Shown piece after piece: positions 1 to 64,000 of a DNA stretch of 64,000 nt. Each line of letters opens with the position of its first letter. Within the stretch, counting starts at the first letter, position 1. This DNA comes from Oricola thermophila (GTDB taxonomy: Bacteria; Pseudomonadota; Alphaproteobacteria; Rhizobiales; Rhizobiaceae). The notes beneath the pieces are model-generated. The model ran no database searches. It had not been told where the DNA came from and saw nothing but the letters and a program-made list of their open reading frames with translations. The position numbers and the translations under genes are program-made. The stretch covers positions 1,860,001-1,924,000 of the forward strand of contig NZ_CP054836.1 of NCBI RefSeq assembly GCF_013358405.1. The letters are read 5' to 3'.

Positions 1-506
1 TCGCGCAGCTTGTAGTCGAGGTTGGCGAGCGGTTCGTCCAGCAGGACCAGCCCGGCATTCTTCACCAGCGCCCGCGCGAGCGCACAGCGCTGCTGTTGGC
101 CGCCTGACAGTTCCAGCGGTTTGCGCGAAAGCATCGGAGTGAGTTTCATCATGTCCGCGGTCGCCTTGACAGCGGCGTCGATCTCCGATGCACTCTTGCC
201 CATGAGCCTCAGCGGGCTGGCAATGTTGTCGTAGACCGTCATGGACGGGTAGTTGATGAACTGCTGGTAGACCATGGCGACATTGCGGTCCTGTACGCGC
301 ATGCCGGTCACATCCTCGCCATGCCACAGGACGCGGCCGGTCGACGGCTTGTCGAGGCCGGCCATCAGGCGCATGAGCGAGGTCTTGCCCGCCAATGTCG
401 GTCCCAGCAGCACATTCATGGTGCCATTCCGCAGTTCCAGGCTCGTGGGATGGATATGCGTTTGCGCGCCGACCACTTTCGAAACACCATCCAGGACCAG
501 TGTCAT
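1..506 (-). CDS. glpS: Glycerol ABC transporter ATP-binding protein (partial, C-terminus outside window)
   Basis: Cytoplasmic ATPase of a CUT1/UgpC-like sugar-type ABC importer. The visible 168 residues contain a degenerate Walker A (GPTLAGKTS, where the usual GPSGSGKTT is expected), the Q-loop (MVYQQFINYP), the signature LSGGQQQRCALARAL and Walker B LVLLDEPLANLD. The start at 506 has a strong upstream GGAGGAGAGGAAG. It lies 19 bp downstream of glpD on the same strand, the arrangement of the rhizobial glpD-glpSTPQUV glycerol locus, so glycerol is the inferred substrate; sequence alone would also allow another CUT1 substrate. The gene continues off the left edge, where the second ATPase and the permease genes would be expected. 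The altered Walker A is seen in the sequence; its effect is unknown, and GlpS-type subunits normally pair with a second ATPase (GlpT). Confidence 0.8.
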   Translation of the reverse strand, partial: MTLVLDGVSKVVGAQTHIHPTSLELRNGTMNVLLGPTLAGKTSLMRLMAGLDKPSTGRVLWHGEDVTGMRVQDRNVAMVYQQFINYPSMTVYDNIASPLRLMGKSASEIDAAVKATADMMKLTPMLSRKPLELSGGQQQRCALARALVKNAGLVLLDEPLANLDYKLR

Positions 507-525
507 TCTTCCTCTCCTCCCCAAC

Positions 526-2142
526 CTATTCGGCCGCCGCCGGCTTGCCGCTTGTCAGGCGATGGCGCATCCAATTGTCGAGGTTGTCGATTTCGCCGGC
601 GCTCATGCGCAGGCCAAGCTTGCTGCGGCGCCACACGATGTCTTCGGCGGTTCGGGCGTATTCCCGATCCATCAGCCATTCGACCTCGCGTTCAGTCAGC
701 GTGGCGCCGAAAGACTGCCCCAGATCTTCAATGCCCTTGGCATCGCCCAGGACCGTGAAGGCTTCCGTACCATAGGCCCGCACCAGCCTTCCCGAATGGT
801 ACTCGCCAAGGAAGGGATATGAGGCAGTCAGTCTTTTCTTCAAGGCATCGACACCCTCGACCGGGAAATCGCCGCCCGGAAGGGGTACGCGCGCCGTCCA
901 TGCGGATGAAAGGCCCGGAAACCATGGCGCAATCTTCTCCATGGCGCTTTCGGCAAGCCGCCGATAGGTCGTGATCTTGCCGCCAAAGACATTGAGAACG
1001 GGTGCGCCGCCATCGTCATTTACTGTCAGCGTGTAGTCGCGTGTCGCCGCCGTGGCCGAACTTGCGCCGTCATCATAGAGCGGCCGGACGCCGGAATAGG
1101 TCCACACGATGTCGTCCCGGGTAACCGGGCGCTTGAAATAGCGTGAGGCGAAAGCGCACAGATAGTCCTGCTCCTCCGGCGTACATTCCGGTTTCACAGA
1201 AGGATCCGGATGGTCCTGGTCGGTGGTGCCAATCAGGGTGAAATCGGTTTCATAGGGGATCGTGAAAATGATCCGGCCGTCCTCGCCCTGGAGGAAGTAG
1301 CACTTGTCGTGGTTGTACAGCCTGCGCGTGACGATATGGCTGCCGCGAACCAGGCGGATCCCCTCGTTCGAATCGAGATGCGCCTTGGTGCGGATGATGT
1401 CACCGACCCATGGGCCGCCCGCATTGACGAGGACGCGCGCCCTAATTTCCCTTTGTACCCCGGTTGCTTCGTCTTCGACCGTCACCGTCCAGTGGTCTTG
1501 CGTCCGCTCCGCTGAAACGACCTTCGTTCGCACCAGAATTCGGGCGCCGCGGGCTTGTGCGTCGCGAGCGTTAAGGACGACGAGGCGCGAATCTTCCACC
1601 CAGCAGTCAGAATATTCATATGCCTTACGGAACTCGCATTTCAGCGGCTTTCCTTCCGGCGCGGTCGACAGGTCCAGGGTCGACGTACCGGGCAGGATTT
1701 GGCGTCCGCCGAGATTGTCATAGAGGAACAGGCCGAGCCGGATCATCCACGCCGGACGCCGCCCTTTCATCCATGGCATGATCGCGTTGAGCACCTTCGA
1801 CGCAGGTGTTTCCGTGTCGAAGCGCATGGCGTCGTTATAGGGCAGGATGAAGCGCATCGGCCAGCTAATATGGGGCATCGCGCGCAGCAGGATCTCGCGC
1901 TCGACGAGCGCCTCGCGCACCAGCCGCACCTCGAAATATTCGAGATAACGCAGACCGCCATGAAACAGTTTGGTCGAGGCTGAGGAGGTCGCCGATGCAA
2001 GATCGTTCATTTCAGCCAAGACAACGGACAGTCCGCGACCGGCGGCATCGCGCGCGATGCCGCACCCATTGATGCCGCCACCGATCACCATGAGATCGTA
2101 GAGGGTGCTGGTTTCCTGCGATCGCGGCACACGGGCCTCCAT
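526..2142 (-). CDS. glpD: Aerobic glycerol-3-phosphate dehydrogenase
   Basis: FAD-dependent membrane-peripheral enzyme oxidising sn-glycerol-3-phosphate to dihydroxyacetone phosphate and passing electrons to quinone. The 538-residue product opens with the FAD dinucleotide fold (YDLMVIGGGINGCGIARDAA, residues about 15-34) and has the family motif KLFHGGLRYLE at about 58-68, a DAO domain with the late FAD contact NVFGGKITTYRRLAE, and the C-terminal GlpD domain. The open frame extends far upstream to 2526, but the ATG at 2142 gives the length and N-terminus expected of the family and lies just before the Rossmann strand; the upstream extension overlaps glpR. Divergent from glpR and followed after 19 bp by the transporter ATPase, so one glycerol operon is inferred. 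Very confident about function, less so about the exact start. Confidence 0.95.
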   Translation of the reverse strand: MEARVPRSQETSTLYDLMVIGGGINGCGIARDAAGRGLSVVLAEMNDLASATSSASTKLFHGGLRYLEYFEVRLVREALVEREILLRAMPHISWPMRFILPYNDAMRFDTETPASKVLNAIMPWMKGRRPAWMIRLGLFLYDNLGGRQILPGTSTLDLSTAPEGKPLKCEFRKAYEYSDCWVEDSRLVVLNARDAQARGARILVRTKVVSAERTQDHWTVTVEDEATGVQREIRARVLVNAGGPWVGDIIRTKAHLDSNEGIRLVRGSHIVTRRLYNHDKCYFLQGEDGRIIFTIPYETDFTLIGTTDQDHPDPSVKPECTPEEQDYLCAFASRYFKRPVTRDDIVWTYSGVRPLYDDGASSATAATRDYTLTVNDDGGAPVLNVFGGKITTYRRLAESAMEKIAPWFPGLSSAWTARVPLPGGDFPVEGVDALKKRLTASYPFLGEYHSGRLVRAYGTEAFTVLGDAKGIEDLGQSFGATLTEREVEWLMDREYARTAEDIVWRRSKLGLRMSAGEIDNLDNWMRHRLTSGKPAAAE

Positions 2143-2298
2143 GAACGCAAAATACGCCTGCGCGAAAACAAGACTAGGTGAAACGCTCAGAAATGAAAAG
2201 AAATGATTTTCGTTATTGTTCGAAGATGGATAGGCTATTGATGTTATTTGATTTTCAGATTTCTTCTTGTGGAAATCTAAGAATCGAATGCGACATGA

Positions 2299-2326
2299 CA
2301 CCGGATCCAAACGTTTCAATCCGGTG
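2299..2326. promoter_or_regulatory. Candidate operator dyad between glpD and glpR
   Basis: Two 8-base arms, CACCGGAT (2299-2306) and ATCCGGTG (2319-2326), are perfect inverted repeats. Between them sits the palindrome AAACGTTT (2309-2316), which has the same centre, so 24 of 28 positions obey one dyad axis. It lies in the 289-bp AT-rich spacer between divergent glpD and glpR. A GlpR (DeoR-family) operator is the simplest inference; no U-tract follows, so a terminator is less likely. Confidence 0.5.
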
Positions 2327-2328
2327 AC

Positions 2329-2346
2329 ATGTTTGAAATCGAACAT
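2329..2346. promoter_or_regulatory. Second small inverted repeat in the glpD-glpR spacer
   Basis: ATGTT (2329-2333) and AACAT (2342-2346) form a perfect 5-base inverted repeat with an 8-base spacer, immediately beside the larger dyad at 2299-2326. A further AT-rich stretch at about 2185-2235 carries TTTTCGTT and GAAATGAAAAGAAATG runs. Several half-sites in one divergent spacer fit cooperative repressor binding, but the assignment is inference. Confidence 0.3.
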
Positions 2347-2431
2347 AGATTGACATCGTTCGTACATAAACGGAAATTGCGTTCCGGTCGGTGCCGGGTT
2401 ATGGCCGGCCGCGAGGGAAAGACGCGCCCGC

Positions 2432-3202
2432 ATGTCCCAGAGTTTTCGCCAGAACGAAATTCTCGAAATCGCCAGGCGCGACGGCCGGGTGACTGTCGAC
2501 GGACTGGCGGAACATTTCGCTGTCACGCAGCAGACGATCAGGCGCGATCTGAGCGAGCTTTCCGATGCGGGCCGGCTTGAACGGGTTCATGGCGGTGCCA
2601 TGTTGCCCTCGGGCACAATCAATATCGGCTACGAACACCGGCGCGGCCTGTACGAGGCGGAGAAGTCGCGCATCGCCGAAGCGTGTGCCGCACGCATACC
2701 CGAGGATGTGTCAATCTTTCTAAATATCGGAACCAGTACCGAGGCGGTGGCGCGGCAGCTGGTGCATCACCGCAATCTGCTGGTGGTGACCAACAACATC
2801 AACGTGGCCAATATCCTGGCGGTCAACCGAGACTGCCAAGTCATCGTGACCGGCGGAACTCTAAGGCGTTCCGATGGGGGCCTAATCGGCAACCTGGCAA
2901 CGCAGACGATCGTGCAGTTCAAGTTCGACCTCGCTGTGGTCGGCTGCTCGGCGATCGACCAAGACGGCGATTTGCTGGATTTCGACATTCAAGAAGTCAA
3001 TGTCAGCAAATCAATTCTCAAGCAGGCGCGACGGACCCTATTGGTGGCCGACCATTCCAAGTTTCAGAGGACCGCGCCTGGCCGTATCGCGTCGCTTGCG
3101 GAGATTGACGCATTTTTCACCGACAGGCCGATCACGGAAACGCTTCACGACAAATGCGACGAATGGGGAACCGAGGTCATTGTCGCTCCTGAAAGCACCT
3201 GA
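2432..3202 (+). CDS. glpR: DeoR-family glycerol-3-phosphate regulon repressor
   Basis: 256-residue transcription factor. Residues about 5-60 form a DeoR winged helix-turn-helix (VTVDGLAEHFAVTQQTIRRDLSEL) and the rest a DeoRC sugar-phosphate sensor domain with the phosphate-binding IGTSTEAVA and the GGTLRRSDGGLIG segment. It is transcribed divergently from glpD, so it most likely represses the glycerol operon and is released by glycerol-3-phosphate. The ATG at 2432 lies about 12 bases after GAGGGAAAG-like purines. The 3' end overlaps the convergent integrase-type gene by 58 bp, suggesting that the neighbour, not glpR, has had its end rearranged. Confidence 0.88.
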   Translation: MSQSFRQNEILEIARRDGRVTVDGLAEHFAVTQQTIRRDLSELSDAGRLERVHGGAMLPSGTINIGYEHRRGLYEAEKSRIAEACAARIPEDVSIFLNIGTSTEAVARQLVHHRNLLVVTNNINVANILAVNRDCQVIVTGGTLRRSDGGLIGNLATQTIVQFKFDLAVVGCSAIDQDGDLLDFDIQEVNVSKSILKQARRTLLVADHSKFQRTAPGRIASLAEIDAFFTDRPITETLHDKCDEWGTEVIVAPEST

Positions 3203-4107
3203 GCGATCTGGTGGGAAAAGATATGTCCAACCGATTGCTTGCTATAATCTAGGGCAGAATGCAGGCTCGGCACGAAACGGCGGTCTTCGTCGAGCGGGTC
3301 CGTTTCCGACTTCGCGGGCGCATTGTCAGTGGCTGGCACAACCGTCGAGGCGTGATCGGAAACACTCGTGGTTTCCATGTCACCACCGCCCAGCGAGTAC
3401 AGCTTTCCGGCATCCGGAACCGATGGCGCACTGACGGGCTCCGGCTGCCGTTCAAACTGCCTCGGAAAACTTTTCCGCGGCCCGGCGGCATCGGTTTCCT
3501 GTTTCCGTGACACTGTCGTCATCAGCCTGTCGACACGGCGTTGCGCGATCAGGTCGGCATTCTCCCTGACGATCGGGTTGCCGTCCCCGCCTCTGGCGAT
3601 CTCGCGCCCGAGCTCCACCAGGCCTTTCCAAGCCTTTGAGCGAACCTCTTCCTCCGGCGTCATCGGGGCAACGGGCTGCGAGACAACCGCACGCGCCATT
3701 TCGAACGCGCCCTTCATCTCGATGGCCGCGTCCCGGCCCTCCGGCGTGAGATAAAAAGGCAGTTCCGATCCGCCTTCGTCAGCCTTGTCCTTATCGATAT
3801 CCCTTTCGTCCATCCGTCTTGCCCGCAAACGTTCGAAGCACGCCCGGGCTTCGGCCGCCAGCAGGTCGGCCATGTAGCGCACTCGGCGTGCCGGGCAGGC
3901 GCCGAGGCTTATTCTCAGTGACGGCGTGCCGCGCCCGCCTCCGAGATCCTTCGGTATCCTGATCTGGAAAATGTAAACGGAACCTGAGCGCACGAGGTAA
4001 GGACCAGGGGCCTTCCTGCCCGCACGGCGGCGCGATTTCCCGCCATCGGCCTCCTTGCGCGATACACGGGACGATACACCGCGCGATACACCGACATCTC
4101 CTGCCAT
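3145..4107 (-). CDS. Truncated tyrosine-integrase-type protein (DUF6538-like N-terminal domain only)
   Basis: 320-residue product starting at ATG 4107 with a GGGAG ribosome site. Residues about 35-100 (YLVRSGSVYIFQIRIPKDL, then LRISLGACPARRVRYMADLLAAEARACFERL) match the DUF6538 pattern found at the N-terminus of alphaproteobacterial phage-type integrases. The remainder is charged and low in complexity, and no catalytic R...HxxR...Y block can be seen before the stop at 3145, which falls inside the glpR 3' end. The gene lies 85 bp from the 3' end of tRNA-Ser, the usual place for an integrase. Best read as the leftover of an integrative element whose catalytic half was lost; it may still be expressed as a small protein. 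The frame upstream of 4107 runs through the tRNA gene and is not coding. Confidence 0.6.
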   Translation of the reverse strand: MAGDVGVSRGVSSRVSRKEADGGKSRRRAGRKAPGPYLVRSGSVYIFQIRIPKDLGGGRGTPSLRISLGACPARRVRYMADLLAAEARACFERLRARRMDERDIDKDKADEGGSELPFYLTPEGRDAAIEMKGAFEMARAVVSQPVAPMTPEEEVRSKAWKGLVELGREIARGGDGNPIVRENADLIAQRRVDRLMTTVSRKQETDAAGPRKSFPRQFERQPEPVSAPSVPDAGKLYSLGGGDMETTSVSDHASTVVPATDNAPAKSETDPLDEDRRFVPSLHSALDYSKQSVGHIFSHQIAQVLSGATMTSVPHSSHLS

Positions 4108-4192
4108 GGCAAAATGCTCCCGAAACGAGCGGCAGGGCCTGAAATCGACCGAAAATGCGGGATTCCGTGATGACGGAGAGTGCAAAAACAGA

Positions 4193-4282
4193 TGGCGGAG
4201 AGGAAGGGATTCGAACCCTCGAGACGGGTTACCGCCTACTCCCTTAGCAGGGGAGCGCCTTCGACCACTCGGCCACCTCTCC
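4193..4282 (-). tRNA. tRNA-Ser(GCT)
   Basis: Read on the minus strand, the gene begins GGAGAGGTGGCCGAGTGG and ends CCTCTCCGCCA, so the 7-base acceptor stem GGAGAGG/CCTCTCC pairs perfectly and CCA is encoded. The anticodon loop CTGCTAA gives anticodon GCT. A long class II variable arm follows (GGAGTAGGCGGTAACCCGTCTC) and the T arm is GAGGGTTCGAATCCCTTC. Length 90 nt, typical of tRNA-Ser. Its 3' end faces the integrase-type gene, so it is a plausible old integration target. Confidence 0.95.
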
Positions 4283-4428
4283 GCGGACTTCGCCCGTAAC
4301 ATGATTCAGAGGCCTGTCCAAGAGTTTTTGAGGCTCGTGCGCGAGCCGGCACAGGATCTGCGGTGCAGGCGATCTTGACAGCGGCGCGCGCAAGCGCTTG
4401 CTGGCAATGCGAAAATCCGGAGACGCCC

Positions 4429-5529
4429 ATGCCGAAAGCCAATCCCCTAGTCGCCTCCCTGCCTGCCACCACTCCCTTTGTCGGTCCGGAACGGCTCGAA
4501 CGCGAGAACGGTCGCCCGTTCCGTGCGCGTCTCGGCGCCAACGAGTGCAATTTCGGCTGCTCGCCCGGGGCAATCGCCGCCATGGACAAGGCGGCTCGCG
4601 ACGAGGTGTGGAAATATTGCGACCCCGAGATCCACGAGCTGCGCGCCGCGCTGGCACGCCATCTCGGGGTGTCGGCGGACGAGATCGTGGTCGGCGCGGG
4701 CATCGACAACCTGCTCGGCCTCACCGTGCGCATCTTTTCCGATTCCGGCGGCGCGATCGTCACCTCGGCGGGCGCCTATCCGACGTTCAACTACCACGTC
4801 GCGGGTTACGGACGCCGTCTCGTGACCGTGCCCTACTGCGACGACAAGGAGGACCTCGACGCGCTCGCTAGCGCCGCGAACCGCGAGAACGCGAAGATCG
4901 TCTATCTCTCCAATCCGGACAATCCGATGGGGACGTGGTGGAGCGGGGCGGCAATCGAGGCCTTTATGGACGCATTACCGGCAGAAACGCTGCTGATCCT
5001 CGACGAGGCCTATGGCGAACTGGCGCCGGAAAGCGCCCTGCCCGCCATCGACACGGGCCGGGGCAACGTCCTGCGCATGCGCACATTCTCCAAGGCCTAC
5101 GGGCTCGCGGGCCTGCGCGTCGGATACCTGTTCGGGCCGGCGGAGCTGTGCGCCGAGTACCACAAGGTGCGCGACCATTTCGGCGTCAACACGATGGCCC
5201 AGCATGCCGCGATCGCCGCGCTCGCCGACCGCCAATGGCTGGCCCAGGTGACGATGCAGGTCGAGGCGGCGCGCAAGCACATCGCGGCCATCGGCACCGC
5301 GAACGGCCTGCATCCCCTGCCCTCGGCCACCAATTTCGTGACGCTCGACTGCGGCCGCGACGGCGAGCATGCGACCCGCATCCTGAACGAGCTGAACGCC
5401 CGCGGCGTCTTCATCCGAAAGCCGGGCGGGCCGGGCATAGACCGTTGCATACGCGTCAGCTGCGGCCTGCCGCACGAGCTCGATCATTTCGAGGCAATGC
5501 TGCCGGAGGCACTGAAGGCCGCCGGATAA
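4429..5529 (+). CDS. PLP-dependent aminotransferase, histidinol-phosphate aminotransferase-like
   Basis: 366-residue class I/II fold-type I aminotransferase. Visible are the substrate-side LGANECNFGCSP near residue 35, the cofactor motifs SNPDNPMGT (161-169) and DEAYGE (192-197), and the Schiff-base lysine in SKAYGLAGLRVGY (Lys222). The sequence resembles HisC, which converts histidinol phosphate with 2-oxoglutarate. No other his gene is nearby, and the family includes enzymes acting on aromatic or other amino acids, so the substrate is open. The start at 4429 follows CCGGAGACGCCC, a good ribosome site. It is followed 49 bp later by the YitT-type gene and may be transcribed with it. Confidence 0.8.
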   Translation: MPKANPLVASLPATTPFVGPERLERENGRPFRARLGANECNFGCSPGAIAAMDKAARDEVWKYCDPEIHELRAALARHLGVSADEIVVGAGIDNLLGLTVRIFSDSGGAIVTSAGAYPTFNYHVAGYGRRLVTVPYCDDKEDLDALASAANRENAKIVYLSNPDNPMGTWWSGAAIEAFMDALPAETLLILDEAYGELAPESALPAIDTGRGNVLRMRTFSKAYGLAGLRVGYLFGPAELCAEYHKVRDHFGVNTMAQHAAIAALADRQWLAQVTMQVEAARKHIAAIGTANGLHPLPSATNFVTLDCGRDGEHATRILNELNARGVFIRKPGGPGIDRCIRVSCGLPHELDHFEAMLPEALKAAG

Positions 5530-5578
5530 TTGCCGCGACGCATTGCGCAACCGGTCGGAAAGGGCCTATTTTGCTGCA

Positions 5579-6244
5579 ATGCAAAAAGAACCCGAAGCGA
5601 CACCGGAACCAACCGCGGAGCGCGATCTCAAGGGCATCGACCCGACGCGATCGCGCCACAGCCTGGCCGAGGACATTTTCGCGCTTGTCGTCGGCACCTC
5701 CCTGGTCGCCTTCGGCGTGTTCCTCTACCAGCAGGCATCGCTGGTGCTCGGCGGACTGGCAGGCGTCGCGCTGATCCTCGACTACCTGACGCCGTTCGAT
5801 TTCGGCGCCATCTTCTTCGCCATCAACCTGCCGTTCTACCTGTTCGGCATCGGCTCTCTCGGCTGGCGCTACATCCTGCGCACATTCGCCGCCGTCACGC
5901 TCATGTCCGCAATGATCCGGCTCCTGCCGTCGGGCATCTCGATCGTCGAGATACATCCGCTGGTCGCATCGATCGCGGGCGGCGCCATGATCGGCCTCGG
6001 CCTGCTCGCCCTGTTCCGCCACGGCGCCGGGCTGGGCGGCGTCAACATTCTTGTCGCCTTCCTGCAGGAACGCCTCGGCCTGCGAGCAGGCTACGTGCAG
6101 CTGGGCATCGACCTGATGATCCTGGCGGCGGGCGCACTGGTCGTATCGCCGACGGAACTGGCCTGGTCGGTCGCCGGCGCGGTCGTCTTCAACATGATCC
6201 TCGGGGTCAACCACAAGCCGGGCCGATACATGGCTTTCAGCTGA
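5579..6244 (+). CDS. YitT-family inner-membrane protein
   Basis: 221-residue integral membrane protein with a short charged N-terminus (about 35 residues) followed by five or so hydrophobic segments, from EDIFALVVGTSLVAFGVFLY to WSVAGAVVFNMILGV. The pattern LVLGGLAGVALIL and HGAGLGGVNIL matches YitT/DUF161 membrane domains. The C-terminal DUF2179 cytosolic domain of longer YitT proteins is absent. Function in this family is not established; transport has been proposed. ATG 5579 is preferred over an in-frame TTG at 5543, though no strong ribosome site is obvious for either. Convergent with the SEL1-like gene. Confidence 0.75.
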   Translation: MQKEPEATPEPTAERDLKGIDPTRSRHSLAEDIFALVVGTSLVAFGVFLYQQASLVLGGLAGVALILDYLTPFDFGAIFFAINLPFYLFGIGSLGWRYILRTFAAVTLMSAMIRLLPSGISIVEIHPLVASIAGGAMIGLGLLALFRHGAGLGGVNILVAFLQERLGLRAGYVQLGIDLMILAAGALVVSPTELAWSVAGAVVFNMILGVNHKPGRYMAFS

Positions 6245-6285
6245 GGCCCGCCTTGCACGGGACGTGACGCCCCAAACGGCGGAAT

Positions 6286-6339
6286 CCGGGACGGAACCGG
6301 CCGCCACCCATCCCCAATGGGCAACCTGTCCCGTCCCGG
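6286..6339. terminator. Candidate bidirectional terminator hairpin
   Basis: CCGGGACGG (6286-6294) pairs perfectly with CCGTCCCGG (6331-6339) across a 36-base loop that itself holds the small stem CCCAT/ATGGG. It sits between the convergent YitT-type and SEL1-like genes. There is no T-run on either side, so intrinsic termination would be weak. Confidence 0.35.
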
Positions 6340-6372
6340 GGCCCCTTCCCCCGAATCAACCTGCCACGGGTT

Positions 6373-6639
6373 CTAGTGGCAGGTCATCCATTCGCGCGCC
6401 TCGCGCAGTGCGCGGGCGAGATCCGCCTTGGTCATGGCCTCGGCGATCTCCGAGCGCAGCATGGCAGCGCGCGCGCAACCCTTTATGGCCGCGATGTTGA
6501 ACCACTTGTGCGCGGCGACCATGTCGACCTCGCATTCACGGCCCGTCGCGTACATCATGCCCATCTCGAACAGGATATCCGCATTGTTCGCCGCACCGAG
6601 CGCGGCCATTTCGGCATTCTCTATCTCGATCCGTGCCAT
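6373..6639 (-). CDS. Small SEL1-repeat-like protein
   Basis: 88-residue cytoplasmic protein. The core, FEMGMMYATGRECEVDMVAAHKWFNIAAIKGCARAAMLRSEIAEAM, is one SEL1/TPR-like helical repeat (xxYxxGxxVxxDxxxAxxWFxxAAxxG). Single-repeat proteins with the N-terminus MARIEIENAEMAALGA are conserved in rhizobia, but their role is unknown to me; SEL1 repeats usually bind other proteins. The start at 6639 has GGAAGAGACA upstream. The AT-rich stretch at about 6720-6790 probably contains its promoter. Confidence 0.8.
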   Translation of the reverse strand: MARIEIENAEMAALGAANNADILFEMGMMYATGRECEVDMVAAHKWFNIAAIKGCARAAMLRSEIAEAMTKADLARALREAREWMTCH

Positions 6640-6813
6640 TGTCTCTTCCGTTCGTCCCTGTTTGTCTCCCGAGGCCGCTTCCGCTTGACCGGGCGGTCCC
6701 GTTCCGATGGTTCGAAGAGTGCCGCATGTATTTGAATCGCTTGCTAAAAAGCGTGCTTAATTTCAGGCAAACAAAGTTCAAATTCTTCGTAAACTTGACG
6801 CTCCCTTAACCTT

Positions 6814-6845
6814 GGGAATCCCGGATTCCCGGGCATCCCCGGGAA
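6814..6845. promoter_or_regulatory. Two overlapping, mutually exclusive hairpins
   Basis: GGGAATC (6814-6820) pairs with GATTCCC (6824-6830). The overlapping TTCCCGGG (6826-6833) pairs with CCCGGGAA (6838-6845) around the loop CATC. Both stems are perfect and share bases 6826-6830, so only one can form at a time. They lie about 200 bp upstream of the secreted DUF2147 gene, in a 403-bp spacer without a convincing CDS. Role unknown. Confidence 0.4.
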
Positions 6846-6965
6846 TTGCCGCAAGGGGACAAGGCCAGGCGCCGAAACCCTTTGTTCACCGTGACCGGCA
6901 ATTCGGAGCGCTTGCGACAGAGAAAATTGCCGTGGAACCCGACGGCAACCGGCCTTTCCGGCAGC

Positions 6966-6993
6966 TTGACTTGCTGTTACCTTTACGTATTGG
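6966..6993 (+). promoter_or_regulatory. Possible promoter of the DUF2147 gene
   Basis: TTGACT (6966-6971), a 16-base spacer and TATTGG (6988-6993) resemble a sigma70-type promoter 50 bp before the ATG at 7043. The -35 match is good and the -10 match is poor. Confidence 0.35.
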
Positions 6994-7042
6994 TCAAAAT
7001 ATCGGCGTGGCATCGAGCCATGCCGGCATTCGGGAGGAATAC

Positions 7043-7384
7043 ATGATCCGCAGAATCGTACTTGCCGGCATCTGCGCCGGCGCGCTCACCGTTCCGGCAT
7101 TCGCCGACCCGATCGAGGGCAACTGGCGCACCCAGAGCGGCGAAACGGCCGCGATCGCGAAATGCGGCGGGGCATATTGCATCACACTGAAAACCGGCGC
7201 CCATGCCGGCAAGCAGATCGGCCGGATGAACGCCAGCGGAAGCAACAAGTATACCGGCTCGATCACCGATCCCGCCGACGACAAGACCTATTCCGGCTCG
7301 GCAACGCTCAACGGCTCGTCGATGAAGATGAAGGGTTGCGCGCTCAAGATCTTCTGCAAGTCGCAAACCTGGAAGAAGATGTAG
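7043..7384 (+). CDS. Secreted DUF2147 domain protein
   Basis: 113-residue protein with a clear Sec signal peptide (MIRRIV, hydrophobic core, cleavage after PAFA at about residue 21). The mature part starts DPIEGNWRTQSGETAAIAKCGGAYCITL, the usual opening of DUF2147 proteins, a lipocalin-like beta domain in the periplasm. A cysteine pair (CGGAYC) and two later cysteines (GCALKIFC) could form disulfides. The start at 7043 follows GGGAGGAATAC. Family function is not established; alphaproteobacterial members are often linked to envelope or stress conditions. A strong terminator follows, so it is probably monocistronic. Confidence 0.8.
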   Translation: MIRRIVLAGICAGALTVPAFADPIEGNWRTQSGETAAIAKCGGAYCITLKTGAHAGKQIGRMNASGSNKYTGSITDPADDKTYSGSATLNGSSMKMKGCALKIFCKSQTWKKM

Positions 7385-7418
7385 TCCGACGCAGTCCATG
7401 CCGGACGGAAGGCGGCGT

Positions 7419-7450
7419 TCGCGTCGCACGCCGCCTTTGCCGCCTCAGGA
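7419..7450 (+). terminator. Rho-independent terminator after the DUF2147 gene
   Basis: AAGGCGGCG (7419-7427) and CGCCGCCTT (7439-7447) form a perfect 9-bp stem with an 11-base loop, 34 bp after the stop codon, followed by TTTG. The A-flanked stem would also work on the other strand. Confidence 0.7.
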
Positions 7451-7753
7451 GGTCGGATCGGTCGCCCTCGAAAGGGTCTGGCATTCCGGGTGCCGATCGC
7501 CGAAACGTGCGATGACGGATCGAGAGTTTCGGGGGCGAAATCCGCCATCGCGCCGCTTCGGCAAGCCGAAAAATATTGAATTTTGTCCGCCGGATAATAC
7601 CGGTGCCGGTCATAACTATTATTCCTCGGCGGAATGCCCGCCGCACCGCTGCGGGTGGCCCCGCATGAATCGCGCAAGGCCAACGGTTCGTCGACCGCGC
7701 CCTGCCTCGCTGGCAACGCGCAAGGGGCGATGCGATCATGCCGATTTTCGCAC

Positions 7754-7808
7754 CTTACGAAAAATTCATCTTGCGGAAAGTGGCATGTAAGCTTCGCGCA
7801 CATATATC
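7754..7808 (+). promoter_or_regulatory. Conserved promoter-like element shared with the degP upstream region
   Basis: This 55-base block has a near-identical partner at 55286-55340 on the minus strand, directly upstream of degP. The first 43 positions differ at only six bases, and both end in TATATC at the same spacing. The element contains CTTACG and TGTAAG (CGTAAG at degP) as inverted ends of a 38-base unit with GCGGAAAG in the middle. A -10-like TATATC lacking a -35 box, preceded by a dyad, suggests an activator-dependent promoter. Here it points towards 7809-8121, a stretch with no convincing gene apart from a 30-codon ORF, so it may drive a small RNA or small protein. Bases 7451-7753 show nothing else I can support. 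Confidence 0.6.
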
Positions 7809-7865
7809 CCGTCCGGACGGTCAATCCGCCCGGCCGACGGAACATCCACGCGAGGATACCACACA

Positions 7866-7958
7866 GTGACGACGTTCCCCGAACTTTCCGCCACTCCCCC
7901 GCTTCGCCAGCACGCCACCCCCGACCGCTGGCGCAGAAAAACCGTACCGCCCAGTTGA
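7866..7958 (+). CDS. Possible 30-residue small ORF downstream of the degP-like promoter element
   Basis: GTG at 7866 is preceded by AGGA at 7853-7856 with a 9-base spacing, a good ribosome site, and lies 58 bp after the TATATC of the element at 7754-7808. The frame encodes 30 residues, rich in Pro, Thr and Arg, with no signal peptide or membrane segment, and stops at 7956-7958. The position makes it the best candidate product of that promoter, but codon statistics cannot decide at this length and a non-coding RNA is equally possible. Confidence 0.25.
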   Translation: MTTFPELSATPPLRQHATPDRWRRKTVPPS

Positions 7959-8121
7959 ACCGACCGGCAGCGCGACGGGCCGCCCTCCACATCCGCCGGC
8001 GCAGCGCCGTTCAACGCCTCCCCGCACAGACGGCCTGCAGGTCGGCCGGTAGCTGCCCGGAATGCCAGACGAGACAAGTTCCGCCTTGGCGCCCCCGAAT
8101 TATTCCCCTATGGAATGAATC

Positions 8122-9039
8122 ATGGATCTCATTGCCGCATTCAAGACGTTTGTGAGGGTAGCCGAAACCGAGAGCTTCTCGGCCGCCGCGCGGGAGTTCA
8201 ATATCGGCCAGCCGGCCGTTTCCAAGCAGATCGCGGCGCTCGAGGACCATCTCGGCACACGGCTTCTGCAGCGCTCCACCCGGAAACTGACACTGACCGA
8301 CGAGGGCATGGAGTTTCTTGCGCATGCGCGCGACGCGATCGCCGCCACCGATGAAGCGATCGAGCAGGCGCGCGGCCGCAGGGGGCGCGTCGCCGGCGTG
8401 CTGCGCATGACGGCGAGCGCAAGCTTCGGCCGCATGCATATCGTTCCCCGACTGCATCTGCTTGGCGCGCGCTTTCCGGAACTGCGCGTGGACCTCGTCC
8501 TGCAGGACAGGCTCGTGGACATGGTCAGCCAGGGCATCGACCTCGCGATACGCTTCGGCGAGCCACGCGAGCCCAACCTAATCGCGAAACGGCTGGGCAC
8601 CATGCGGATGATCGTCGTTGCCTCGAAATCCTATCTCGACCGCCGCGGGCGCCCGGAACATCCCGAGGATCTCAAGAACCACGACTGCCTTGTCTTCGGC
8701 GGGATGCAGGACACCGACCAGTGGTCGTTCACGAAGAACGGCAAGATCATCCAGGTCGGCGTGAACTGGCGGGTGCGAGCGGACAATTCCGATGCATTGC
8801 GCCAGGCCGTGCTGGATGGCCTCGGGATCGGCATGATGCCAAGCTGGTTGTTTCCCGACCTTTGGGAGAACGACGAGCTCGAAACGATGCTGGACGATTA
8901 CGAGAAAGCGACCATGCCGATGTATGCGGTCTACCCGTCACGGCGCTACACGCCGGCGAAAGTGCGCGCCATGATCGACTTCCTGGAGCACGAGATCAGC
9001 CTCGACCCGACAATGACGGGCGGCATCGGGCTGGTGTGA
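8122..9039 (+). CDS. LysR-family transcriptional regulator
   Basis: 305-residue regulator with the LysR winged HTH at residues about 3-62 (FVRVAETESFSAAAREFNIGQPAVSKQIAALEDHLGTRLLQRSTRKLTLTDEG) and a LysR_substrate periplasmic-binding-like effector domain from about 90 (LRMTASASFGRMHIVPRLHLL). The subgroup with this opening and the motif DLAIRFGEP belongs to the CrgA/PA2877-like LysR clade. The neighbouring peroxiredoxin is convergent rather than divergent, so it is not an obvious target. A tiny frame at 8062-8118 ends three bases before this ATG and could be a leader ORF. Target and inducer unknown. Confidence 0.88.
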   Translation: MDLIAAFKTFVRVAETESFSAAAREFNIGQPAVSKQIAALEDHLGTRLLQRSTRKLTLTDEGMEFLAHARDAIAATDEAIEQARGRRGRVAGVLRMTASASFGRMHIVPRLHLLGARFPELRVDLVLQDRLVDMVSQGIDLAIRFGEPREPNLIAKRLGTMRMIVVASKSYLDRRGRPEHPEDLKNHDCLVFGGMQDTDQWSFTKNGKIIQVGVNWRVRADNSDALRQAVLDGLGIGMMPSWLFPDLWENDELETMLDDYEKATMPMYAVYPSRRYTPAKVRAMIDFLEHEISLDPTMTGGIGLV

Positions 9040-9048
9040 CGCCGCATG

Positions 9049-9717
9049 TCAGGCGTCGTGGCATTGCCCCAGCATCTCCAGCATTCTTTCGCGGACCTCC
9101 GCCGGCTCCATGCGGCGGCTGGGATGCGGGAACGCATTCGCGCAGCAAATCCTGCCGTCAGGCCCGACGAGGAACGTTGCCTCCAGCGGCAGCGACCACT
9201 CCCCGGACTCGTTCAGCTCGGCAAGGTCGATACCCTGCTTTTCGTAAAGGTGAACCATCTCGTCGATGACACGGACGCGCACACCCATTGCCTCGGTCAG
9301 CTCGAGTTCGGGATCGGTCAGCAGGGGATAGCCCAGCAGGTTCCGCTCCACGGCCCCCGCAAGCGCCGAATGGTGGCGCGGGGTGATGCCGATCATGGCA
9401 ATGCCCTGGCTGGCCAGATCGGCGCGGATATCTTCCAGTGCCCGCATCGAGGTCGTGCTGAATGGACACCAGTCACCGCGGAAGAACAGAAGCACCGCCG
9501 GCCTGCCAGCGATCAGCTCGCGCAAGCCACGCCTGCTGCCGTCGGCCGCGACAAGCGTGACGTCCGGAACCGTCTCAGGATGGTGGAGAACGGTGCCTTC
9601 GCTGGTGGCCAGCCGCTCCTGGTTCTGCTCTGCCTGCGCGCAGGTGGCCGCGATTTCCGGCCCCGCATTGCGGGCCATCGATTCACGGAGAAATTCCAAG
9701 CGTTTGTTCAGTGACAT
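9049..9717 (-). CDS. Peroxiredoxin-like (AhpC/TSA) protein
   Basis: 222-residue thioredoxin-fold protein. Residues about 45-200 carry an AhpC/TSA domain with the peroxidatic motif LLFFRGDWCPFSTTSMRAL; Cys84 is the predicted peroxidatic cysteine, and there is no CxxC. A second cysteine pair, ICCANAF, lies near residue 193 and could resolve the sulfenic acid. No signal peptide is visible, so the cytoplasm is the expected location, with peroxide or hydroperoxide reduction as the likely role. It ends 9 bp from the convergent LysR gene. The N-terminal helix of about 45 residues is typical of the 'peroxiredoxin-like family protein' group. Confidence 0.8.
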   Translation of the reverse strand: MSLNKRLEFLRESMARNAGPEIAATCAQAEQNQERLATSEGTVLHHPETVPDVTLVAADGSRRGLRELIAGRPAVLLFFRGDWCPFSTTSMRALEDIRADLASQGIAMIGITPRHHSALAGAVERNLLGYPLLTDPELELTEAMGVRVRVIDEMVHLYEKQGIDLAELNESGEWSLPLEATFLVGPDGRICCANAFPHPSRRMEPAEVRERMLEMLGQCHDA

Positions 9718-9894
9718 CGATACAACCGGTCATATACCGTCCTCAGAATAGCAACTTCCGCACGTGATTGTCATCCCTTGTCGCGCGCCGCAATGCGGGG
9801 CGCGGAAAGCAAGCGGGACGGCGAGCCCGACAGGCCACCGTCCCGCCCCAGCATACCGAAGCCGGGAGAACAGCTTCAGCCAACGATCCGCCAC

Positions 9895-10230
9895 CTAGCG
9901 CAGGTAGAAGATCACCTTGCCGTTGGCCGTTTCATCGGCTTCGACGATGTTGTCGACCTGCACGTTCTGGCCGGCCAGGCCGTTTACCAGCGTCGGGTTG
10001 GCACGCACCGCCTGCTGCACGGCATCGGCATTGGCGGCGGCGCTGCGCCTGATGGCGTCGGCCTTGTACTCGTCGACGGCCTCGACCGTGTCGATGCGGC
10101 GGACGACATAGTCGCCTTCACCGACGGACTGGATCGCGGAGGCGGCGGAGAATGCGCCCGCCTCGGCTGCGCCGGAGAGAGCGAGGACAGCAACGGCACC
10201 GGCCGCGAAGGAGGAGATAAGAGCGTTCAT
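9895..10230 (-). CDS. Small secreted protein, tandem paralogue 1
   Basis: 111-residue protein with an N-terminal signal peptide (about residues 1-24, ending GAAEAG). The mature part is mainly polar and includes SAIQSVGEGDYVVRRIDTVE and ends in IFYLR. The ATG at 10230 is preceded by AGGAAAGACATTACA. It is 97/111 identical by eye to the gene at 10400-10735; most changes fall in the signal peptide, so the secreted part is under stronger constraint. I do not recognise a domain. The periplasm or outside is the likely location; function unknown. Confidence 0.7.
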   Translation of the reverse strand: MNALISSFAAGAVAVLALSGAAEAGAFSAASAIQSVGEGDYVVRRIDTVEAVDEYKADAIRRSAAANADAVQQAVRANPTLVNGLAGQNVQVDNIVEADETANGKVIFYLR

Positions 10231-10363
10231 TGTAATGTCTTTCCTGTTCAATTCCACTTGGTCGGGGGACACGAGCGGGACAGCGACCACCCCCAGGCGG
10301 GAGGATGAGGTCGGGGGAGTGTCTTGGGGCAGTTCCGATCGGCCGCCGCCCCGCTCGCACATG

Positions 10364-10385
10364 CCGGAGCCGGGGGAGGCTCCGG
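10364..10385 (-). terminator. Hairpin downstream of paralogue 2
   Basis: CCGGAGCC (10364-10371) and GGCTCCGG (10378-10385) form a perfect 8-bp stem with a 6-base loop, 14 bp after the stop of the upstream paralogue. No T-run follows on the minus strand, so it may slow decay or terminate only partly. Confidence 0.4.
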
Positions 10386-10399
10386 AACGCGTTCAGCCA

Positions 10400-10735
10400 T
10401 TAGCGCAGGTAGAAGATCACCTTGCCGTTGGCCGTTTCATCGGCGTCGACGATGTTGTCGACCTGCACGTTCTGGCCGGCCAGGCCGTTTACCAGCGTCG
10501 GGTTGGCGCGGACCGCCTGCTGCACGGCACCGGCATTGGCGGCGGCGCTGCGCCGGATGGCGTCGGCCTTGTCCTTATCAACGGCCTCGACCGTGTCGAT
10601 GCGGCGGACGACATAGTCGCCATCACCGATGGACTGGATCGCGGAGCCGGCCGAGAATGCGCCGGCCTGGGCAGCACCCGAGATCGCGAGAACGGTTACG
10701 GCAGCAGCCGCGGCGGAGGAGATGAGCTTTTTCAT
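10400..10735 (-). CDS. Small secreted protein, tandem paralogue 2
   Basis: 111 residues, same length and architecture as its neighbour at 9895-10230, with a signal peptide of about 24 residues ending GAAQAG. Start at 10735 with GGAAAGGTACGAAA upstream. In the mature part only seven positions differ from paralogue 1 by eye. Upstream of both starts the bases TTTCCTG and TCAAT are shared, so the duplication unit included the 5' leader. No known domain recognised; the same orientation and 169-bp spacing suggest independent or read-through transcription. Confidence 0.7.
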   Translation of the reverse strand: MKKLISSAAAAAVTVLAISGAAQAGAFSAGSAIQSIGDGDYVVRRIDTVEAVDKDKADAIRRSAAANAGAVQQAVRANPTLVNGLAGQNVQVDNIVDADETANGKVIFYLR

Positions 10736-11029
10736 TTTCGTACCTTTCCTGGTCAATCGTGTTCGTTCATTCGGCCCTTGGGCCATTGGGGGTCTCGAGC
10801 GACGCGGGCAGCCGACCATTTCGAGGGAGGAGGTCGGTGGGAGCGGCCGGCTGCCGCGTCGTTTCGATGAGTGGGATATGATTGATGCCAGCCAAAACCA
10901 GAAGTGCGTGCGACTTCATATGTTTCATTCCTCTTGGGAATTAATCACCCTGAATGCCGGGTGAACGGCCAAGTCAGCGGCGGTTCAGGCGCGTGGCGTG
11001 AAGATCGGCCGAAAACCCGGAGCCCGCCC

Positions 11030-11197
11030 ATGCCGATCCGCCGCTTCCTCGTCTTCTGCCTCGCCGTCGCGCTTTCCGGCGGAGGTTTCGTCGCACTCCT
11101 GCAGACCTCGGGCCGAACGCATCATTCCTGGCAGGCACAGACAGCACCCGCGTGCCCGCTCGGCGTCACGCGCGATTGTCTGCGCCTGGTCCGATGA
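11030..11197 (+). CDS. Possible 55-residue membrane-anchored peptide
   Basis: ATG 11030 follows CCCGGAGCCCGCCC, an acceptable ribosome site. The product begins MPIRRFLVFCLAVALSGGGFVALL, a single hydrophobic segment that could be a signal anchor, followed by about 30 polar residues with two cysteines (ACPLGVTRDC). No family recognised. The open frame extends upstream without a better start. It lies between the tandem secreted proteins and another tiny exported ORF. Real but unnamed, or spurious: evidence is limited to ribosome site and hydrophobic pattern. Confidence 0.4.
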   Translation: MPIRRFLVFCLAVALSGGGFVALLQTSGRTHHSWQAQTAPACPLGVTRDCLRLVR

Positions 11198-11295
11198 GCG
11201 TTCCCGCAAGATGAACGCCGGCTGAACGCCGGTCTCAGCATCGGTTCAGCGCGATTGCGGCAATGTCGGTGTCAACAAGGGAAAGGGACATCGCC

Positions 11296-11469
11296 ATGAC
11301 CGCCATCCGCAAGCACCGTCAATCGCTCCGCACCGCATTGCGCGCCGCCATACTCGCCATTTTCATGCTCGGCCCGCTTGCCGGCTTCGCCGCCGCCCAG
11401 GACGACAATGCGCGCAAGCTTTCCGGCGCCGGCTTCGTCATCTACATGTCGCTGCTGCGCGGCGCCTGA
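11296..11469 (+). CDS. Possible 57-residue exported peptide
   Basis: ATG 11296 follows GGGAAAGGGACATCGCC. The product has a basic N-terminus (RKHRQSLRTALR), a hydrophobic core (AAILAIFMLGPLAGFAAA) and an AQD cleavage-like site near residue 35, leaving a short mature part of about 22 residues. No family recognised. Its stop lies 71 bp before the GYF-DUF805 gene on the same strand and may belong to the same transcript. Confidence 0.45.
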   Translation: MTAIRKHRQSLRTALRAAILAIFMLGPLAGFAAAQDDNARKLSGAGFVIYMSLLRGA

Positions 11470-11540
11470 CAGACGCACGGCTTTACCGCGGTCGCTTGTC
11501 AGCCTAGTTTCCGGAATCCATCAGGTCACGGACAAGGGTC

Positions 11541-12173
11541 ATGGACGACAAGATCTGGTTCTGGGCACGCGACAACGAGCAGAACGGCCCGGTCGACATA
11601 GCGGAAATCGACACGCTGATCTCAGCAAGGAAGATCGGCCCCGACACGCTGGTCTGGCGCGAGGGCATGAGCGACTGGCAGCCTGCCGCGACCGCCCTGC
11701 CCGGATCTTCCATACCAAGCTCCTGGCCGAGCCCGTCGGCAAAGCGCCCGCACAATGCCACCCAGCCCCCCGACCGGGGCTCATCCGGCACCGATGCCAA
11801 GGCGACGCACCATCCGTCCGGTTTCAGAGAATGCGTGATGCACTGCTTCAGCAACTACGCGAGGTTCCGTGGCCGCGCGCGGCGTCCCGAGTTCTGGTAT
11901 TTCGCGATCTTCAATTATGCGGTCCTGGCGGGCTTGATCGCGATCGCCCCCTACCTGTCGAACCTGCCGCGCAAACACGAACTTCTCGGTGTCGCCTATC
12001 TGCTGGCCGTGTTCGTGCCTTCGCTCGCCGTCGGCGTCCGCCGCCTGCATGATACCGGCCGGTCCGGCTGGTGGCTCCTGATCTGGCTCGTGCCGGTCAT
12101 CGGGCCCATCGCGCTCGTCATCCTGTTCGCGAGCCGCGGCGAGGATGTCGAGAACCGGTTCGGACCCGCCTGA
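11541..12173 (+). CDS. GYF_2-DUF805 membrane protein
   Basis: 210-residue protein with two domains. Residues about 4-52 form a GYF_2 domain (IWFWARDNEQNGPVDIAEIDTLISARKIGPDTLVWREGMSDWQPA), normally a proline-rich-peptide binder. A Pro/Ser-rich linker follows. Residues about 97-205 form a DUF805 four-helix membrane domain with the conserved FRGRARRPEFWYF and RRLHDTGRSGWWLLI. DUF805 function is unknown. The fusion places a peptide-binding module in the cytoplasm at the membrane. Start at 11541 directly after GGACAAGGGTC. Confidence 0.85.
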   Translation: MDDKIWFWARDNEQNGPVDIAEIDTLISARKIGPDTLVWREGMSDWQPAATALPGSSIPSSWPSPSAKRPHNATQPPDRGSSGTDAKATHHPSGFRECVMHCFSNYARFRGRARRPEFWYFAIFNYAVLAGLIAIAPYLSNLPRKHELLGVAYLLAVFVPSLAVGVRRLHDTGRSGWWLLIWLVPVIGPIALVILFASRGEDVENRFGPA

Positions 12174-12240
12174 AGCACAGAGCCGGGGACACGCGAACAG
12201 TTGCCATTTTCCTGTTGCCTTTTCACGCCTATATTGCGCC

Positions 12241-13758
12241 ATGACCATACAGACGCTTGAAACACTCCCGAACAATCCCGTCTCCAGCGCAGGCTGCGAC
12301 ATGCCGCCGGCCTACGAGACGCGCACCTTCACCGATGCCCAGGCCGCCGTCGAGGCACTCAGGTCGCTCTACGAGCGCAATACCGCCTTCCTGCGCGAGC
12401 GGTTCGAGGCCGTCAATCGCGGCGAGGAGCAGACAAACCGCGTGCGCGCCTTCTACCCCCAGGTCGAGTTCGAAACCGACAGCTACAGCCACGTCGATTC
12501 CCGCCTCGCCTACGGCCACTTCGTCGCGCCGGGGCGCTACATCGCCACGATCACGCGGCCGGATCTCTTCGGCACCTACCTGGAGACGCAGATCGCGCTC
12601 ATCATGCGCAACCACGACGTGCCGGTGAAGGTGGGCGAATCCGACACGCCGATCCCGCTGCATTTCGCCTTCCGGGAAGGAACCTATGTCGAGCAGGGCG
12701 CCACCGCCGTGGCCCGGCCGCTGCGCGACACCTTCGACGTGCCCGACCTGACGACGACGAATGACGACATCGTCAACGGCGACTACGAACCGGTGCCAGG
12801 CCAGCCGCTGCCGCTGGCCCCCTTCACCGCGCAGCGCATAGACTACTCGCTGCACCGGCTCGCCCACTACACGGCGACCAGCCCGGGCCATTTCCAGAAC
12901 TTCGTCCTGTTCACCAACTACCAGTTCTACATGGACGAGTTCTGCCAGTACGCGCGCGACGTCGTGGCCAAGGGCGAAGGCGGCTATTCCGGCTTCATCG
13001 AGCCGGGCAACCTGTTCACGCCGGCGGGAAGCAAGGAACCGGTCTCCGGCGTTCAGCCGGCGCGGCTGCCGCAGATGCCCGCCTATCACCTGATGCGGGA
13101 AGACCGGACCGGCATCACCATGGTCAATATCGGGGTCGGCCCCTCCAACGCGAAGACGATCACGGATCACATCGCCGTGCTGCGCCCGCATGCCTGGCTG
13201 ATGCTCGGCCACTGCGCGGGCCTGCGCAACTCCCAGGCGCTGGGGGACTACGTCCTCGCCCATGCCTATGTGCGCGAGGACAACGTGCTCAACGACGACC
13301 TTCCCCTTTCCGTGCCCGTGCCGCCGCTCGCGGAAGTGCAGGTGGCGCTGGAGCAGGCGGTCGCCGAAGTCACCGGTTTCACCGGCTACGAGCTGAAGAA
13401 GATCATGCGCACGGGCACCGTCGCCACGATCGACAACCGCAACTGGGAACTGCGCGACCAGCGCGGCCCGGTGCGGCGGCTGTCGCAGTCGCGCGCCATC
13501 GCGCTCGACATGGAATCGGCAACCATAGCCGCCAACGGCTTCCGCTTCCGCGTGCCCTACGGCACGCTGCTGTGCGTCTCCGACAAGCCGCTGCACGGCG
13601 AGCTTAAGCTGCCGGGCATGGCAACCGACTTCTACAAGCGGCAGGTCGCGCAGCACCTCATCATCGGCATCAAGGCGATGGAGAAGCTGGCGCAGATGCC
13701 GCCGGAACGGCTGCATTCGCGCAAGCTCAGAAGCTTCAACGAGACGGCGTTCCAGTAG
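12241..13758 (+). CDS. amn: AMP nucleosidase
   Basis: Hydrolyses AMP to adenine and ribose 5-phosphate in purine salvage and energy control. 505 residues: an N-terminal AMP nucleosidase domain (residues about 30-180, with ERFEAVNRGEEQTNRVRAFYPQVEFET) and a C-terminal phosphorylase/nucleosidase domain (about 230-500) containing GVGPSNAKTITDHIAVLRPHAWLMLGHCAGLR and ALDMESATIAANGFRFRVPYGTLLCVSDKP, where the MES..A element contacts ribose. The length fits the family (about 480-505). ATG 12241 is used; an in-frame ATG at 12301 is a realistic alternative, since the first 20 residues look non-conserved. A broken gene follows on the opposite strand. Confidence 0.93.
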   Translation: MTIQTLETLPNNPVSSAGCDMPPAYETRTFTDAQAAVEALRSLYERNTAFLRERFEAVNRGEEQTNRVRAFYPQVEFETDSYSHVDSRLAYGHFVAPGRYIATITRPDLFGTYLETQIALIMRNHDVPVKVGESDTPIPLHFAFREGTYVEQGATAVARPLRDTFDVPDLTTTNDDIVNGDYEPVPGQPLPLAPFTAQRIDYSLHRLAHYTATSPGHFQNFVLFTNYQFYMDEFCQYARDVVAKGEGGYSGFIEPGNLFTPAGSKEPVSGVQPARLPQMPAYHLMREDRTGITMVNIGVGPSNAKTITDHIAVLRPHAWLMLGHCAGLRNSQALGDYVLAHAYVREDNVLNDDLPLSVPVPPLAEVQVALEQAVAEVTGFTGYELKKIMRTGTVATIDNRNWELRDQRGPVRRLSQSRAIALDMESATIAANGFRFRVPYGTLLCVSDKPLHGELKLPGMATDFYKRQVAQHLIIGIKAMEKLAQMPPERLHSRKLRSFNETAFQ

Positions 13759-13809
13759 GCGGCGGGCCGGTCTCCCGGTCCCTGTCCGTCACTCCCGGAT
13801 CGACCCGAT

Positions 13810-13962
13810 TTAGTAGACCTGTTCGAGCACGCGCGCCCGGACGGCGGTCTCGCCGCCACGGGGGCCATAGATCTCGCCCACGCCCTCCTCGTAGCGCCAT
13901 GCCCCAGACCGGCATGTCGCGCTCTCCGTGGCCGCCGATCAGCGAACCGCGCAGTACCGCGC
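13810..13962 (-). pseudogene. Decayed C-terminal end of a class I cytochrome c
   Basis: On the minus strand, bases from about 13962 to 13901 read in one frame as LRGSLIGGHGERDMPVWG, the HG.R.MPVWG motif that supplies the axial methionine near the end of a cytochrome c domain. After a one-base shift the sequence continues WRYEEGVGEIYGPRGGETAV and RARVLEQVY before TAA at 13810-13812, the usual C-terminal YG...E..VRARIL helix. No CxxCH haem site or N-terminus is present: the fragment starts directly at the stop codon of the flagellin gene. The frameshift plus missing 5' part mark it as a remnant. Confidence 0.6.
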
Positions 13963-15717
13963 CTATCCCGGCATTTCAAATAGGCTGAGCAACACCCTCG
14001 CACGGCCATTCGCAACGGACAGGGCCTGCAAAGCGAGTTGCTTTTGCGCCTCGACAGCGCGAAGTCTCGCAGCCGTCTTCTCCATGTCCGCATCAACGAG
14101 CTTCGAGACGCCTCGCTCCATTGAATCCTCAAGCCTGGACAGAAAGTTATTTTGCAAGGAAATGCGCTTTCTCATCGCTCCTACTACGGAAGCGGCGTCG
14201 GCGACACGGTCTATCATGTAGGTAACCGACTCCACATATTCCTCCGCGCGATCCGGCATGGCAGCGACATCCATATCAGCCAGTGCGAGATCATCCAGCG
14301 GCTCGACGTTGACAGAAGCATGGGTGATGCGAATGTGGCTATTGGCGCCCGCTGTTCGGTCCACTGTACCGGGCAATTCCATGCGGATCGTGGCATCTTC
14401 CACGGACATTTGGAAACCCGGGATGTCGGTAACTAGTGACTGTAGCAGGGCAAGCATCTCGTCTGCCGTTTCAATCCGTCCGTCGTCGCGTCCGGTGACG
14501 GCGTCCACGACGGCGCGATCGATCATGTAGGGGCCACCGGTCAGGTCATTGACGGAAATGCCGAAGGATATCTCAACGCCCTGATAGACCTTGAACGGCT
14601 CGAAATGGAGACTGAGATCGGCCGCGCGACCGCGGTAATCGACAAAGGAATCAAGACCGCCAAAACCTCCGACATTGCCCGAAAGTGACGAGAGCGACAT
14701 CGACGATCCGGGCAGAGCCGAAATGCCAGAATTGACGAGGGCAAATGCGTTTTCGACGATTTCCCATTTGTGGGTAGTCGCGTTGAATGTCGTTACGTAA
14801 CGTGCGGACACCGGGATGCCGGACAGCGCTCGGGACAGCACTGTGATCATGTCCTTGTAGTCCGCTATTTCGCCATCGGAATCGGGTAGCGCCGCCAGTA
14901 CCATTGCCCGGTTGATCATCACCGCAAAGGTCTGCCCCGAATCATAGGGTCCGGGAAGTCCGGGGTCAGAGGGATCCTCAGCATCGACCGTCAGGACGAA
15001 GCTGATCTGGTCCGATGGATCATCGAAGTGCAGCGGCCCGGAGAAATCGAAATATTCGACTGATTGGCTACCATAATGCCTTGGCGTGGCATAACCGCCG
15101 TCGATCCTGTAACGCAATCCACCGATAGTACCGGGGCTGCGGATATCGCCCTGCAAAATGCCACCGCCGGTGGAATTGATCAGTGAAGTCTGCAAAAGGT
15201 CGAGGGTATCGATACCGATACTTGGCTTGCCTTGACCATCGCGGATATATCCCGATGGAAAGCTGACGATACGCTTGTCATCGTTCGAATCAAAGAAGTC
15301 GGGAATGTCTGTCGCCAGCCAGTTCTGGCCTGAAAAGCTGGCGTTCCGCGCTATCGAGAAGACGTGCTCGACCAGCTGATCCACTTCGGCCTGTAGCTTT
15401 GCTTTGTCCACCCCATCCTCTGCGGCCGCCACGAAACGTGACCTGATCTCGGCGAGAGTACTTCCCACGGTTTCCAAGGCCGTATAGGTGACGTCGGCGA
15501 TGCCCGCTGTAACTGCCATCGCATCCACTACGCTTGAGATCGCGTGACAGTCGGAGCGCATCGTCGTCGCAATGGACCAATAAGCTGCTCCCTGTGAAGC
15601 CTCTGCAACCCGCAAACCGGTCGAGGCCTGCTGCCTGATTTCCTCCGACCGTGCTGAAATGGCGCGCAGTGACTGCAGCGCTGTCTGCGCCGAAATATTG
15701 GTAAGAATACTCAGCAT
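13963..15717 (-). CDS. Flagellin with a large central variable domain
   Basis: 584-residue filament subunit. Residues about 1-137 form the N-terminal D0/D1 helices of rhizobial type (STGLRVAEASQGAAYWSIATTMRSD, then ASFSGQNWL), and about 495-580 the C-terminal D1/D0 helices (LVDADMEKTAARLRAVEAQKQLALQALSVAN, ending SLF plus four residues). The roughly 350-residue centre is much longer than in ordinary rhizobial flagellins (about 300-430 residues in total) and gives the surface-exposed D2/D3 part. A cysteine at about 57 is unusual for flagellins. No other flagellar gene is nearby. Base composition looks less GC-rich than its neighbours. Exported by the flagellar type III system; filament role inferred. 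Confidence 0.88.
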   Translation of the reverse strand: MLSILTNISAQTALQSLRAISARSEEIRQQASTGLRVAEASQGAAYWSIATTMRSDCHAISSVVDAMAVTAGIADVTYTALETVGSTLAEIRSRFVAAAEDGVDKAKLQAEVDQLVEHVFSIARNASFSGQNWLATDIPDFFDSNDDKRIVSFPSGYIRDGQGKPSIGIDTLDLLQTSLINSTGGGILQGDIRSPGTIGGLRYRIDGGYATPRHYGSQSVEYFDFSGPLHFDDPSDQISFVLTVDAEDPSDPGLPGPYDSGQTFAVMINRAMVLAALPDSDGEIADYKDMITVLSRALSGIPVSARYVTTFNATTHKWEIVENAFALVNSGISALPGSSMSLSSLSGNVGGFGGLDSFVDYRGRAADLSLHFEPFKVYQGVEISFGISVNDLTGGPYMIDRAVVDAVTGRDDGRIETADEMLALLQSLVTDIPGFQMSVEDATIRMELPGTVDRTAGANSHIRITHASVNVEPLDDLALADMDVAAMPDRAEEYVESVTYMIDRVADAASVVGAMRKRISLQNNFLSRLEDSMERGVSKLVDADMEKTAARLRAVEAQKQLALQALSVANGRARVLLSLFEMPG

Positions 15718-15817
15718 GCGTTCCCCATGCTCAGATACTTAGTCTTCAAATATGCGTTCAACCAGCTGTGCGGCGACGTGCAAGCAGGCTCCGGAATTGC
15801 ACCCGCAGGTTGAATAG

Positions 15818-15825
15818 ATGGTTAA
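15818..15825 (-). promoter_or_regulatory. Possible CtrA half-site upstream of flagellin
   Basis: The minus strand reads TTAACCAT (15825 to 15818) inside an AT-rich stretch about 100 bp before the flagellin start. This matches the CtrA half-site used at cell-cycle and motility promoters of alphaproteobacteria. The motif is short, so a chance match is possible. Confidence 0.35.
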
Positions 15826-16071
15826 TGAATCGCCTACCGATCTCGTAAGAAGCGAGAAATTTCCCAAGCGGTGATAGTCCGGATCGGATCTGCCTTGAAC
15901 GTGGACAGGATCGCTGGACTGCCCCCGTCTACGCAGAATGGAATTGAGTCATACAGAACAAGGGCAGCACCCGCGACGGCACGTGCGACGTTAGCTCGCC
16001 CTTCCCGGTTGACGCAGCGGGCCATGCCTGACATCAGGAGCCGCGAACAGGCGGCGGCGAAACCGGCCGCC

Positions 16072-17208
16072 ATGACGACACTTCCGGACACAGAAACGGA
16101 AAAGGCGGCGATGCTGCGGACCCCCTACTATCTCATCGACAAGGCGCGGCTGCGCGCGAACATGGAGAAGATCGCATGGCTGCGGGAGCGGTCCGGCGCG
16201 AAGTCCCTGCTCGCGCTGAAATGCTTCGCCACCTGGTCGGTATTCGACCTCATGTCGCAGTACATGGACGGCACGACATCCTCCTCTCTGTTCGAGGTCA
16301 AGCTCGGACACGACAAGTTCGGCGGCGAGACACATGCCTATTCGGTCGCCTATGCCGATCACGAGATCGGCGAAGTCCTGCAGAACTGCGACAAGATCAT
16401 TTTCAACACGATCGGCCAGCTGGAACGCTTCGCGGAGGCCAGCAGCGGCAAGCCCCGCGGACTGCGTGTCAATCCGGGCGTGTCGACCTCGGAATTCGAC
16501 CTAGCCGACCCGGCGCGTCCCTTCTCCCGGCTCGGCGAGCACGACCCGGCAGACATCGAGAAGGTGGCCGACATGATTTCCGGTTTCATGTTCCACTGCA
16601 ATTGCGAGAACGACGATTTCGACCGGTTCGACGCCATGCTCGGTGAAATCGAGCAGCGCTTCGGCCATCTGATCGGGCGCATGGACTGGATCAGCCTCGG
16701 CGGCGGAATCCACTTCACCGGCGAGGGCTACCCGCTGGAGCGCTTCGCCGAACGGCTGAAGCGGTTCTCCGGCGACCACGACGTGCAGGTCTACCTGGAA
16801 CCCGGCGAAGCGGCCATCACCGATACCGCGACGCTGGAGGTGACCGTGCTCGACACCATGTTCAACGGCAAGAACCTTGCCATCGTCGATTCCTCCATAG
16901 AGGCCCACATGCTCGACCTGCTGGTCTATCGCGAACCGGCGAAGATCGCGCCGAACGAAGGACCGCACGAATGGATGGTCTGCGGCAAGTCGTGCCTGGC
17001 CGGCGACATCTTCGGCGAATTCCGCTTTCCCGAGCCGCTGAAGCCCGGCGACCGGTTGAGCATCCGGGACGCGGCGGGCTACACCATGGTCAAGAAAAAC
17101 TGGTTCAACGGCGTCAAGATGCCGGCCATTGCCGTGAGGGAACCGGACGGTTCCGTGCGGCTCGTGCGCGACTTCGGCTACGAGGATTTCGTCGCCGCGC
17201 TGTCGTGA
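16072..17208 (+). CDS. nspC: Carboxynorspermidine decarboxylase
   Basis: PLP enzyme of the alanine-racemase/ornithine-decarboxylase fold that decarboxylates carboxyspermidine or carboxynorspermidine to spermidine or norspermidine in the cytoplasm. About 378 residues. Lys in LLALKCFATWSVFD is the predicted PLP lysine; MFHCNCENDDF, WISLGGGIHFTGEGYPL and YLEPGEA are cofactor-phosphate and substrate motifs of this group, and GKSCLAGDIFG near residue 305 carries the catalytic cysteine of the partner site. ATG 16072 is used; ATG 16111 (GGAAAAGG upstream) gives a 365-residue product and is equally plausible. The synthase gene follows after 62 bp, so an operon is inferred. Confidence 0.9.
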   Translation: MTTLPDTETEKAAMLRTPYYLIDKARLRANMEKIAWLRERSGAKSLLALKCFATWSVFDLMSQYMDGTTSSSLFEVKLGHDKFGGETHAYSVAYADHEIGEVLQNCDKIIFNTIGQLERFAEASSGKPRGLRVNPGVSTSEFDLADPARPFSRLGEHDPADIEKVADMISGFMFHCNCENDDFDRFDAMLGEIEQRFGHLIGRMDWISLGGGIHFTGEGYPLERFAERLKRFSGDHDVQVYLEPGEAAITDTATLEVTVLDTMFNGKNLAIVDSSIEAHMLDLLVYREPAKIAPNEGPHEWMVCGKSCLAGDIFGEFRFPEPLKPGDRLSIRDAAGYTMVKKNWFNGVKMPAIAVREPDGSVRLVRDFGYEDFVAALS

Positions 17209-17270
17209 AACCGAAACGCAAACAAACCACAAAGCGCAATGCGGAGTTAAAAGGGAGACCTGAAAGGCTC

Positions 17271-18515
17271 ATGAAACGCAACGTACTCATCATCGGCGCC
17301 GGGGGCGTCGCGCAGGTCGTGGCGCACAAGTGCGCACAGAACAACGATGTTCTCGGCGACATACATATCGCCAGCCGGACACTGGAAAAATGCGACGCGA
17401 TCATCCAGAGCATCCGCGAAAAGGGATCGATGAAGACGGAAGGCGTGCTTGAATCGCACCAGGTCAATGCCCGGGACAGCGCCGCCGTAGCAGAACTGAT
17501 ACGCAACACCGGATCGCAGATCGTCATCAATGTCGGTTCGCCCTTCGTCAACATGAGCGTGCTGGAAGCCTGCATCGAGACGGGTGCGGCCTACATGGAT
17601 ACGGCGATCCACGAGGAAGAGGACAAGATCTGCGAGACGCCGCCGTGGTACTCCAACTACGAGTGGAAGCGCCGCGACCGCTGCGCCGAAAAGGGTGTTA
17701 CCGCGATCCTCGGCATCGGCTTCGATCCGGGTGTCGTCAACGCCTATGCCCGGCTTGCCATCGACAACTGGATGGACCAGGTCAAGTCCATCGACATCGT
17801 CGACATCAATGCCGGCAGCCACGGCCACTACTTCGCGACCAATTTCGATCCGGAGATCAATTTCCGCGAGTTCACCGGCCGGGTCTATTCCTGGCAAAAC
17901 GGCCAGTGGCAGGAAAACAAGATGTTCGAGATCGGCAAGGAGTGGGACCTGCCGGTGGTCGGCAAGCAGAAGGCCTACATGACCGGCCATGACGAGGTGC
18001 ACTCGCTGGCGGTGAACTATCCGACGGCGGACGTGCGCTTCTGGATGGGCTTCGGCGACCACTACATCAATGTCTTTACCGTGCTGAAGAATCTCGGCCT
18101 GCTGTCCGAGCAGCCGGTGAAAACCGCCGAGGGTCTGGAAGTCGTGCCACTGAAGGTGGTCAAGGCAGTGCTGCCCGATCCGGCATCGCTCGCACCCAGA
18201 TATACCGGCAAGACCTGTATCGGCGACCTGGTCAAGGGCGAGAAGGACGGCAAGGAAGTCGAGGTCTTCATCTACAATGTCGCCGATCACAAGGAAGCCT
18301 ACGAGGAAGTGGGCAGCCAGGGAATTTCCTACACCGCCGGCGTGCCGCCGGTCGCCGCGGCGATGCTGATCGCCAACGGCACCTGGGACACCGGCCGCAT
18401 GGCAAACGTCGAGGAACTCGACCCGAAACCGTTCCTGGACCTCCTGGACCGCATCGGCCTTCCGACCCGCGTCCGCGACGAAAAGGGCGACCGCCCCTGG
18501 AACGAGGCGGTCTAG
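17271..18515 (+). CDS. Carboxynorspermidine/carboxyspermidine synthase (saccharopine dehydrogenase family)
   Basis: NADPH-dependent enzyme condensing a diamine (putrescine or diaminopropane) with aspartate semialdehyde to carboxy(nor)spermidine, the substrate of the upstream NspC. 414 residues with an N-terminal Rossmann motif (VLIIGAGGVAQVVAHKCAQ, residues 5-23), the conserved INVGSPFVNMSVLEACIETGAAYMDTA, and a saccharopine-dehydrogenase C-terminal fold (GITAILGIGFDPGVVNAYA-like). Length fits CASDH (about 400). ATG 17271 follows GAAAGGCTC. Adjacent genes for both steps support the alternative spermidine pathway rather than plain lysine metabolism; a homospermidine-type product cannot be excluded. 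Confidence 0.9.
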   Translation: MKRNVLIIGAGGVAQVVAHKCAQNNDVLGDIHIASRTLEKCDAIIQSIREKGSMKTEGVLESHQVNARDSAAVAELIRNTGSQIVINVGSPFVNMSVLEACIETGAAYMDTAIHEEEDKICETPPWYSNYEWKRRDRCAEKGVTAILGIGFDPGVVNAYARLAIDNWMDQVKSIDIVDINAGSHGHYFATNFDPEINFREFTGRVYSWQNGQWQENKMFEIGKEWDLPVVGKQKAYMTGHDEVHSLAVNYPTADVRFWMGFGDHYINVFTVLKNLGLLSEQPVKTAEGLEVVPLKVVKAVLPDPASLAPRYTGKTCIGDLVKGEKDGKEVEVFIYNVADHKEAYEEVGSQGISYTAGVPPVAAAMLIANGTWDTGRMANVEELDPKPFLDLLDRIGLPTRVRDEKGDRPWNEAV

Positions 18516-18532
18516 CTCCGCCCCGCATCAAT

Positions 18533-18572
18533 CGGACGGGCGCGGACAGCACCCTCGCCCGTCCGGACTTTC
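18533..18572 (+). terminator. Terminator of the nspC operon
   Basis: CGGACGGGCG (18533-18542) and CGCCCGTCCG (18556-18565) form a perfect 10-bp stem with a 13-base loop, 17 bp after the synthase stop, followed by GACTTTCT. The remaining spacer up to 18793 shows nothing else I can support. Confidence 0.7.
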
Positions 18573-18793
18573 TCACCGCCACGCGCGGGCTTCCGGAACT
18601 CCGTTCCCGGCGCATCCTTCGGGACGACATGTCCCCTCCCCCTTTCCAACGGAAAACTTGTCCACCCCGCGCCAGGGCGCGCTACAATCGCGATCGGTCC
18701 GGAGGCTCGCCCCGGCACGCCGTCGATAACCGGCACGTCCGTCATTTGACCGATGTCATGGACCGGGTGGCGATCTTTCGGTTTCCTTTTCTC

Positions 18794-18837
18794 TTGAAAT
18801 CGCAGGCGCCCATGTATATTGAAGATCGCAAATATAC
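18794..18837 (+). promoter_or_regulatory. RND operon promoter with overlapping operator dyad
   Basis: TTGAAA (18794-18799), a 15-base spacer and TATATT (18815-18820) form a good sigma70-like promoter. GTATATT (18814-18820) and AATATAC (18831-18837) are perfect 7-base inverted repeats with a 10-base spacer, so the dyad covers the -10 box and the probable start point. This is the layout expected for a TetR-type repressor of an efflux operon; no such regulator lies nearby, so it must act from elsewhere. Confidence 0.5.
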
Positions 18838-18901
18838 CAATTCGTGAATGTCTCTGCCGGCAGTCGGCCCAGGGGGAGACCGGAACCACAGGAAGACAAC
18901 A

Positions 18902-19885
18902 ATGCGCACAACACTCGCCGCTTTAACAACAGCCCTGGGGCTGGCCGCGTTACTGCCACCGGCCGTCCAGGCCGAATCCTTCACACTCGAACCGTCCGCG
19001 GTGACCGACTGGAAAGCGGTCTACGCCCGCATCGAGGCGCGCGACCGCATTCCCGCCCGAGCCCGCCTCGGGGGCACGCTGGTCGAACTGAACGTTACCG
19101 AGGGCGATCTCGTCGAGGCCGGCCAGCCGCTGGCACGTATCGTCGACGAGAAGCTCGAATTTCAGATGAACGCGCTCGATGCCCAGTTGCAGGCTTTGGA
19201 ATCGCAGCTTGCAAACGCCAAGTCGGAACTATCGCGCGGCGAGGAATTGCTGGAACGCGGCGTCACCACGGCGCAGCGCCTCGACGGCCTGCGCACGCAG
19301 GTCGAGGTCTTCACCAACCAGATTGAGGCCACCAAGGCCGAGCGCCGCGTCATAGAGCAACAGGTTGCCGAGGGCACCGTGCTGGCTCCGCTGAGCGGTC
19401 GCGCGCTCGACGTGCCTGTTGCCGCCGGCTCGGTTGTCGCCCCGGGCGAAGCCATCGCCGTCATTGGCGGAGGCGGCTTCTTCCTCCGACTTGCTGTTCC
19501 GGAACGGCATGCCGGCACCTTCCAGGAAGGCGACACGATCCAGATCGAGACAAGCGGGTCCGCCGAAGGTCGGCTGGCGCGTGTCTATCCGCAGATCGAG
19601 AATGGCCGGGTGATCGCCGACGTCGAGGTCGAGGGCCTCGACGATGCATTCGTCGATGCGCGCGTGCTGGTGCGACTGCCGATCGGGGAGCGCAGCGCCC
19701 TGCTCGTTCCTCACGAAGCCGTCGAGACCGTCTCCGGCATCGATTTCGTCACGGTTGAGCATGGCGGTGAACCCGTCAGGCGGGCCGTCGTGCTCGGCGG
19801 GCATCACGTGATCGACGGCGAGGACATGGTCGAGGTCGTCACCGGCCTCGAGGCTGGCGAAAAAGTGGTGACCGACCATGAGTGA
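18902..19885 (+). CDS. RND efflux membrane-fusion (periplasmic adaptor) protein
   Basis: 327-residue HlyD/AcrA-type adaptor. A signal peptide covers about residues 1-24 (ending PAVQA). A split biotinyl-lipoyl domain is visible at about 50-75 (ARLGGTLVELNVTEGDLVEAGQPLARI) and 155-185 (GTVLAPLSGRALDVPVAAGSVVAPGEAIAVIG), with a short alpha-helical hairpin between (EFQMNALDAQLQALESQLANAKSEL). Beta-barrel and membrane-proximal domains follow. ATG 18902 has CAGGAAGACAACA upstream. Its end overlaps the pump gene by 8 bp, so translation is coupled. Links the inner-membrane pump to an outer-membrane channel, which is not encoded here. Confidence 0.9.
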   Translation: MRTTLAALTTALGLAALLPPAVQAESFTLEPSAVTDWKAVYARIEARDRIPARARLGGTLVELNVTEGDLVEAGQPLARIVDEKLEFQMNALDAQLQALESQLANAKSELSRGEELLERGVTTAQRLDGLRTQVEVFTNQIEATKAERRVIEQQVAEGTVLAPLSGRALDVPVAAGSVVAPGEAIAVIGGGGFFLRLAVPERHAGTFQEGDTIQIETSGSAEGRLARVYPQIENGRVIADVEVEGLDDAFVDARVLVRLPIGERSALLVPHEAVETVSGIDFVTVEHGGEPVRRAVVLGGHHVIDGEDMVEVVTGLEAGEKVVTDHE

Positions 19886-22800
19886 GGGACAATTCGACGG
19901 CCGGCTCGGAATCGCCGGGAACCTGACGCGGGCATTTATCGTCTCGCCGCTGACGCCGCTTATCATCGTGGCCGCCCTGGCAGTCGGGCTGGTATCCCTG
20001 ATCTCGCTCCCGCGAGAGGAGGAGCCGCAAATATCCGTCCCGATGGTGGACATCCACATTCAGGCTCCCGGCCTGAAAGCCGAGGACGCGGTCAAGCTCG
20101 TAACCGAGCCGATGGAAACCATCGTCAAGGGCATCAACGGCGTGGAGCACGTCTACAGCCAGACCAGCGATGATTACTCGATGGTCACGGCCCGGTTCCT
20201 GGTCGGCACCTCCGCCGACGCGGCGATCCTGCGCGTGCACGAGAAGCTGCAGGCCAACATGGACCGCATCCCGGTCGGCATCGATCAGCCGCTGGTCGTC
20301 GGCCGCGGGATCGACGACGTGGCCATCGTCTCGCTGACCCTCGCGCCCGAACCTGGCACGAACTTCACCGCCAACGACCTGACAAGGGTGGCACGCGAAC
20401 TGCGCACGGAAGTCGCCAAGATCGAGGACGTCGGCCTCACCTATATCGTCGGCGAGGTTCCCGAAACGATCCGCATAGCGCCGGATCCGGAGCGACTGGC
20501 CCTCTATGGCGTCACGCTGCAGCAGCTCGCGGGCAAGGTGCAGTCCGCCAACCGGACCTTCTCGACCGGCTATCTGCGCGACGGCGGCGAACAGATCAGC
20601 CTCGTCGCCGGCGAGACGCTCACCGCACCGGCCGAGATCGCCAACCTGCTTCTCACGACGCGCGACGGCCGACCGGTCTATGTTCGCGACGTCGCGGACG
20701 TGGAGTATGCGTTCGATGCGGCAGACCTCCTGGTTGCCAATGTCACGCGCGACGAAAACGGAGAGATCGAGCGTACGCCGGCCGTCACCCTCGCGGTGGC
20801 AAAGCGTTCGGGCGCCAATGCCGTGATCGTGGCAGAAGAGATCCTGCATCGCGTCGAGGAACTGGAAGGCCACCTGATACCGGAAGGTATCGAAGTGCAG
20901 GTCACGCGCGACTATGGCGAGACCGCCAATGAAAAGGCCAATGAACTGCTATTCCACCTTGGCCTCGCCACCGTCTCGATCATTGCCCTGGTGCTGTTCG
21001 CCATCGGATGGCGCGAAAGCATCGTCGTGGCGATCGTCATCCCGGTGACGATCCTTCTGACGCTGTTTTCCGCCTGGATCATGGGCTACACGCTCAACCG
21101 GGTCTCGCTCTTCGCTCTCATATTCTCCATCGGCATTCTCGTCGACGACGCCATCGTCGTGATCGAGAACATCGCCCGTCACTGGGGCATGAGCGGCGGC
21201 AAGCATCGGGTCGCGCGCGCCATCGAGGCTGTGGCCGAGGTCGGCAACCCGACCATCGTCGCGACCCTCACGGTCGTGGCCGCCCTGCTCCCGATGCTCT
21301 TCGTGTCCGGCATGATGGGCCCTTACATGAGCCCGATCCCGGCCAACGCGTCCGCCGCGATGATCTTCTCCTTCTTCGTCGCGGTGATCGTCACTCCCTG
21401 GCTCATGGCCAAGATCGCCGGCGGCGCGCCGGTGCATGACCACGATAGCGGCGAACACGCCCACGGCGGCAGGCTGGGAGCGCTCTATCTCCGTTTCGCC
21501 CGGCCGATTCTCGCCAGCAAGGGCCGCAGCCTCGCCTTCCTCCTGATTACAGCCGCACTGTCTTTCGGTTCGCTGGGACTTCTCTACACCCGGGACGTGA
21601 CGGTGAAGCTGCTGCCCTTCGACAACAAGTCGGAACTGGCAGTCGTCATCGACATGCCGGAAGGTTCGTCTGTGGAGGCGACCGACGCGGTGGCCCAGGC
21701 CGTGGCGCGAACAGTGCTGGAAATGCCCGAGGTCGTTTCGGTGCAGACACATGCGGGCACGGCCGCGCCGTTCAACTTCAACGGTCTCGTGCGCCACTAC
21801 TACCTGCGCGCGCAGCCCAATCTCGGCGATGTCCAGGTCAACCTGACGCCGAAAACCGAGCGCGACCGGGAAAGCCACGAAATCGCCCTGGAGATACGCG
21901 AGCGCATCATGCAACTCGACGTGCCCGAGGGCACCAACCTCAAGACGGTCGAGCCGCCACCCGGCCCGCCGGTGATTGCCACGCTGCTGGCCGAGGTCTA
22001 CGGCCCCGATGCAGAGACGCGCCGGATTGCCGCCTCGAAGATTCGCGAAGCCTTCGAGCAGGTGCCCTTCGTGGTCGATGTCGACGACAGTTTCGGCGTC
22101 CAGCCCCGCCGCCTTCGTGCGACCATCAACACGGATGACCTCGAGTTCTTCCAGGTCACCGAGAGTGACGTGTTCGACACGCTGGCAATCCTGAACGGCG
22201 GCTCCACGGTTGGCTACTCCCATCGCGGCGATGGCCGCCATCCGATACCGATCCGCGTCGAACGCGCCAAGGGCGACCGGGTGCTCGACGAGCGGTTCCT
22301 GTCGACCCCGATACCGGCAAACGTCCTGCCGGGCGCGCGCGGGGTGGTCGAACTCGGCGATGTCATCGAGGTCGAGGAGGAACGCGCCTCCTATCCGATC
22401 TTTCGTCACAACGGACGCTTCGCCGAGATGGTCACGGCGGAACTTGCCGGGGACTACGAGGCGCCGCTCTACGGCATGATCGCGGTTGCCGACCAGCTGG
22501 AGCAGATGGATTGGCCGGAAGGTACAAAACCGTCGATAAAACTGCATGGCCAGCCGGAGGACGAGAGCGTCGTGACGCTTCTCTGGGACGGCGAATGGGA
22601 AGTGACCTGGGTCACCTTCCGCGACATGGGCGCCGCGTTCATGGTGGCCCTGCTCGGCATCTACATCCTGGTCGTCGCGCAGTTCGGCTCGTTCAAGCTG
22701 CCGCTGGTCATCCTGACGCCGATACCGCTGACTTTCCTCGGTATCATGGGCGGCCACTGGCTGTGGGGAGCTCCCTTCTCGGCTCCGTCGATGATCGGCT

Positions 22801-23087
22801 TCATCGCACTCGCCGGCATCATCGTCCGCAACTCGATCCTGCTGGTCGACTTCATCCGCAATGCGGACACGGAGGGCAAGACCAAGGTGGACATCCTGCT
22901 GGAAGCCGGCGCCATCCGCTTCAAGCCGATCCTTCTGACGGCCGTGGCGGCCATGATCGGCGCGGCCGTGATCCTGGCCGATCCGATCTTCCAGGGCCTG
23001 GCGCTCTCTCTGCTGTTTGGCCTGCTGACATCGACCTTGCTGACGGTACTGGTGATCCCGGCGATCTACCGGGTGCTCAGAACCTGA
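19878..23087 (+). CDS. RND-family efflux permease
   Basis: 1069-residue inner-membrane proton-driven pump of the AcrB/MexF-like HAE1/HME superfamily, with a first transmembrane helix at about 25-45, two large periplasmic loops, and transmembrane blocks near 350-520 and 900-1065. The proton-relay pair is visible in GILVDDAIVVIENI (DD, residues about 427-428). A cytoplasmic or loop insert HDHDSGEHAHGG at about 520-531 is rich in His and acidic residues, which could bind metal. The substrate cannot be told; the sequence belongs to the 'efflux RND transporter permease' group common in rhizobia rather than a typical CzcA. Followed by a strong terminator. Confidence 0.92.
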   Translation: MSEGQFDGRLGIAGNLTRAFIVSPLTPLIIVAALAVGLVSLISLPREEEPQISVPMVDIHIQAPGLKAEDAVKLVTEPMETIVKGINGVEHVYSQTSDDYSMVTARFLVGTSADAAILRVHEKLQANMDRIPVGIDQPLVVGRGIDDVAIVSLTLAPEPGTNFTANDLTRVARELRTEVAKIEDVGLTYIVGEVPETIRIAPDPERLALYGVTLQQLAGKVQSANRTFSTGYLRDGGEQISLVAGETLTAPAEIANLLLTTRDGRPVYVRDVADVEYAFDAADLLVANVTRDENGEIERTPAVTLAVAKRSGANAVIVAEEILHRVEELEGHLIPEGIEVQVTRDYGETANEKANELLFHLGLATVSIIALVLFAIGWRESIVVAIVIPVTILLTLFSAWIMGYTLNRVSLFALIFSIGILVDDAIVVIENIARHWGMSGGKHRVARAIEAVAEVGNPTIVATLTVVAALLPMLFVSGMMGPYMSPIPANASAAMIFSFFVAVIVTPWLMAKIAGGAPVHDHDSGEHAHGGRLGALYLRFARPILASKGRSLAFLLITAALSFGSLGLLYTRDVTVKLLPFDNKSELAVVIDMPEGSSVEATDAVAQAVARTVLEMPEVVSVQTHAGTAAPFNFNGLVRHYYLRAQPNLGDVQVNLTPKTERDRESHEIALEIRERIMQLDVPEGTNLKTVEPPPGPPVIATLLAEVYGPDAETRRIAASKIREAFEQVPFVVDVDDSFGVQPRRLRATINTDDLEFFQVTESDVFDTLAILNGGSTVGYSHRGDGRHPIPIRVERAKGDRVLDERFLSTPIPANVLPGARGVVELGDVIEVEEERASYPIFRHNGRFAEMVTAELAGDYEAPLYGMIAVADQLEQMDWPEGTKPSIKLHGQPEDESVVTLLWDGEWEVTWVTFRDMGAAFMVALLGIYILVVAQFGSFKLPLVILTPIPLTFLGIMGGHWLWGAPFSAPSMIGFIALAGIIVRNSILLVDFIRNADTEGKTKVDILLEAGAIRFKPILLTAVAAMIGAAVILADPIFQGLALSLLFGLLTSTLLTVLVIPAIYRVLRT

Positions 23088-23107
23088 CCGGCCTTAACGA
23101 TCAGCAA

Positions 23108-23136
23108 CCGCCCGGCACTGTCCGGGCGGCCTTTGT
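23108..23136 (+). terminator. Terminator of the RND operon
   Basis: CCGCCCGG (23108-23115) and CCGGGCGG (23122-23129) form a perfect 8-bp stem around CACTGT, followed by CCTTTGT, 20 bp after the pump stop codon. The rest of the 331-bp spacer to 23419 holds TTAACGAA at 23289-23296 and a pyrimidine-rich leader, and no gene. Confidence 0.75.
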
Positions 23137-23418
23137 ACAATCCAGAATTGAGGTACCCAAACCCCGTAATCGCGAGGGCTGCAAAGACCTAACGTAGCTC
23201 CGTCATTTATCCCTTTGAGATCAATGATTTGAGATTTTTGAATTGAGCGAAAGTCTTTTCGTACTCTTTGCCGCGAACCACATCATGATTAACGAAATAG
23301 AATTTGCACGCAGCTACATTTTGTCCGCATTTCGTTTCCGTTGAAACGATGTCCCCCTCCCCCCGGCGGGCAAATGCCGGATGTCCCATTTCCATAACAA
23401 GACAACAAGGTTCTCTCC

Positions 23419-25359
23419 ATGCGCACCGAAGCTTTTCGCCTCGGCAGGCTCGTACCGGCCGCCATCATTGCGGTAACCTTCACAAGCATCGCCACCCTCG
23501 TGGTTTCTGACATACTGGCAGAACGCGCCCTAAGTGAATCGTTCACGATTTCACATGAAAGCCGCAGCAGGACTGCCCTCGCCCACGATCTGGCCATCCT
23601 GCAGAAGGACATCGAGCTCGATATCGTCAGTACCCAGGAATCGCTCACCGACATTTCCGCTACGCGCGGTCTCGACGGACTGGACGACGGCTTTGCACTT
23701 GCAGAAGAATCGGCAATCTCGCTGCGGGGGAAGGTCGAAGAGGCACGAAAACTCGCAATGGAGCTGGAAGCCGCCGAGGTGGCAAACCAGCTGGACAAAC
23801 TCCGCGAACAATACGAGGCATTCTACGCGGCCGGCGTGAACATGGCGGAAACCTATGTTGCCTCGGGGCCTGAGGGCGGCAACAAGCTGATGGAGCCCTT
23901 CGACGCCGTCGCCGACAAGATGCAGGAGGAAATCGAAGCCGCGGGGCTGCTCGTTTCCGATGTCAGCGCCCGAATTGAAGACGCAAGCGAACAACGCATC
24001 GCCGATCTCGAGGCTCGCGCCCATTTCGAGGCCACGGTCAAGATCACGCTCGGAATCCTGACCTTGCTGACAAGCATCGCACTGGTCGTTTTCATCCAGA
24101 AGCGACTGATGAGGCCGCTAGTCGATGTAACGAAGGCCATGAACGCGCTTGCCAAGGGCGACATGGAAGCCTCGGTTTCAGGTATGCAGCGCGGCGACGA
24201 GATGGGCGATCTCGCACGGGCGTTCACCGACTTCCGGAACAGCATCCTCCAGAAGGACGAACTGGCCCGTCAAAATGACGAAAACCGTGACCGCACCGAG
24301 CGGGAACGGGCCGAGCGTGCGGCTGCCCGTGAAGCCGAGAGCGCAAAGGTCAAGGCCGCCGTCGACCAGCTCGCCGTGGCCCTAAATCGCCTCGCCGAAG
24401 GTGACCTGACCACGCGCCTTGAAACGCCCTTTACCGAGGAACTCGAAGCGGTACGAATCGACTTCAACAAATCGATCGAGAAGCTCGGAGAGACCCTTAG
24501 CGAGGTCAAGGACAGCATTTCGGCAATCAACGACAACGCCAACGAGATGCGCTCGAGCGCCGAGAACCTATCGCGCAGAACGGAACAGCAGGCGGCATCG
24601 CTTGAAGAAACCTCGGCAGCCCTCGAGCAAATTGCCGCCACAGTGAGCAACGCTACCGAACGCAGCACCGAGGCGACCCGCATGGCCGGATCCGCCCAGG
24701 AAGCGACAGAGAAGTCCAGCAAGGTCGTCGCCGAGGCCATCGAGGCCATGGGGCGGATCGAAGCCGCTTCCAACGAGATCACGAGCATCATCAACGTGAT
24801 CGACGAGATCGCCTTCCAGACCAACCTGCTCGCGCTGAACGCGGGCGTGGAGGCCGCGCGGGCGGGTGAAGCGGGCCAGGGCTTCGCTGTCGTCGCCCAG
24901 GAAGTCCGCGAGCTCGCCCAGCGTTCGGCAGCCGCCGCGCAGGAGATCAAGGCACTTATCCAGAACTCCGGCAACGAGGTTGCCAACGGCGTTTCGCTGG
25001 TGCGGGCAACCGGAGAAGCGCTCACCGAGATCACCGAGAAGGTCACCGCGATCAACGAGAACATCAGCGCGATCGCGACCGGCGCGATGGAGCAGTCGAC
25101 AGGTCTGCAGGAGATCAATGTCGCCGTCAGCCAGATGGACCGGATGACCCAGCAGAACGCCGCGATGGTCGAGGAAACAACCGCGGTAACGCATCGCCTT
25201 TCCGGCGAGGCGAACTCGCTGTCCGTCGTGATCAGCCAATTCCGGACGGGCCAGGCGACCTCAGAACCGGCGATCACCGAGGTTACCGAGGATACCGCTC
25301 CAGCGGCATCCCCGGCACGAAACATGGTCGGGAAAGTGGTTCAGGCATTCGGTGGTTAG
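23419..25359 (+). CDS. Methyl-accepting chemotaxis protein, membrane type
   Basis: 646-residue receptor. A hydrophobic segment at about 10-30 and a second near 208-227 bracket a periplasmic, mainly helical sensing domain of about 175 residues. A HAMP domain follows ([28 protein letters not shown]), a second HAMP-like unit lies near 320-370 ([20 protein letters not shown]), then the signalling domain with the conserved tip [47 protein letters not shown]. Ligand unknown. No CheR-docking xWxxF end is present (ends [10 protein letters not shown]), unlike the two soluble receptors downstream. No che genes are adjacent. Confidence 0.93.
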
Positions 25360-25381
25360 CTGCCCTCACGCGACACGAGCG

Positions 25382-25410
25382 AAGGCCGGGCATTGAGCGT
25401 TCGGCCTTTC
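25382..25410. terminator. Bidirectional terminator between MCP and creA
   Basis: AAGGCCG (25382-25388) and CGGCCTT (25402-25408) form a perfect 7-bp stem with a 13-base loop, followed by TTC on the plus strand. It sits between convergent genes. Confidence 0.5.
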
Positions 25411-25420
25411 CATTTGCCGA

Positions 25421-25903
25421 TCATTGCGCCGGCGGCTCGGCCTGCCCGTAAAGCGGAACGGTCGAGATCGCCATCTTGGCGGAGCCGTCCTGCACCTGGC
25501 GTGAATGCGAGAGATAGATGAGCGTGTTGTTCTCGCGGTCGTAGATGCGCTTGACGACGAGCTTCTTCCAGATCAGCGAGCGGGAGCTCTTGAATATCTC
25601 CTCCCCGTCCTCGTCGAGATCGATGTCGCCGATGACGATCGGTCCGGTCTGACGGCAGGCAATGGAAGAGTTGGACGGGTCCTCGAACCAGTCGCCCTTC
25701 TGCAACCGGTCTATCAGGCCGCGTTCGAAATAGGCCACGTGGCACGTCACGCCCTCGACTTCGGGGTCGGCGATGGCCTCGATGATGATGTCGTTGCCGA
25801 GCCAGTCGACGCCGATCTGCCCGACCTCCTTGGCGGACGCGGCGGTCGGTACCGCAATCGAAGCAAGAAGAAGGGCCAGCGCTGGACGGAAATGTTTCGG
25901 CAT
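25421..25903 (-). CDS. creA: CreA-family periplasmic protein
   Basis: 160-residue secreted protein with a signal peptide of about 24 residues (ending PTAASAKE). The mature sequence EVGQIGVDWLGNDIIIEAIADPEVEGVTCHVAYFERG, with SNSSIACRQTGPI and FKSSRSLIWKKLVVKRIYD, is the full CreA domain; the two cysteines likely form the conserved disulfide. CreA is named from the E. coli creABCD locus, but its function is undefined and no creBC is nearby. Convergent with the MCP; divergent from ppk2 with about 140 bp between. Confidence 0.9.
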   Translation of the reverse strand: MPKHFRPALALLLASIAVPTAASAKEVGQIGVDWLGNDIIIEAIADPEVEGVTCHVAYFERGLIDRLQKGDWFEDPSNSSIACRQTGPIVIGDIDLDEDGEEIFKSSRSLIWKKLVVKRIYDRENNTLIYLSHSRQVQDGSAKMAISTVPLYGQAEPPAQ

Positions 25904-26045
25904 TGTCGCTCTCCGGATCGTTTCGTTCCCACCAATGTCTGTACGGGGAACCCACGCCGCAAGTGCGGCAGTCGACGGACCGCCGGCTTGCCGCGCGTCC
26001 TGCCATCGACTTTACTCTACGGAATGCCCAGTGTCGGAGAGCAAG

Positions 26046-26879
26046 ATGAGCAAGAACCGGGGCTCGACGCCCAGACTGGACGATGCGGACCTGTCCCTCG
26101 CACTCGACCGCTCGACATACCAGCGCCAGCTGGAAGCACAGCAGCGCCTCCTCACCCGGATCCAGCAGGCCTACCTCTTCTCGGGGCGCTCGGCGGTAAT
26201 CGTTCTCGAGGGATGGGATGCCGCCGGCAAGGGCGGCACGGTCCGCCGCATTTCCGCAGCGCTGGACCCGCGCAGCTTCAAGGTCTGGCCGATCGGCGCG
26301 CCGCGGCGATATTACCTCGAACGGCATTTCCTGCTTCGCTTCATGGAACGCCTGCCCCCGACCGGCGCCATCACTGCCTTCGACCGCTCGTGGTATGGAC
26401 GCGTCCTCGTGGAACGGGTCGAGAAGCTGACCCCGCAAGAGCGGTGGAAGAGCGCCTACCGGGAGATCAACGATTTCGAACGCATGGTCACCGACGACGG
26501 CACGCGCCTGGTCAAGCTGTTCTTCCACATCTCGCCGGAGGAGCAGCTGGCGCGCTTCGAGGAGAGGCTGCGCAACCCCCTGAAGCGGTGGAAGCTCTCA
26601 TACGAGGATTTCCGCAACCGCAGCCGCTGGGACGACTACGCGGTGGCCATCGACGAGATGTTCGAGCGCACCTCTACCGACTACGCGCCGTGGCACCTGA
26701 TCCCGGCCAACGACAAGAAACATGCGCGGATAGCGGCTATGAAGACCATTACCGACTGTCTCGGCAAGGGCGTCGACCTTTCCCCGCCCGTCCTCGACGA
26801 GACGGTCCTCGAGGCGGCAAGGGAGCATATCGGCCTGTCTCCCTCCCTGATCGAGAGCCTGGCGGGACGGACCGAATAA
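26046..26879 (+). CDS. ppk2: Polyphosphate kinase 2 family protein
   Basis: 277-residue single-domain PPK2, which phosphorylates nucleoside mono- or diphosphates with polyphosphate. Walker A GWDAAGKGG (residues 56-64), the lid-side RRYYLERHFLLRF and Walker B FDRSWYGR (112-119) are intact, and KLFFHISPEEQLARFEERL is a typical P-loop kinase helix. Length and single domain fit class I or III; the acceptor (AMP, ADP or GDP) cannot be read from sequence by eye. ATG 26046 follows GGAGAGCAAG; the longer frame upstream is not used. Cytoplasmic. No ppk1 or exopolyphosphatase nearby. Confidence 0.88.
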   Translation: MSKNRGSTPRLDDADLSLALDRSTYQRQLEAQQRLLTRIQQAYLFSGRSAVIVLEGWDAAGKGGTVRRISAALDPRSFKVWPIGAPRRYYLERHFLLRFMERLPPTGAITAFDRSWYGRVLVERVEKLTPQERWKSAYREINDFERMVTDDGTRLVKLFFHISPEEQLARFEERLRNPLKRWKLSYEDFRNRSRWDDYAVAIDEMFERTSTDYAPWHLIPANDKKHARIAAMKTITDCLGKGVDLSPPVLDETVLEAAREHIGLSPSLIESLAGRTE

Positions 26880-26970
26880 GACCGGCTTGCGCATCACATA
26901 TGAGCATTGCCCTTGTGGAAATCGGCGGGTACGCGCGTCCTGGAAGGTATGCTGACTGGAGGACCGAAAG

Positions 26971-27873
26971 ATGAACTCGAAAAAACGCATCCTGTTCACA
27001 GGCGGTTCCGGCAAGGCCGGACGACATGTCGTGCCCTACCTGCTGGACAAGGGCCACCGGGTGGTCAATATCGACCTGAAGCCGCTCGACCATCCGGGCG
27101 TCGACAACCTGATCGCCGACGTCACCGACTCCGGCCAGATGTTCAACGTGATGAGTTCCTACGCCAATTTCGACGAGCTGGAGCCAGGCACCGGGGTTCC
27201 CTCCTTCGATGCAGTCGTTCATTTTGCGGCAGTTCCCCGCATCCTGATTCACCCGGACAACGAGACCTTCCGCGTCAACACGATGGGCACCTACAATGTC
27301 ATCGAGGCGGCGGTGAAGCTCGGCATCCGCAAGATCGTCATCGCCTCGTCGGAAACGACTTACGGCATCTGCTTTGCGGACGGCCGCGCCGATCCTCACT
27401 CTCTGCCTCTGGAAGAGGACTACGACGTCGACCCGATGGATTCCTACGGCTTGTCCAAGGTGGTCAACGAGAAGACCGCTCGCGCCTTCGCCCGCCGCTC
27501 GGGCTTCGACATCTATGCGCTGCGCATAGGCAATGTCGTCGAACCGCACGAATATGCAGAGTTGTTCCCGACCTATTTCGCCAATCCCGAGATGCGGAGA
27601 CGCAACGCCTTTTGCTACATAGACGCCCGCGACCTCGGCCAAATCGTCGATCTGTGCCTGCAGAAGGACGGGCTCGGCTTCCAGGTGTTCAATGCCGGAA
27701 ACGACACCAACGGCATCAACATCCCGACCGCCGAGCTGATCGAACGATTCTATTCGGGCGTCCCCGTCACCCGCCAGCTGGGCGAGAACGAGGCACTGTT
27801 TTCCAACCGCAAGATCCGCGAGGTCCTCGGCTTCCGCGAAGAGCACGACTGGCGGAAATACGTGAAGGGCTGA
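26971..27873 (+). CDS. NAD(P)-dependent epimerase/dehydratase, extended SDR
   Basis: 300-residue extended short-chain dehydrogenase. The cofactor loop TGGSGKAGRHV (residues 10-20) resembles TGxxGxxG, and D50 in NLIADVTD contacts adenine. The catalytic dyad is Y159xxxK163 in DSYGLSKVVNEKTA, with SSETTYG at 126-132 supplying Ser/Thr. The substrate is likely a nucleotide sugar or a sugar acid, but no sugar-pathway neighbours help. ATG 26971 follows GGAGGACCGAAAG. The EEP-family gene starts 65 bp later. Confidence 0.82.
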   Translation: MNSKKRILFTGGSGKAGRHVVPYLLDKGHRVVNIDLKPLDHPGVDNLIADVTDSGQMFNVMSSYANFDELEPGTGVPSFDAVVHFAAVPRILIHPDNETFRVNTMGTYNVIEAAVKLGIRKIVIASSETTYGICFADGRADPHSLPLEEDYDVDPMDSYGLSKVVNEKTARAFARRSGFDIYALRIGNVVEPHEYAELFPTYFANPEMRRRNAFCYIDARDLGQIVDLCLQKDGLGFQVFNAGNDTNGINIPTAELIERFYSGVPVTRQLGENEALFSNRKIREVLGFREEHDWRKYVKG

Positions 27874-27938
27874 GAGCCGCCGTACTTCCGCCCGGGTTCA
27901 AGGTTCTACAACTCGCGGTTCGCTGGAGAAATTACGCC

Positions 27939-28883
27939 GTGCTCCAAAATCTCTACCGCGGTATCGTTGCCGCCACGACACTGTTCGTCACGGTTCTTCT
28001 GGCCGCCAGCCTGCTCAACCGCGCCCATCCGGCGTTCGATTCCCTGTCGCATTTCCGGATGCACCTCCTGGCCGCTACGACCGTCGCGCTCGCAATTGCT
28101 GCGCTGTCGAGTCTTAAGAGAATTACGTTCGTTGCGACCGCCGGAGTCGTCGCCGCGCTTGCCGCGAGCTGGCCCTATCTGCCGGGCCTCGGGCCGCCGG
28201 GAAACCAGCCGGCCTCGTCCATCGGACATACGCTGAGAATCGTCGATTTCAACACTCGCTTCGACAATCGGAAGACGGGCCTCGCGCGCGATGTCATTCT
28301 CGCCGCCGATCCGGACGTGATCATTCTGCAGGAGGTGACGGACACCCCGGCGGCGCTGATGAATTTGCTGCGCGACGGCTATCCTTTCCAGATACGCTGC
28401 GAGGGATCGGCCATTGGCGGCGCGGCGGTGATCTCGCGGCTGCCGCTTGCCGGTGACGACGCCATCCGGTGCTTCGACACACCATTCCTCTCGGCGATCA
28501 GTATCGATGTCGCAGGCAACCCCCTGACCGTCGCGAGCTATCACGCGCACTGGCCGTGGCCGCACAGCCAGCACCGGTGGATAGATGAACTGTCGGGCAT
28601 TTTTTCCGTACTTCCGCATCCGCTGATTATCGGCGGCGATTTCAACGCCACACCGTGGAGCGAAGGGGTGCAACGCATCGCGCGGCTGAGCGACACGCTG
28701 CCGGTTACAGGTCTGCGGCCGAGCTGGCTTACGCCGGCACTGCCCGGCTCGCTGCGCGCCAGCATCGGCCTGCCGATAGACCACCTGCTCGTCTCGAAGG
28801 AGATCGTGACGCTCGAAGCCCGTACCCTGCCGTTTGCAGGCAGCGATCACCTGCCGGTCTTCTACCGGGTGCTGCTGCGCTGA
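27939..28883 (+). CDS. Membrane-anchored endonuclease/exonuclease/phosphatase (EEP) family protein
   Basis: 314 residues from GTG 27939, chosen because GGAGAA lies 9 bases upstream and the earlier frame overlaps the epimerase gene. Two or three N-terminal hydrophobic helices (about 8-30, 38-57 and 60-80) are followed by an EEP domain from about residue 100: VDFNTRFDN, ILQEVTD (metal-binding Glu), GGDFNATPWS and GSDHLPVFY (catalytic Asp-His). Such proteins are inner-membrane enzymes with the domain probably outside, acting on phosphodiesters; substrate unknown. Convergent with the ETF-QO gene, with only 8 bp between the stops. Confidence 0.85.
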   Translation: MLQNLYRGIVAATTLFVTVLLAASLLNRAHPAFDSLSHFRMHLLAATTVALAIAALSSLKRITFVATAGVVAALAASWPYLPGLGPPGNQPASSIGHTLRIVDFNTRFDNRKTGLARDVILAADPDVIILQEVTDTPAALMNLLRDGYPFQIRCEGSAIGGAAVISRLPLAGDDAIRCFDTPFLSAISIDVAGNPLTVASYHAHWPWPHSQHRWIDELSGIFSVLPHPLIIGGDFNATPWSEGVQRIARLSDTLPVTGLRPSWLTPALPGSLRASIGLPIDHLLVSKEIVTLEARTLPFAGSDHLPVFYRVLLR

Positions 28884-28891
28884 AAGGCAGG

Positions 28892-30616
28892 CTACATGTT
28901 CGGATAGACCGGTCCCTCTCCGCCCTGCGGGACCGTCCAGTTTATGTTCTGGTTCGGGTCCTTGATGTCGCAGGTCTTGCAGTGGACACAGTTCTGCGCA
29001 TTGATCTGGAAGCGTACGCTGTCACCCGGCTTGCGCTCGGCATCGGCAGGTACGGTATTACCGTCAGCATCGATCCACTCGTAAACTCCCGCCGGGCAAT
29101 AGCGGGACGACAAGCCTGCATATTCAACGTATTCCGACGATTTCTGAAGGTCCATGTCCCTGACCTTGAGGTGAACCGGCTGGTCTTCCTCGTGGTTGGT
29201 ATTGGACAGGAACACCGACGAAAGCCGGTCGAAAGTCAGCACGCCATCCGGCTTCGGATAGGCTATCGGCTTGAAATTCGAGGCCTTCCTCGTCGCCGCA
29301 TGATCCGGCTTGCCGTGTTTCAGCGTTCCGAGCGGCGACCAACCGCCAGTCAGCTGGTTGATCCACATGTCGATGCCGCCAATGGCAACGCCGAGCGCCG
29401 TACCGAAGCGCGACCACAACGGCTTGACGTTGCGCACCCGCTTCAGGTCCCTGCCTATCTCGCTGCCGCGCCATTCCTGCTCGTAGGCATCGAGCGAGTC
29501 GTCGTTCGCCCTGCCCGCCGCGATCGCCTCCGCGACCTTGTCGGCGGCGAGAATGCCGGACAGAACCGCGTTGTGTGATCCCTTGATGCGAGGCACGTTG
29601 ACGAATCCGGCAGAACAACCGATCAGCGCGCCGCCCGGGAAGGAAACCTTCGGCACAGACTGCCAGCCGCCCTCGGTGATTGCACGCGCGCCATATGCGA
29701 TGCGCTTGCCGCCCTCGAAGGTATCGCGGATCGCCGGGTGGGTCTTGAAGCGCTGGAACTCCTCGAAGGGATACAGATAGGGGTTTTCGTAGTTCAGGTG
29801 GACCACGAAGCCCACCGCGACGAGGTTGTCCTCGAGATGATAGAGGAACGATCCGCCGCCCGTCTTCATGTCAAGCGGCCAGCCGAAGGTGTGCTGCACC
29901 AGTCCCTGGCGGTGGTTTTCCGGCCGGACCTCCCACAGCTCCTTGATGCCGATGCCGAATTTCGGATAGTCGCTCTCGGCGTCGAGCTTGAAGTGGGCGA
30001 TAAGTTCCTTGGCGAGCGATCCGCGCACGCCCTCGCCGATCAGCGTGTACTTGCCGTGCAGTTCCATGCCGCGGGCGAACATCGGGCCCGGCGTGCCGTC
30101 CTTCTGAATGCCCATGTCGCCGGTGGCCACGCCCTTGACCGAACCATCCTCGTTGTAGAGCACTTCCGCCGCCGCAAAGCCGGGATATATCTCGACGCCC
30201 AATGCCTCCGCCCTCGCCGCAAGCCAGCGACACACATTGCCCAACGAGACAATGTAGTTGCCGTGGTTGTTCATCAGCGGCGGCATCAGGAAATTCGGCA
30301 GGCGGATCGCCCCGGCCGGCCCCAGAAACAGGAACCGGTCTTCCTTCACCTCTGTCTTGAACGGATGATCGGGATCGTCGCGCCAGTCGGGAATAAGCCT
30401 GTCGATGCCAACCGGATCGACCACAGCTCCGGAGAGAATATGCGCGCCGACCTCGGCCCCCTTCTCGAGAACCACAACGGACAGATCCGCATTCAACTGC
30501 TTCAGACGGATCGCTGCGGCGAGACCGGCCGGCCCCGCGCCGACGATCACCACATCAAATTCCATGCTTTCGCGGGGTTCATTCATCGGATTTCCGGCTC
30601 CGTTGTCGTCGCTCAT
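28892..30616 (-). CDS. Electron-transfer flavoprotein-ubiquinone oxidoreductase
   Basis: 574-residue inner-membrane-associated enzyme passing electrons from ETF to ubiquinone. N-terminal FAD fold VVIVGAGPAGLAAAIRLKQ from about residue 22; the ubiquinone- and membrane-binding ETF-QO segment with SFLYHLEDNLVAVGFVVHLNYENPYLYPFEEFQRFK near 280-320; and the [4Fe-4S] site with Cys near 507 (RYCPAGVYE) and CVHCKTCDIKDP near 542-553. Start at ATG 30616 (GACGGAGAAACAGT upstream), giving the usual family length. No etfAB genes adjacent. Complete and unremarkable. Confidence 0.95.
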   Translation of the reverse strand: MSDDNGAGNPMNEPRESMEFDVVIVGAGPAGLAAAIRLKQLNADLSVVVLEKGAEVGAHILSGAVVDPVGIDRLIPDWRDDPDHPFKTEVKEDRFLFLGPAGAIRLPNFLMPPLMNNHGNYIVSLGNVCRWLAARAEALGVEIYPGFAAAEVLYNEDGSVKGVATGDMGIQKDGTPGPMFARGMELHGKYTLIGEGVRGSLAKELIAHFKLDAESDYPKFGIGIKELWEVRPENHRQGLVQHTFGWPLDMKTGGGSFLYHLEDNLVAVGFVVHLNYENPYLYPFEEFQRFKTHPAIRDTFEGGKRIAYGARAITEGGWQSVPKVSFPGGALIGCSAGFVNVPRIKGSHNAVLSGILAADKVAEAIAAGRANDDSLDAYEQEWRGSEIGRDLKRVRNVKPLWSRFGTALGVAIGGIDMWINQLTGGWSPLGTLKHGKPDHAATRKASNFKPIAYPKPDGVLTFDRLSSVFLSNTNHEEDQPVHLKVRDMDLQKSSEYVEYAGLSSRYCPAGVYEWIDADGNTVPADAERKPGDSVRFQINAQNCVHCKTCDIKDPNQNINWTVPQGGEGPVYPNM

Positions 30617-31195
30617 ACTGTTTCTCCGTCTCGGCACAGTCGAAAGGTCGCTATCCTGCCCGGCACAAAACTGCAATCGGCGCCGACTGTATCCTGCAAA
30701 ATCCCGTTCGCAAGCATGCAAAGCGCCGCTCCAAAGGACACTTTATTGACTTGGACGTAAACGTAAATCAATCGCGCAGCATCTACACCGGCGAAATAGC
30801 GGCATGCGTCACCGGGCTTGGGGGATTGTCGGTTCCGCGACCATCATTTCCTTTCACCCAACGTCCTGTCACGGTCCGGAATCGATCAGAGGCAAGCCCT
30901 CCAGCCCTGACGCAGTGCCCGGTCCGGTCCCTTGGGAACTCGGGAGTTCCAAGACTGCACAGCTGTTCCGGCGATCGAGGCAACATGGCGGAACAGCGGT
31001 GACTGCCGCAATGTTCGCCGTAACCGGGTTCGAACCTGCCCGGTGATGAGCGTCACGTCATGAACCCGCATCCGAGCGAATTCCGGGGCGTGATCACCGG
31101 TCCGATGCGGCAGGGGTCTTTTTCGTCCCGCCGATCCGCACTTTGCAGCTTTATGAATGCTTGAAGCCTGTCGGCGCGTCTGCGAAAGGTGGAGA
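30617..31195. other. Intergenic region between etf-qo and the glycosylase gene
   Basis: 579 bp without a convincing gene. It contains a hairpin CTTGGGAACT/AGTTCCAAG (30931-30953, one bulge, loop CGGG) and, at about 31027-31049, a T-arm-like GGGTTCGAACC that does not fold into a tRNA. The divergent promoters of both flanking genes should lie here; none is clear enough to mark. Confidence 0.5.
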
Positions 31196-32014
31196 ATGGC
31201 AATTGCAACCGAGATGTCACGGGGCGAACTGGAAAGCCTGCTGCGCTTCTACGCGGAGAGCGGGCTGGACTTCCCGTTGGAAGACGAAGCGCCAAACCGA
31301 TTTGCGGCAGAAACCGCCACCGCTCCCACGAATTCGCAGGAGTCCCCTGCCCGACCTCCCGCCGCCAAGCCGGAGCGGCTGCCTGCAATGCCGGACGCAG
31401 AAGCCGTGGCGCTCGCAAAACAGTTGGCCCGGGCAGCCGAAAGCCTGGACGACCTGCGCAAGGCAGTGGAATCCTTCGATGGCTGCAACCTCAAGCTGAC
31501 GGCTCGGTCAACCATATTCGAGGGCGGTCGGCGCGGCGCACCCATGATGATTATCCAGGACGCGCCGGGCCGCGACGACGATGCCTCGGGAGAAGCCCTC
31601 ACCGGTCCGGAAGGACAACTGTTCGACCGCATGCTGGCAGCCATTGGCCGCTCCCGGGACGACTGCTACATGGGGTTCGTCGTTCCGTGGCGCGTCCCCG
31701 GCAACGCCGTGCCGTCACCGCTGCAGGCCTCCATCTGCCGCCCGTTCATCGAGCGCCAGATCGAGCTGGCTCGCCCGGACTTTGCTGTCCTGCTGGGCAA
31801 TGGTGCCACCAAGATACTGCTGGACACGCGGGAGAACATCCTCCAACTTCGCGGGCGTTGGCAGGAACTCCGCACCGAAAGCGGCCATGCATTGCCGGTC
31901 ATTGCCACGCTGCAACCGCGCTTCCTGCTCGATCAGCCAGCACAAAAGCGCTACGCTTGGACCGACTTGCTGCAAATCCGCGACCGTCTCGGCACGACAA
32001 AAAAAGACGCCTGA
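31196..32014 (+). CDS. Uracil-DNA glycosylase family protein with altered motifs
   Basis: 272-residue member of the family 4/5 uracil-DNA glycosylase superfamily. The fold is clear from LTARSTIFEGG, APMMIIQDAPGRDDD (motif 1, near residue 120), YMGFVVPWRVPGNAVPSPLQASICRPFIERQIELARPDF and VLLGNGATKILLDTRENI. Changes from the usual pattern: motif 1 has QDAPGRDDD instead of GEAPGxxE, and the motif 2 HPS/HPA histidine is replaced by Gln (TLQPRFLL, near 238). The four Fe-S cysteines of family 4 are not in place. An N-terminal 90-residue Ala/Pro-rich region precedes the domain. Start ATG 31196 has AAAGGTGGAGA. It may be a specialised or weakened glycosylase. Confidence 0.8.
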   Translation: MAIATEMSRGELESLLRFYAESGLDFPLEDEAPNRFAAETATAPTNSQESPARPPAAKPERLPAMPDAEAVALAKQLARAAESLDDLRKAVESFDGCNLKLTARSTIFEGGRRGAPMMIIQDAPGRDDDASGEALTGPEGQLFDRMLAAIGRSRDDCYMGFVVPWRVPGNAVPSPLQASICRPFIERQIELARPDFAVLLGNGATKILLDTRENILQLRGRWQELRTESGHALPVIATLQPRFLLDQPAQKRYAWTDLLQIRDRLGTTKKDA

Positions 32015-32024
32015 CGGCGTTTTC
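32007..32024 (+). terminator. Terminator overlapping the glycosylase stop codon
   Basis: ACGCC (32007-32011) and GGCGT (32016-32020) pair around TGAC, whose TGA is the stop codon; A-rich bases precede and TTTTC follows. Short but typical in shape. Confidence 0.5.
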
Positions 32025-32104
32025 AAGTCAGCTTTCGTCGCCAATATTTCATGCGCTTGCCATCCATTCGCGCTAGGCGGAGCCTGCCCGAACGGAACCC
32101 TGCC

Positions 32105-33352
32105 ATGATTCATCTATTGCTGCCCATTTCGGGACTGCTCGCCTCGACTTTCCTGCTGCTTGCAGGCAACGGTCTAGCAGGCGTCCTGCTGCCGGTTCGC
32201 GCCGCGCTGGAGGGCTGGAGCCCGATCGTCATCGGCTGGATCGGTTTCGGTTACGCCCTCTCCTTCACGGTGGGCTGCATCGTCGTGCCGCGCATGGTGC
32301 TGCGCGTCGGTCATGTCCGTGTCTACGCGGTGCTCGCCGCAATCCTCGCCATATCGGCACTTCTGCACGCACTGGCCGTTCATCCCGTTGCCTGGGTCAT
32401 CTCGCGCGGCATCGGCGGCTTCGCCCTGTCCGGCACATACATGATCGTCGAAAGCTGGCTCAACGAAAGGACCAGCAACGAAGACCGGGGCACGGTCTTT
32501 TCCGTCTACATGATGATCACGATGGTGGGCTTCATGTCCGGGCAGTTCCTGCTCATAGCGGCCGATCCGTCATCGACGACACTCTTCATGGTATCGGCAC
32601 TGCTGTTCGCGGCCGCGGTCATTCCGACGGGACTCTCCAACGCCTCCTCGCCGCAGCCGCTGAACCAGGTTTCGCTCGACCTGCGCAAGCTGTTCGCGAA
32701 CTCGCCGCTCGCCTTCGTCGGTGTCGCCATTGCCGGCCTCACCTTCGGCGCCTACAACTTCCAGGCTCCGGTCTATCTGCAACTGTCCGGAATGAGTGAA
32801 GCTCAGATCGCGTCGACGATGGCTCTGGTCATGATCGGCGGAATGGTGTTCCAGTTCCCGCTTGGCCGGGTTTCCGACCGCACGGACCGCCGCATAGTGA
32901 TCGCTGCAGCCTCGTTTGCCGGCGTGGTGCTCTCCGCCATTCTCGCGGCCATCGGCGACAATTCCTTCGCAATCCTGTTAGCGATGATGTTCCTGTTCGG
33001 GGGCATATTGATGCCACTGTATTCGCTGGTCGCGGCCCACGCCAACGACCACGCGGCCCCGGACGAGTTCGTCGAGATATCGTCGGGCCTGCTCGTGGTC
33101 TATGGCGTCGGATCGATGGCCGGACCGGTAATCGGCGGCGCGTTCATGAACATCCTCGGGCCGGACGGCTTCTTCGTGATGACGGGTGTCTGTTATCTCT
33201 TGTTCGGCATCTACGCCGCCTGGCGCATCACGCGGCGGGATGCGGTTCCGCAGGAAGAGATGACCGACTTCTCCTACGCCCCGCCGGTTTCGCCAACCCA
33301 GACGCCCGAAGTCCTGCAACTCGATCCGCGTTCCGACGAGCAGTCCGGCTGA
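32105..33352 (+). CDS. Major facilitator superfamily transporter (YcaD-like)
   Basis: 415-residue inner-membrane protein with about 12 hydrophobic segments. The N-terminal LLLPISGLLASTFLLLAGNGLAGVLLPVRAALEGWSPIVIGWIGFGYALSFTVGC, the conserved ESWLNERTSNEDRGTVFSVYM after helix 4 and LGRVSDRTDRR between helices 8 and 9 match the YcaD/'MFS transporter' group related to sugar or drug efflux. Substrate unknown. ATG 32105, 91 bp after the glycosylase stop, with a weak GGAACC site. Convergent with the EamA gene, whose stop is 5 bp away. Confidence 0.85.
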   Translation: MIHLLLPISGLLASTFLLLAGNGLAGVLLPVRAALEGWSPIVIGWIGFGYALSFTVGCIVVPRMVLRVGHVRVYAVLAAILAISALLHALAVHPVAWVISRGIGGFALSGTYMIVESWLNERTSNEDRGTVFSVYMMITMVGFMSGQFLLIAADPSSTTLFMVSALLFAAAVIPTGLSNASSPQPLNQVSLDLRKLFANSPLAFVGVAIAGLTFGAYNFQAPVYLQLSGMSEAQIASTMALVMIGGMVFQFPLGRVSDRTDRRIVIAAASFAGVVLSAILAAIGDNSFAILLAMMFLFGGILMPLYSLVAAHANDHAAPDEFVEISSGLLVVYGVGSMAGPVIGGAFMNILGPDGFFVMTGVCYLLFGIYAAWRITRRDAVPQEEMTDFSYAPPVSPTQTPEVLQLDPRSDEQSG

Positions 33353-33357
33353 GCCGC

Positions 33358-34314
33358 TCAACCCTGCGGCGTGACGCTTCGTCTTGCCACGCCGCGCCGT
33401 TCGAGACCGAGACGGTGCTCGCGATAGATGATGAAGATGCCGGACGCGGTGACAATTGCCGAGCCGATTATCGTCGCCCAGCCGGGAACCTCGGCAAAGA
33501 CATAGTAACCGATCCCGATACCCAGCAGCACGGAAGTGTATTCGAACGGTGCGATCGTCGACACATCGGCATGGCGGTAGCTCTGAGTGAGCAGTATTTG
33601 CCCGAGACCACCGCAGAACCCGGACAGGATCAGCGATACGGTCTGCTCCAGATCGAGCGACTGCCAGCCGAACGGTATGGTCGCAATCGCAAAGACCGAT
33701 GCCGTCACGGAAAAGTACAGCACGATCGTCGCGGTCTTTTCCGTCACCAGAAGGCGGCGCACAAGGACCATTGCAAGGCCCGCTATGCAAGCGGAGATGA
33801 AGGTGGCCGCGACCCCCAATGCCTCGGCGCTGCCAAAAGCGCCCTCGCCGCGAAACAGCTGCAGCTTCGGCCAGGAAATGACCAGAACGCCGAGAAGGCC
33901 GACGATGACAGCACCCCAGCGATAGCGGCGTACGACCTCACCAAGGAGAACCGCCCCGAAGATTACGGTTACGAGCGGGCGGGCGTAACCTATGGCAATG
34001 GCATCCGGCAACGGAAGCCGGGTCAGACCATAGAAGCCGAGCGCCATCGACGAAACACCGACTAGACCGCGCGCAACATGGCCAAGCGGGCGCTCCGTGC
34101 GCCAGGCACCTGAAAGCTCGCCGACCACGAACAAATAGGCGCAGATCGGCAATATGGCGAAGAAGGACCGGAAGAACACGATCTGGCCGGCCGGCACCTG
34201 GCCGGCATACTTGATCGCGGTCGCCATGCCCATGAAGGCAACGACCGATCCGACCTTCAGGCCGATGCCCAGCAGGGGACGCGATTCGGTTTCGGTCAGG
34301 GTTTCGGAAGACAT
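33358..34314 (-). CDS. EamA-family (DMT) transporter
   Basis: 318-residue membrane protein with ten predicted helices arranged as two EamA repeats (about residues 18-150 and 160-300). FFRSFFAILPICAYLFV and the second-repeat ending APFEYTSVLLGIGIGYYVFAEVPGWATIIGSAIVTASGIFIIYREHR are classic drug/metabolite transporter features. Probable exporter of a small metabolite; substrate unknown. ATG 34314 is used, removing an N-terminal stretch with no membrane character. The 34315-34750 spacer beyond it separates it from the first globin receptor. Confidence 0.88.
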   Translation of the reverse strand: MSSETLTETESRPLLGIGLKVGSVVAFMGMATAIKYAGQVPAGQIVFFRSFFAILPICAYLFVVGELSGAWRTERPLGHVARGLVGVSSMALGFYGLTRLPLPDAIAIGYARPLVTVIFGAVLLGEVVRRYRWGAVIVGLLGVLVISWPKLQLFRGEGAFGSAEALGVAATFISACIAGLAMVLVRRLLVTEKTATIVLYFSVTASVFAIATIPFGWQSLDLEQTVSLILSGFCGGLGQILLTQSYRHADVSTIAPFEYTSVLLGIGIGYYVFAEVPGWATIIGSAIVTASGIFIIYREHRLGLERRGVARRSVTPQG

Positions 34315-34750
34315 GATGCCCGTGCCTAGCGCCAAATCGCCTCGGATGGAAGAAGCAAGCCTGCCCCCGCGCAGCGGCGCGACCTCCATTGGCGCGCCGC
34401 GCACCGCGATTGCAAAATCGAAAGCCACGACCACGTCGCTAGCCGGAGGATGTTGCTCAGGAAGGACCCGGCATCGCGAAACACGTGAAAAAGGCGCCAT
34501 TCCGGGACATTTTTAAACTTGGATTAAGATTGACGGCATTATTCCTCAATTGTTGCGTAACGCACGGTTCCCAGACCTCTTTACGGGCGATCTTGGGAGG
34601 GGTGCCCAGCCCCATGACAGGTGTCACCGCCCGCCCATCCCGCGGGGGCGTCACCGGGCGCGAGATGTGCTCGCGCTCTACCGGGAATGTCCATAGTCTC
34701 GAATCCCGCGAAGGCGGGATCGAAAATTGCGCATCGGTACGGAGCAAACG
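34315..34750. other. Spacer between EamA transporter and first globin receptor, with leader hairpin
   Basis: 436 bp with no gene. TCCCGC (34704-34709) and GCGGGA (34714-34719) form a perfect 6-bp stem around GAAG, about 32 bp before the receptor ATG, in the probable 5' leader. GTTGCGTAACGCAC near 34551-34564 is an almost perfect palindrome. The AT-rich block around 34510-34550 is the likely promoter area. Confidence 0.45.
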
Positions 34751-36430
34751 ATGACCAACGCAAACAGGGAGGCCTGCTCGGAGCAGGACGTGGACGGGCG
34801 CCTCGAATTCCTCGGCATTGACGAAACGAGCCGCGAATACATCCGCAAGGCAAAACCCATCGTCGAACGGGAACTGCCGATAGCCCTCGACCGTTTCTAC
34901 AACAAGGTGCGCAACACGCCGGAAGTCCGGAAGTTCTTCTCCTCGGACGATCACATGAACGGCGCCAAGAACGCGCAGGTCGGACACTGGAGCGCGATCA
35001 CCACCGGCCGGTTCGACCAGGAATACACCCGCCGCGTCCGCACCATCGGCGACACGCATGCGCGGATCGGCCTCGAACCGCGGTGGTACATCGGCGGATA
35101 CAGCCTGATCCTGGAACAGCTCGTCGATGCCGTTCTCAAGGAGTTCTGGCCGGAAGGCCGACTGTTTTCCGGCAGGAAATCCGGTCAGGAGGAAGCGGCG
35201 CGTGTCATTTCCGCCCTCATCAAGGCGGTCATGCTGGACATGGATTTCTCGATCTCGGTCTACATGGACCGCGGCAGGGAAATGCAGCAGAAGATCAGGG
35301 AGGAAGCCGTCCGGACGATGGAAACGACGGTCTCCACCCTCACCAAGGCGGTGGAACGGCTGGCTGAAAAGGATCTCTCCTACCGTATCGAAGAGGACCT
35401 TCCGGAGGGATATGCGGGGCTCAAGGACGATTTCAATCGCGCCCTCGATTCCCTGTCCGAAACGATCGGCAACATCCTGAGATCCGCCGAAACGATCCAG
35501 CTTGGCTCCGACGAGATCAGGTCGGCGGCCGACGACCTGTCGCGGCGCGCCGAGCAGCAGGCGGCGGCAGTCGAGGAAACCGCGGCGGCAGTCGAGGAAA
35601 TCACCGCCACCGTCAAGTCCTCCACCGAACGCGCCGAAACAGCGGGCCAGCTGGTTTCGCGCACCCGCAGGAACGCCGAACAGTCCGGCGACGTGGTGCG
35701 CAAGGCCGTCGAGGCAATGGACCGCATCTCCAAGTCCTCGGAGGACATCTCGCGCATCATCGGCGTGATCGACGAGATCGCCTTCCAGACCAACCTGCTG
35801 GCACTCAATGCCGGCGTGGAAGCAGCGCGCGCCGGCGATGCCGGCAAGGGCTTTGCCGTCGTCGCCCAGGAAGTCCGCGAGCTGGCCCAGCGCTCCGCCG
35901 CCGCGGCCAAGGAGATCAAGCAGCTGATCACCACCTCCGGCGAGGAGGTCAAGAACGGCGTGTCGCTGGTCGACGAGACCGGAAGGGCGCTGGAGACCAT
36001 CGTCACGGAAGTCCAAGAGATCGCCTCCAATGTCGAGGCAATCATCGACTCGGCGCGCGAGCAGACGAGCGGCCTGCAGGAGATCAATACCTCGGTGTAT
36101 TCCGTCGACTCCAGCACGCAGCAGAACGCGGCGATGTCCGAGGAGATGACGGCAAGCAGCCACTCGCTGGGACAGGAGGTGGCCGCGATCAACTCCATGC
36201 TGCGCGAATTCCGCATCGGCATGTCGCAGACACTCAACGCCCCGGCAGCAAGGGAACCGAAGGCGCCGGCGGCGCCGAAGCCCCAGGCGCCCCGCGCCGC
36301 CGCACCGAAACCGGTCACGGAAGACACGCCCGCCCGGCCGCGGCCCTCGCCCGCCCGCGCACTCGGCGGCCAGGTCGCCAAGGCCTTCGGCGCAAGCACG
36401 AACGCCGCCGAGGACTGGGAAGAGTTCTAG
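34751..36430 (+). CDS. Globin-coupled methyl-accepting chemotaxis protein 1 (aerotaxis-type)
   Basis: 559-residue soluble receptor without transmembrane segments. Residues about 15-180 form a protoglobin haem domain; H103 in [16 protein letters not shown] is the predicted proximal haem ligand. A linker with HAMP-like [20 protein letters not shown] follows at about 205-230, then the MCP signalling domain with tip [47 protein letters not shown]. An Ala/Pro/Lys-rich tail ends in DWEEF, matching the xWxxF CheR/CheB-docking pentapeptide. Oxygen (or other gas) sensing for aerotaxis, as in HemAT, is the inferred role. Start at 34751 after GGAGCAAACG. Paralogue of the next gene. Confidence 0.93.
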
Positions 36431-36615
36431 ACACCGAAACGCCGCGGCGCATGGTTCACGCCTGCGCCGCGGCAAATGCCCGACCGGCGCAAGGCAAACA
36501 ACGACAGCCCGCGCGCGGCATCGACCGCCCCCGCGTCCCTCACCGAAGCGGTCCGTTTTCCCCTCACGATCCACCTGCGGCAAATCCGGCGTAGGTAAGT
36601 TGCATCTTACATAAT

Positions 36616-36627
36616 TCGTTAACGAAG
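36616..36627. promoter_or_regulatory. Perfect 12-base palindrome upstream of globin receptor 2
   Basis: TTCGTTAACGAA is fully self-complementary and lies in an AT-rich patch of the 418-bp spacer 36431-36848; GTAAG/CTTAC (36596-36600 and 36607-36611) flanks it. TTAACGAA also occurs upstream of the MCP at 23419 (23289-23296). A regulator site is possible. The rest of the spacer shows no gene. Confidence 0.35.
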
Positions 36628-36848
36628 CACACATACCATTCCGGGTGTGCGATGAACGACGCATGCCCTCGGCTCCATGGGGCGCTCGGGAGGAGCATCA
36701 GGCTCCGACAACCAAAAAGACGACCGGCGATGCACATGCATCGCCGCATACCGGCGGCCGCCACGCCTGCCGGAACGGGAGCGCGTGCCAAGACGGTTCG
36801 CGATGAATGGACATCGCGACGGTGCGAGTACAGAAAGGGCTTTTCACG

Positions 36849-38531
36849 ATGACAGCACCCGCTGCAAGGGACGCCATTGCCGATCAGGATATCCCGGTCC
36901 GTCTTTCGTTCCTGGGCATCACCGATACCGACCGCGAAAACCTCCGAAAGACAAGATCCATAGTCGAACGGGAACTGCCGATTGCACTCGATCGTTTCTA
37001 CGAAGTAGTCAGGAACACTCCCGAAACGGCCCGGTTCTTCCGATCCGACGACCACATGAACGGCGCGAAGCAAGCGCAGATCGGGCATTGGGGCGCGATC
37101 TCGACGGGCAGTTTCGACGAGGACTACGTCCAGCGCGTCCGCAGGATCGGCGCCGTCCATGCCCGGATCGGCCTCGAACCGCGCTGGTACATCGGCGGCT
37201 ACGGGCGGATCGTCGAGCAACTGGTTCGCGGCGTGCTGAAGGATCACTGGCCGGCGGGCGGCGGCATGTTCGGCAGGAATAGCGGCCGGAGTTCGGCCGA
37301 TGAAACCGCGGATGTGCTCGTCAGCCTTCTCAAGGCGGTGTTGCTGGACATGGATCTGTCGATCTCCGTCTATCTCGACCACGCGGAGGAAGCCAAGAAG
37401 CAGGCGCAGGAAGCAGCCATCGACTCCGAACGCAAGCGTGTCGTGGACACCTTCGGCGAGGCGATGGAGCACATCGCGGCAAAGGATCTCACCCACCGGA
37501 TCACGGAAAACCTTCCCGACGCCTACACGGCACTCAAGGAAGACTTCAATTCCGCTCTTTCGCAGTTCGGCGAAACGATCGGGAGCATACTGGAATCGGC
37601 GGAGACGATCCGGTCGGGATCGAACGAGATCAAGGCGGCAGCCGACGACCTGTCGCGACGCGCCGAACAGCAGGCGGCGGCAGTCGAGGAAACCGCGGCG
37701 GCAGTCGAGGAGATCACCGCCACCGTCAAGTCCTCCACCGACCGCGCCGAAATCGTCGGCCAACTGGTCTCGCGCACCCGCAAGAACGCAGAACAGTCCG
37801 GCAACGTGGTGCGCAAGGCCGTCGAGGCAATGGACCGCATCTCCAAGTCCTCTGAGGACATCTCCCGCATCATCGGCGTGATCGACGAGATCGCCTTCCA
37901 GACCAACCTGCTGGCGCTCAATGCCGGCGTGGAAGCGGCGCGCGCCGGCGATGCCGGCAAGGGCTTTGCCGTCGTCGCCCAGGAGGTCCGCGAGCTGGCC
38001 CAGCGCTCCGCCGCCGCGGCAAAGGAGATCAAGCAGCTGATCACCACCTCCGGCGAGGAGGTCAGGAACGGCGTATCGCTGGTCGACGAGACCGGAAAGG
38101 CGCTGGACGGCATCGTCTCGGAAGTCAAGGAGATCGCCGACAACGTGGATGCGATCACCGCGTCCGCCCGCGAACAATCCACCGGTCTCCAGGAGATCAA
38201 CACGGCGGTCACCTCGGTCGATGCGAGCACGCAGCAGAACGCGGCGATGTCCGAGGAACTGACGGCGAGCAGCCACTCGCTCGAACACGAAGTGGCCGCC
38301 ATCAATTCCATGCTGCGCGAGTTCCGAACCGGAGCAGCCAGAATAGCGGACGTTCCGGCAGCGACGGAGCGGGAAATGCGGGAAACACCCGAGGCACGGA
38401 ACGCGCCGCAGCCGGTCACGGAAGACACGTCCGCCCGGCCGACGCCCTCGCCCGCCCGTGCACTCGGCGGCAAGATTGCCGAGGCATTCGGCGTCGGAAC
38501 GAATGCCGCCGAGGGCTGGGAGGAATTCTGA
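36849..38531 (+). CDS. Globin-coupled methyl-accepting chemotaxis protein 2
   Basis: 560-residue soluble receptor with the same order as its neighbour: protoglobin domain at about 15-185 with proximal H104 ([19 protein letters not shown]), helical linker, MCP signalling domain, Pro-rich tail and the terminal GWEEF pentapeptide for CheR/CheB docking. The signalling halves of the two genes are almost identical, while the globin domains and tails have clearly diverged, which suggests recent duplication or gene conversion of the output half and separate tuning of the sensing half. ATG 36849 is used. A strong terminator follows. Likely role: gas or redox-guided behaviour. Confidence 0.93.
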
Positions 38532-38565
38532 GCCGCAGGAAGAACGACAGCCGAAGAGAGGAAGC

Positions 38566-38595
38566 GCCCCCGCCAGAGCGGGGGCTTTCCCTTTT
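38566..38595 (+). terminator. Strong rho-independent terminator after globin receptor 2
   Basis: GCCCCCGC (38566-38573) and GCGGGGGC (38578-38585) form a perfect 8-bp stem around CAGA, followed by TTTCCCTTTT. Confidence 0.85.
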
Positions 38596-38691
38596 CGGGT
38601 GCCGACCTTGCAGCCCGCCTGCCGCGCGCGGGATCGCCACCGCGTCTCATGGAAACGCGGGCGCTCGAGCACAGACATGCGCCGGACACCC

Positions 38692-39492
38692 TCACGACGT
38701 GTTCCAGGCGTCGAGTGCCAGTGCGTGGCATTCCTTGAGCACCTCCCCGATTTCGGTCCTTGGTCGCCTTCGCCAGCCCGGAGGCAGACCGGGGCGGAAG
38801 GGGCGGAAGCGCCACGGCGTCGGTCTCCGCACGGTATCCGGCGTCACGCCGTCGATTTTGCCCGCGTCCGCCGCCTGGATGCACCCGATGGCCCGCTCGA
38901 AACGGGCCTTCCAGCGAGCGAGGCGGGCGGCCTGTCCGTCGAGATCGTCCAGCGCAAGGGCCAGTGCCCGGATGCGGCGCGACAGTCCGCGAGCATCCAC
39001 CAGCTCGTCGGGATCGCGGTCCGGGCCGGGCCAGTCGCCGCCGTCCTCGTCGTATTCCACGAATACGTGGCCAAACGGGCCTTCCAGCCCGGTCACGTCG
39101 AACAGGAAGGGCGTGTAGCGCTTCCACGGGTCGAAGAGTTGGAAGCACGGGCGGTCGCGGTAGAGGTCGAGCAATTCCGCGTCGGACGGTGCTGCGTCCG
39201 GCTCCCTGTCCGGAGCGGTGCCCGTACGCCCCCCATCGCTGCCGTTCGGCAGCCCGCGGCGTTCCGGGCCGAGCGTCACGTCCCGTTCCAGCTTGCAGGC
39301 GGCCATGACGATCAGTCGCCGGGCGGCGAACTCGGCGGGGCGCAGGACCGACAGGATGCAGGCGCGAAGCCCGCGCGGCAGGAAGACGAGCGAGCGTCCG
39401 GTCCTGATCCCCGCCAAGAGGAACAGCCGCGCGACGATCCGCAAGAGATCGTCCAGGTTGCGCTCCACCGCCCGTTTCCAGTCGAAATCCAT
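38692..39492 (-). CDS. Conserved-looking hypothetical protein with one N-terminal hydrophobic segment
   Basis: 266 residues from ATG 39492, which has an excellent GGAGAGGGTC site. A hydrophobic stretch at about 16-28 (LLRIVARLFLLAGI) and a second weaker one near 40-50 could associate with membrane. The centre has the readable block CFQLFDPWKRYTPFLFDVTGLEGPFGHVFVEYDEDGGDWPGPD with many aromatic and acidic residues, and the C-terminus is rich in Arg and Pro. I do not recognise a family and give no function. It is isolated: a terminator on one side and dtd 171 bp away on the other. Confidence 0.6.
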   Translation of the reverse strand: MDFDWKRAVERNLDDLLRIVARLFLLAGIRTGRSLVFLPRGLRACILSVLRPAEFAARRLIVMAACKLERDVTLGPERRGLPNGSDGGRTGTAPDREPDAAPSDAELLDLYRDRPCFQLFDPWKRYTPFLFDVTGLEGPFGHVFVEYDEDGGDWPGPDRDPDELVDARGLSRRIRALALALDDLDGQAARLARWKARFERAIGCIQAADAGKIDGVTPDTVRRPTPWRFRPFRPGLPPGWRRRPRTEIGEVLKECHALALDAWNTS

Positions 39493-39663
39493 GACCCTCT
39501 CCGTCGTCACGGAAAGAAGGGTACGGGAGGGCCGGATGCGGTGGACAAGTTTTCGCGGAAATGCCGGAATTCCGGGCAAGAGGGGCGCGATTCATCCAAC
39601 GGGGGCAAGACAGGCCGCAGGTATCGCGCGGGCGTCACCGAAGCGGGCGCACGGCCCCGGCGA

Positions 39664-40107
39664 TCAGCGCGCCTCGCTGTCGAGCCAGATCGTCACCGGC
39701 CCGTCATTGACCAGCTCGACCTTCATGTCCGCGCCGAAGATGCCGTTGGCAACGGCGACGCCATGTGCCCTCACCTGCTCCGAGAAATGCTCGTAGAGCC
39801 GCTTTCCCTCTTCCGGTGCGGCGGCGGTCGAGAAGCCGGGTCGGTTGCCCTTCGTCTCGGCGGCCAGCGTGAACTGGCTGACGACCAGCGCCGCGCCGCC
39901 CGTATCGAGAAGCGACCGGTTCATGCGGCCCTCCGTGTCGGGGAAGATGCGCAGATTGACGACCTTGCGCGCCAGCCATTCCGACTGGGCCTCTGCATCG
40001 CCCCGCATGGCGCAGACGAGGACCAGCAGGCCCTCGCCGATCTCCCCGGCCACCTCGCCATCGACCGTGACGCTGGCCCGCGAAACGCGTTGAACGAGCG
40101 CGCGCAT
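39664..40107 (-). CDS. dtd: D-aminoacyl-tRNA deacylase
   Basis: 147-residue cytoplasmic enzyme that removes D-amino acids (and glycine) from mischarged tRNA. The full DTD motifs are present: [18 protein letters not shown] at the N-terminus, the catalytic SQFTLAA (residues 77-83) and the cross-subunit [11 protein letters not shown] near the C-terminus (usually NxGPVT). Length matches the family (145-150). Its ATG lies only 10 bp after the stop of the CoxL-like gene on the same strand, so it is probably co-transcribed with it, an unexpected pairing. Confidence 0.95.
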
Positions 40108-40117
40108 GAACTTTCCC

Positions 40118-42424
40118 CTAGCCGTTCAGCGCTTCCCAGACCTTCTGCGGCGTCGCCGGCATGTCGATGTGGCCGACGCCCCTTGCGCGCCACAGCGCGT
40201 CGGTGACGGCATTCATGACCGCCGGCGTCGCGCCGATGGTTGCCGCCTCGCCGGCGCCCTTTATGCCCAGCGCGTTGGTTGTCGAGGGCACGTTCCGCGT
40301 CTCGAACTCGAAGAACGGGAAATAATCGGCGCGCGGCATGTTGTAGTCCATGAAGGTGGCGGTGAGAAGCTGGCCGGACTCGTCATAGACGGCGTTCTCG
40401 TAGAGCGCCTGGCCGATACCCTGCACCACGCCGCCATGCACCTGGCCGCCCAGCAGCAGCGGATTCACCGTCATGCCGTAGTCGTCCACGATGGAATAGC
40501 GCACCACCTCGGTGACGCCGGTCAGGGGATCGATCTCGACCTCGCAGATATGGCAGCCATTGGGATAGGTCGCCTCGTTCTGGGTGAACTCGCCCATCGC
40601 CTTCAGCTCGGCCGCGTCGGGCGCGTTCCTGGCAATGTCGGCAAAGGAGATCTTGCGGTCCGTTCCGGCGACCACCGCCTCGCCGTCGACAAGCTCGATG
40701 TCGTCGGCGGAAGCCTCCAGCTCGTCGGCGGCCAGTTTCCTGATCTTCTTCGCCAGTTCCTCGCCGGCATAGAAGGCCGAGACGCCGCCCAGCGGGATGG
40801 AGCGCGAACCGCCGGTGCCGCCGCCCGTCGGAATGCGGTCGGAATCGCCCTGGATGACGGTGACCTTGTCGATGTCGAGACCGAGCGTCTCGGCCACGAA
40901 CTGGGCATAGGCCGTGGCATGGCCCTGCCCGTTGGACTGGGTGCCGATATCCATGGTGACGGTGCCGTCTTCGAGAAGCTGCACGTAAGCCGGCTCGGAA
41001 CCGGCAAAGGCGCAGGCCTCGATATAGTAGGACATGCCGATGCCGCGGATCTTTCCCCTTGCCTTCGATTCCTCGAGCCGCTTCTCGAAACCGGCCCAGT
41101 CGGCCTTCTCCATGGCGCGCTCCATGCAGGCCTCGAACTCGCCGACATCGTAGGTGCGGCCGCCCTGGGTGGTGTAGGGCATCTGCTCCGGGCGGATGAA
41201 GTTGCGGCGGCGTATCTCCTCGCGCGGAAGGCCGAGATCGCGCGCGCAGGCATCCACCAGCTTCTCGATCAGGAAAGCCGCCTCGGGCCGGCCCGCGCCG
41301 CGATAGGCATCGACCGGCGCCGTGTTGGTAAAGACGCCGGTGAGATGGAAGTCGAGCACCGGAATGTCGTAGACGCCCGTCGCCATGGCCGCGCCGAACC
41401 ACGGAATGGCGACGCCGAACTGGTGGGTATAGGCGCCCATGTCGGCAACCAGCCGGATGCGCAGGGCGAGGAACCGCCCCTCCCCGTCCATCGCCATCTC
41501 GGCATGAACGGTGTTGTCGCGTCCATGGGCATCGACAAGGAAGTGCTCGGTGCGGTCGCCGACCCAGCGAACCGGGCGGCCGAGGCGCTTCGCCGCCTCG
41601 AGCACGAGCGGATATTCGCGATAGACGAAGCTCTTCGGCCCGAAGCCGCCGCCGACATCCGGCGTGATGACATGCAGGTCGATCCCGCCGCCGAAGACGC
41701 CGTCGCGGATGATGTCGCGCTGGCCGTGCACGCCCTGCGAGCCGCAGGTGAGCGTGAAGCGGTTGGCCTCGGCATCATATTCGCCGATTGCCGCACGCGT
41801 CTCCATGTAGTTGGCGACGAGCCGGTTCTGGATGAAGTCGATCTTCGTCACGTGGGCCGCCGAGGCGAAAACCTCCTCCGCCTTTTCGGCGTCGCCGTGG
41901 GTGTTGACGAAGGCGACGTTGGAGCCGGCCTCGGGCCAGACCAGCGGCGCGCCCTCTTCAAGCGCGGCGGTCATGGAGGTGACGGCATCCTCGGAATCGT
42001 AGTCGATCCCGATCAGCTCGGCCGCGTCACGCGCCTGGTCCAGCGTCTCGGCCACCACGAACGCGACGGCATCGCCGACATGGCGCACACGGTCCTTCGC
42101 CAGGACGGGAATCGGCCGGTAGGGTGCCTTCTTCCCGTCGGGGCCCGGCCGCATGCCCATGGCGGTCAGGGTTCCGAGATGGGAAATGTCCTCGGCCGTC
42201 AGGACCAGATGGACGCCGGGGGCGGCCCTCGCCTCGTCGAGCGAGCCGATCCGGAACGTTCCGTTGGCCACGGGCGAGCGGACGACAAAGCCTTCCAGCA
42301 TGCCCGGCTTGCGGATGTCGGAGGTGTAGCAGCCCTTGCCGCGCAGGAAGGCATCATCCTCCTTGCGGCGGAGCGAGGCCCCGACAAGCGACTTTGCACC
42401 GAATTTGGGGGGAGCGACATTCAT
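40118..42424 (-). CDS. Xanthine dehydrogenase/CO dehydrogenase-family molybdopterin-binding subunit (CoxL form II-like)
   Basis: 768-residue large subunit of a molybdenum hydroxylase. The N-terminal Ald_Xan_dh_C domain ([23 protein letters not shown]) is followed by two Mo-cofactor domains. Visible: [10 protein letters not shown], the active-site loop [10 protein letters not shown] (about residue 376; form I CO dehydrogenases have AYRCSFR, so this is the form II/unknown-substrate type), TGGSRS, and the catalytic glutamate in [11 protein letters not shown] (about 726). ATG 42424 is used (AAGGG upstream); 42451 is an alternative. The partner FAD (CoxM) and 2Fe-2S (CoxS) genes are not adjacent, which is unusual. 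dtd follows after 10 bp. Substrate unknown; oxidation of an aldehyde or N-heterocycle is likelier than CO. Confidence 0.88.
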
Positions 42425-42599
42425 CTTGATTTCAATCCCTTGATCCGCCATGTCGGTTGTTGTGCGGTTGCGAAACCGGTCGGCTTCGTCTCCGCGAACA
42501 TATTGCATGCGGCCCCAATGTCGAGCGTCAAGGTCGCCATGCGTGCAATTTACGTCCCCCGGCGCCCGGGGATGCCCAGCCGAAAAGCAGGAAAGAGCC

Positions 42600-45245
42600 A
42601 TGCGTACCGAAACCGGAACCGTCATTCGCCTCGAAGACTACCGGCCGAGCGATTACCTGATCGACACGACCGATCTCGCCTTCACGCTCGAGCCCGAAGC
42701 GACGACGGTACGCGCGAAGCTCTCGGTGCGCCGCCGCGCGGGCGTCGCCCCGGACACGCCGCTGGTGCTCGACGGCGACGAGCTGACGCTTGCCGGCCTC
42801 AAGGTAAACGGTGAAACGCCGGCGGAGAACGGCTACACCGCCTCTCCCGACCGGCTCGTCATCGGCGACGTGCCGGCCGACGAGACCTTCACCGTGGAGA
42901 TCGAGACGCGGCTGAACCCGTCCGCCAACAAGCAGTTGATGGGGCTCTACCGCTCGAACGGCACCTATTGCACCCAGTGCGAGGCGGAAGGGTTCCGCCG
43001 CATCACCTACTTCCTCGACCGTCCGGACGTGCTGTCGGTCTACACGGTGCGCATCGAGGCACGCACCGAGGACGCGCCGCTGCTGCTCTCCAACGGCAAC
43101 CGGACCGAATCCGGCAGGCTGGAAAACGGCTGGCACTATGCCGTGTGGCACGACCCCTTCCCCAAGCCGTCCTACCTGTTCGCGCTGGTTGCCGGCAATC
43201 TCGGCGTGGTGCGCGACACGTTCACCACGATGAGCGGCCGCGAGGTGGCGCTGGAGATCTATGTCGAGCACGGCAAGGAGCCGCGCGCGGCCTACGCGAT
43301 GGACGCGCTGAAGCGCTCGATGAAATGGGACGAGGAGACGTTCGGCCGCGAATACGACCTCGACATCTTCATGATCGTCGCCGTGTCGGACTTCAACATG
43401 GGGGCCATGGAGAACAAGGGCCTCAACATCTTCAACGACAAGTACGTGCTGGCCGACGAGCGGACAGCGACCGATGCCGACTACGCCAATATCGAGGCGA
43501 TCATCGCGCACGAGTATTTCCACAACTGGACAGGCAACAGAATCACTTGCCGCGACTGGTTCCAGCTGTGCCTGAAGGAAGGGCTGACGGTTTTCCGCGA
43601 CCACGAGTTCTCCGCCGACATGCGTTCGCGCACCGTCAAGCGCATCGCCGAGGTGAAGCTGCTGAAGGCCCACCAGTTCCCCGAGGACGCAGGACCGCTG
43701 GCCCACCCGGTGCGGCCGCGGCGCTATTCCGAGATCAACAACTTCTACACAGCCACCGTCTACGAAAAGGGATCGGAGGTCGTGCGCATGATCCGCACGA
43801 TCCTCGGCGAGGACGGGTTCCGCAAGGGCCTCGATCTCTATTTCGAGCGGCACGACGGCGAGGCCGCGACGATCGAGCAGTTCATCAAGGCCTTCGAGGA
43901 CGCGACCGGCGCGGATCTCGCGCAATTCGCGCTGTGGTACGACCAGCCCGGCACGCCGAACCTGACCGTCTCCTCGCACCACGACGCCGGCCCGAAGCGC
44001 TTCACGATGACCATCGAGCAGCGGCTGACGCCGCCGATCGAGGGCGCGCCGCACGCGCCGATGCACATCCCCGTGAAATTCGGACTGGTCTCGGCCGGTT
44101 CCGGCGACATGGAATGGACGGCGGTCTCCGGCGCCGAGGTGACGGGCGACGTCATCCACCTGCGCGAGCCGAAGCACACCGTCGTCTTCGAGGGGATCAA
44201 CGAACGCCCCGTCGCCTCGCTGCTGCGCGGCTTCTCCGCGCCGGTGACGCTGTTCCCCGAGGCGGAGGACGCCGACCTTGCCTTCCTCGCCCGCAACGAT
44301 CCGGACGAATACGGCCGCTGGCAGGCCCTGTCGACGCTGGTGACGCGGCAGATGAAGCAGGCCGCCGCCCGGTCCGCGGACGAGCGCGGCGAGGTCTTCG
44401 ACGAGGAAACCTGCGCGATCTTCATGGACATCGCCGCCGACGATTCCTACGAGCACGCATACCGGGCACTGTGCCTGACGATGCCGGGTGAGAACGACAT
44501 CGCGCGCGAGATCGGCAACGATATCGACCCCGACACCATCCACGCGGTACACCGCGCCGCCTCGCGACAGCTCGGACGGTTCGGCGAGCGCATCTTCGCA
44601 CGGCTGTTCCACGGGCTGGAGCCCGCCGGTTCCTACTCGCCCGACGCGGCAAGCGCCGGCCGCCGCGCCCTTCGCAACATCGCTCTGTCCTATCTCTGCC
44701 ACGGCAGCCAGGACACCGCCCTCGCCGCGAAGGCCTTCGCGCAGGCCGACAACATGACCGACCGGGCGCACGCGCTCACCCTGCTGGTCCATCTCTCGCC
44801 GCGCACCGACGAGACAATCGACGCGCTGAAGGCGTTCCAGGACGAGTTCCGCAACGAGCCGATCGTCATGGACAAGTGGTTCACGATCCAGGCGACCGCG
44901 CCGGGCGCCGAAACCCTCGAGACCGTCAAGGCGCTGACCGGCCAGACCGGGTTCTCCTGGGACAACCCGAACCGGGTGCGGGCGCTGATCGGCGCCTTCT
45001 CGGCCGGCAACCCGACCGGCTTCAACCGGCCGGACGGCGAAGGCTACCAGTTCCTGTGCCAGGCGATCGGGCGGCTGGACGGCGCCAACCCGCAGGTGGC
45101 CGCGCGACTGATGACGGCGATGCGGTCGTGGAAGAATCTGGAACCGGGCCGCCGCGAAATGGCGCGCAAGGCGATGGAAGGGCTTTCCGCGCGGCCGCGG
45201 CTCTCGCGCGACGTGCGCGACATCCTCGACCGGACGCTGGCATGA
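42600..45245 (+). CDS. pepN: Aminopeptidase N
   Basis: 881-residue cytoplasmic M1 zinc metallopeptidase that removes N-terminal residues from peptides. The substrate-binding GAMEN is at 268-272, and the zinc site HEYFH at 304-308 with Glu327 in KEGLTVFRD gives HExxH-x18-E exactly. The C-terminal DUF3458 Ig-like and superhelical ARM domains fill 440-881. Length equals the E. coli-type PepN. ATG 42600 follows CAGGAAAGAGCC. Divergent from the CoxL-like gene. Complete. Confidence 0.96.
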   Translation: MRTETGTVIRLEDYRPSDYLIDTTDLAFTLEPEATTVRAKLSVRRRAGVAPDTPLVLDGDELTLAGLKVNGETPAENGYTASPDRLVIGDVPADETFTVEIETRLNPSANKQLMGLYRSNGTYCTQCEAEGFRRITYFLDRPDVLSVYTVRIEARTEDAPLLLSNGNRTESGRLENGWHYAVWHDPFPKPSYLFALVAGNLGVVRDTFTTMSGREVALEIYVEHGKEPRAAYAMDALKRSMKWDEETFGREYDLDIFMIVAVSDFNMGAMENKGLNIFNDKYVLADERTATDADYANIEAIIAHEYFHNWTGNRITCRDWFQLCLKEGLTVFRDHEFSADMRSRTVKRIAEVKLLKAHQFPEDAGPLAHPVRPRRYSEINNFYTATVYEKGSEVVRMIRTILGEDGFRKGLDLYFERHDGEAATIEQFIKAFEDATGADLAQFALWYDQPGTPNLTVSSHHDAGPKRFTMTIEQRLTPPIEGAPHAPMHIPVKFGLVSAGSGDMEWTAVSGAEVTGDVIHLREPKHTVVFEGINERPVASLLRGFSAPVTLFPEAEDADLAFLARNDPDEYGRWQALSTLVTRQMKQAAARSADERGEVFDEETCAIFMDIAADDSYEHAYRALCLTMPGENDIAREIGNDIDPDTIHAVHRAASRQLGRFGERIFARLFHGLEPAGSYSPDAASAGRRALRNIALSYLCHGSQDTALAAKAFAQADNMTDRAHALTLLVHLSPRTDETIDALKAFQDEFRNEPIVMDKWFTIQATAPGAETLETVKALTGQTGFSWDNPNRVRALIGAFSAGNPTGFNRPDGEGYQFLCQAIGRLDGANPQVAARLMTAMRSWKNLEPGRREMARKAMEGLSARPRLSRDVRDILDRTLA

Positions 45246-45253
45246 CCCCTCCC

Positions 45254-45273
45254 CGGCCCGCAAAACCGGGCCG
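45254..45273 (+). terminator. Hairpin after pepN
   Basis: CGGCCCG (45254-45260) and CGGGCCG (45267-45273) form a perfect 7-bp stem around CAAAAC, 8 bp after the stop. No T-run follows. Confidence 0.45.
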
Positions 45274-45316
45274 TGGATGCCGTAATGGAAAATTTACCGG
45301 CGCGCGGGGTGGACAG

Positions 45317-45352
45317 CCCGAATCAGTTTTGATTCATTATGGGTGATTCGGG
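45317..45352. promoter_or_regulatory. Nested inverted repeats upstream of the PleC-like kinase
   Basis: CCCGAATCA (45317-45325) pairs perfectly with TGATTCGGG (45344-45352). Its inner GAATCA can instead pair with a nearer TGATTC (45330-45335) around GTTT. The three copies of GAATCA/TGATTC allow two exclusive hairpins or act as binding half-sites. It lies about 100 bp before the kinase start in a 203-bp spacer. Confidence 0.45.
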
Positions 45353-45448
45353 AGTGCGGTAGCCGGATCATGTTTCTTAATATTCGGTTTCAAGAAGGCC
45401 CTTCCAGGAGGGCCGGAGCGGACGCCGCGTGCGCCGGGGGAATGGATT

Positions 45449-47830
45449 TTGTCTGTTGCGGGGTTGGATAACGCCACATCTGTTGCCATGACGGGCCACG
45501 CCCGTTTCCTGGCCAGCCCCGCCTATTCCCGCCTCACCGCCATCGAGCCGTTCCTGAAGCGGTCCATCCCGGTCCTGATCACCGTGTTTCTCGCCGTGGT
45601 GTTCACGGCGCGCGCCATGGCGCTGATGACCGACCGGGTCGAGATCGAGCACAACGGCCGGCTGTTCCTCTCCCTGATCTCGGAAACCGCGAAGACCGCA
45701 CTGGAGACGTCGCGGCGAACGGGCCTGGAACCGAAGAGCGGCGCGCAGTTCGAGCAGCTCCTGTTCCGCGCCCTGCCCGAGGAAGCCACCTATGGCGGGC
45801 GGTTCCTCGTCGTCACCGACGACAGCGGGCGGGTCATCGGACAGCGCGGCGCCCGGGGCGAACTGGTCGGCTCCAACCTCCAGGCGAAGCTGACGGGCGC
45901 GCAGGCGCTGTTCCTGTTCGGCTCCGGCGCGGGCGTGCAGCAGGTGACGCTGGACGGCGAACCGCACATGGCCGCCGCGGTGAAGACCGGCGACGGCAAC
46001 GCCGTGATCGCGGTGCTGCAATCGCAGAGCGACATGTTCGCGCCCTGGCGCAAGCGGCTCTCGCTCAACGTGACCCTGTTCGTCGCCTCCTCCTCGCTGC
46101 TCATCATCCTGCTCTACGCCTATTTCGGCCAGGCGGCACGGGCGCAGGAAGCCGACGAGACCTATTGCGAGACGCAGAAGCGCGTCGATCTCGCCTTGAC
46201 CCGCGGCCATTGCGGCCTGTGGGACTGGGACCTCGCCCGCGGACGCATCTACTGGTCGTGCTCGATGTTCGAGATGCTCGGCTACCAGGCCAGCGACGAC
46301 ATCCTTTCCTTCGGCGAGGTGCGCCAGCTCATCCATCCGGACGACATCGACCTCTTCGACCTCGCCAAGCGCGCCGCCGCACAGGAAATCCGCCGCGTCG
46401 ACCAGCTGTTCCGCATGCGTCACGCCGACGGTCACTACCGCTGGATGCGCATCCGTACCGAGCTGGTGGAAAAGGGCGGCACCGGCGTGCACCTGATCGG
46501 CATCGCCGTCGACGTGACCGACCACGCACGGCTGGCCGAGGAAAACGCGCTGGCAAACGAGAACCTGCGCGCGGCCATCGAGAGCACGTCGGAATCCTTC
46601 GCCCTGTGGGACGCCGACGACCGGCTGGTGATGTGCAACACCAAGTTCCAGGAATACAACGGCCTGCCGCCGGAAGCGGTCAAGCCGGGCACCCCGCGCG
46701 AGACCATCAACGCGATGATGCGCGCACCGATCAGCGAGAAACGCATCCCGAGCCCGAAGAACCATGACGGCGCACAGACCTTCGAGCGCCAGATCGCGGA
46801 CGGGCGCTGGCTCCAGGTCAACGAACGCCGCACGTCTAGCGGCGGCATGATCTCCGTCGGCTCCGACATCACGCAGCTGAAGCTGCACCAGGAGCGGCTG
46901 ATGGAAAGCGAGCGCCGGCTCATGGCGACGATCCACGACCTGTCGCTGGCGCGCAAGGCATCGCTGCAGAAGGCCGGCGAGCTGGAAGAGCTGAATGCGA
47001 AATATCTCGAGGCGCGCGACAAGGCAGAGGCCGCAAACCGGGCGAAATCGGGCTTCCTCGCCAACATGTCGCATGAGTTGCGTACCCCGCTCAACGCCAT
47101 CATCGGCTTCTCGGAAATCCTGCAATCCGGCATGTTCGGCCCGCTCGGCTCGGACCGCTACAAGGAGTATGTCAGCGACATTCACGCCTCCGGCACGTTC
47201 CTGCTCGGTGTCATCAACGACATTCTCGACATGTCCAAGATCGAGGCCGGCCGGGTGGAACTGGAGCGCGAGGAACTCGACCTGGCGCCGCTGATCGACG
47301 AGACACTGCAGATGGTGTCGATCCAGGCGGAGGAGAAGAACGTCGCCATCGAACAGTCGATCGACGACACAATACGCATCTTCGCCGACCGGCGGGCAAT
47401 GAAGCAGGTAACGCTCAACCTGCTGTCGAACGCGGTGAAGTTCACCGGCGAAGGCGGCCGTATCCGCATACGCGCCAAGACCGTGCGCGGCGCGGTCCAG
47501 GTCTCCATCGAGGATACGGGTTGCGGCATACCGCCATCGGCGCTGAAGCGGCTCGGACGGCCATTCGAGCAGGTGCAGAACCAGCTGACGCGCAGCCATT
47601 CCGGCTCCGGCCTCGGACTCGCCATCGCCAGGTCGCTGACCGAACTCCACGGCGGGACGCTCAAGATCCGCTCCAAGCCGAATGTCGGCACGATCGTCGC
47701 GATCCGCATTCCCTGCAACGGCGGTCCCGCCGACGGGGACTGCCAGGAGACGGCAGGCGCGAAAAGAAAAGACGGGCCGGAAGAACCGGCCCGCCAGGAA
47801 GAGAAACTCCAGATAGGCGACGCGGCCTAG
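45449..47830 (+). CDS. pleC: PAS-containing sensor histidine kinase, PleC-like
   Basis: 793-residue membrane kinase/phosphatase. Hydrophobic segments at about 38-58 and 211-231 bracket a periplasmic region; two PAS domains follow (about 250-370 with HCGLWDWDLARGRIYWSCSMFEMLGY, and 375-490), then the dimerisation/phosphoacceptor box NMSHELRTPLNAIIGFSEIL (His near 541) and the ATPase domain with N, G1 (DTGCGIPPS) and G2 (GSGLGLAIA) boxes. The box is that of the PdhS family, and the position beside glnE, a two-component pair and degP matches my recollection of pleC in Sinorhizobium. PleC sets DivK phosphorylation for polarity. A TTG start at 45449 (GGGGGAATGG upstream) or ATG 45488; choice open. 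Confidence 0.78.
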   Translation: MSVAGLDNATSVAMTGHARFLASPAYSRLTAIEPFLKRSIPVLITVFLAVVFTARAMALMTDRVEIEHNGRLFLSLISETAKTALETSRRTGLEPKSGAQFEQLLFRALPEEATYGGRFLVVTDDSGRVIGQRGARGELVGSNLQAKLTGAQALFLFGSGAGVQQVTLDGEPHMAAAVKTGDGNAVIAVLQSQSDMFAPWRKRLSLNVTLFVASSSLLIILLYAYFGQAARAQEADETYCETQKRVDLALTRGHCGLWDWDLARGRIYWSCSMFEMLGYQASDDILSFGEVRQLIHPDDIDLFDLAKRAAAQEIRRVDQLFRMRHADGHYRWMRIRTELVEKGGTGVHLIGIAVDVTDHARLAEENALANENLRAAIESTSESFALWDADDRLVMCNTKFQEYNGLPPEAVKPGTPRETINAMMRAPISEKRIPSPKNHDGAQTFERQIADGRWLQVNERRTSSGGMISVGSDITQLKLHQERLMESERRLMATIHDLSLARKASLQKAGELEELNAKYLEARDKAEAANRAKSGFLANMSHELRTPLNAIIGFSEILQSGMFGPLGSDRYKEYVSDIHASGTFLLGVINDILDMSKIEAGRVELEREELDLAPLIDETLQMVSIQAEEKNVAIEQSIDDTIRIFADRRAMKQVTLNLLSNAVKFTGEGGRIRIRAKTVRGAVQVSIEDTGCGIPPSALKRLGRPFEQVQNQLTRSHSGSGLGLAIARSLTELHGGTLKIRSKPNVGTIVAIRIPCNGGPADGDCQETAGAKRKDGPEEPARQEEKLQIGDAA

Positions 47831-48354
47831 TTCCGTCCGGAGCGGTGGTGACGGAAGTCCCGGTCGCCGCCGCGGCGCGGACCGTCCCCGCGCAGAGAAC
47901 GCATCTCGTCTTCCTCGATCTCGCCGGACTCATCGACATCGAGCCGCGCGAACATCTCGTTGCGATGGTTTTCAATCTCGGCGACGGAAACCTTGCCGTC
48001 ATTGTCGGTGTCGAAACGCTCGATCATGCGCTCGGCGCGACGGCGCAGCATCTCGCGCTCCATCCGGGCCGCCAGCTCCTCGGCATCGATGTTGCCGTCG
48101 CCATCCGCATCGGCGTCGGCGAAGGGAAGCGGCGAAACGGCGGCGAATTCCTCGAGCGTCACGGTTCCGGAATTGTCCTTGTCCGCGCGCTGAAACATCA
48201 GCCCGGGGCCATCGCCGCGCATGTTCTGCCCGTAATGCTGGCGCTCGCCGCGCATCTTGCCGCGCGGGCCGCCATCGGCATAGGCGCTAGCCACCGCCGT
48301 GGCCGAAACTGCAATACCGGTAATGATAATCGCGATCTTCGAAGTCGTTTTCAT
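47827..48354 (-). CDS. Secreted EF-hand calcium-binding protein
   Basis: 175-residue exported protein. A signal peptide covers about residues 1-26 (KIAIIITGIAVSATAVASAYA). Four EF-hand loops are visible: DKDNSGTVTLEE, DADGDGNIDAEE, DTDNDGKVSVAE and DVDESGEIEEDE, spaced as two pairs, with the acidic residues at positions 1, 3, 5 and 12 kept. The C-terminus is Arg/His/Asp-rich. A periplasmic Ca2+ buffer or sensor is inferred. ATG 48354 with AAAGGACG upstream. Its stop shares 4 bp with that of the convergent PleC-like gene (TAG inside CTAG). glnE lies 67 bp away on the same strand. Confidence 0.85.
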   Translation of the reverse strand: MKTTSKIAIIITGIAVSATAVASAYADGGPRGKMRGERQHYGQNMRGDGPGLMFQRADKDNSGTVTLEEFAAVSPLPFADADADGDGNIDAEELAARMEREMLRRRAERMIERFDTDNDGKVSVAEIENHRNEMFARLDVDESGEIEEDEMRSLRGDGPRRGGDRDFRHHRSGRN

Positions 48355-48421
48355 GTCTGTCGTCCTTTGCATCGTTCGTCACCCCGATGCGGAGGCATTC
48401 CAAACCGCGCTTCCCTCACGG

Positions 48422-51379
48422 TCAGGAACGGGGATCCCCAAGAACGGCGCGGAATATCTCCGACACCCTCTCCTCGGTCTCCACAATATGTGCCTGCATG
48501 GTTTCCAGATCCGGAAACCCGCCGGCGGCACAAAGGCGATCGACAAGTCCTTTCGGCGCGGTCTTCGGATCGAAATCCCTTTCCGTGCACAGGCGGACCA
48601 TCTGCATGATCGCCGAGTAGTCCGCGAATGCCCCGGCGAGTATCTCTCTCTCGTTCTCGCCAATCGGAGCGTCGTTGGACAGCCTCAAGATATGCGCGGC
48701 GTCGCGCCCATTCAAATTACCATTTGGTAAGCCGGACAGAACGAGAAATTGCGCAATGAAATCAACGTCCATGAGCCCGCCGGAGACCAGCTTGACATCC
48801 CAGGGACCGCGGGCCGGCTTTTCCTTCAGCAGGCGCCTGCGCATGGAAACGATGTCCTCCTTCAGCTTCGCGGGATCGCGCGGCAGCGCCAGAACCGCGC
48901 GCAGCTCCGCCTCGGTCCGCTCGCGCAGTTCCGGATCCCCGGCGACGGTTCGGGCGCGGCAGAGCGCCTGGTGTTCCCAGGTCCACGCGTCATTGCGCTG
49001 ATACCTGGAAAAGCCGCGGAAGGTGGTGGCGAGCGGCCCCTTGTTGCCTGAGGGCCGCAGACGGAAATCGACCTCGTAGAGCACGCCCTCGGCGGTCGGC
49101 GCCGTCAGCGCGGAGATCAGGCGCTGGGTCAGGCGCATGAAATAGGTCGGCGCAGGCAGGGGCTTGGGGCCGTCGCTCTCGTCCGTCTCCTCGGCCACGT
49201 CGTAGAGAAGGATCAGGTCGAGATCGCTGCCGGCGGTCATCTCGCGCGATCCGAGACGGCCCAGCCCGATCACGCAGACCTGCGCACCCTCTATCGTGCC
49301 GTGCTTCTCTGCCAGTTCCGCGCGAGCCGCGTCGAGCGCGTATTCGACGATCAGCTCGGCAAGGTCGGCGAAGGCGCGGCCGGCCTCCATGGCCTCGATG
49401 TTGCCGGTGAGCAGGCGCACGCCGATGAGAAAGCGCTGCTCCGCCGCAAAGATGCGAAGGCGGTCGAGAACTTCCTCGTAAGCCCTTGCCTCGCCGATGA
49501 AATCGTCGAGCCGCGTCCTCTGCTCGTCCTTGCCCGGCGCGCCGGAGAAGAAGGCAGGATCGAGAATGCCGTCGAATACGAGGGGCTTGGCCGTGATGAT
49601 GCCGCCGAGACGCGGCGCAGCCGACAGGATCAGCGCCATCAGGTTGATGAGGCGCGGGTTGGACTGGAGCATGGAAAAGAGCTGGATGCCGGCAGGAAGG
49701 CCAGAAAGGAAGCGGTCGAAGCCCATGACGGCCTCGTCGGCCTGGCCGCTCTCGGCGAATAAACGCAGCAGAAGCGGCGTGATCTCCGTCAGGCGCGCGC
49801 GGGCGCGCTCCGACTGCAGGGCGCGATAGCGGCCCATGTGCCACTGGCTGACCACGCGCCAGATGTCGTTCGGCCGCTTGTAGCCCATGCGCGACAGGGT
49901 CTCGACCGTGCCGGGATCGGGATCGTCGCCGGTGAAGGCCAGGTTGCCCTCGACGCCGAGATCCGGCTCGTGCTCGAACAGGTCGGCATAGTGGGTCTCG
50001 ACCTCGCGAAGCGTATCGAGGAACTCCGCGCGAAACGCGTCGCCATCGGCGAAACCGAGCAGGCGCCCGACGCGCTCGATGCCCTCGGCATCCGCCGGCA
50101 GCTTGTGGGTCTGCTCGTCGCCGATCATCTGGATGGCGTGCTCGACGCGGCGCAGGAAGCGATAGCAGCGCGATAGCGTCCCGGCGGCCTCCTGCTCGAT
50201 CGAGCCGTGATCGGCGAGCGCATGGAGCATGGCGACGGTGCCGCGGCCCCGCAATTCCGGCACCCTGCCCCCGAAAATGAGCTGCTGGGTCTGCACGAAG
50301 AACTCGATCTCGCGGATGCCGCCGCGCCCGAGCTTCACGTTGTGGCCCTCGATGGCAATGGCCCCGTGGCCCTTGTGAGCATGGATCTGGCGCTTGATGG
50401 AGTGGATGTCGGCGATGGAGGCGTAGTCGAGATGCTTGCGCCAGATGAAGGGCCGCAACTCGTACAGGAAGCGCTCGCCGGCCCCGATGTCGCCGGCCGC
50501 GGCCCTGGCCTTGATCATGGCGGCGCGCTCCCAGTTCTGGCCGCGCGCCTCGTAATAGAGAAGCGCCGCCTCGACGGGAATGGCGAGCGGCGTGGAACCG
50601 GGGTCCGGGCGCAGGCGCAGGTCGGTGCGGAAGACGTAACCGTCGCCCGTACGCTCCTGCATGATGCGGACGAGACGGCGCGTCATGCGTATCACGGTCT
50701 CGCCGATCGCGTCGCGATCCGGCCAGCGCAGCCCGGCGGGCTCCGGGTCGAACAGCGCGATCAGGTCTATGTCGGAGGAATAGTTGAGCTCGCGGGCGCC
50801 AAGCTTGCCCATGGCAAGGAAAAACCAGCCGCAGCCCCTCTCCGGCTCGGCCGGATCGGACAGTTCCAGCTTTCCGGCATTGTGGGCGTCGCGCAGGATC
50901 CATGCCGCGGCGGCGCCCAGCGAGGTCTCGGCAAAACGCGACAGCCAGCCGGTCGTTTCCTCGACGTCGATGGCACCCGCGAGATCGGCAAGCGCGATCA
51001 GCAGGTGCAGCGCCGCCTTCTCGCGGCGCAGCGCGGTCATCAGCTCGGCCTCGGAGCCGGCGAAGCCCTCGCCGTGGCGCATGGCCTCGGTGCGCGAAAG
51101 GATCGCGTCCAGCTTCGCCGAAACAGGTTCGTCGAACAGGCCTTCCAGAAGACCCGCCTGGCGCTCGATCTGGTGGGAAAGGAAATGAGAATGCGCCATG
51201 ACGGCGACGAGAAAGCCGGCAAGCGGGCCGCCTTCCCCGACCAGCCGCGCCAACCGCGCGGCGCCGGCGTTCTCGGCAGCGGCAAGAAGCGTGGTGCGTG
51301 CCTTTTCGGCGGCCCCGGCATCGCCCGCGTGAAGCGTCCGTGCCGGCCTGCCGAACCAGAGCGTTCCGTCTTCAGCCAT
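48422..51379 (-). CDS. glnE: Bifunctional glutamine synthetase adenylyltransferase/deadenylylase
   Basis: 985-residue cytoplasmic enzyme that adds and removes AMP on glutamine synthetase under PII control. Two nucleotidyltransferase domains are visible: the N-terminal deadenylylase with GKLGARELNYSSDIDLIALFD (residues 191-211), and the C-terminal adenylyltransferase with GLGRLGSREMTAGSDLDLILLYD (about 700-725), each keeping the DxD metal pair. Between them are the regulatory GlnD_UR_UTase-type helical segments. Length fits rhizobial GlnE. ATG 51379 after CGGAGGGGAC. Downstream of the two-component pair on the same strand. Confidence 0.96.
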   Translation of the reverse strand: MAEDGTLWFGRPARTLHAGDAGAAEKARTTLLAAAENAGAARLARLVGEGGPLAGFLVAVMAHSHFLSHQIERQAGLLEGLFDEPVSAKLDAILSRTEAMRHGEGFAGSEAELMTALRREKAALHLLIALADLAGAIDVEETTGWLSRFAETSLGAAAAWILRDAHNAGKLELSDPAEPERGCGWFFLAMGKLGARELNYSSDIDLIALFDPEPAGLRWPDRDAIGETVIRMTRRLVRIMQERTGDGYVFRTDLRLRPDPGSTPLAIPVEAALLYYEARGQNWERAAMIKARAAAGDIGAGERFLYELRPFIWRKHLDYASIADIHSIKRQIHAHKGHGAIAIEGHNVKLGRGGIREIEFFVQTQQLIFGGRVPELRGRGTVAMLHALADHGSIEQEAAGTLSRCYRFLRRVEHAIQMIGDEQTHKLPADAEGIERVGRLLGFADGDAFRAEFLDTLREVETHYADLFEHEPDLGVEGNLAFTGDDPDPGTVETLSRMGYKRPNDIWRVVSQWHMGRYRALQSERARARLTEITPLLLRLFAESGQADEAVMGFDRFLSGLPAGIQLFSMLQSNPRLINLMALILSAAPRLGGIITAKPLVFDGILDPAFFSGAPGKDEQRTRLDDFIGEARAYEEVLDRLRIFAAEQRFLIGVRLLTGNIEAMEAGRAFADLAELIVEYALDAARAELAEKHGTIEGAQVCVIGLGRLGSREMTAGSDLDLILLYDVAEETDESDGPKPLPAPTYFMRLTQRLISALTAPTAEGVLYEVDFRLRPSGNKGPLATTFRGFSRYQRNDAWTWEHQALCRARTVAGDPELRERTEAELRAVLALPRDPAKLKEDIVSMRRRLLKEKPARGPWDVKLVSGGLMDVDFIAQFLVLSGLPNGNLNGRDAAHILRLSNDAPIGENEREILAGAFADYSAIMQMVRLCTERDFDPKTAPKGLVDRLCAAGGFPDLETMQAHIVETEERVSEIFRAVLGDPRS

Positions 51380-51459
51380 GTCCCCTCCGCGAAACTGCGA
51401 GTCCGATCAGCGGGTTGGACGGAACAGCCGCCAAACCGATTCAACCTGCCAACTACGGT

Positions 51460-52869
51460 CTAAGGCTTCGCGGCGGGGAATGACAAGACGACTTTCAGGC
51501 CGGGATGCGCGTCCTCCAGCGACAACTCGCCGCCATGCAGGCCCATGATCGCGGCGACGAGGCTCAGTCCGAGACCGGATCCGGGCTTGCTGCGGCTCTC
51601 GTCGAGGCGCACGAAACGGCCCTTGACGCGCTCCCTGTCGCCCTCGGGAATGCCCGGCCCCTGGTCCGCGACCGAAAGCCGGATCTTGCCCGCCGCCTCG
51701 TCGCGGGATGCGGACAGGACGATGCGCCCGTCGGGCACGGAACCGTACTTGATGGCATTGTCGATCAGGTTGGTGACGGCCTGGCCGATCAGTTCGCGCT
51801 TACCGGCGATCGGCAGCGGCCCCTCGACCTCGTTGACCAGCGTCATGCCCGCATCCTCGACCAGCGGCTCGTAGAGCTCGGCCACCTCGGCGGCGATGGC
51901 CGCAAGGTCGATATCGTCAAGCTTCTGCTTCGAGAAACCGGCCTCGACCCGGCTGATCAGCAACAGGGCGTTGAACACCTTGATGAGCTGGTCGGCCTCG
52001 ACGATCATGTCCTCCAGCACGGCGCGGTAGTCGGTGTCGTCCGGATTGCCGGCGAGCGCGGCCTCGGCGCGGTTGCGCAGCCGCGTGAGCGGCGTCTTCA
52101 GGTCGTGGGCGATCGAATCCGACACGTCGCGAAGCCCGTCATTCAGCTTCGATATCTTCTCGATCATCGAGTTGAGGCTCTCGGACAGGCGGTCGAACTC
52201 GTCATTGGCGCCCGATACGGGAAGCCGGCCGGAAAGATCGCCGGCAACGATGCGCGCGCTCGCCGCCGACACCCTGTCGATGCGATGAAGCGCCCGGCGG
52301 CCGACGAAGAACCAGATCAGGAAACCGCCGGCGGCCATGAAGGCCAGCGCGGTGATCAGCGCTCGGCGGACAAGCTCGCGGAAACGCTGCGGCTCGCCGA
52401 GATCGCGGCCGACGAGAATGCGCATGCCGGAATCGACAACGATGACGCGGGCAAGCGCGCGGGGCGCATTCTCCGGGTCCTCGATGACGCCGACATCGTC
52501 GCCGAAACGGGCATAGGCGAAGGGACGCTCAGTCCATCCCTCGGTGTCGATCACGCCCGGTTCCAGCGCGATGACGTTTCCGGTGAGAATGCGGCCGGTG
52601 TTGTCCGCGATCATGTAGAGATTGGCGCCCGGGCGGCGCGAGCGCCGGTCGATGGCGAGGACCAGCGCGCGCAGGCCGTTGCGCTGGTAGATGCCGTCGA
52701 GATCGCGCAGCTCGGCGCTGACGGATTTCTGCGTCTCGGCCATCATCAGGCGGGCCGCCGACCCGGTCATGTAGAAAACGAGAAAGACGGCGCAGGCGGT
52801 GAACAGCACCAGGTAGAGCGCCGACAGCCGCGCCGCCGTGGTGTTGAATGCGGAAAGGAGCTTCTTCAT
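51460..52869 (-). CDS. Sensor histidine kinase with HAMP domain
   Basis: 469-residue inner-membrane kinase: transmembrane segments at about 14-36 and 170-190, a periplasmic domain of about 130 residues, a HAMP domain (about 190-245; RRALHRIDRVSAASARIVAGDLSGRLPV), HisKA box DSIAHDLKTPLTRLRNRAEAAL with His255, and an ATPase domain with NLIDNAIKYG, ADQGPGIPEG and GSGLGLSLVAAIMGLHGG. The response-regulator gene lies 9 bp upstream on the same strand. Position between glnE and degP suggests an envelope-sensing role, but the signal is unknown. It resembles the SMc02367-type kinase as I recall it. Confidence 0.92.
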   Translation of the reverse strand: MKKLLSAFNTTAARLSALYLVLFTACAVFLVFYMTGSAARLMMAETQKSVSAELRDLDGIYQRNGLRALVLAIDRRSRRPGANLYMIADNTGRILTGNVIALEPGVIDTEGWTERPFAYARFGDDVGVIEDPENAPRALARVIVVDSGMRILVGRDLGEPQRFRELVRRALITALAFMAAGGFLIWFFVGRRALHRIDRVSAASARIVAGDLSGRLPVSGANDEFDRLSESLNSMIEKISKLNDGLRDVSDSIAHDLKTPLTRLRNRAEAALAGNPDDTDYRAVLEDMIVEADQLIKVFNALLLISRVEAGFSKQKLDDIDLAAIAAEVAELYEPLVEDAGMTLVNEVEGPLPIAGKRELIGQAVTNLIDNAIKYGSVPDGRIVLSASRDEAAGKIRLSVADQGPGIPEGDRERVKGRFVRLDESRSKPGSGLGLSLVAAIMGLHGGELSLEDAHPGLKVVLSFPAAKP

Positions 52870-52878
52870 GATGCGCCG

Positions 52879-53550
52879 TCAGTCACGCATCATGTAGCCG
52901 GCACCGCGGACCGTGTGCAGAAGCGGCTTGTCGAAGCCCTTCTCGATCTTGGACCGCAGGCGCGAGATGTGCACGTCGATGACATTGGTCTGCGGGTCGA
53001 AGTGGTAGTCCCACACGTTCTCCAGCAGCATGGTGCGGGTGACGACCTGGCCGGCATGGCGCATCAGGTATTCGAGCAGGCGGTACTCGCGCGGCTGAAG
53101 CGGGATCACCTGGCCGGCGCGCTTGACCTCGTGGGACAGGCGGTTGAGCACGAGGTCGCCGACCTGGTAGCGGGTCTCCTGCTCGGCGCCGCTCTGGCGC
53201 CGCAGCAGCACCTCCAGGCGGGCCAGCAGCTCGGAAAAGGCATAGGGCTTGGTCAGGTAGTCGTCGCCGCCGGCGCGAAGCCCGGTCACGCGGTCGTCCA
53301 CCTCGCCCAGCGCCGACAGCACCAGGGCCGGTGTCATGTCGCCCGCGGCACGCAGCGCCGAGATCACGGACAGGCCGTCACGCTTGGGCAACATGCGATC
53401 GACGACGAGCGCATCGTAGGTGCCGGACTCGGCCATGCTGTAGCCGTCGTCGCCGTTGTGGGCGACGTCCGCGCTATGGCCGGCCTCCTCCATCGCCTTC
53501 TTCAGGTAGGCGGCGGCCTCCATATCGTCTTCAATGACAAGGACTTTCAT
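52879..53550 (-). CDS. OmpR-family response regulator
   Basis: 223 residues: receiver domain (1-115) with acidic pair EDD at 7-9, phosphoacceptor D51 (LVVDRMLPKRDGL) and Lys in LTKPYAFSELLARL, and a winged-helix DNA-binding domain (about 125-220) with LQPREYRLLEYLMRHAGQVVTRTMLLENVWDYHFDPQTNVIDVHISRLRSKI. Partner of the downstream kinase (9-bp gap). degP lies upstream with a long hairpin between, so degP and this pair may form one transcript with partial termination. Targets unknown; the shared degP-type promoter element is a natural candidate. Confidence 0.94.
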   Translation of the reverse strand: MKVLVIEDDMEAAAYLKKAMEEAGHSADVAHNGDDGYSMAESGTYDALVVDRMLPKRDGLSVISALRAAGDMTPALVLSALGEVDDRVTGLRAGGDDYLTKPYAFSELLARLEVLLRRQSGAEQETRYQVGDLVLNRLSHEVKRAGQVIPLQPREYRLLEYLMRHAGQVVTRTMLLENVWDYHFDPQTNVIDVHISRLRSKIEKGFDKPLLHTVRGAGYMMRD

Positions 53551-53607
53551 GGCTTCGCTTATCGCGCGGCACGCCCGGAATTAAAAGACGTCCGCCAAGG
53601 GAAATAT

Positions 53608-53650
53608 GGCGGCGACAGGTTGAGGGGGAAGACCTGTCGCCGCCTTCTTT
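53608..53650 (-). terminator. Long hairpin between degP and the response-regulator gene
   Basis: GGCGGCGACAGGT (53608-53620) and ACCTGTCGCCGCC (53632-53644) form a perfect 13-bp stem with an 11-base loop. On the plus strand TTCTTTG follows; on the minus strand, the direction of transcription, ATATTT follows. It may end most degP transcripts, protect the degP 3' end, or attenuate read-through into the regulator. Confidence 0.6.
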
Positions 53651-53696
53651 GTCCGCCCGGGGGGTGACATGGTTATCCGGGCAGGCAAACTCGGGA

Positions 53697-55229
53697 TCAG
53701 CCCTGGTCTATCGGCAGTGCGACGAACCGGCTGGCATCACCGCGCTCGACCAGTATCAGGGCGGCCTTGCGACCGGCCTCTGCCACGTCGTCGAGCGCCT
53801 TCTCGATATCCTCGGCCGAGGCAACTGCCTCGTTGTTGACCTCGATCACCTTGTCGCCGACGCGGATGCCGGCGTCGGCGGCGGCACTGTCCGGGTCCAC
53901 GCCCGTGACCACAACACCGTCGCCATCATCGGCGGGCATGACGTTCAGGCCGAAATCCGCCAGCGCCGTTTCCGCGGTGCGGCCGGGCGCCGAGCGCGCC
54001 GATGCGACCTGGTCGTTGCCCGGTAATTCGCCGAGTTCCACGGTCACCGAGCGTTCGCGCCCGCGGCGCAGGTAGGTGATCTCGACCTTGGAGCCGGGAT
54101 CGTAGCTGGCGATGACCCGGGCCAGCTCGCGCGCGTCGCTCACTTCCCTGCCATCGACGGCCGTTATTATGTCGCCGGCGCGGATCCCGGCCTTGTCGGC
54201 CGGCGCACCCTCCGCGGGGTCGGCGACCAGCGCGCCGCGCGCCTCGTCGAGGCCGAGGGACTCGGCAATCTCGGCCGTTACCGGCTGGATCGACACGCCG
54301 AGCCAGCCGCGCTCGACAGTGCCGTCCTCCATCAGTTCGGCGACGACATCCTTGGCAACGGATGCGGGAACCGCGAAGGCGATGCCAACATTGCCGCCCG
54401 AGGGCGTGAAGATCGCGGTGTTCACGCCGACGACCTCTCCGTTGAGGTTGAAGGTCGGACCGCCGGAATTGCCGCGGTTCACTGCGGCATCGATCTGGAT
54501 GAAGTCGTCATAGGGACCGGCGCCAATGTCGCGACCGCGGGCCGAGACGATGCCGGCGGTGACGGTGCCGCCGAGCCCGAAGGGATTGCCGACGGCAACC
54601 ACCCAGTCGCCGACCCGCACCCTGGAGTCGTCGGCGAAGGCGACATAGGTGAACTTGCGATCGTCATCGACCTTGAGGACGGCCAGGTCGGTACGCGGAT
54701 CGGTGCCGACCAGTTCCGCCTCGAGCTCGGTACCGTCATCCGTAACGATGGTGAATTCGGTGCCGCCCTCCACCACGTGATTGTTCGTCACGAGGTAGCC
54801 ATCCTCCGAGATGAAGAAGCCGGAACCCTGCGCGACAGGGCGTGCCCGGTTGCGGCGCTGCGAACGCCGATTGTTGAAACCGTCGGGATTGCGGAACTGC
54901 GGGCCGAACTCCTCGAAGAACCGGCGCAAGGGATGATTGCGCGGCAGGTCCTCGAAACCGCGGCCATCAAAGGGGCCGAGATCGGAAACGGCGGGCTGGA
55001 TGTCGGATTTCACGCGAACCGAAACGACGGCCGGCGACACCTTTTCGATAATGTCCGCGAAACCGGGAGCGTTGGCCTGCGTCTCGACGCGAACGGCTTC
55101 GGCATTGGCGGGCGCCGTGACGGCGCCGGAGAACCCGGCAATGCCCACGCCGAGCACGGTCGACGCGACAAGCGCGGCGGCCAGCTTCCTGGCGACAGAG
55201 CTACGGAAAGTGGGCTTGGAAGTGGTCAT
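53697..55229 (-). CDS. degP: Do-family periplasmic serine protease/chaperone
   Basis: 510-residue HtrA protease degrading misfolded envelope proteins. Signal peptide or anchor about 1-45 (cleavage near ANAEA). The trypsin-like domain has His151 (VTNNHVVEGG), Asp181 (TDPRTDLAVLKV) and Ser255 (NRGNSGGPTF). Two PDZ domains follow, about 275-370 (GWLGVSIQPVTAEIAESLG, starting after VERG) and 410-500. An Arg/Asn-rich linker (FNNRRSQRRNRARP) near 118-131 precedes the catalytic domain. Start at 55229; the unusual promoter element at 55286-55340 lies 57 bp upstream. Followed by the two-component pair, so envelope stress control is likely. Confidence 0.95.
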   Translation of the reverse strand: MTTSKPTFRSSVARKLAAALVASTVLGVGIAGFSGAVTAPANAEAVRVETQANAPGFADIIEKVSPAVVSVRVKSDIQPAVSDLGPFDGRGFEDLPRNHPLRRFFEEFGPQFRNPDGFNNRRSQRRNRARPVAQGSGFFISEDGYLVTNNHVVEGGTEFTIVTDDGTELEAELVGTDPRTDLAVLKVDDDRKFTYVAFADDSRVRVGDWVVAVGNPFGLGGTVTAGIVSARGRDIGAGPYDDFIQIDAAVNRGNSGGPTFNLNGEVVGVNTAIFTPSGGNVGIAFAVPASVAKDVVAELMEDGTVERGWLGVSIQPVTAEIAESLGLDEARGALVADPAEGAPADKAGIRAGDIITAVDGREVSDARELARVIASYDPGSKVEITYLRRGRERSVTVELGELPGNDQVASARSAPGRTAETALADFGLNVMPADDGDGVVVTGVDPDSAAADAGIRVGDKVIEVNNEAVASAEDIEKALDDVAEAGRKAALILVERGDASRFVALPIDQG

Positions 55230-55285
55230 GAGTCCATGTCCTCGATTATCAAGCTGCTGGCCGGTCGTCGCCGGCCTCGGACACA

Positions 55286-55340
55286 GATATAGGCAACCGA
55301 AACTTACGTGCCGCTTTCCGCTACATGAAATTTTCGTAAG
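55286..55340 (-). promoter_or_regulatory. degP promoter element, partner of the copy at 7754-7808
   Basis: On the minus strand this 55-base block runs from CTTACG (55340) through GCGGAAAG to CGTAAG (ends at 55303) and TATATC (55291-55286). CTTACG/CGTAAG is a perfect inverted repeat bounding 38 bases. The TATATC lies 57 bp before the degP ATG, consistent with a -10 box, and the dyad covers the -35 area where no -35 hexamer is seen. Its near-copy at 7754-7808 differs at six of the first 43 positions. Confidence 0.65.
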
Positions 55341-55352
55341 GTTCGGAACGCG

Positions 55353-56591
55353 CTACGCCTGCCCGCCCGCGGCCTCGACGACCGTCACGACCTTCGAATT
55401 GCCCTCGAGCGTACGGTGCACCGGGCACTTGCCGGCGATCTCCGCCAGCTTGTCGGCCAGTTCGGGCGCGACCTCCCCATCCACGGAGATCCGGCGTTCG
55501 AAACGGTCGATCTTGCCGCCATTCGTGCGCTCCTCCTCGCTGCACTCCGCGCAATCGGAGGCATGCACCTTGGCATGGCTGACCTCCACGGTGACGGCAC
55601 CCAGCGAAACCTTTTTGAAGTCGGCATACATGCGCAGCGTCATCGAGGTGCAGGCACCCAGTGCGGCGGACAGCAAATCGTAGGGAGACGGGCCGGAATC
55701 CGTGCCGCCGACGGAAGCCGGCTCGTCCGCGAAGAACCTGTGAACGCCGGCCTGCACGGTGTTCTGGAACTTCGACTGGCGAGTCTCGGAAACGCGGACA
55801 TTCTCGACCTTCTTCTCGCCCTGCGGCTGGTCCTTCGGCAGAAAGCGGGTTGCCCAGCCCGCGATCACGGACGCGGCGAAATCGGCATCCTCCGGTCGGG
55901 TCAGAAGGTGGTCGGCCTGATCGAGGGAAATGTAGCTCTTGGGATGGCGCGCCGCCGTGAAGATGCGTTCGGCATTGTCGATGCCGACAACCGCGTCGAG
56001 CGGCGAATGCATGATGAGGAGCGAGGCCCTGAGCTTCGGCAGGCGATCGAGAAGGTTGACGGAGCGCGCAGCCTCGACGAATTCCTTTCCGATCCGGAAC
56101 TTGCGTCCGGAGAGCGTGACCTCGGCCTCGCCATCGCGCTCGATGGTCTCGATATCCGCGTGAAAACTGCGCAGGACGTGCTCGGCGTCCGCGGGGGCGC
56201 CGATGGTGACGACGCCCTTGACCTCGGGGATTTCATGCGCGGCGACAAGCACGGCGGCACCGCCGAGCGAATGACCTACCAGCAGAGACGGTGCTTCCAG
56301 GCGTTCCCGCATGTAATTGGCGGCGGCGACAAGATCCGCGACATTGGACCGGAAGGAGGTGTTGGCAAACTCGCCCTCGGAGGAACCGAGTCCGGTGAAG
56401 TCGAACCGCAGGACCGCGATGCCGAGACGCGCCAGGTTGCCCGCGATCCGGCGGGCCGCAAGGATGTCCTTGGTGCAGGTGAAGCAATGGGCAAACAGCG
56501 CACAGCCGCGCAGCACGCCATCCGGCAGGTCCAGCCTGGCCGCAAGCATCTCACCCGTCGCAGAGGGAAATTCCAGTCTCTCGGTCGCCAT
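55353..56591 (-). CDS. Alpha/beta hydrolase-OsmC fusion protein
   Basis: 412-residue two-domain protein. Residues about 5-255 form an alpha/beta hydrolase with nucleophile S108 in VGHSLGGAA, the likely acid D199 (SPLDAVVG) and H228 (QADHLL). Residues about 265-410 form an OsmC/Ohr-type domain with the redox cysteines C314 (LGACTSMTLRMYAD) and C389 (AGKCPVHRTLEG), which in Ohr/OsmC reduce organic hydroperoxides. The fusion is a known 'bifunctional alpha/beta hydrolase/OsmC family protein'; joint action on lipid or ester hydroperoxides is inferred. ATG 56591 with GGAGAGGCTGCG. It ends 12 bp before the degP promoter element; ccmH lies 38 bp upstream on the same strand. Confidence 0.92.
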   Translation of the reverse strand: MATERLEFPSATGEMLAARLDLPDGVLRGCALFAHCFTCTKDILAARRIAGNLARLGIAVLRFDFTGLGSSEGEFANTSFRSNVADLVAAANYMRERLEAPSLLVGHSLGGAAVLVAAHEIPEVKGVVTIGAPADAEHVLRSFHADIETIERDGEAEVTLSGRKFRIGKEFVEAARSVNLLDRLPKLRASLLIMHSPLDAVVGIDNAERIFTAARHPKSYISLDQADHLLTRPEDADFAASVIAGWATRFLPKDQPQGEKKVENVRVSETRQSKFQNTVQAGVHRFFADEPASVGGTDSGPSPYDLLSAALGACTSMTLRMYADFKKVSLGAVTVEVSHAKVHASDCAECSEEERTNGGKIDRFERRISVDGEVAPELADKLAEIAGKCPVHRTLEGNSKVVTVVEAAGGQA

Positions 56592-56629
56592 CGCAGCCTC
56601 TCCGCACAAAACAAAAATCGTGCTGCAGG

Positions 56630-57103
56630 CTAACCGGCGGCATCGTCACCGTCAGCCAACAATTTGTTGATCCGTTCCTGTTCCTCAGGCGTCAGGTGCG
56701 CGACCGGCGCGGCGCGGCTGCGACCGCGATAGAGAAAGGCGACAGCCGCCCCGCCAAGCAGAAGACCGAGCAATGGCGTCCCCCAGAGCAGCAAGTTGCG
56801 CGCCGACATGCGCGGCCGAAGCAGCACGAACTCGCCGTAACGCGCGACGACAAAATCCATCACTTCCTCGTCGGTGTCGCCCTCCACCAGCCGCTCGCGC
56901 ACGATAACGCGCAGGTCGCGCGCCAGCTCGGCGTCGGAATCATCGATGGACTGGTTCTGGCAGACGAGGCAGCGCAGCTTGGCAGAGATGTCGCGGGCAC
57001 GCTGTTCGAGAACGGGATCGTCCAGCATCTCGTCGGGATTGACCGCCATGGCGCCCGTCGCGGTCAGCAGGACCAGCACGCAGGCTGCGAAAAAGCGTTT
57101 CAC
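56630..57103 (-). CDS. ccmH: Cytochrome c-type biogenesis protein CcmH/CycL
   Basis: 157-residue thiol-redox component of system I cytochrome c maturation, reducing the haem-binding cysteines of apocytochrome c. Signal peptide 1-20 (ending GAMAV), the redox pair in LRCLVCQNQSIDDSDAELARDLR (Cys45, Cys48), and a C-terminal transmembrane helix (about 103-124) with a cytoplasmic tail. GTG 57103 is chosen because GGGGAGGTGTCC lies just upstream; the longer frame is a shadow of ccmF. Last gene of the ccmIEFH run, 11 bp after ccmF. Confidence 0.95.
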   Translation of the reverse strand: MKRFFAACVLVLLTATGAMAVNPDEMLDDPVLEQRARDISAKLRCLVCQNQSIDDSDAELARDLRVIVRERLVEGDTDEEVMDFVVARYGEFVLLRPRMSARNLLLWGTPLLGLLLGGAAVAFLYRGRSRAAPVAHLTPEEQERINKLLADGDDAAG

Positions 57104-57114
57104 GGACACCTCCC

Positions 57115-59103
57115 CTACTCGGCGGCGGCAAGCGCCGCACGGCGCCTGGCGGAGGGCTTCGGTACGCCGACACGCAGGCGGCGATCGGACAGCGAGAAAA
57201 GCCCGCCGATCATCATCAGGACCGGACCGAGCCAGATCAGCGTAACCTGCGGCTTCCACCACAGCCGGACGACGATCTGGTTCGCGCCTTCCACCGGATC
57301 GCCGAGGGCGACATAGAGCTGGCTGAAGCCCGTCGTGTAGATGCCCGCCTCCGTCGTCGGCATGCCGCGCGCCGTGTAGAGACGCTTGGCCGGCTCGATC
57401 GTCGTGACGCGGGCGCCGGCGCGGCTCACGGTGAAGCTGGCGACATCCTCCGTGTAGTTCGGGCCCCTGCGGGCAGTGGCGCCGTCGAAGGTGATCGTGT
57501 AGCCGGCGAGCTCGGTCGTGTCGCCGGGCGCCATTCGCAGAACCTGTTCCTGCTGGAAGGCCGATACCGTCACGATGCCCAGCACGGCGACGCCGAGACC
57601 GGCATGGGCGAACGCAGTGCCCCAGACCGAACGCGGAAGGCCGCGCAGGCGCGCGAACGCCTTGGCCAGACCAGCCCTGGGCAGGCCGGACTTCTGCCAC
57701 AGATCGGCAAAGGAACCGAAGACAAGCCAGAAGCCGATGGCGACTCCGAAGGCGGCGAGCAGCGGCAGGCCGTCCGCGAACCACAGCGTCGCGAGACCGG
57801 CGACGAGCGCGACCGCGGCGAACAGGTAGAGCCGCTGCATCGCGGCGAAGATGTCGCCGCGCTTCCAGGCGAGCAGCGGCCCGAAGGGCACCGCGATCAG
57901 CAGGGGCACCATCAGCGGCACGAAAGTCGCATCGAAATAGGGCGCGCCGACGGAGATCTTCTCTCCGGTCAGCGCCTCGACCGCCAGCGGATAGAGCGTG
58001 CCGACGAAGACCGTGGCCGTCGCCGTGGTCAGGATCAGGTTGTTGAGCACCAGCCCGCCCTCGCGCGAGATCGGGTGGAACATGCCGCCGTTGGACAGGG
58101 CGGAGGAGCGCAGCGCGAACAGGAACAGCGCGCCACCGATGAAGAAGACCAAAATGGCGAGAATGACGATGCCGCGGGTCGGATCGGTGGCGAAGGCATG
58201 CACGGAGGTCAGCACGCCGGAACGCACAAGGAAGGTGCCGAGCAGGGACAACGAGAAGGCGAGGATCGCCAGAAGGATGGTCCAGACCTTCAGCGCCTCG
58301 CGCCTTTCCATCACCAGCGCGGAATGAAGCAGCGCCGTGCCGGCCAGCCAGGGCATGAAGGAGGCGTTCTCCACCGGATCCCAGAACCACCAGCCGCCCC
58401 AGCCGAGCTCGTAATAGGCCCAGTAGGACCCCATGGCGATGCCGGCGGTCAGGAAGACCCATGCCGTCAGCGTCCACGGCCTCACCCAGCGCGCCCAGGC
58501 AGCGTCGATGCGTCCCTCGATCAGCGCGGCGATGGCGAAGGAGAAGGAAATCGAGAAGCCGACATAACCGAGATAGAGAAGCGGCGGATGGATCGCGAGG
58601 CCCACATCCTGCAGGATCGGGTTCAGGTCGTTGCCCTCCAGCGGGGCCGGAGACAGGCGCAGGAACGGGTTCGAGGTGAACAGGATGAAGCCGGTGAACG
58701 CCACCGTGATCAGGCCCTGCACCGAAATCACCATGGCGCGCAGGCTGGGCGGCAGGTTGTCGCCGAACAGCGCCACCAGCGCGCCGAACAGCGCGAGGAT
58801 GAGAACCCAAAGCAGCATGGAGCCCTCGTGGTTGCCCCACACACCGGAGATCTTGAAGATCAGCGGCTTCTGCGAATGCGAGTTCTCGACGACGTTGACC
58901 ACCGAGAAATCCGAGGTCACGTAGGCCCAGGTGAGCACGGCAAATGCGACCGCGATGGCGACGAATACGGCATAGGCAAGGTTCGGCGCCATGGCCATCT
59001 GCCTTGCGTCACCCGTCCTGGCACCGACGAAGGGCACGACGGTCTGCACGACCGCCAGCGCAAGCGCCAGCACGAGGGCGTAATGTCCGAGTTCGATGAT
59101 CAT
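57115..59103 (-). CDS. ccmF: Haem lyase CcmF/CycK
   Basis: 662-residue inner-membrane protein with about 15 hydrophobic segments that joins haem from CcmE to apocytochrome c. The tryptophan-rich WWD signature GWGGWWFWDPVENASFMPW spans 234-252, and conserved His pairs (SGVWGNHEGSMLLWV, residues 86-100; LAIHPPLLYLGY, 169-180) are the periplasmic and b-haem ligands. Full family length. ATG 59103 overlaps the ccmE stop by 4 bp, so translation is coupled. Confidence 0.97.
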   Translation of the reverse strand: MIIELGHYALVLALALAVVQTVVPFVGARTGDARQMAMAPNLAYAVFVAIAVAFAVLTWAYVTSDFSVVNVVENSHSQKPLIFKISGVWGNHEGSMLLWVLILALFGALVALFGDNLPPSLRAMVISVQGLITVAFTGFILFTSNPFLRLSPAPLEGNDLNPILQDVGLAIHPPLLYLGYVGFSISFSFAIAALIEGRIDAAWARWVRPWTLTAWVFLTAGIAMGSYWAYYELGWGGWWFWDPVENASFMPWLAGTALLHSALVMERREALKVWTILLAILAFSLSLLGTFLVRSGVLTSVHAFATDPTRGIVILAILVFFIGGALFLFALRSSALSNGGMFHPISREGGLVLNNLILTTATATVFVGTLYPLAVEALTGEKISVGAPYFDATFVPLMVPLLIAVPFGPLLAWKRGDIFAAMQRLYLFAAVALVAGLATLWFADGLPLLAAFGVAIGFWLVFGSFADLWQKSGLPRAGLAKAFARLRGLPRSVWGTAFAHAGLGVAVLGIVTVSAFQQEQVLRMAPGDTTELAGYTITFDGATARRGPNYTEDVASFTVSRAGARVTTIEPAKRLYTARGMPTTEAGIYTTGFSQLYVALGDPVEGANQIVVRLWWKPQVTLIWLGPVLMMIGGLFSLSDRRLRVGVPKPSARRRAALAAAE

Positions 59104-59555
59104 TGCGCCGCCGCGGCTCCCTCCTCGCCCTGCCAGTAGCCCTGCTCCTTCAGGCGGTCGGCGACCTCCTTGGGCATGTAGTTCTCGTCATGCTTGGCGA
59201 GCACCGTGTCGGCCAGGAAGGTTCCGTCCGGCTGGAGCTGTCCCTCGGCCACCACGCCCTGCCCTTCCCTGAACAGGTCCGGCAGAATGCCCGCGTAGCG
59301 GACCACGATGATGTCGTTCGCATCCTCGATGGCAAACTCGACGCCGGCATCCTCGGCATTCTTCACCGACCCCATCGCGACCAGGCCGCCAAGGCGGACG
59401 CGGCCGGAATTCTCGGCCGGCGCGGCCAGCAGCTCGGATGGCGTGCGGAAGAACGTCACCTGCTCCGACAGCGCTGTCAGGACCAGCGCGACGGAGACGC
59501 CGAGCATCGCGAGCGCGCCGAAAATCACCGTGAAGCGTTTCTGCTTGCGTGTCAT
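59100..59555 (-). CDS. ccmE: Cytochrome c maturation haem chaperone CcmE/CycJ
   Basis: 151-residue periplasmic haem chaperone anchored by one N-terminal helix (about 8-29). The covalent haem ligand H122 and Y126 lie in LAKHDENYMPKEV, the invariant CcmE motif; the OB-fold strands precede it. Overlaps ccmI and ccmF by 4 bp at each end, showing tight operon coupling. Confidence 0.97.
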   Translation of the reverse strand: MTRKQKRFTVIFGALAMLGVSVALVLTALSEQVTFFRTPSELLAAPAENSGRVRLGGLVAMGSVKNAEDAGVEFAIEDANDIIVVRYAGILPDLFREGQGVVAEGQLQPDGTFLADTVLAKHDENYMPKEVADRLKEQGYWQGEEGAAAAQ

Positions 59556-60721
59556 TGGGCTGCCTCCCCCGATGAAAGGCCGAGCGCATCGGCGAATGCC
59601 GCGATCTCGGCATGCTTGTCGGCATCCTCCGCGAATGCGTCCAGTGCGCGGCCAAGCGCATCCGTCGCCTCGTCGGCACGGCCGAGCACCGCGTAGGAGC
59701 GGATCAGGCGCTGCCAGCCGGCAACGTCGTCGGGATTGTCGCGCAGGCGCTCGTCAAGCCGGGCTATCATGCCGAGTATCATCTCCTCGCGATCCCCGGC
59801 GCTCATCTGCTCGGCATCGCGCATGGTCTCCTCGTCCAGCCGGGGCGCCGATGCCTCCGCCGCGGCGGCGGCGAAGCGGCGCAAGCCTTCGGCCGCGGCG
59901 GCCTTCCACTCGGGCGCGGCGCCGGGATCGTCCACGATTGCCTGCCAAGCCGCGACCGCGCCGCCCTCATCGCCGGCCTGGGCGGCCGAAAGCGCCAGGA
60001 AGAAGCGCGAGCGGCTGTCGCCGCCGTCCAGTTCGAGCGCGCGCTCGAACTCGGCGCGGGCATTTGCGTCCACGAGTCCCTGGGCCAGCATGTAGTAGGC
60101 CTGCCCGAGGCCGGAACGGCGCTGCGCCGACTCGCCCTGAAGCGCGATCGCACGCTCGAAGGCGTTGCGCGCATCGGCCGCACGGCCAAGGCGCAGATAC
60201 ATGGGTGCCAGCACATCCCAGCCGCGCCCGTCCTCCGGATTGGCATTGAGATGCGCCTCGGCGCGGGCGACGAGCTCGTTGATGTCCATGCCCTGAATCG
60301 TCTGCGATGACGCCATGGGCTGGCGTTCCTCGAGCCTCGCGGCAAGCGGCTGCGCTTCCATGCCTGGCGAGCCCGTGAGTGAATAGACGATGACTGCGGC
60401 AAAGGGGACGAACACGGCCGCGGCAACCAGCATCGCGATACCGGAGCGCCGGCGCTTTACCGCGGCGCGGCTTTCCGCCTCCGCGGCCTCGCCGGCGGTG
60501 ATCAGCCGGCGACCGATCTCGGCGCGGGCATAGTCGGCCTCGGCGGGGTCGATGGCGCCGCGGGCGATGTCGGCCTCCAGCTCGCGCAACTGATCCTTGT
60601 AGATGGCGACATCGAAATCGTGCCCGTCAGCGGCGGCGGTTTCCGGCGCGCGCGCGACCGGCCAGAACACGAGGGCCAGCAGCAGAAGGGTCAGCAATGC
60701 GGCGAAAAGAGTAAACAGCAT
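59552..60721 (-). CDS. ccmI: Cytochrome c maturation protein CcmI/CycH
   Basis: 389-residue apocytochrome chaperone. Two transmembrane helices (about 3-24 and 95-118) flank a cytoplasmic loop with ELEADIARGAIDPAEADYARAEIGRRL; the periplasmic part carries TPR repeats (about 150-330; WDVLAPMYLRLGRAADARNAFERAIALQ and WQRLIRSYAVLGRADEATDALGRALDAF). ATG 60721 is used; an in-frame TTG at 60730 is possible. First gene of the ccmIEFH operon. The ribosome site is weak. Confidence 0.93.
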   Translation of the reverse strand: MLFTLFAALLTLLLLALVFWPVARAPETAAADGHDFDVAIYKDQLRELEADIARGAIDPAEADYARAEIGRRLITAGEAAEAESRAAVKRRRSGIAMLVAAAVFVPFAAVIVYSLTGSPGMEAQPLAARLEERQPMASSQTIQGMDINELVARAEAHLNANPEDGRGWDVLAPMYLRLGRAADARNAFERAIALQGESAQRRSGLGQAYYMLAQGLVDANARAEFERALELDGGDSRSRFFLALSAAQAGDEGGAVAAWQAIVDDPGAAPEWKAAAAEGLRRFAAAAAEASAPRLDEETMRDAEQMSAGDREEMILGMIARLDERLRDNPDDVAGWQRLIRSYAVLGRADEATDALGRALDAFAEDADKHAEIAAFADALGLSSGEAAQ

Positions 60722-60813
60722 GCCGTTCAAATAGATGTGCAGGCCGGGATTGCCAATCGAATTCCCGTGGACGCGACATTTTCACGCTCGCCGCGCACCG
60801 GCATTGACTTGTG

Positions 60814-61266
60814 TCAGGTCAACGGCGTCCAGCTGCCGTCAGGGTTGCGGCACGCCGTGCCGCGGTTCGTCACCGGCGTCCCGCCCGCCACAACGGTATG
60901 GCTGTACTGGCGGCAGTCCTGCGACCCGACGCGGTAGGGCTGCGATGCGACCACCTGGCCGGAGAACCGGCCACCGGGGTTCCCCCAGGCCACGGCCTCA
61001 CCGGCCGGGGTGTATTCGAGCGCCTGGTATTCCGCCTGCAGGGCCTTGTTGCGGGTTGCGGGGTCCATCCGGTCATGGATGCCGCGGTCGATGATGCCAC
61101 CGTTGAGCGCGCTGACCAGCGTCGTACTTTCCAGCTTCTCCGAGGACTCGCCGATACGCGGAAAGGCGCTGAATGCAAGATCGGGCACATTCGTTCCGGC
61201 GCCGGTGCTGCACCCCGCGACCGCGAAGGCGAGAATGGCTGCCAAGGCAAGTTTTCCGGTGCGCAT
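60814..61266 (-). CDS. RT0821/Lpp0805-like surface lipoprotein
   Basis: 150-residue lipoprotein with a lipobox at AVAGC (Cys about 19). The mature part contains LVSALNGGIIDRGIHDRMDPATRNKALQAEYQALEYTPAGEAVAW, a glycine-zipper-like lead followed by the 17-kDa antigen-type domain, and ends CRQYSHTVVAGGTPVTNRGTACRNPDGSWTPL, the typical C-terminal 'CR.y...v.v.G....y.gtACR..DGsW' of the family. Outer-membrane or periplasmic location expected; function undefined. It lies between ccmI and the FeuQ-like kinase, all on the same strand. Confidence 0.85.
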   Translation of the reverse strand: MRTGKLALAAILAFAVAGCSTGAGTNVPDLAFSAFPRIGESSEKLESTTLVSALNGGIIDRGIHDRMDPATRNKALQAEYQALEYTPAGEAVAWGNPGGRFSGQVVASQPYRVGSQDCRQYSHTVVAGGTPVTNRGTACRNPDGSWTPLT

Positions 61267-61370
61267 GATCTTCAAGTCCGTTTCCGATTCGACAGAAGCC
61301 CGGCGGCCAAACATGACCATAACTGTGTCGGGATTTTGTTGTGCAAGTGTTATACTTACTTCGGGGAAAT

Positions 61371-62747
61371 TCAATGCCCCGCCGCGGGCAGCACGATATC
61401 GACCCGCAGCCCGCCCGCCTCGCTTTCGCCGAGTTCGACCGAGCCGCCATAGGCGCCCGCGGTCTCGGCAACGATCGAAAGGCCGAGACCCGTGCCGGGC
61501 ACGGATTCGTCGATCCGCTTGCCGCGTTTCAGGGCCGTTTCGCGCTTGTCGGCATCTATACCGGGACCGTCGTCCTCCACCACAAGGCTCAGCCAGCGGC
61601 GCCCGTCCCGCGTTCCCGCGTCGCCGACGGCGAGCGTGATGCGCTCGCGCGCCCATTTGCCGGCATTCTCCAGCAGGTTGCCGAGGATCTCCTCAAGATC
61701 TTCCTTTTCCCCCATGAAGACAGGCGCCCGCGCCTGCATCTGCAAGTCTATTCTCTTGTCCGGATTGAGCTTTCGCATGACGGATACCAGCTTCTCCGCG
61801 ACCGGCCCGACCTCGGTACGGAAGACGATGCTCTCGCGCTGCGCGGCAATGCGGGCGCGTTTCAGGTAGTGCTGGATCTGGTAGTCCATCGCCCTCGCCT
61901 GCTCTGCGACGACGGCTGCCGAGGGACCGGCCTTGGCGGCGGCCTCGTTCGTCAGCACGGAAAGCGGGGTTTTCAGGGAATGGGCGAGATTGCCGACCTG
62001 GGTGCGCGAGCGCTCGACGATGCGCCGGTTGTTGTCGATCAGCGCGTTCATCTCCTCGACCAGCGGCTCGATCTCGCTGGGAAACCGCCCTTCCAGGCTG
62101 GTCGCGGCGCCGTTGCGGATCGCGGCCAGCGCCCGTCGCACGTGATCGAGCGGACGCAGGCCGTACAGCAGGATCGCGGCGTTGATGACCACGACACCGA
62201 GGCCGAAGAGCGCGAGCATCAGCCCGACGCGGCGGGCGAAATCGCCCACCGTGTACTCGAACTCGGTCTGGTTCCCGGCTACCTGGAAGCGGGCAATACG
62301 ACCTTCCCCGAGATCGATCTCCGATTCCAGAACCCGGATCGTCTCGCCGTCCGGCCCCTCGGACAGGAACCGGCGCCGGAACTGGTTGTCGAACGGCACG
62401 CGCGCGAGGGGCGGCGCGGCGAAGTCCCCGCCCGCCAGCGAAGGCGAGACGAGCGGCCGACCTTCCACGTTCTCGACCGGAACGACGCGCCAGTACCAGC
62501 CGGAACCCGGCTGGAGAAACTGCGCGTTGCCGAGGTTGGGCGTGCCGGCAAGCGTGCCGTCGCCGGCCACCGAGACCGCGCCGACGAGATTGAACAGCTG
62601 CGCTTCCTGCAACTGGTCGAAGCCGCGCTCGGAATCGGCGCGGTAGAGCCCGATCAGCAGCCAGCCGAGCAAGGCAATGGCGGCAGCCGCCCAAAGGCTG
62701 GAAAACAGGATGACACGGAAGCCGAGGGAATCGAGACGAAGCTTCAA
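61371..62747 (-). CDS. feuQ: Sensor histidine kinase, FeuQ-like
   Basis: 458-residue PhoQ-like membrane kinase: helices at about 12-34 and 174-195, periplasmic domain between, HAMP-like linker with PLDHVRRALAAIRNGAATSLEGRFPSEIEPLVEEMNALID, HisKA box VGNLAHSLKTPLSVL with His256, and ATPase domain with NLLENAGKWA and GTGLGLSIVAETAGAYGG. The HSLKTPL box and this linker are typical of rhizobial FeuQ/PhoQ homologues. FeuPQ in Sinorhizobium controls cyclic beta-glucan export (ndvA) and osmoadaptation; that role is inferred. The regulator gene lies 4 bp upstream. Confidence 0.82.
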   Translation of the reverse strand: MKLRLDSLGFRVILFSSLWAAAAIALLGWLLIGLYRADSERGFDQLQEAQLFNLVGAVSVAGDGTLAGTPNLGNAQFLQPGSGWYWRVVPVENVEGRPLVSPSLAGGDFAAPPLARVPFDNQFRRRFLSEGPDGETIRVLESEIDLGEGRIARFQVAGNQTEFEYTVGDFARRVGLMLALFGLGVVVINAAILLYGLRPLDHVRRALAAIRNGAATSLEGRFPSEIEPLVEEMNALIDNNRRIVERSRTQVGNLAHSLKTPLSVLTNEAAAKAGPSAAVVAEQARAMDYQIQHYLKRARIAAQRESIVFRTEVGPVAEKLVSVMRKLNPDKRIDLQMQARAPVFMGEKEDLEEILGNLLENAGKWARERITLAVGDAGTRDGRRWLSLVVEDDGPGIDADKRETALKRGKRIDESVPGTGLGLSIVAETAGAYGGSVELGESEAGGLRVDIVLPAAGH

Positions 62748-62751
62748 TGCC

Positions 62752-63438
62752 CTATCCGGCCTTCTTGTCCTGCTCGTCCGGCGCGGTCATGCGATAGCCG
62801 AGGCCGCGCACGGTCTCGATCAGGTCATGGCCGGCGAGCTTCTTGCGAAGCCGCCCGACGAATACCTCGATGGTGTTCGAGTCGCGGTCGAAATCCTGGT
62901 CGTAGAGATGCTCGACCAGCTCTGTCCGCGAAACCACCTCGCCGACATGGTGAGCGAGATAGGACAGCAGCCGGAACTCGTGGGATGTGAGCTTCAGCGT
63001 CACGCCGTCCACGATCGCCTTGGAGGCCCTGGTGTCCACGACCAGCGGGCCGCAGCGGATTTCGGAGGAGGCATGGCCCGCGGCGCGACGGATCAGGGCG
63101 CGCACCCGTGCAAGCACCTCCTCGACATGGAACGGCTTGGTCACGTAATCGTCGGCGCCGGCGTCGATGCCGGACACCTTGTCGCTCCAGCGGTCGCGCG
63201 CGGTCAGGATCAGCACGGGCATGGTGCGCCCGTCCTCGCGCCAACGCTGCAGCACCGAGATCCCGTCCATAACCGGCAGGCCGATATCGAGCACCACGCA
63301 GTCATAGGGCTCGGTGTCGCCCAGGAAATGGCCTTCCTCGCCGTCCGCCGCCGTGTCGACGACATAACCGGCATCCTCCAGCGCGGATTTCAGCTGTGCA
63401 TTGAGCGATGCGTCATCTTCGACGACGAGAATTCGCAT
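62752..63438 (-). CDS. feuP: OmpR-family response regulator, FeuP-like
   Basis: 228 residues: receiver domain with EDD at 7-9, D51 (VVLDIGLPVMDGI) and KPFHVEEVLARVRALIRRAAG, and a winged-helix output domain (LTSHEFRLLSYLAHHVGEVVSRTELVEHLYDQDFDRDSNTIEVFVGRLRKKL). The phrase EGHFLGDTEPYDCVVLDIGLPVMDGI is close to rhizobial FeuP as I remember it. Start at 63438. The cognate kinase follows 4 bp later. Upstream lies a small secreted protein gene in the same direction, 81 bp away, the PepSY-like neighbour often seen with such regulators. Confidence 0.85.
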   Translation of the reverse strand: MRILVVEDDASLNAQLKSALEDAGYVVDTAADGEEGHFLGDTEPYDCVVLDIGLPVMDGISVLQRWREDGRTMPVLILTARDRWSDKVSGIDAGADDYVTKPFHVEEVLARVRALIRRAAGHASSEIRCGPLVVDTRASKAIVDGVTLKLTSHEFRLLSYLAHHVGEVVSRTELVEHLYDQDFDRDSNTIEVFVGRLRKKLAGHDLIETVRGLGYRMTAPDEQDKKAG

Positions 63439-63519
63439 GGATTCGTCCCTCTTGCGGAAACGGCAGGACGCTAACGCAACGGCAGCAAAAGGCCAACCGC
63501 GCGGTGCGCCCGGCGTCGG

Positions 63520-63747
63520 CTAGCCATTGACTATGATTTCCTCGCGGCGCGGCCGCTGGCCGTTGGACCCGGGAATCAGCAGCACCACCTTGCACTTGCC
63601 CCCGGCCACGGCTTCCGCGCTCGCCAGTTGCGCGCCACGCTGCGCAGCCAGTTGCTGGCCGACGGCATAGCAATTGTCGGCGGCAAGCGACGGCGCGGCC
63701 CCGAGAACGGGCAGTGCAACCAGCGCGGCCATGATGATGCGAAACAT
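63520..63747 (-). CDS. Small secreted protein upstream of feuP
   Basis: 75 residues with a signal peptide (about 1-22, ending SLAA). The mature part DNCYAVGQQLAAQRGAQLASAEAVAGGKCKVVLLIPG, then NGQRPRREEIIVNG, has two cysteines that could pair and the alternating pattern of a half PepSY-type alpha/beta domain. Start at 63747 with GGAGAACAGAATC. Because it precedes feuPQ, it could be a periplasmic modulator of the kinase; in Sinorhizobium a small periplasmic protein (FeuN) restrains FeuQ, and this gene has the expected position, size and export signal. Confidence 0.65.
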   Translation of the reverse strand: MFRIIMAALVALPVLGAAPSLAADNCYAVGQQLAAQRGAQLASAEAVAGGKCKVVLLIPGSNGQRPRREEIIVNG

Positions 63748-63846
63748 GATTCTGTTCTCCAACTTGGCCGCCAACCTACTGGAGCGGGCCTGAACGGAAC
63801 ATGAATGACAATTGTAGCCATTCATGCCCCGAAAAGGCCGCGGATT

Positions 63847-64000
63847 TCAACCGATCCGGCTCGTCGCACCGACGCGCCCCAGGATGGCGACGATGCCCGC
63901 GACGGCGGAGACCGCCTGCAGGATCGCCTCGGTGAGCGCGGCCTGGCTGCCGGCGTCGACCGGTACGCCGAACATGGCGCCGCACGTCGCGCCGACGCTG
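63847..64000 (-). CDS. Small holin-like membrane protein (partial)
   Basis: The last 51 codons of a minus-strand gene that starts beyond the window. The visible end, GAMFGVPVDAGSQAALTEAILQAVSAVAGIVAILGRVGATSRIG, contains one hydrophobic helix and the R..ATSRIG-type ending of small phage-derived or peptidoglycan-linked membrane proteins found in rhizobia. Function not assignable from the fragment. Confidence 0.5.
   Translation of the reverse strand, partial: SVGATCGAMFGVPVDAGSQAALTEAILQAVSAVAGIVAILGRVGATSRIG

Follow-up and report, generated by a model that had tools for sequence, protein, structure and literature searches.

A second copy of a degP-type promoter element precedes a LysR-family gene in Oricola thermophila

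Introduction

The closest described relative of the system analyzed here is the degP1-SMc02366-SMc02367 locus of the model symbiont S. meliloti in which, as in our locus, degP has a two-component pair just downstream. According to extracts of the published reports, SMc02366 and SMc02367 rise together with degP1 on acid shift, and a polar effect of degP1 could account for this induction of the pair (PMC2651895). Acid induction of SMc02366 is also described in PMC4941405, where the regulator is called ragA. The competitive index under the plant antimicrobial peptide NCR247 is influenced by both genes, whose regulon was called "yet to be determined" in 2017 (PMC5539429, in extract). Additionally, degP1 in a tolC mutant increases 18.5- to 20.4-fold by array and 31.2-fold by PCR (PMC2912261, in extract), in line with an envelope-stress signal. 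A literature search, with subscription papers mostly outside its reach, found no published site or regulon for SMc02366/67.

Two-component control of degP together with the system's own operon is likewise a feature of Cpx in enterobacteria, for which the E. coli CpxR consensus is given as GTAAA-N5-GTAAA (PMC2912261, in extract). In rhizobia, FeuPQ is a neighboring system, and the FeuP motif is described as the direct repeat TTCA-N7-TTCA (extract of PMC3616915). For CenR, the reported site is the inverted repeat AGTCAC...GTGACT (extract of PMC9561847).

Here, we describe what appears to be a natural case of a promoter element copied ahead of another regulator. Compared with the S. meliloti locus, we propose a precise predicted site, a regulon consisting mostly of a single target operon and, in some genera, a secreted EF-hand protein as a co-target, all of which can be tested.

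Results

Two copies of the element in one genome

The analysis concerns a 64,000-nucleotide stretch of the genome, hereafter the window, to which all unlabeled coordinates refer (Table 1). The original prediction had pointed to two near-copies within it. A recount confirmed that 37 of the 43 positions from 7754 onward agree and, by direct comparison, 7752-7808(+) and 55342-55286(-) are identical at 46 of 57 positions. Both copies end in TATATC at the same spacing and the flanks do not match (ungapped 60-bp flanks agree at only 24/60 and 20/60 positions), as had been claimed. The proposed dyad CTTACG...CGTAAG stands in part: it is exact in the degP copy, whereas the 7752 copy reads CTTACG...TGTAAG.

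With a 91-base blastn query, the two copies were the sole places in the 3,998,539-base genome at E<=0.001. We also used a sequence-only profile of 57 positions (R1) made from 30 degP promoters of the family, including the window's own degP copy and excluding the 7752 copy. Over the whole 4.0-Mb genome, R1 returned only these two sites at E<=10. Judged by its sequence, the 55-base element duplicates a predicted control site that normally occurs once per genome, ahead of degP and a two-component regulator.

Table 1. Coordinates of the features in the window.
Feature	Position	Strand	Basis
Second copy of degP-type activator element (predicted) with -10-like TATATC	7752..7808	+	R1 42.0 bits, E 2.6e-10 (not in model)
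Element at degP	55286..55342	-	R1 49.8 bits, E 9.6e-13 (itself in model); aligned with 29 other family degP promoters
degP (HtrA-type protease)	53697..55229	-	Pfam Trypsin_2, PDZ
OmpR-type response regulator, proposed binder of element	52879..53550	-	Pfam Response_reg, Trans_reg_C
Sensor histidine kinase partner	51460..52869	-	Pfam HAMP, HisKA, HATPase_c
LysR-family regulator, proposed target	8122..9039	+	Pfam HTH_1, LysR_substrate
Stretch aligning with LysR promoter of G001, G002	7483..7636	+	Local alignment
Segment with element, not found at LysR loci of G001-G003	7637..8098	.	Probable insertion
Left 19-bp repeat ATTATTCC-N5-GGAATG, segment edge	7618..7636	+	15/19 identical to 8099-8117
Right 19-bp repeat, overlaps LysR ribosome-site region	8099..8117	+	Repeat comparison
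30-codon ORF of the original prediction, codon usage not coding-like	7866..7958	+	Log-odds -0.355 per codon
EF-hand protein, signal-like N-terminus (by eye)	47827..48354	-	Pfam EF-hand
glnE	48422-51379		Pfam GlnE

Architecture and conservation of the element at degP

In the window, degP, the OmpR-type regulator gene and the kinase gene follow each other on one strand from 55229 to 51460. The element had been placed in promoter position at degP, and this is borne out in relatives: it lies ahead of degP in all 30 of the aligned best-scoring family loci. Among the 30 aligned promoters, 16 columns are invariant (TTAC, AA, T, A, G, A, GTAA and the TA of the -10 box). By contrast, columns 29-34, which would hold a -35 box at a 17-bp spacer, are poorly conserved (0.16 to 0.96 bits), in agreement with the claim that no -35 box is present. 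The absent -35 box and the conservation at degP in relatives together support the earlier suggestion of a specific activator.

Taking columns 52-57 as the -10 box (-12 to -7) puts the midpoint of the element, by arithmetic, at about -42. Information content along the element has a best period of 11.25 bp, which was reached by 4 of 5000 permutations and, with blocks of three, by 50 of 5000. A period of about 11 bp is expected when OmpR-type proteins bind next to one another, and an activator at about -42 touches RNA polymerase and stands in for the -35 box. The block period of about 11 bp and the midpoint near -42 thus suggest an OmpR-type activator site.

A motif search in relatives, which had been proposed as a check, found the element kept at degP and not missing there. 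More specifically, 71 genomes of an 81-genome family sample had some match at E<=0.1, 69 at the degP locus and two (G041, G055) elsewhere. The degP gene was present in all 61 family genomes searched. Where degP and site were both mapped, 51-150 nt always separated the site from the first aligned base of degP downstream (52/52 genomes), and 9 further degP-mapped genomes had no site at threshold before degP. A survey of 394 family genomes gave a site at E<=5e-4 in 318 and none in 76, with stricter filters that may lose weak matches and with placement established one by one only within the 81-genome sample. At the order level, 33 of 61 genomes had a match at E<=0.001, 31 of these outside the family. 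Out-of-family loci were read in 28 cases and 27 proved to be at degP, 26 by tblastn and one (L164) judged by eye from a degP-like N-terminus near a contig end.

Linkage points to the regulator encoded behind degP

All 69 sites at the locus in the 81-genome sample are colinear with the best regulator match, which lies 1636-2028 nt downstream. A regulator ortholog of at least 62% identity is present in 77 of the 81 genomes; by count G063 would be the 78th regulator-bearing genome, but it carries a 41% paralog only. None of the four genomes devoid of a regulator ortholog (G010, G011, G063 and G094) has a site at E<=0.1. The upstream sequence was read for G010, G011 and G063. In G011, one window upstream of degP scores -6.5 against -29.9 for the second best, yet stays under the shuffle maximum of -4.4; it is perhaps a decayed site. 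Eight genomes have a regulator ortholog and no site at threshold. Seven of them were read, all except G075, in which the degP match starts only at residue 136, and six of the seven show a weaker site above 20 shuffles, while G100 does not. The thresholded counts of site and regulator ortholog are associated (Fisher p 3e-4, not corrected for kinship).

That the element tracks the regulator and not degP is drawn from one degP loss and four small, possibly related genomes. The degP loss is found in G449, the 28th of the out-of-family loci read: ccmH and the regulator have no degP between them, and this interval (L145, 1440-1886) still carries the element, about 340 nt before the regulator, which favors assigning the site to the regulator. 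We read the element as a putative autoregulatory site of a degP two-component system of the S. meliloti SMc02366/67 type.

A different regulator of the FeuP, CpxR or CenR type might bind the element instead, an alternative to which we give little credence. The present assignment comes from linkage, and the window does contain a paralogous response regulator at 62788-63438, which looks FeuP-like by position and similarity and to which the degP-linked regulator is 42% identical (G000:C1:1922788-1923438). However, the FeuP and E. coli CpxR motifs are absent from the 7752 copy, the CenR inverted repeat was not seen there by eye, G063 has no site with its 41% paralog only, and in G449 the site precedes the degP-linked regulator with degP missing from this locus. 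The degP-linked regulator scores 135.7 with the NCBIfam CpxR model, against a cut-off of 341; its best NCBIfam model is a heavy-metal regulator subfamily (236.3, below the cut-off of 279.2).

The second copy lies in a segment ahead of a LysR-family gene

The original prediction held that no known gene follows the 7752 copy. This is wrong: a co-directional LysR-family gene starts 313 nt after TATATC and, as the nearest plausible target, it is the gene to which the element points. LysR orthologs of 69-78% identity are found in three of five congeners (G001, G002 and G003), and a contig scan with LysR gave only distant LysR loci (31-43% identity).

Upstream of the element, the stretch ending at 7636 aligns with the LysR promoter of the orthologs, scoring 78 in G001 and 68 in G002 against shuffle maxima of 38 and 30, and marginally in G003 (32 against 31). 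Its counterpart ends within 2-5 bases of the LysR start codon in the orthologs, at 4-5 bases in G001 and G002, and lies about 480 bp away in the window. The old LysR promoter is still present, upstream of the intervening segment, which speaks against control of LysR by the element. Compared with 1 kb upstream of the three orthologs, this segment scores 36, 27 and 26, none over the 100-shuffle maxima of 40, 36 and 37. Apart from the element, its matches among 61 genomes are all short and weak (best E 1.8e-4). None of its tested reading frames matches a Pfam family, and a plasmid collection gave no match to 7385-8121. The element is probably within inserted DNA ahead of the LysR gene. An insertion sequence or MITE was considered and rejected: there are no terminal inverted repeats (longest match 7 bp), and the segment is single in the genome.

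The 19-bp repeat found on either side of the segment has kept its arms and differs in its center. An exact dyad, ATTCC-N5-GGAAT, occurs at 7621-7635, 8102-8116 and 10927-10941, three instances against 0.07 expected in the window, and looks like a LysR operator. Two minus-strand genes, 10400-10819 and 9895-10362, have the third dyad upstream of them and could form a LysR regulon. They lie in tandem and encode small proteins that resemble each other, match no NCBIfam model and have N-termini that look signal-like by eye.

The best reading, in our view and at slightly better than even chances, is that the degP two-component system controls LysR via the 7752 element. It builds on the two copies, their conservation, the regulator linkage, the segment and the direction of the element, which are observed, and it predicts binding, activation, transcription, an insertion event and LysR as the target. 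In outline, the element would combine a regulator binding site with a -10 box, and the regulator encoded behind degP would activate its own degP-regulator-kinase operon, an OmpR-type activator near -42 replacing the -35 box. A copy of a degP promoter element of the genus would have arrived in a segment of about 480 bp that now separates the LysR gene from its old promoter. There, the phosphorylated regulator would start a transcript at about 7815, and a leader of about 300 nt would be read into LysR, so that envelope stress would raise LysR. The element may in this manner wire the LysR gene to envelope stress.

Origin of the second copy

The 7752 copy keeps 25 of 27 high-information consensus positions, and the six genus degP sites keep 25 or 26. 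At low-information positions, it carries the genus majority base in 13 of 19 cases against 6.1 expected (sd 1.9; maximum of 11 among 28 outsiders). These genus-specific bases suggest descent from a degP promoter of the genus, and the 7752 copy was most likely copied from the degP promoter of its own genus.

Relative to the window's own degP copy, 11 of 57 positions differ, on average at low-information positions (p 1e-4), and the same bias holds against the other five genus degP copies (p 1.5e-4 to 8.2e-3). Two of the 11 differences are at higher-information positions (41 and 51). Only 3 positions are private to the 7752 copy, and they give weak evidence of bias (p 0.04). A strong second site is present in one of the six genus genomes, weaker extra matches in the others having E 0.057 or worse. 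The similarity of the 7752 copy could reflect a short, fairly recent duplication.

The 7752 copy may accordingly be viewed as the leftover of a short duplication or insertion that drives nothing useful. Its occurrence in a single genome of the genus speaks for such a relic, as do the segment's frames without a Pfam family and, beyond the element, its weak matches. The high-information positions are nevertheless kept as in the genus degP sites, TATATC is intact and the differences sit at positions variable in the family, which makes a relic rather unlikely, though a serious contender, next to LysR control.

That the 7752 copy marks the beginning of a degenerate second degP gene, an idea prompted by the start spacing (57 versus 56 nt) and an MTT start, was not established. 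The 90 nt after TATATC align with the six genus degP leaders at z <=0.8 in five cases and 3.6 in G001, where the score is 19.5 and 16 other gene starts reach at most 14.5; true ortholog pairs have z 3.9 to 30.7. In a looser anchored test against the window's own degP, 13 of 1000 shuffles reached the observed score; in an unanchored test, 88 of 300 did.

Downstream of the second copy

The original prediction had raised a small RNA or a 30-residue protein as the product of the element. Neither finds support in RNA fold, terminators, Rfam or codon usage. The stretch after the element has no unusual fold (z 0.42), no intrinsic terminator was found between element and LysR, and no Rfam family matches at gathering score. 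Two sub-threshold Rfam matches (E 0.38 and 0.73) are both upstream of the element; the former, at 7667-7740, is to the twister-sister ribozyme (18.5 bits, gathering 34) and most likely arose by chance.

The 30-codon ORF starts with GTG behind a GAGG ribosome-site-like stretch (by eye), at 57 nt after TATATC compared with 56 nt at degP. Its codon score is higher than that of 98% of out-of-frame windows (median -0.936, 95% point -0.468), which favors a micro-protein together with the start spacing, but under all 1200 in-frame windows from 12 local genes (median 0.554, 5% point 0.137). On these grounds we regard a small RNA or micro-protein as improbable.

The stretch 7809-8098 differs strongly in composition between its strands (C 125, G 78, A 55, T 32), and of 1275 windows of the region only 2 reach this skew. 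This C-rich, T-poor leader is a candidate for Rho loading, which could halt transcription before LysR, or it could be odd DNA.

Extra sites in other genomes and the predicted regulon

The window genome is one of 21 among the 318 site-bearing family genomes that have two sites at E<=5e-4. In the other 20, which come from 6 genera and are not 20 independent events, the second site precedes an EF-hand gene in 18 cases, and the EF-hand proteins have signal-like N-termini (by eye). In the window, an EF-hand gene lies directly after glnE, downstream of degP-regulator-kinase, and no site of its own was found by the R1 genome search at E<=10. We propose a predicted regulon of mostly one operon per genome, joined in some genera by a secreted EF-hand protein; this regulon appears far smaller than that of Cpx. 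The small secreted co-target of Cpx is, in the extracts available, CpxP, and the EF-hand proteins may be its parallel here. Tentatively, and with less confidence than we place in control of LysR, we suggest a near-single-operon degP system whose only recurrent extra target, a secreted calcium-binding EF-hand protein acquired in several genera, may report on or buffer periplasmic calcium for the kinase, LysR being newly captured in the present genome.

The second site of G396 (L121) precedes a DegP/HtrA paralog, so that a second gene of this type has its own copy of the element there. In G378, the second site (L133, 1501-1545) has no recognized protein downstream; about 200 nt on, a GC hairpin and T run resemble a terminator, and the next frame is an L33-like gene on the opposite strand (both by eye), so that a short transcript is possible.
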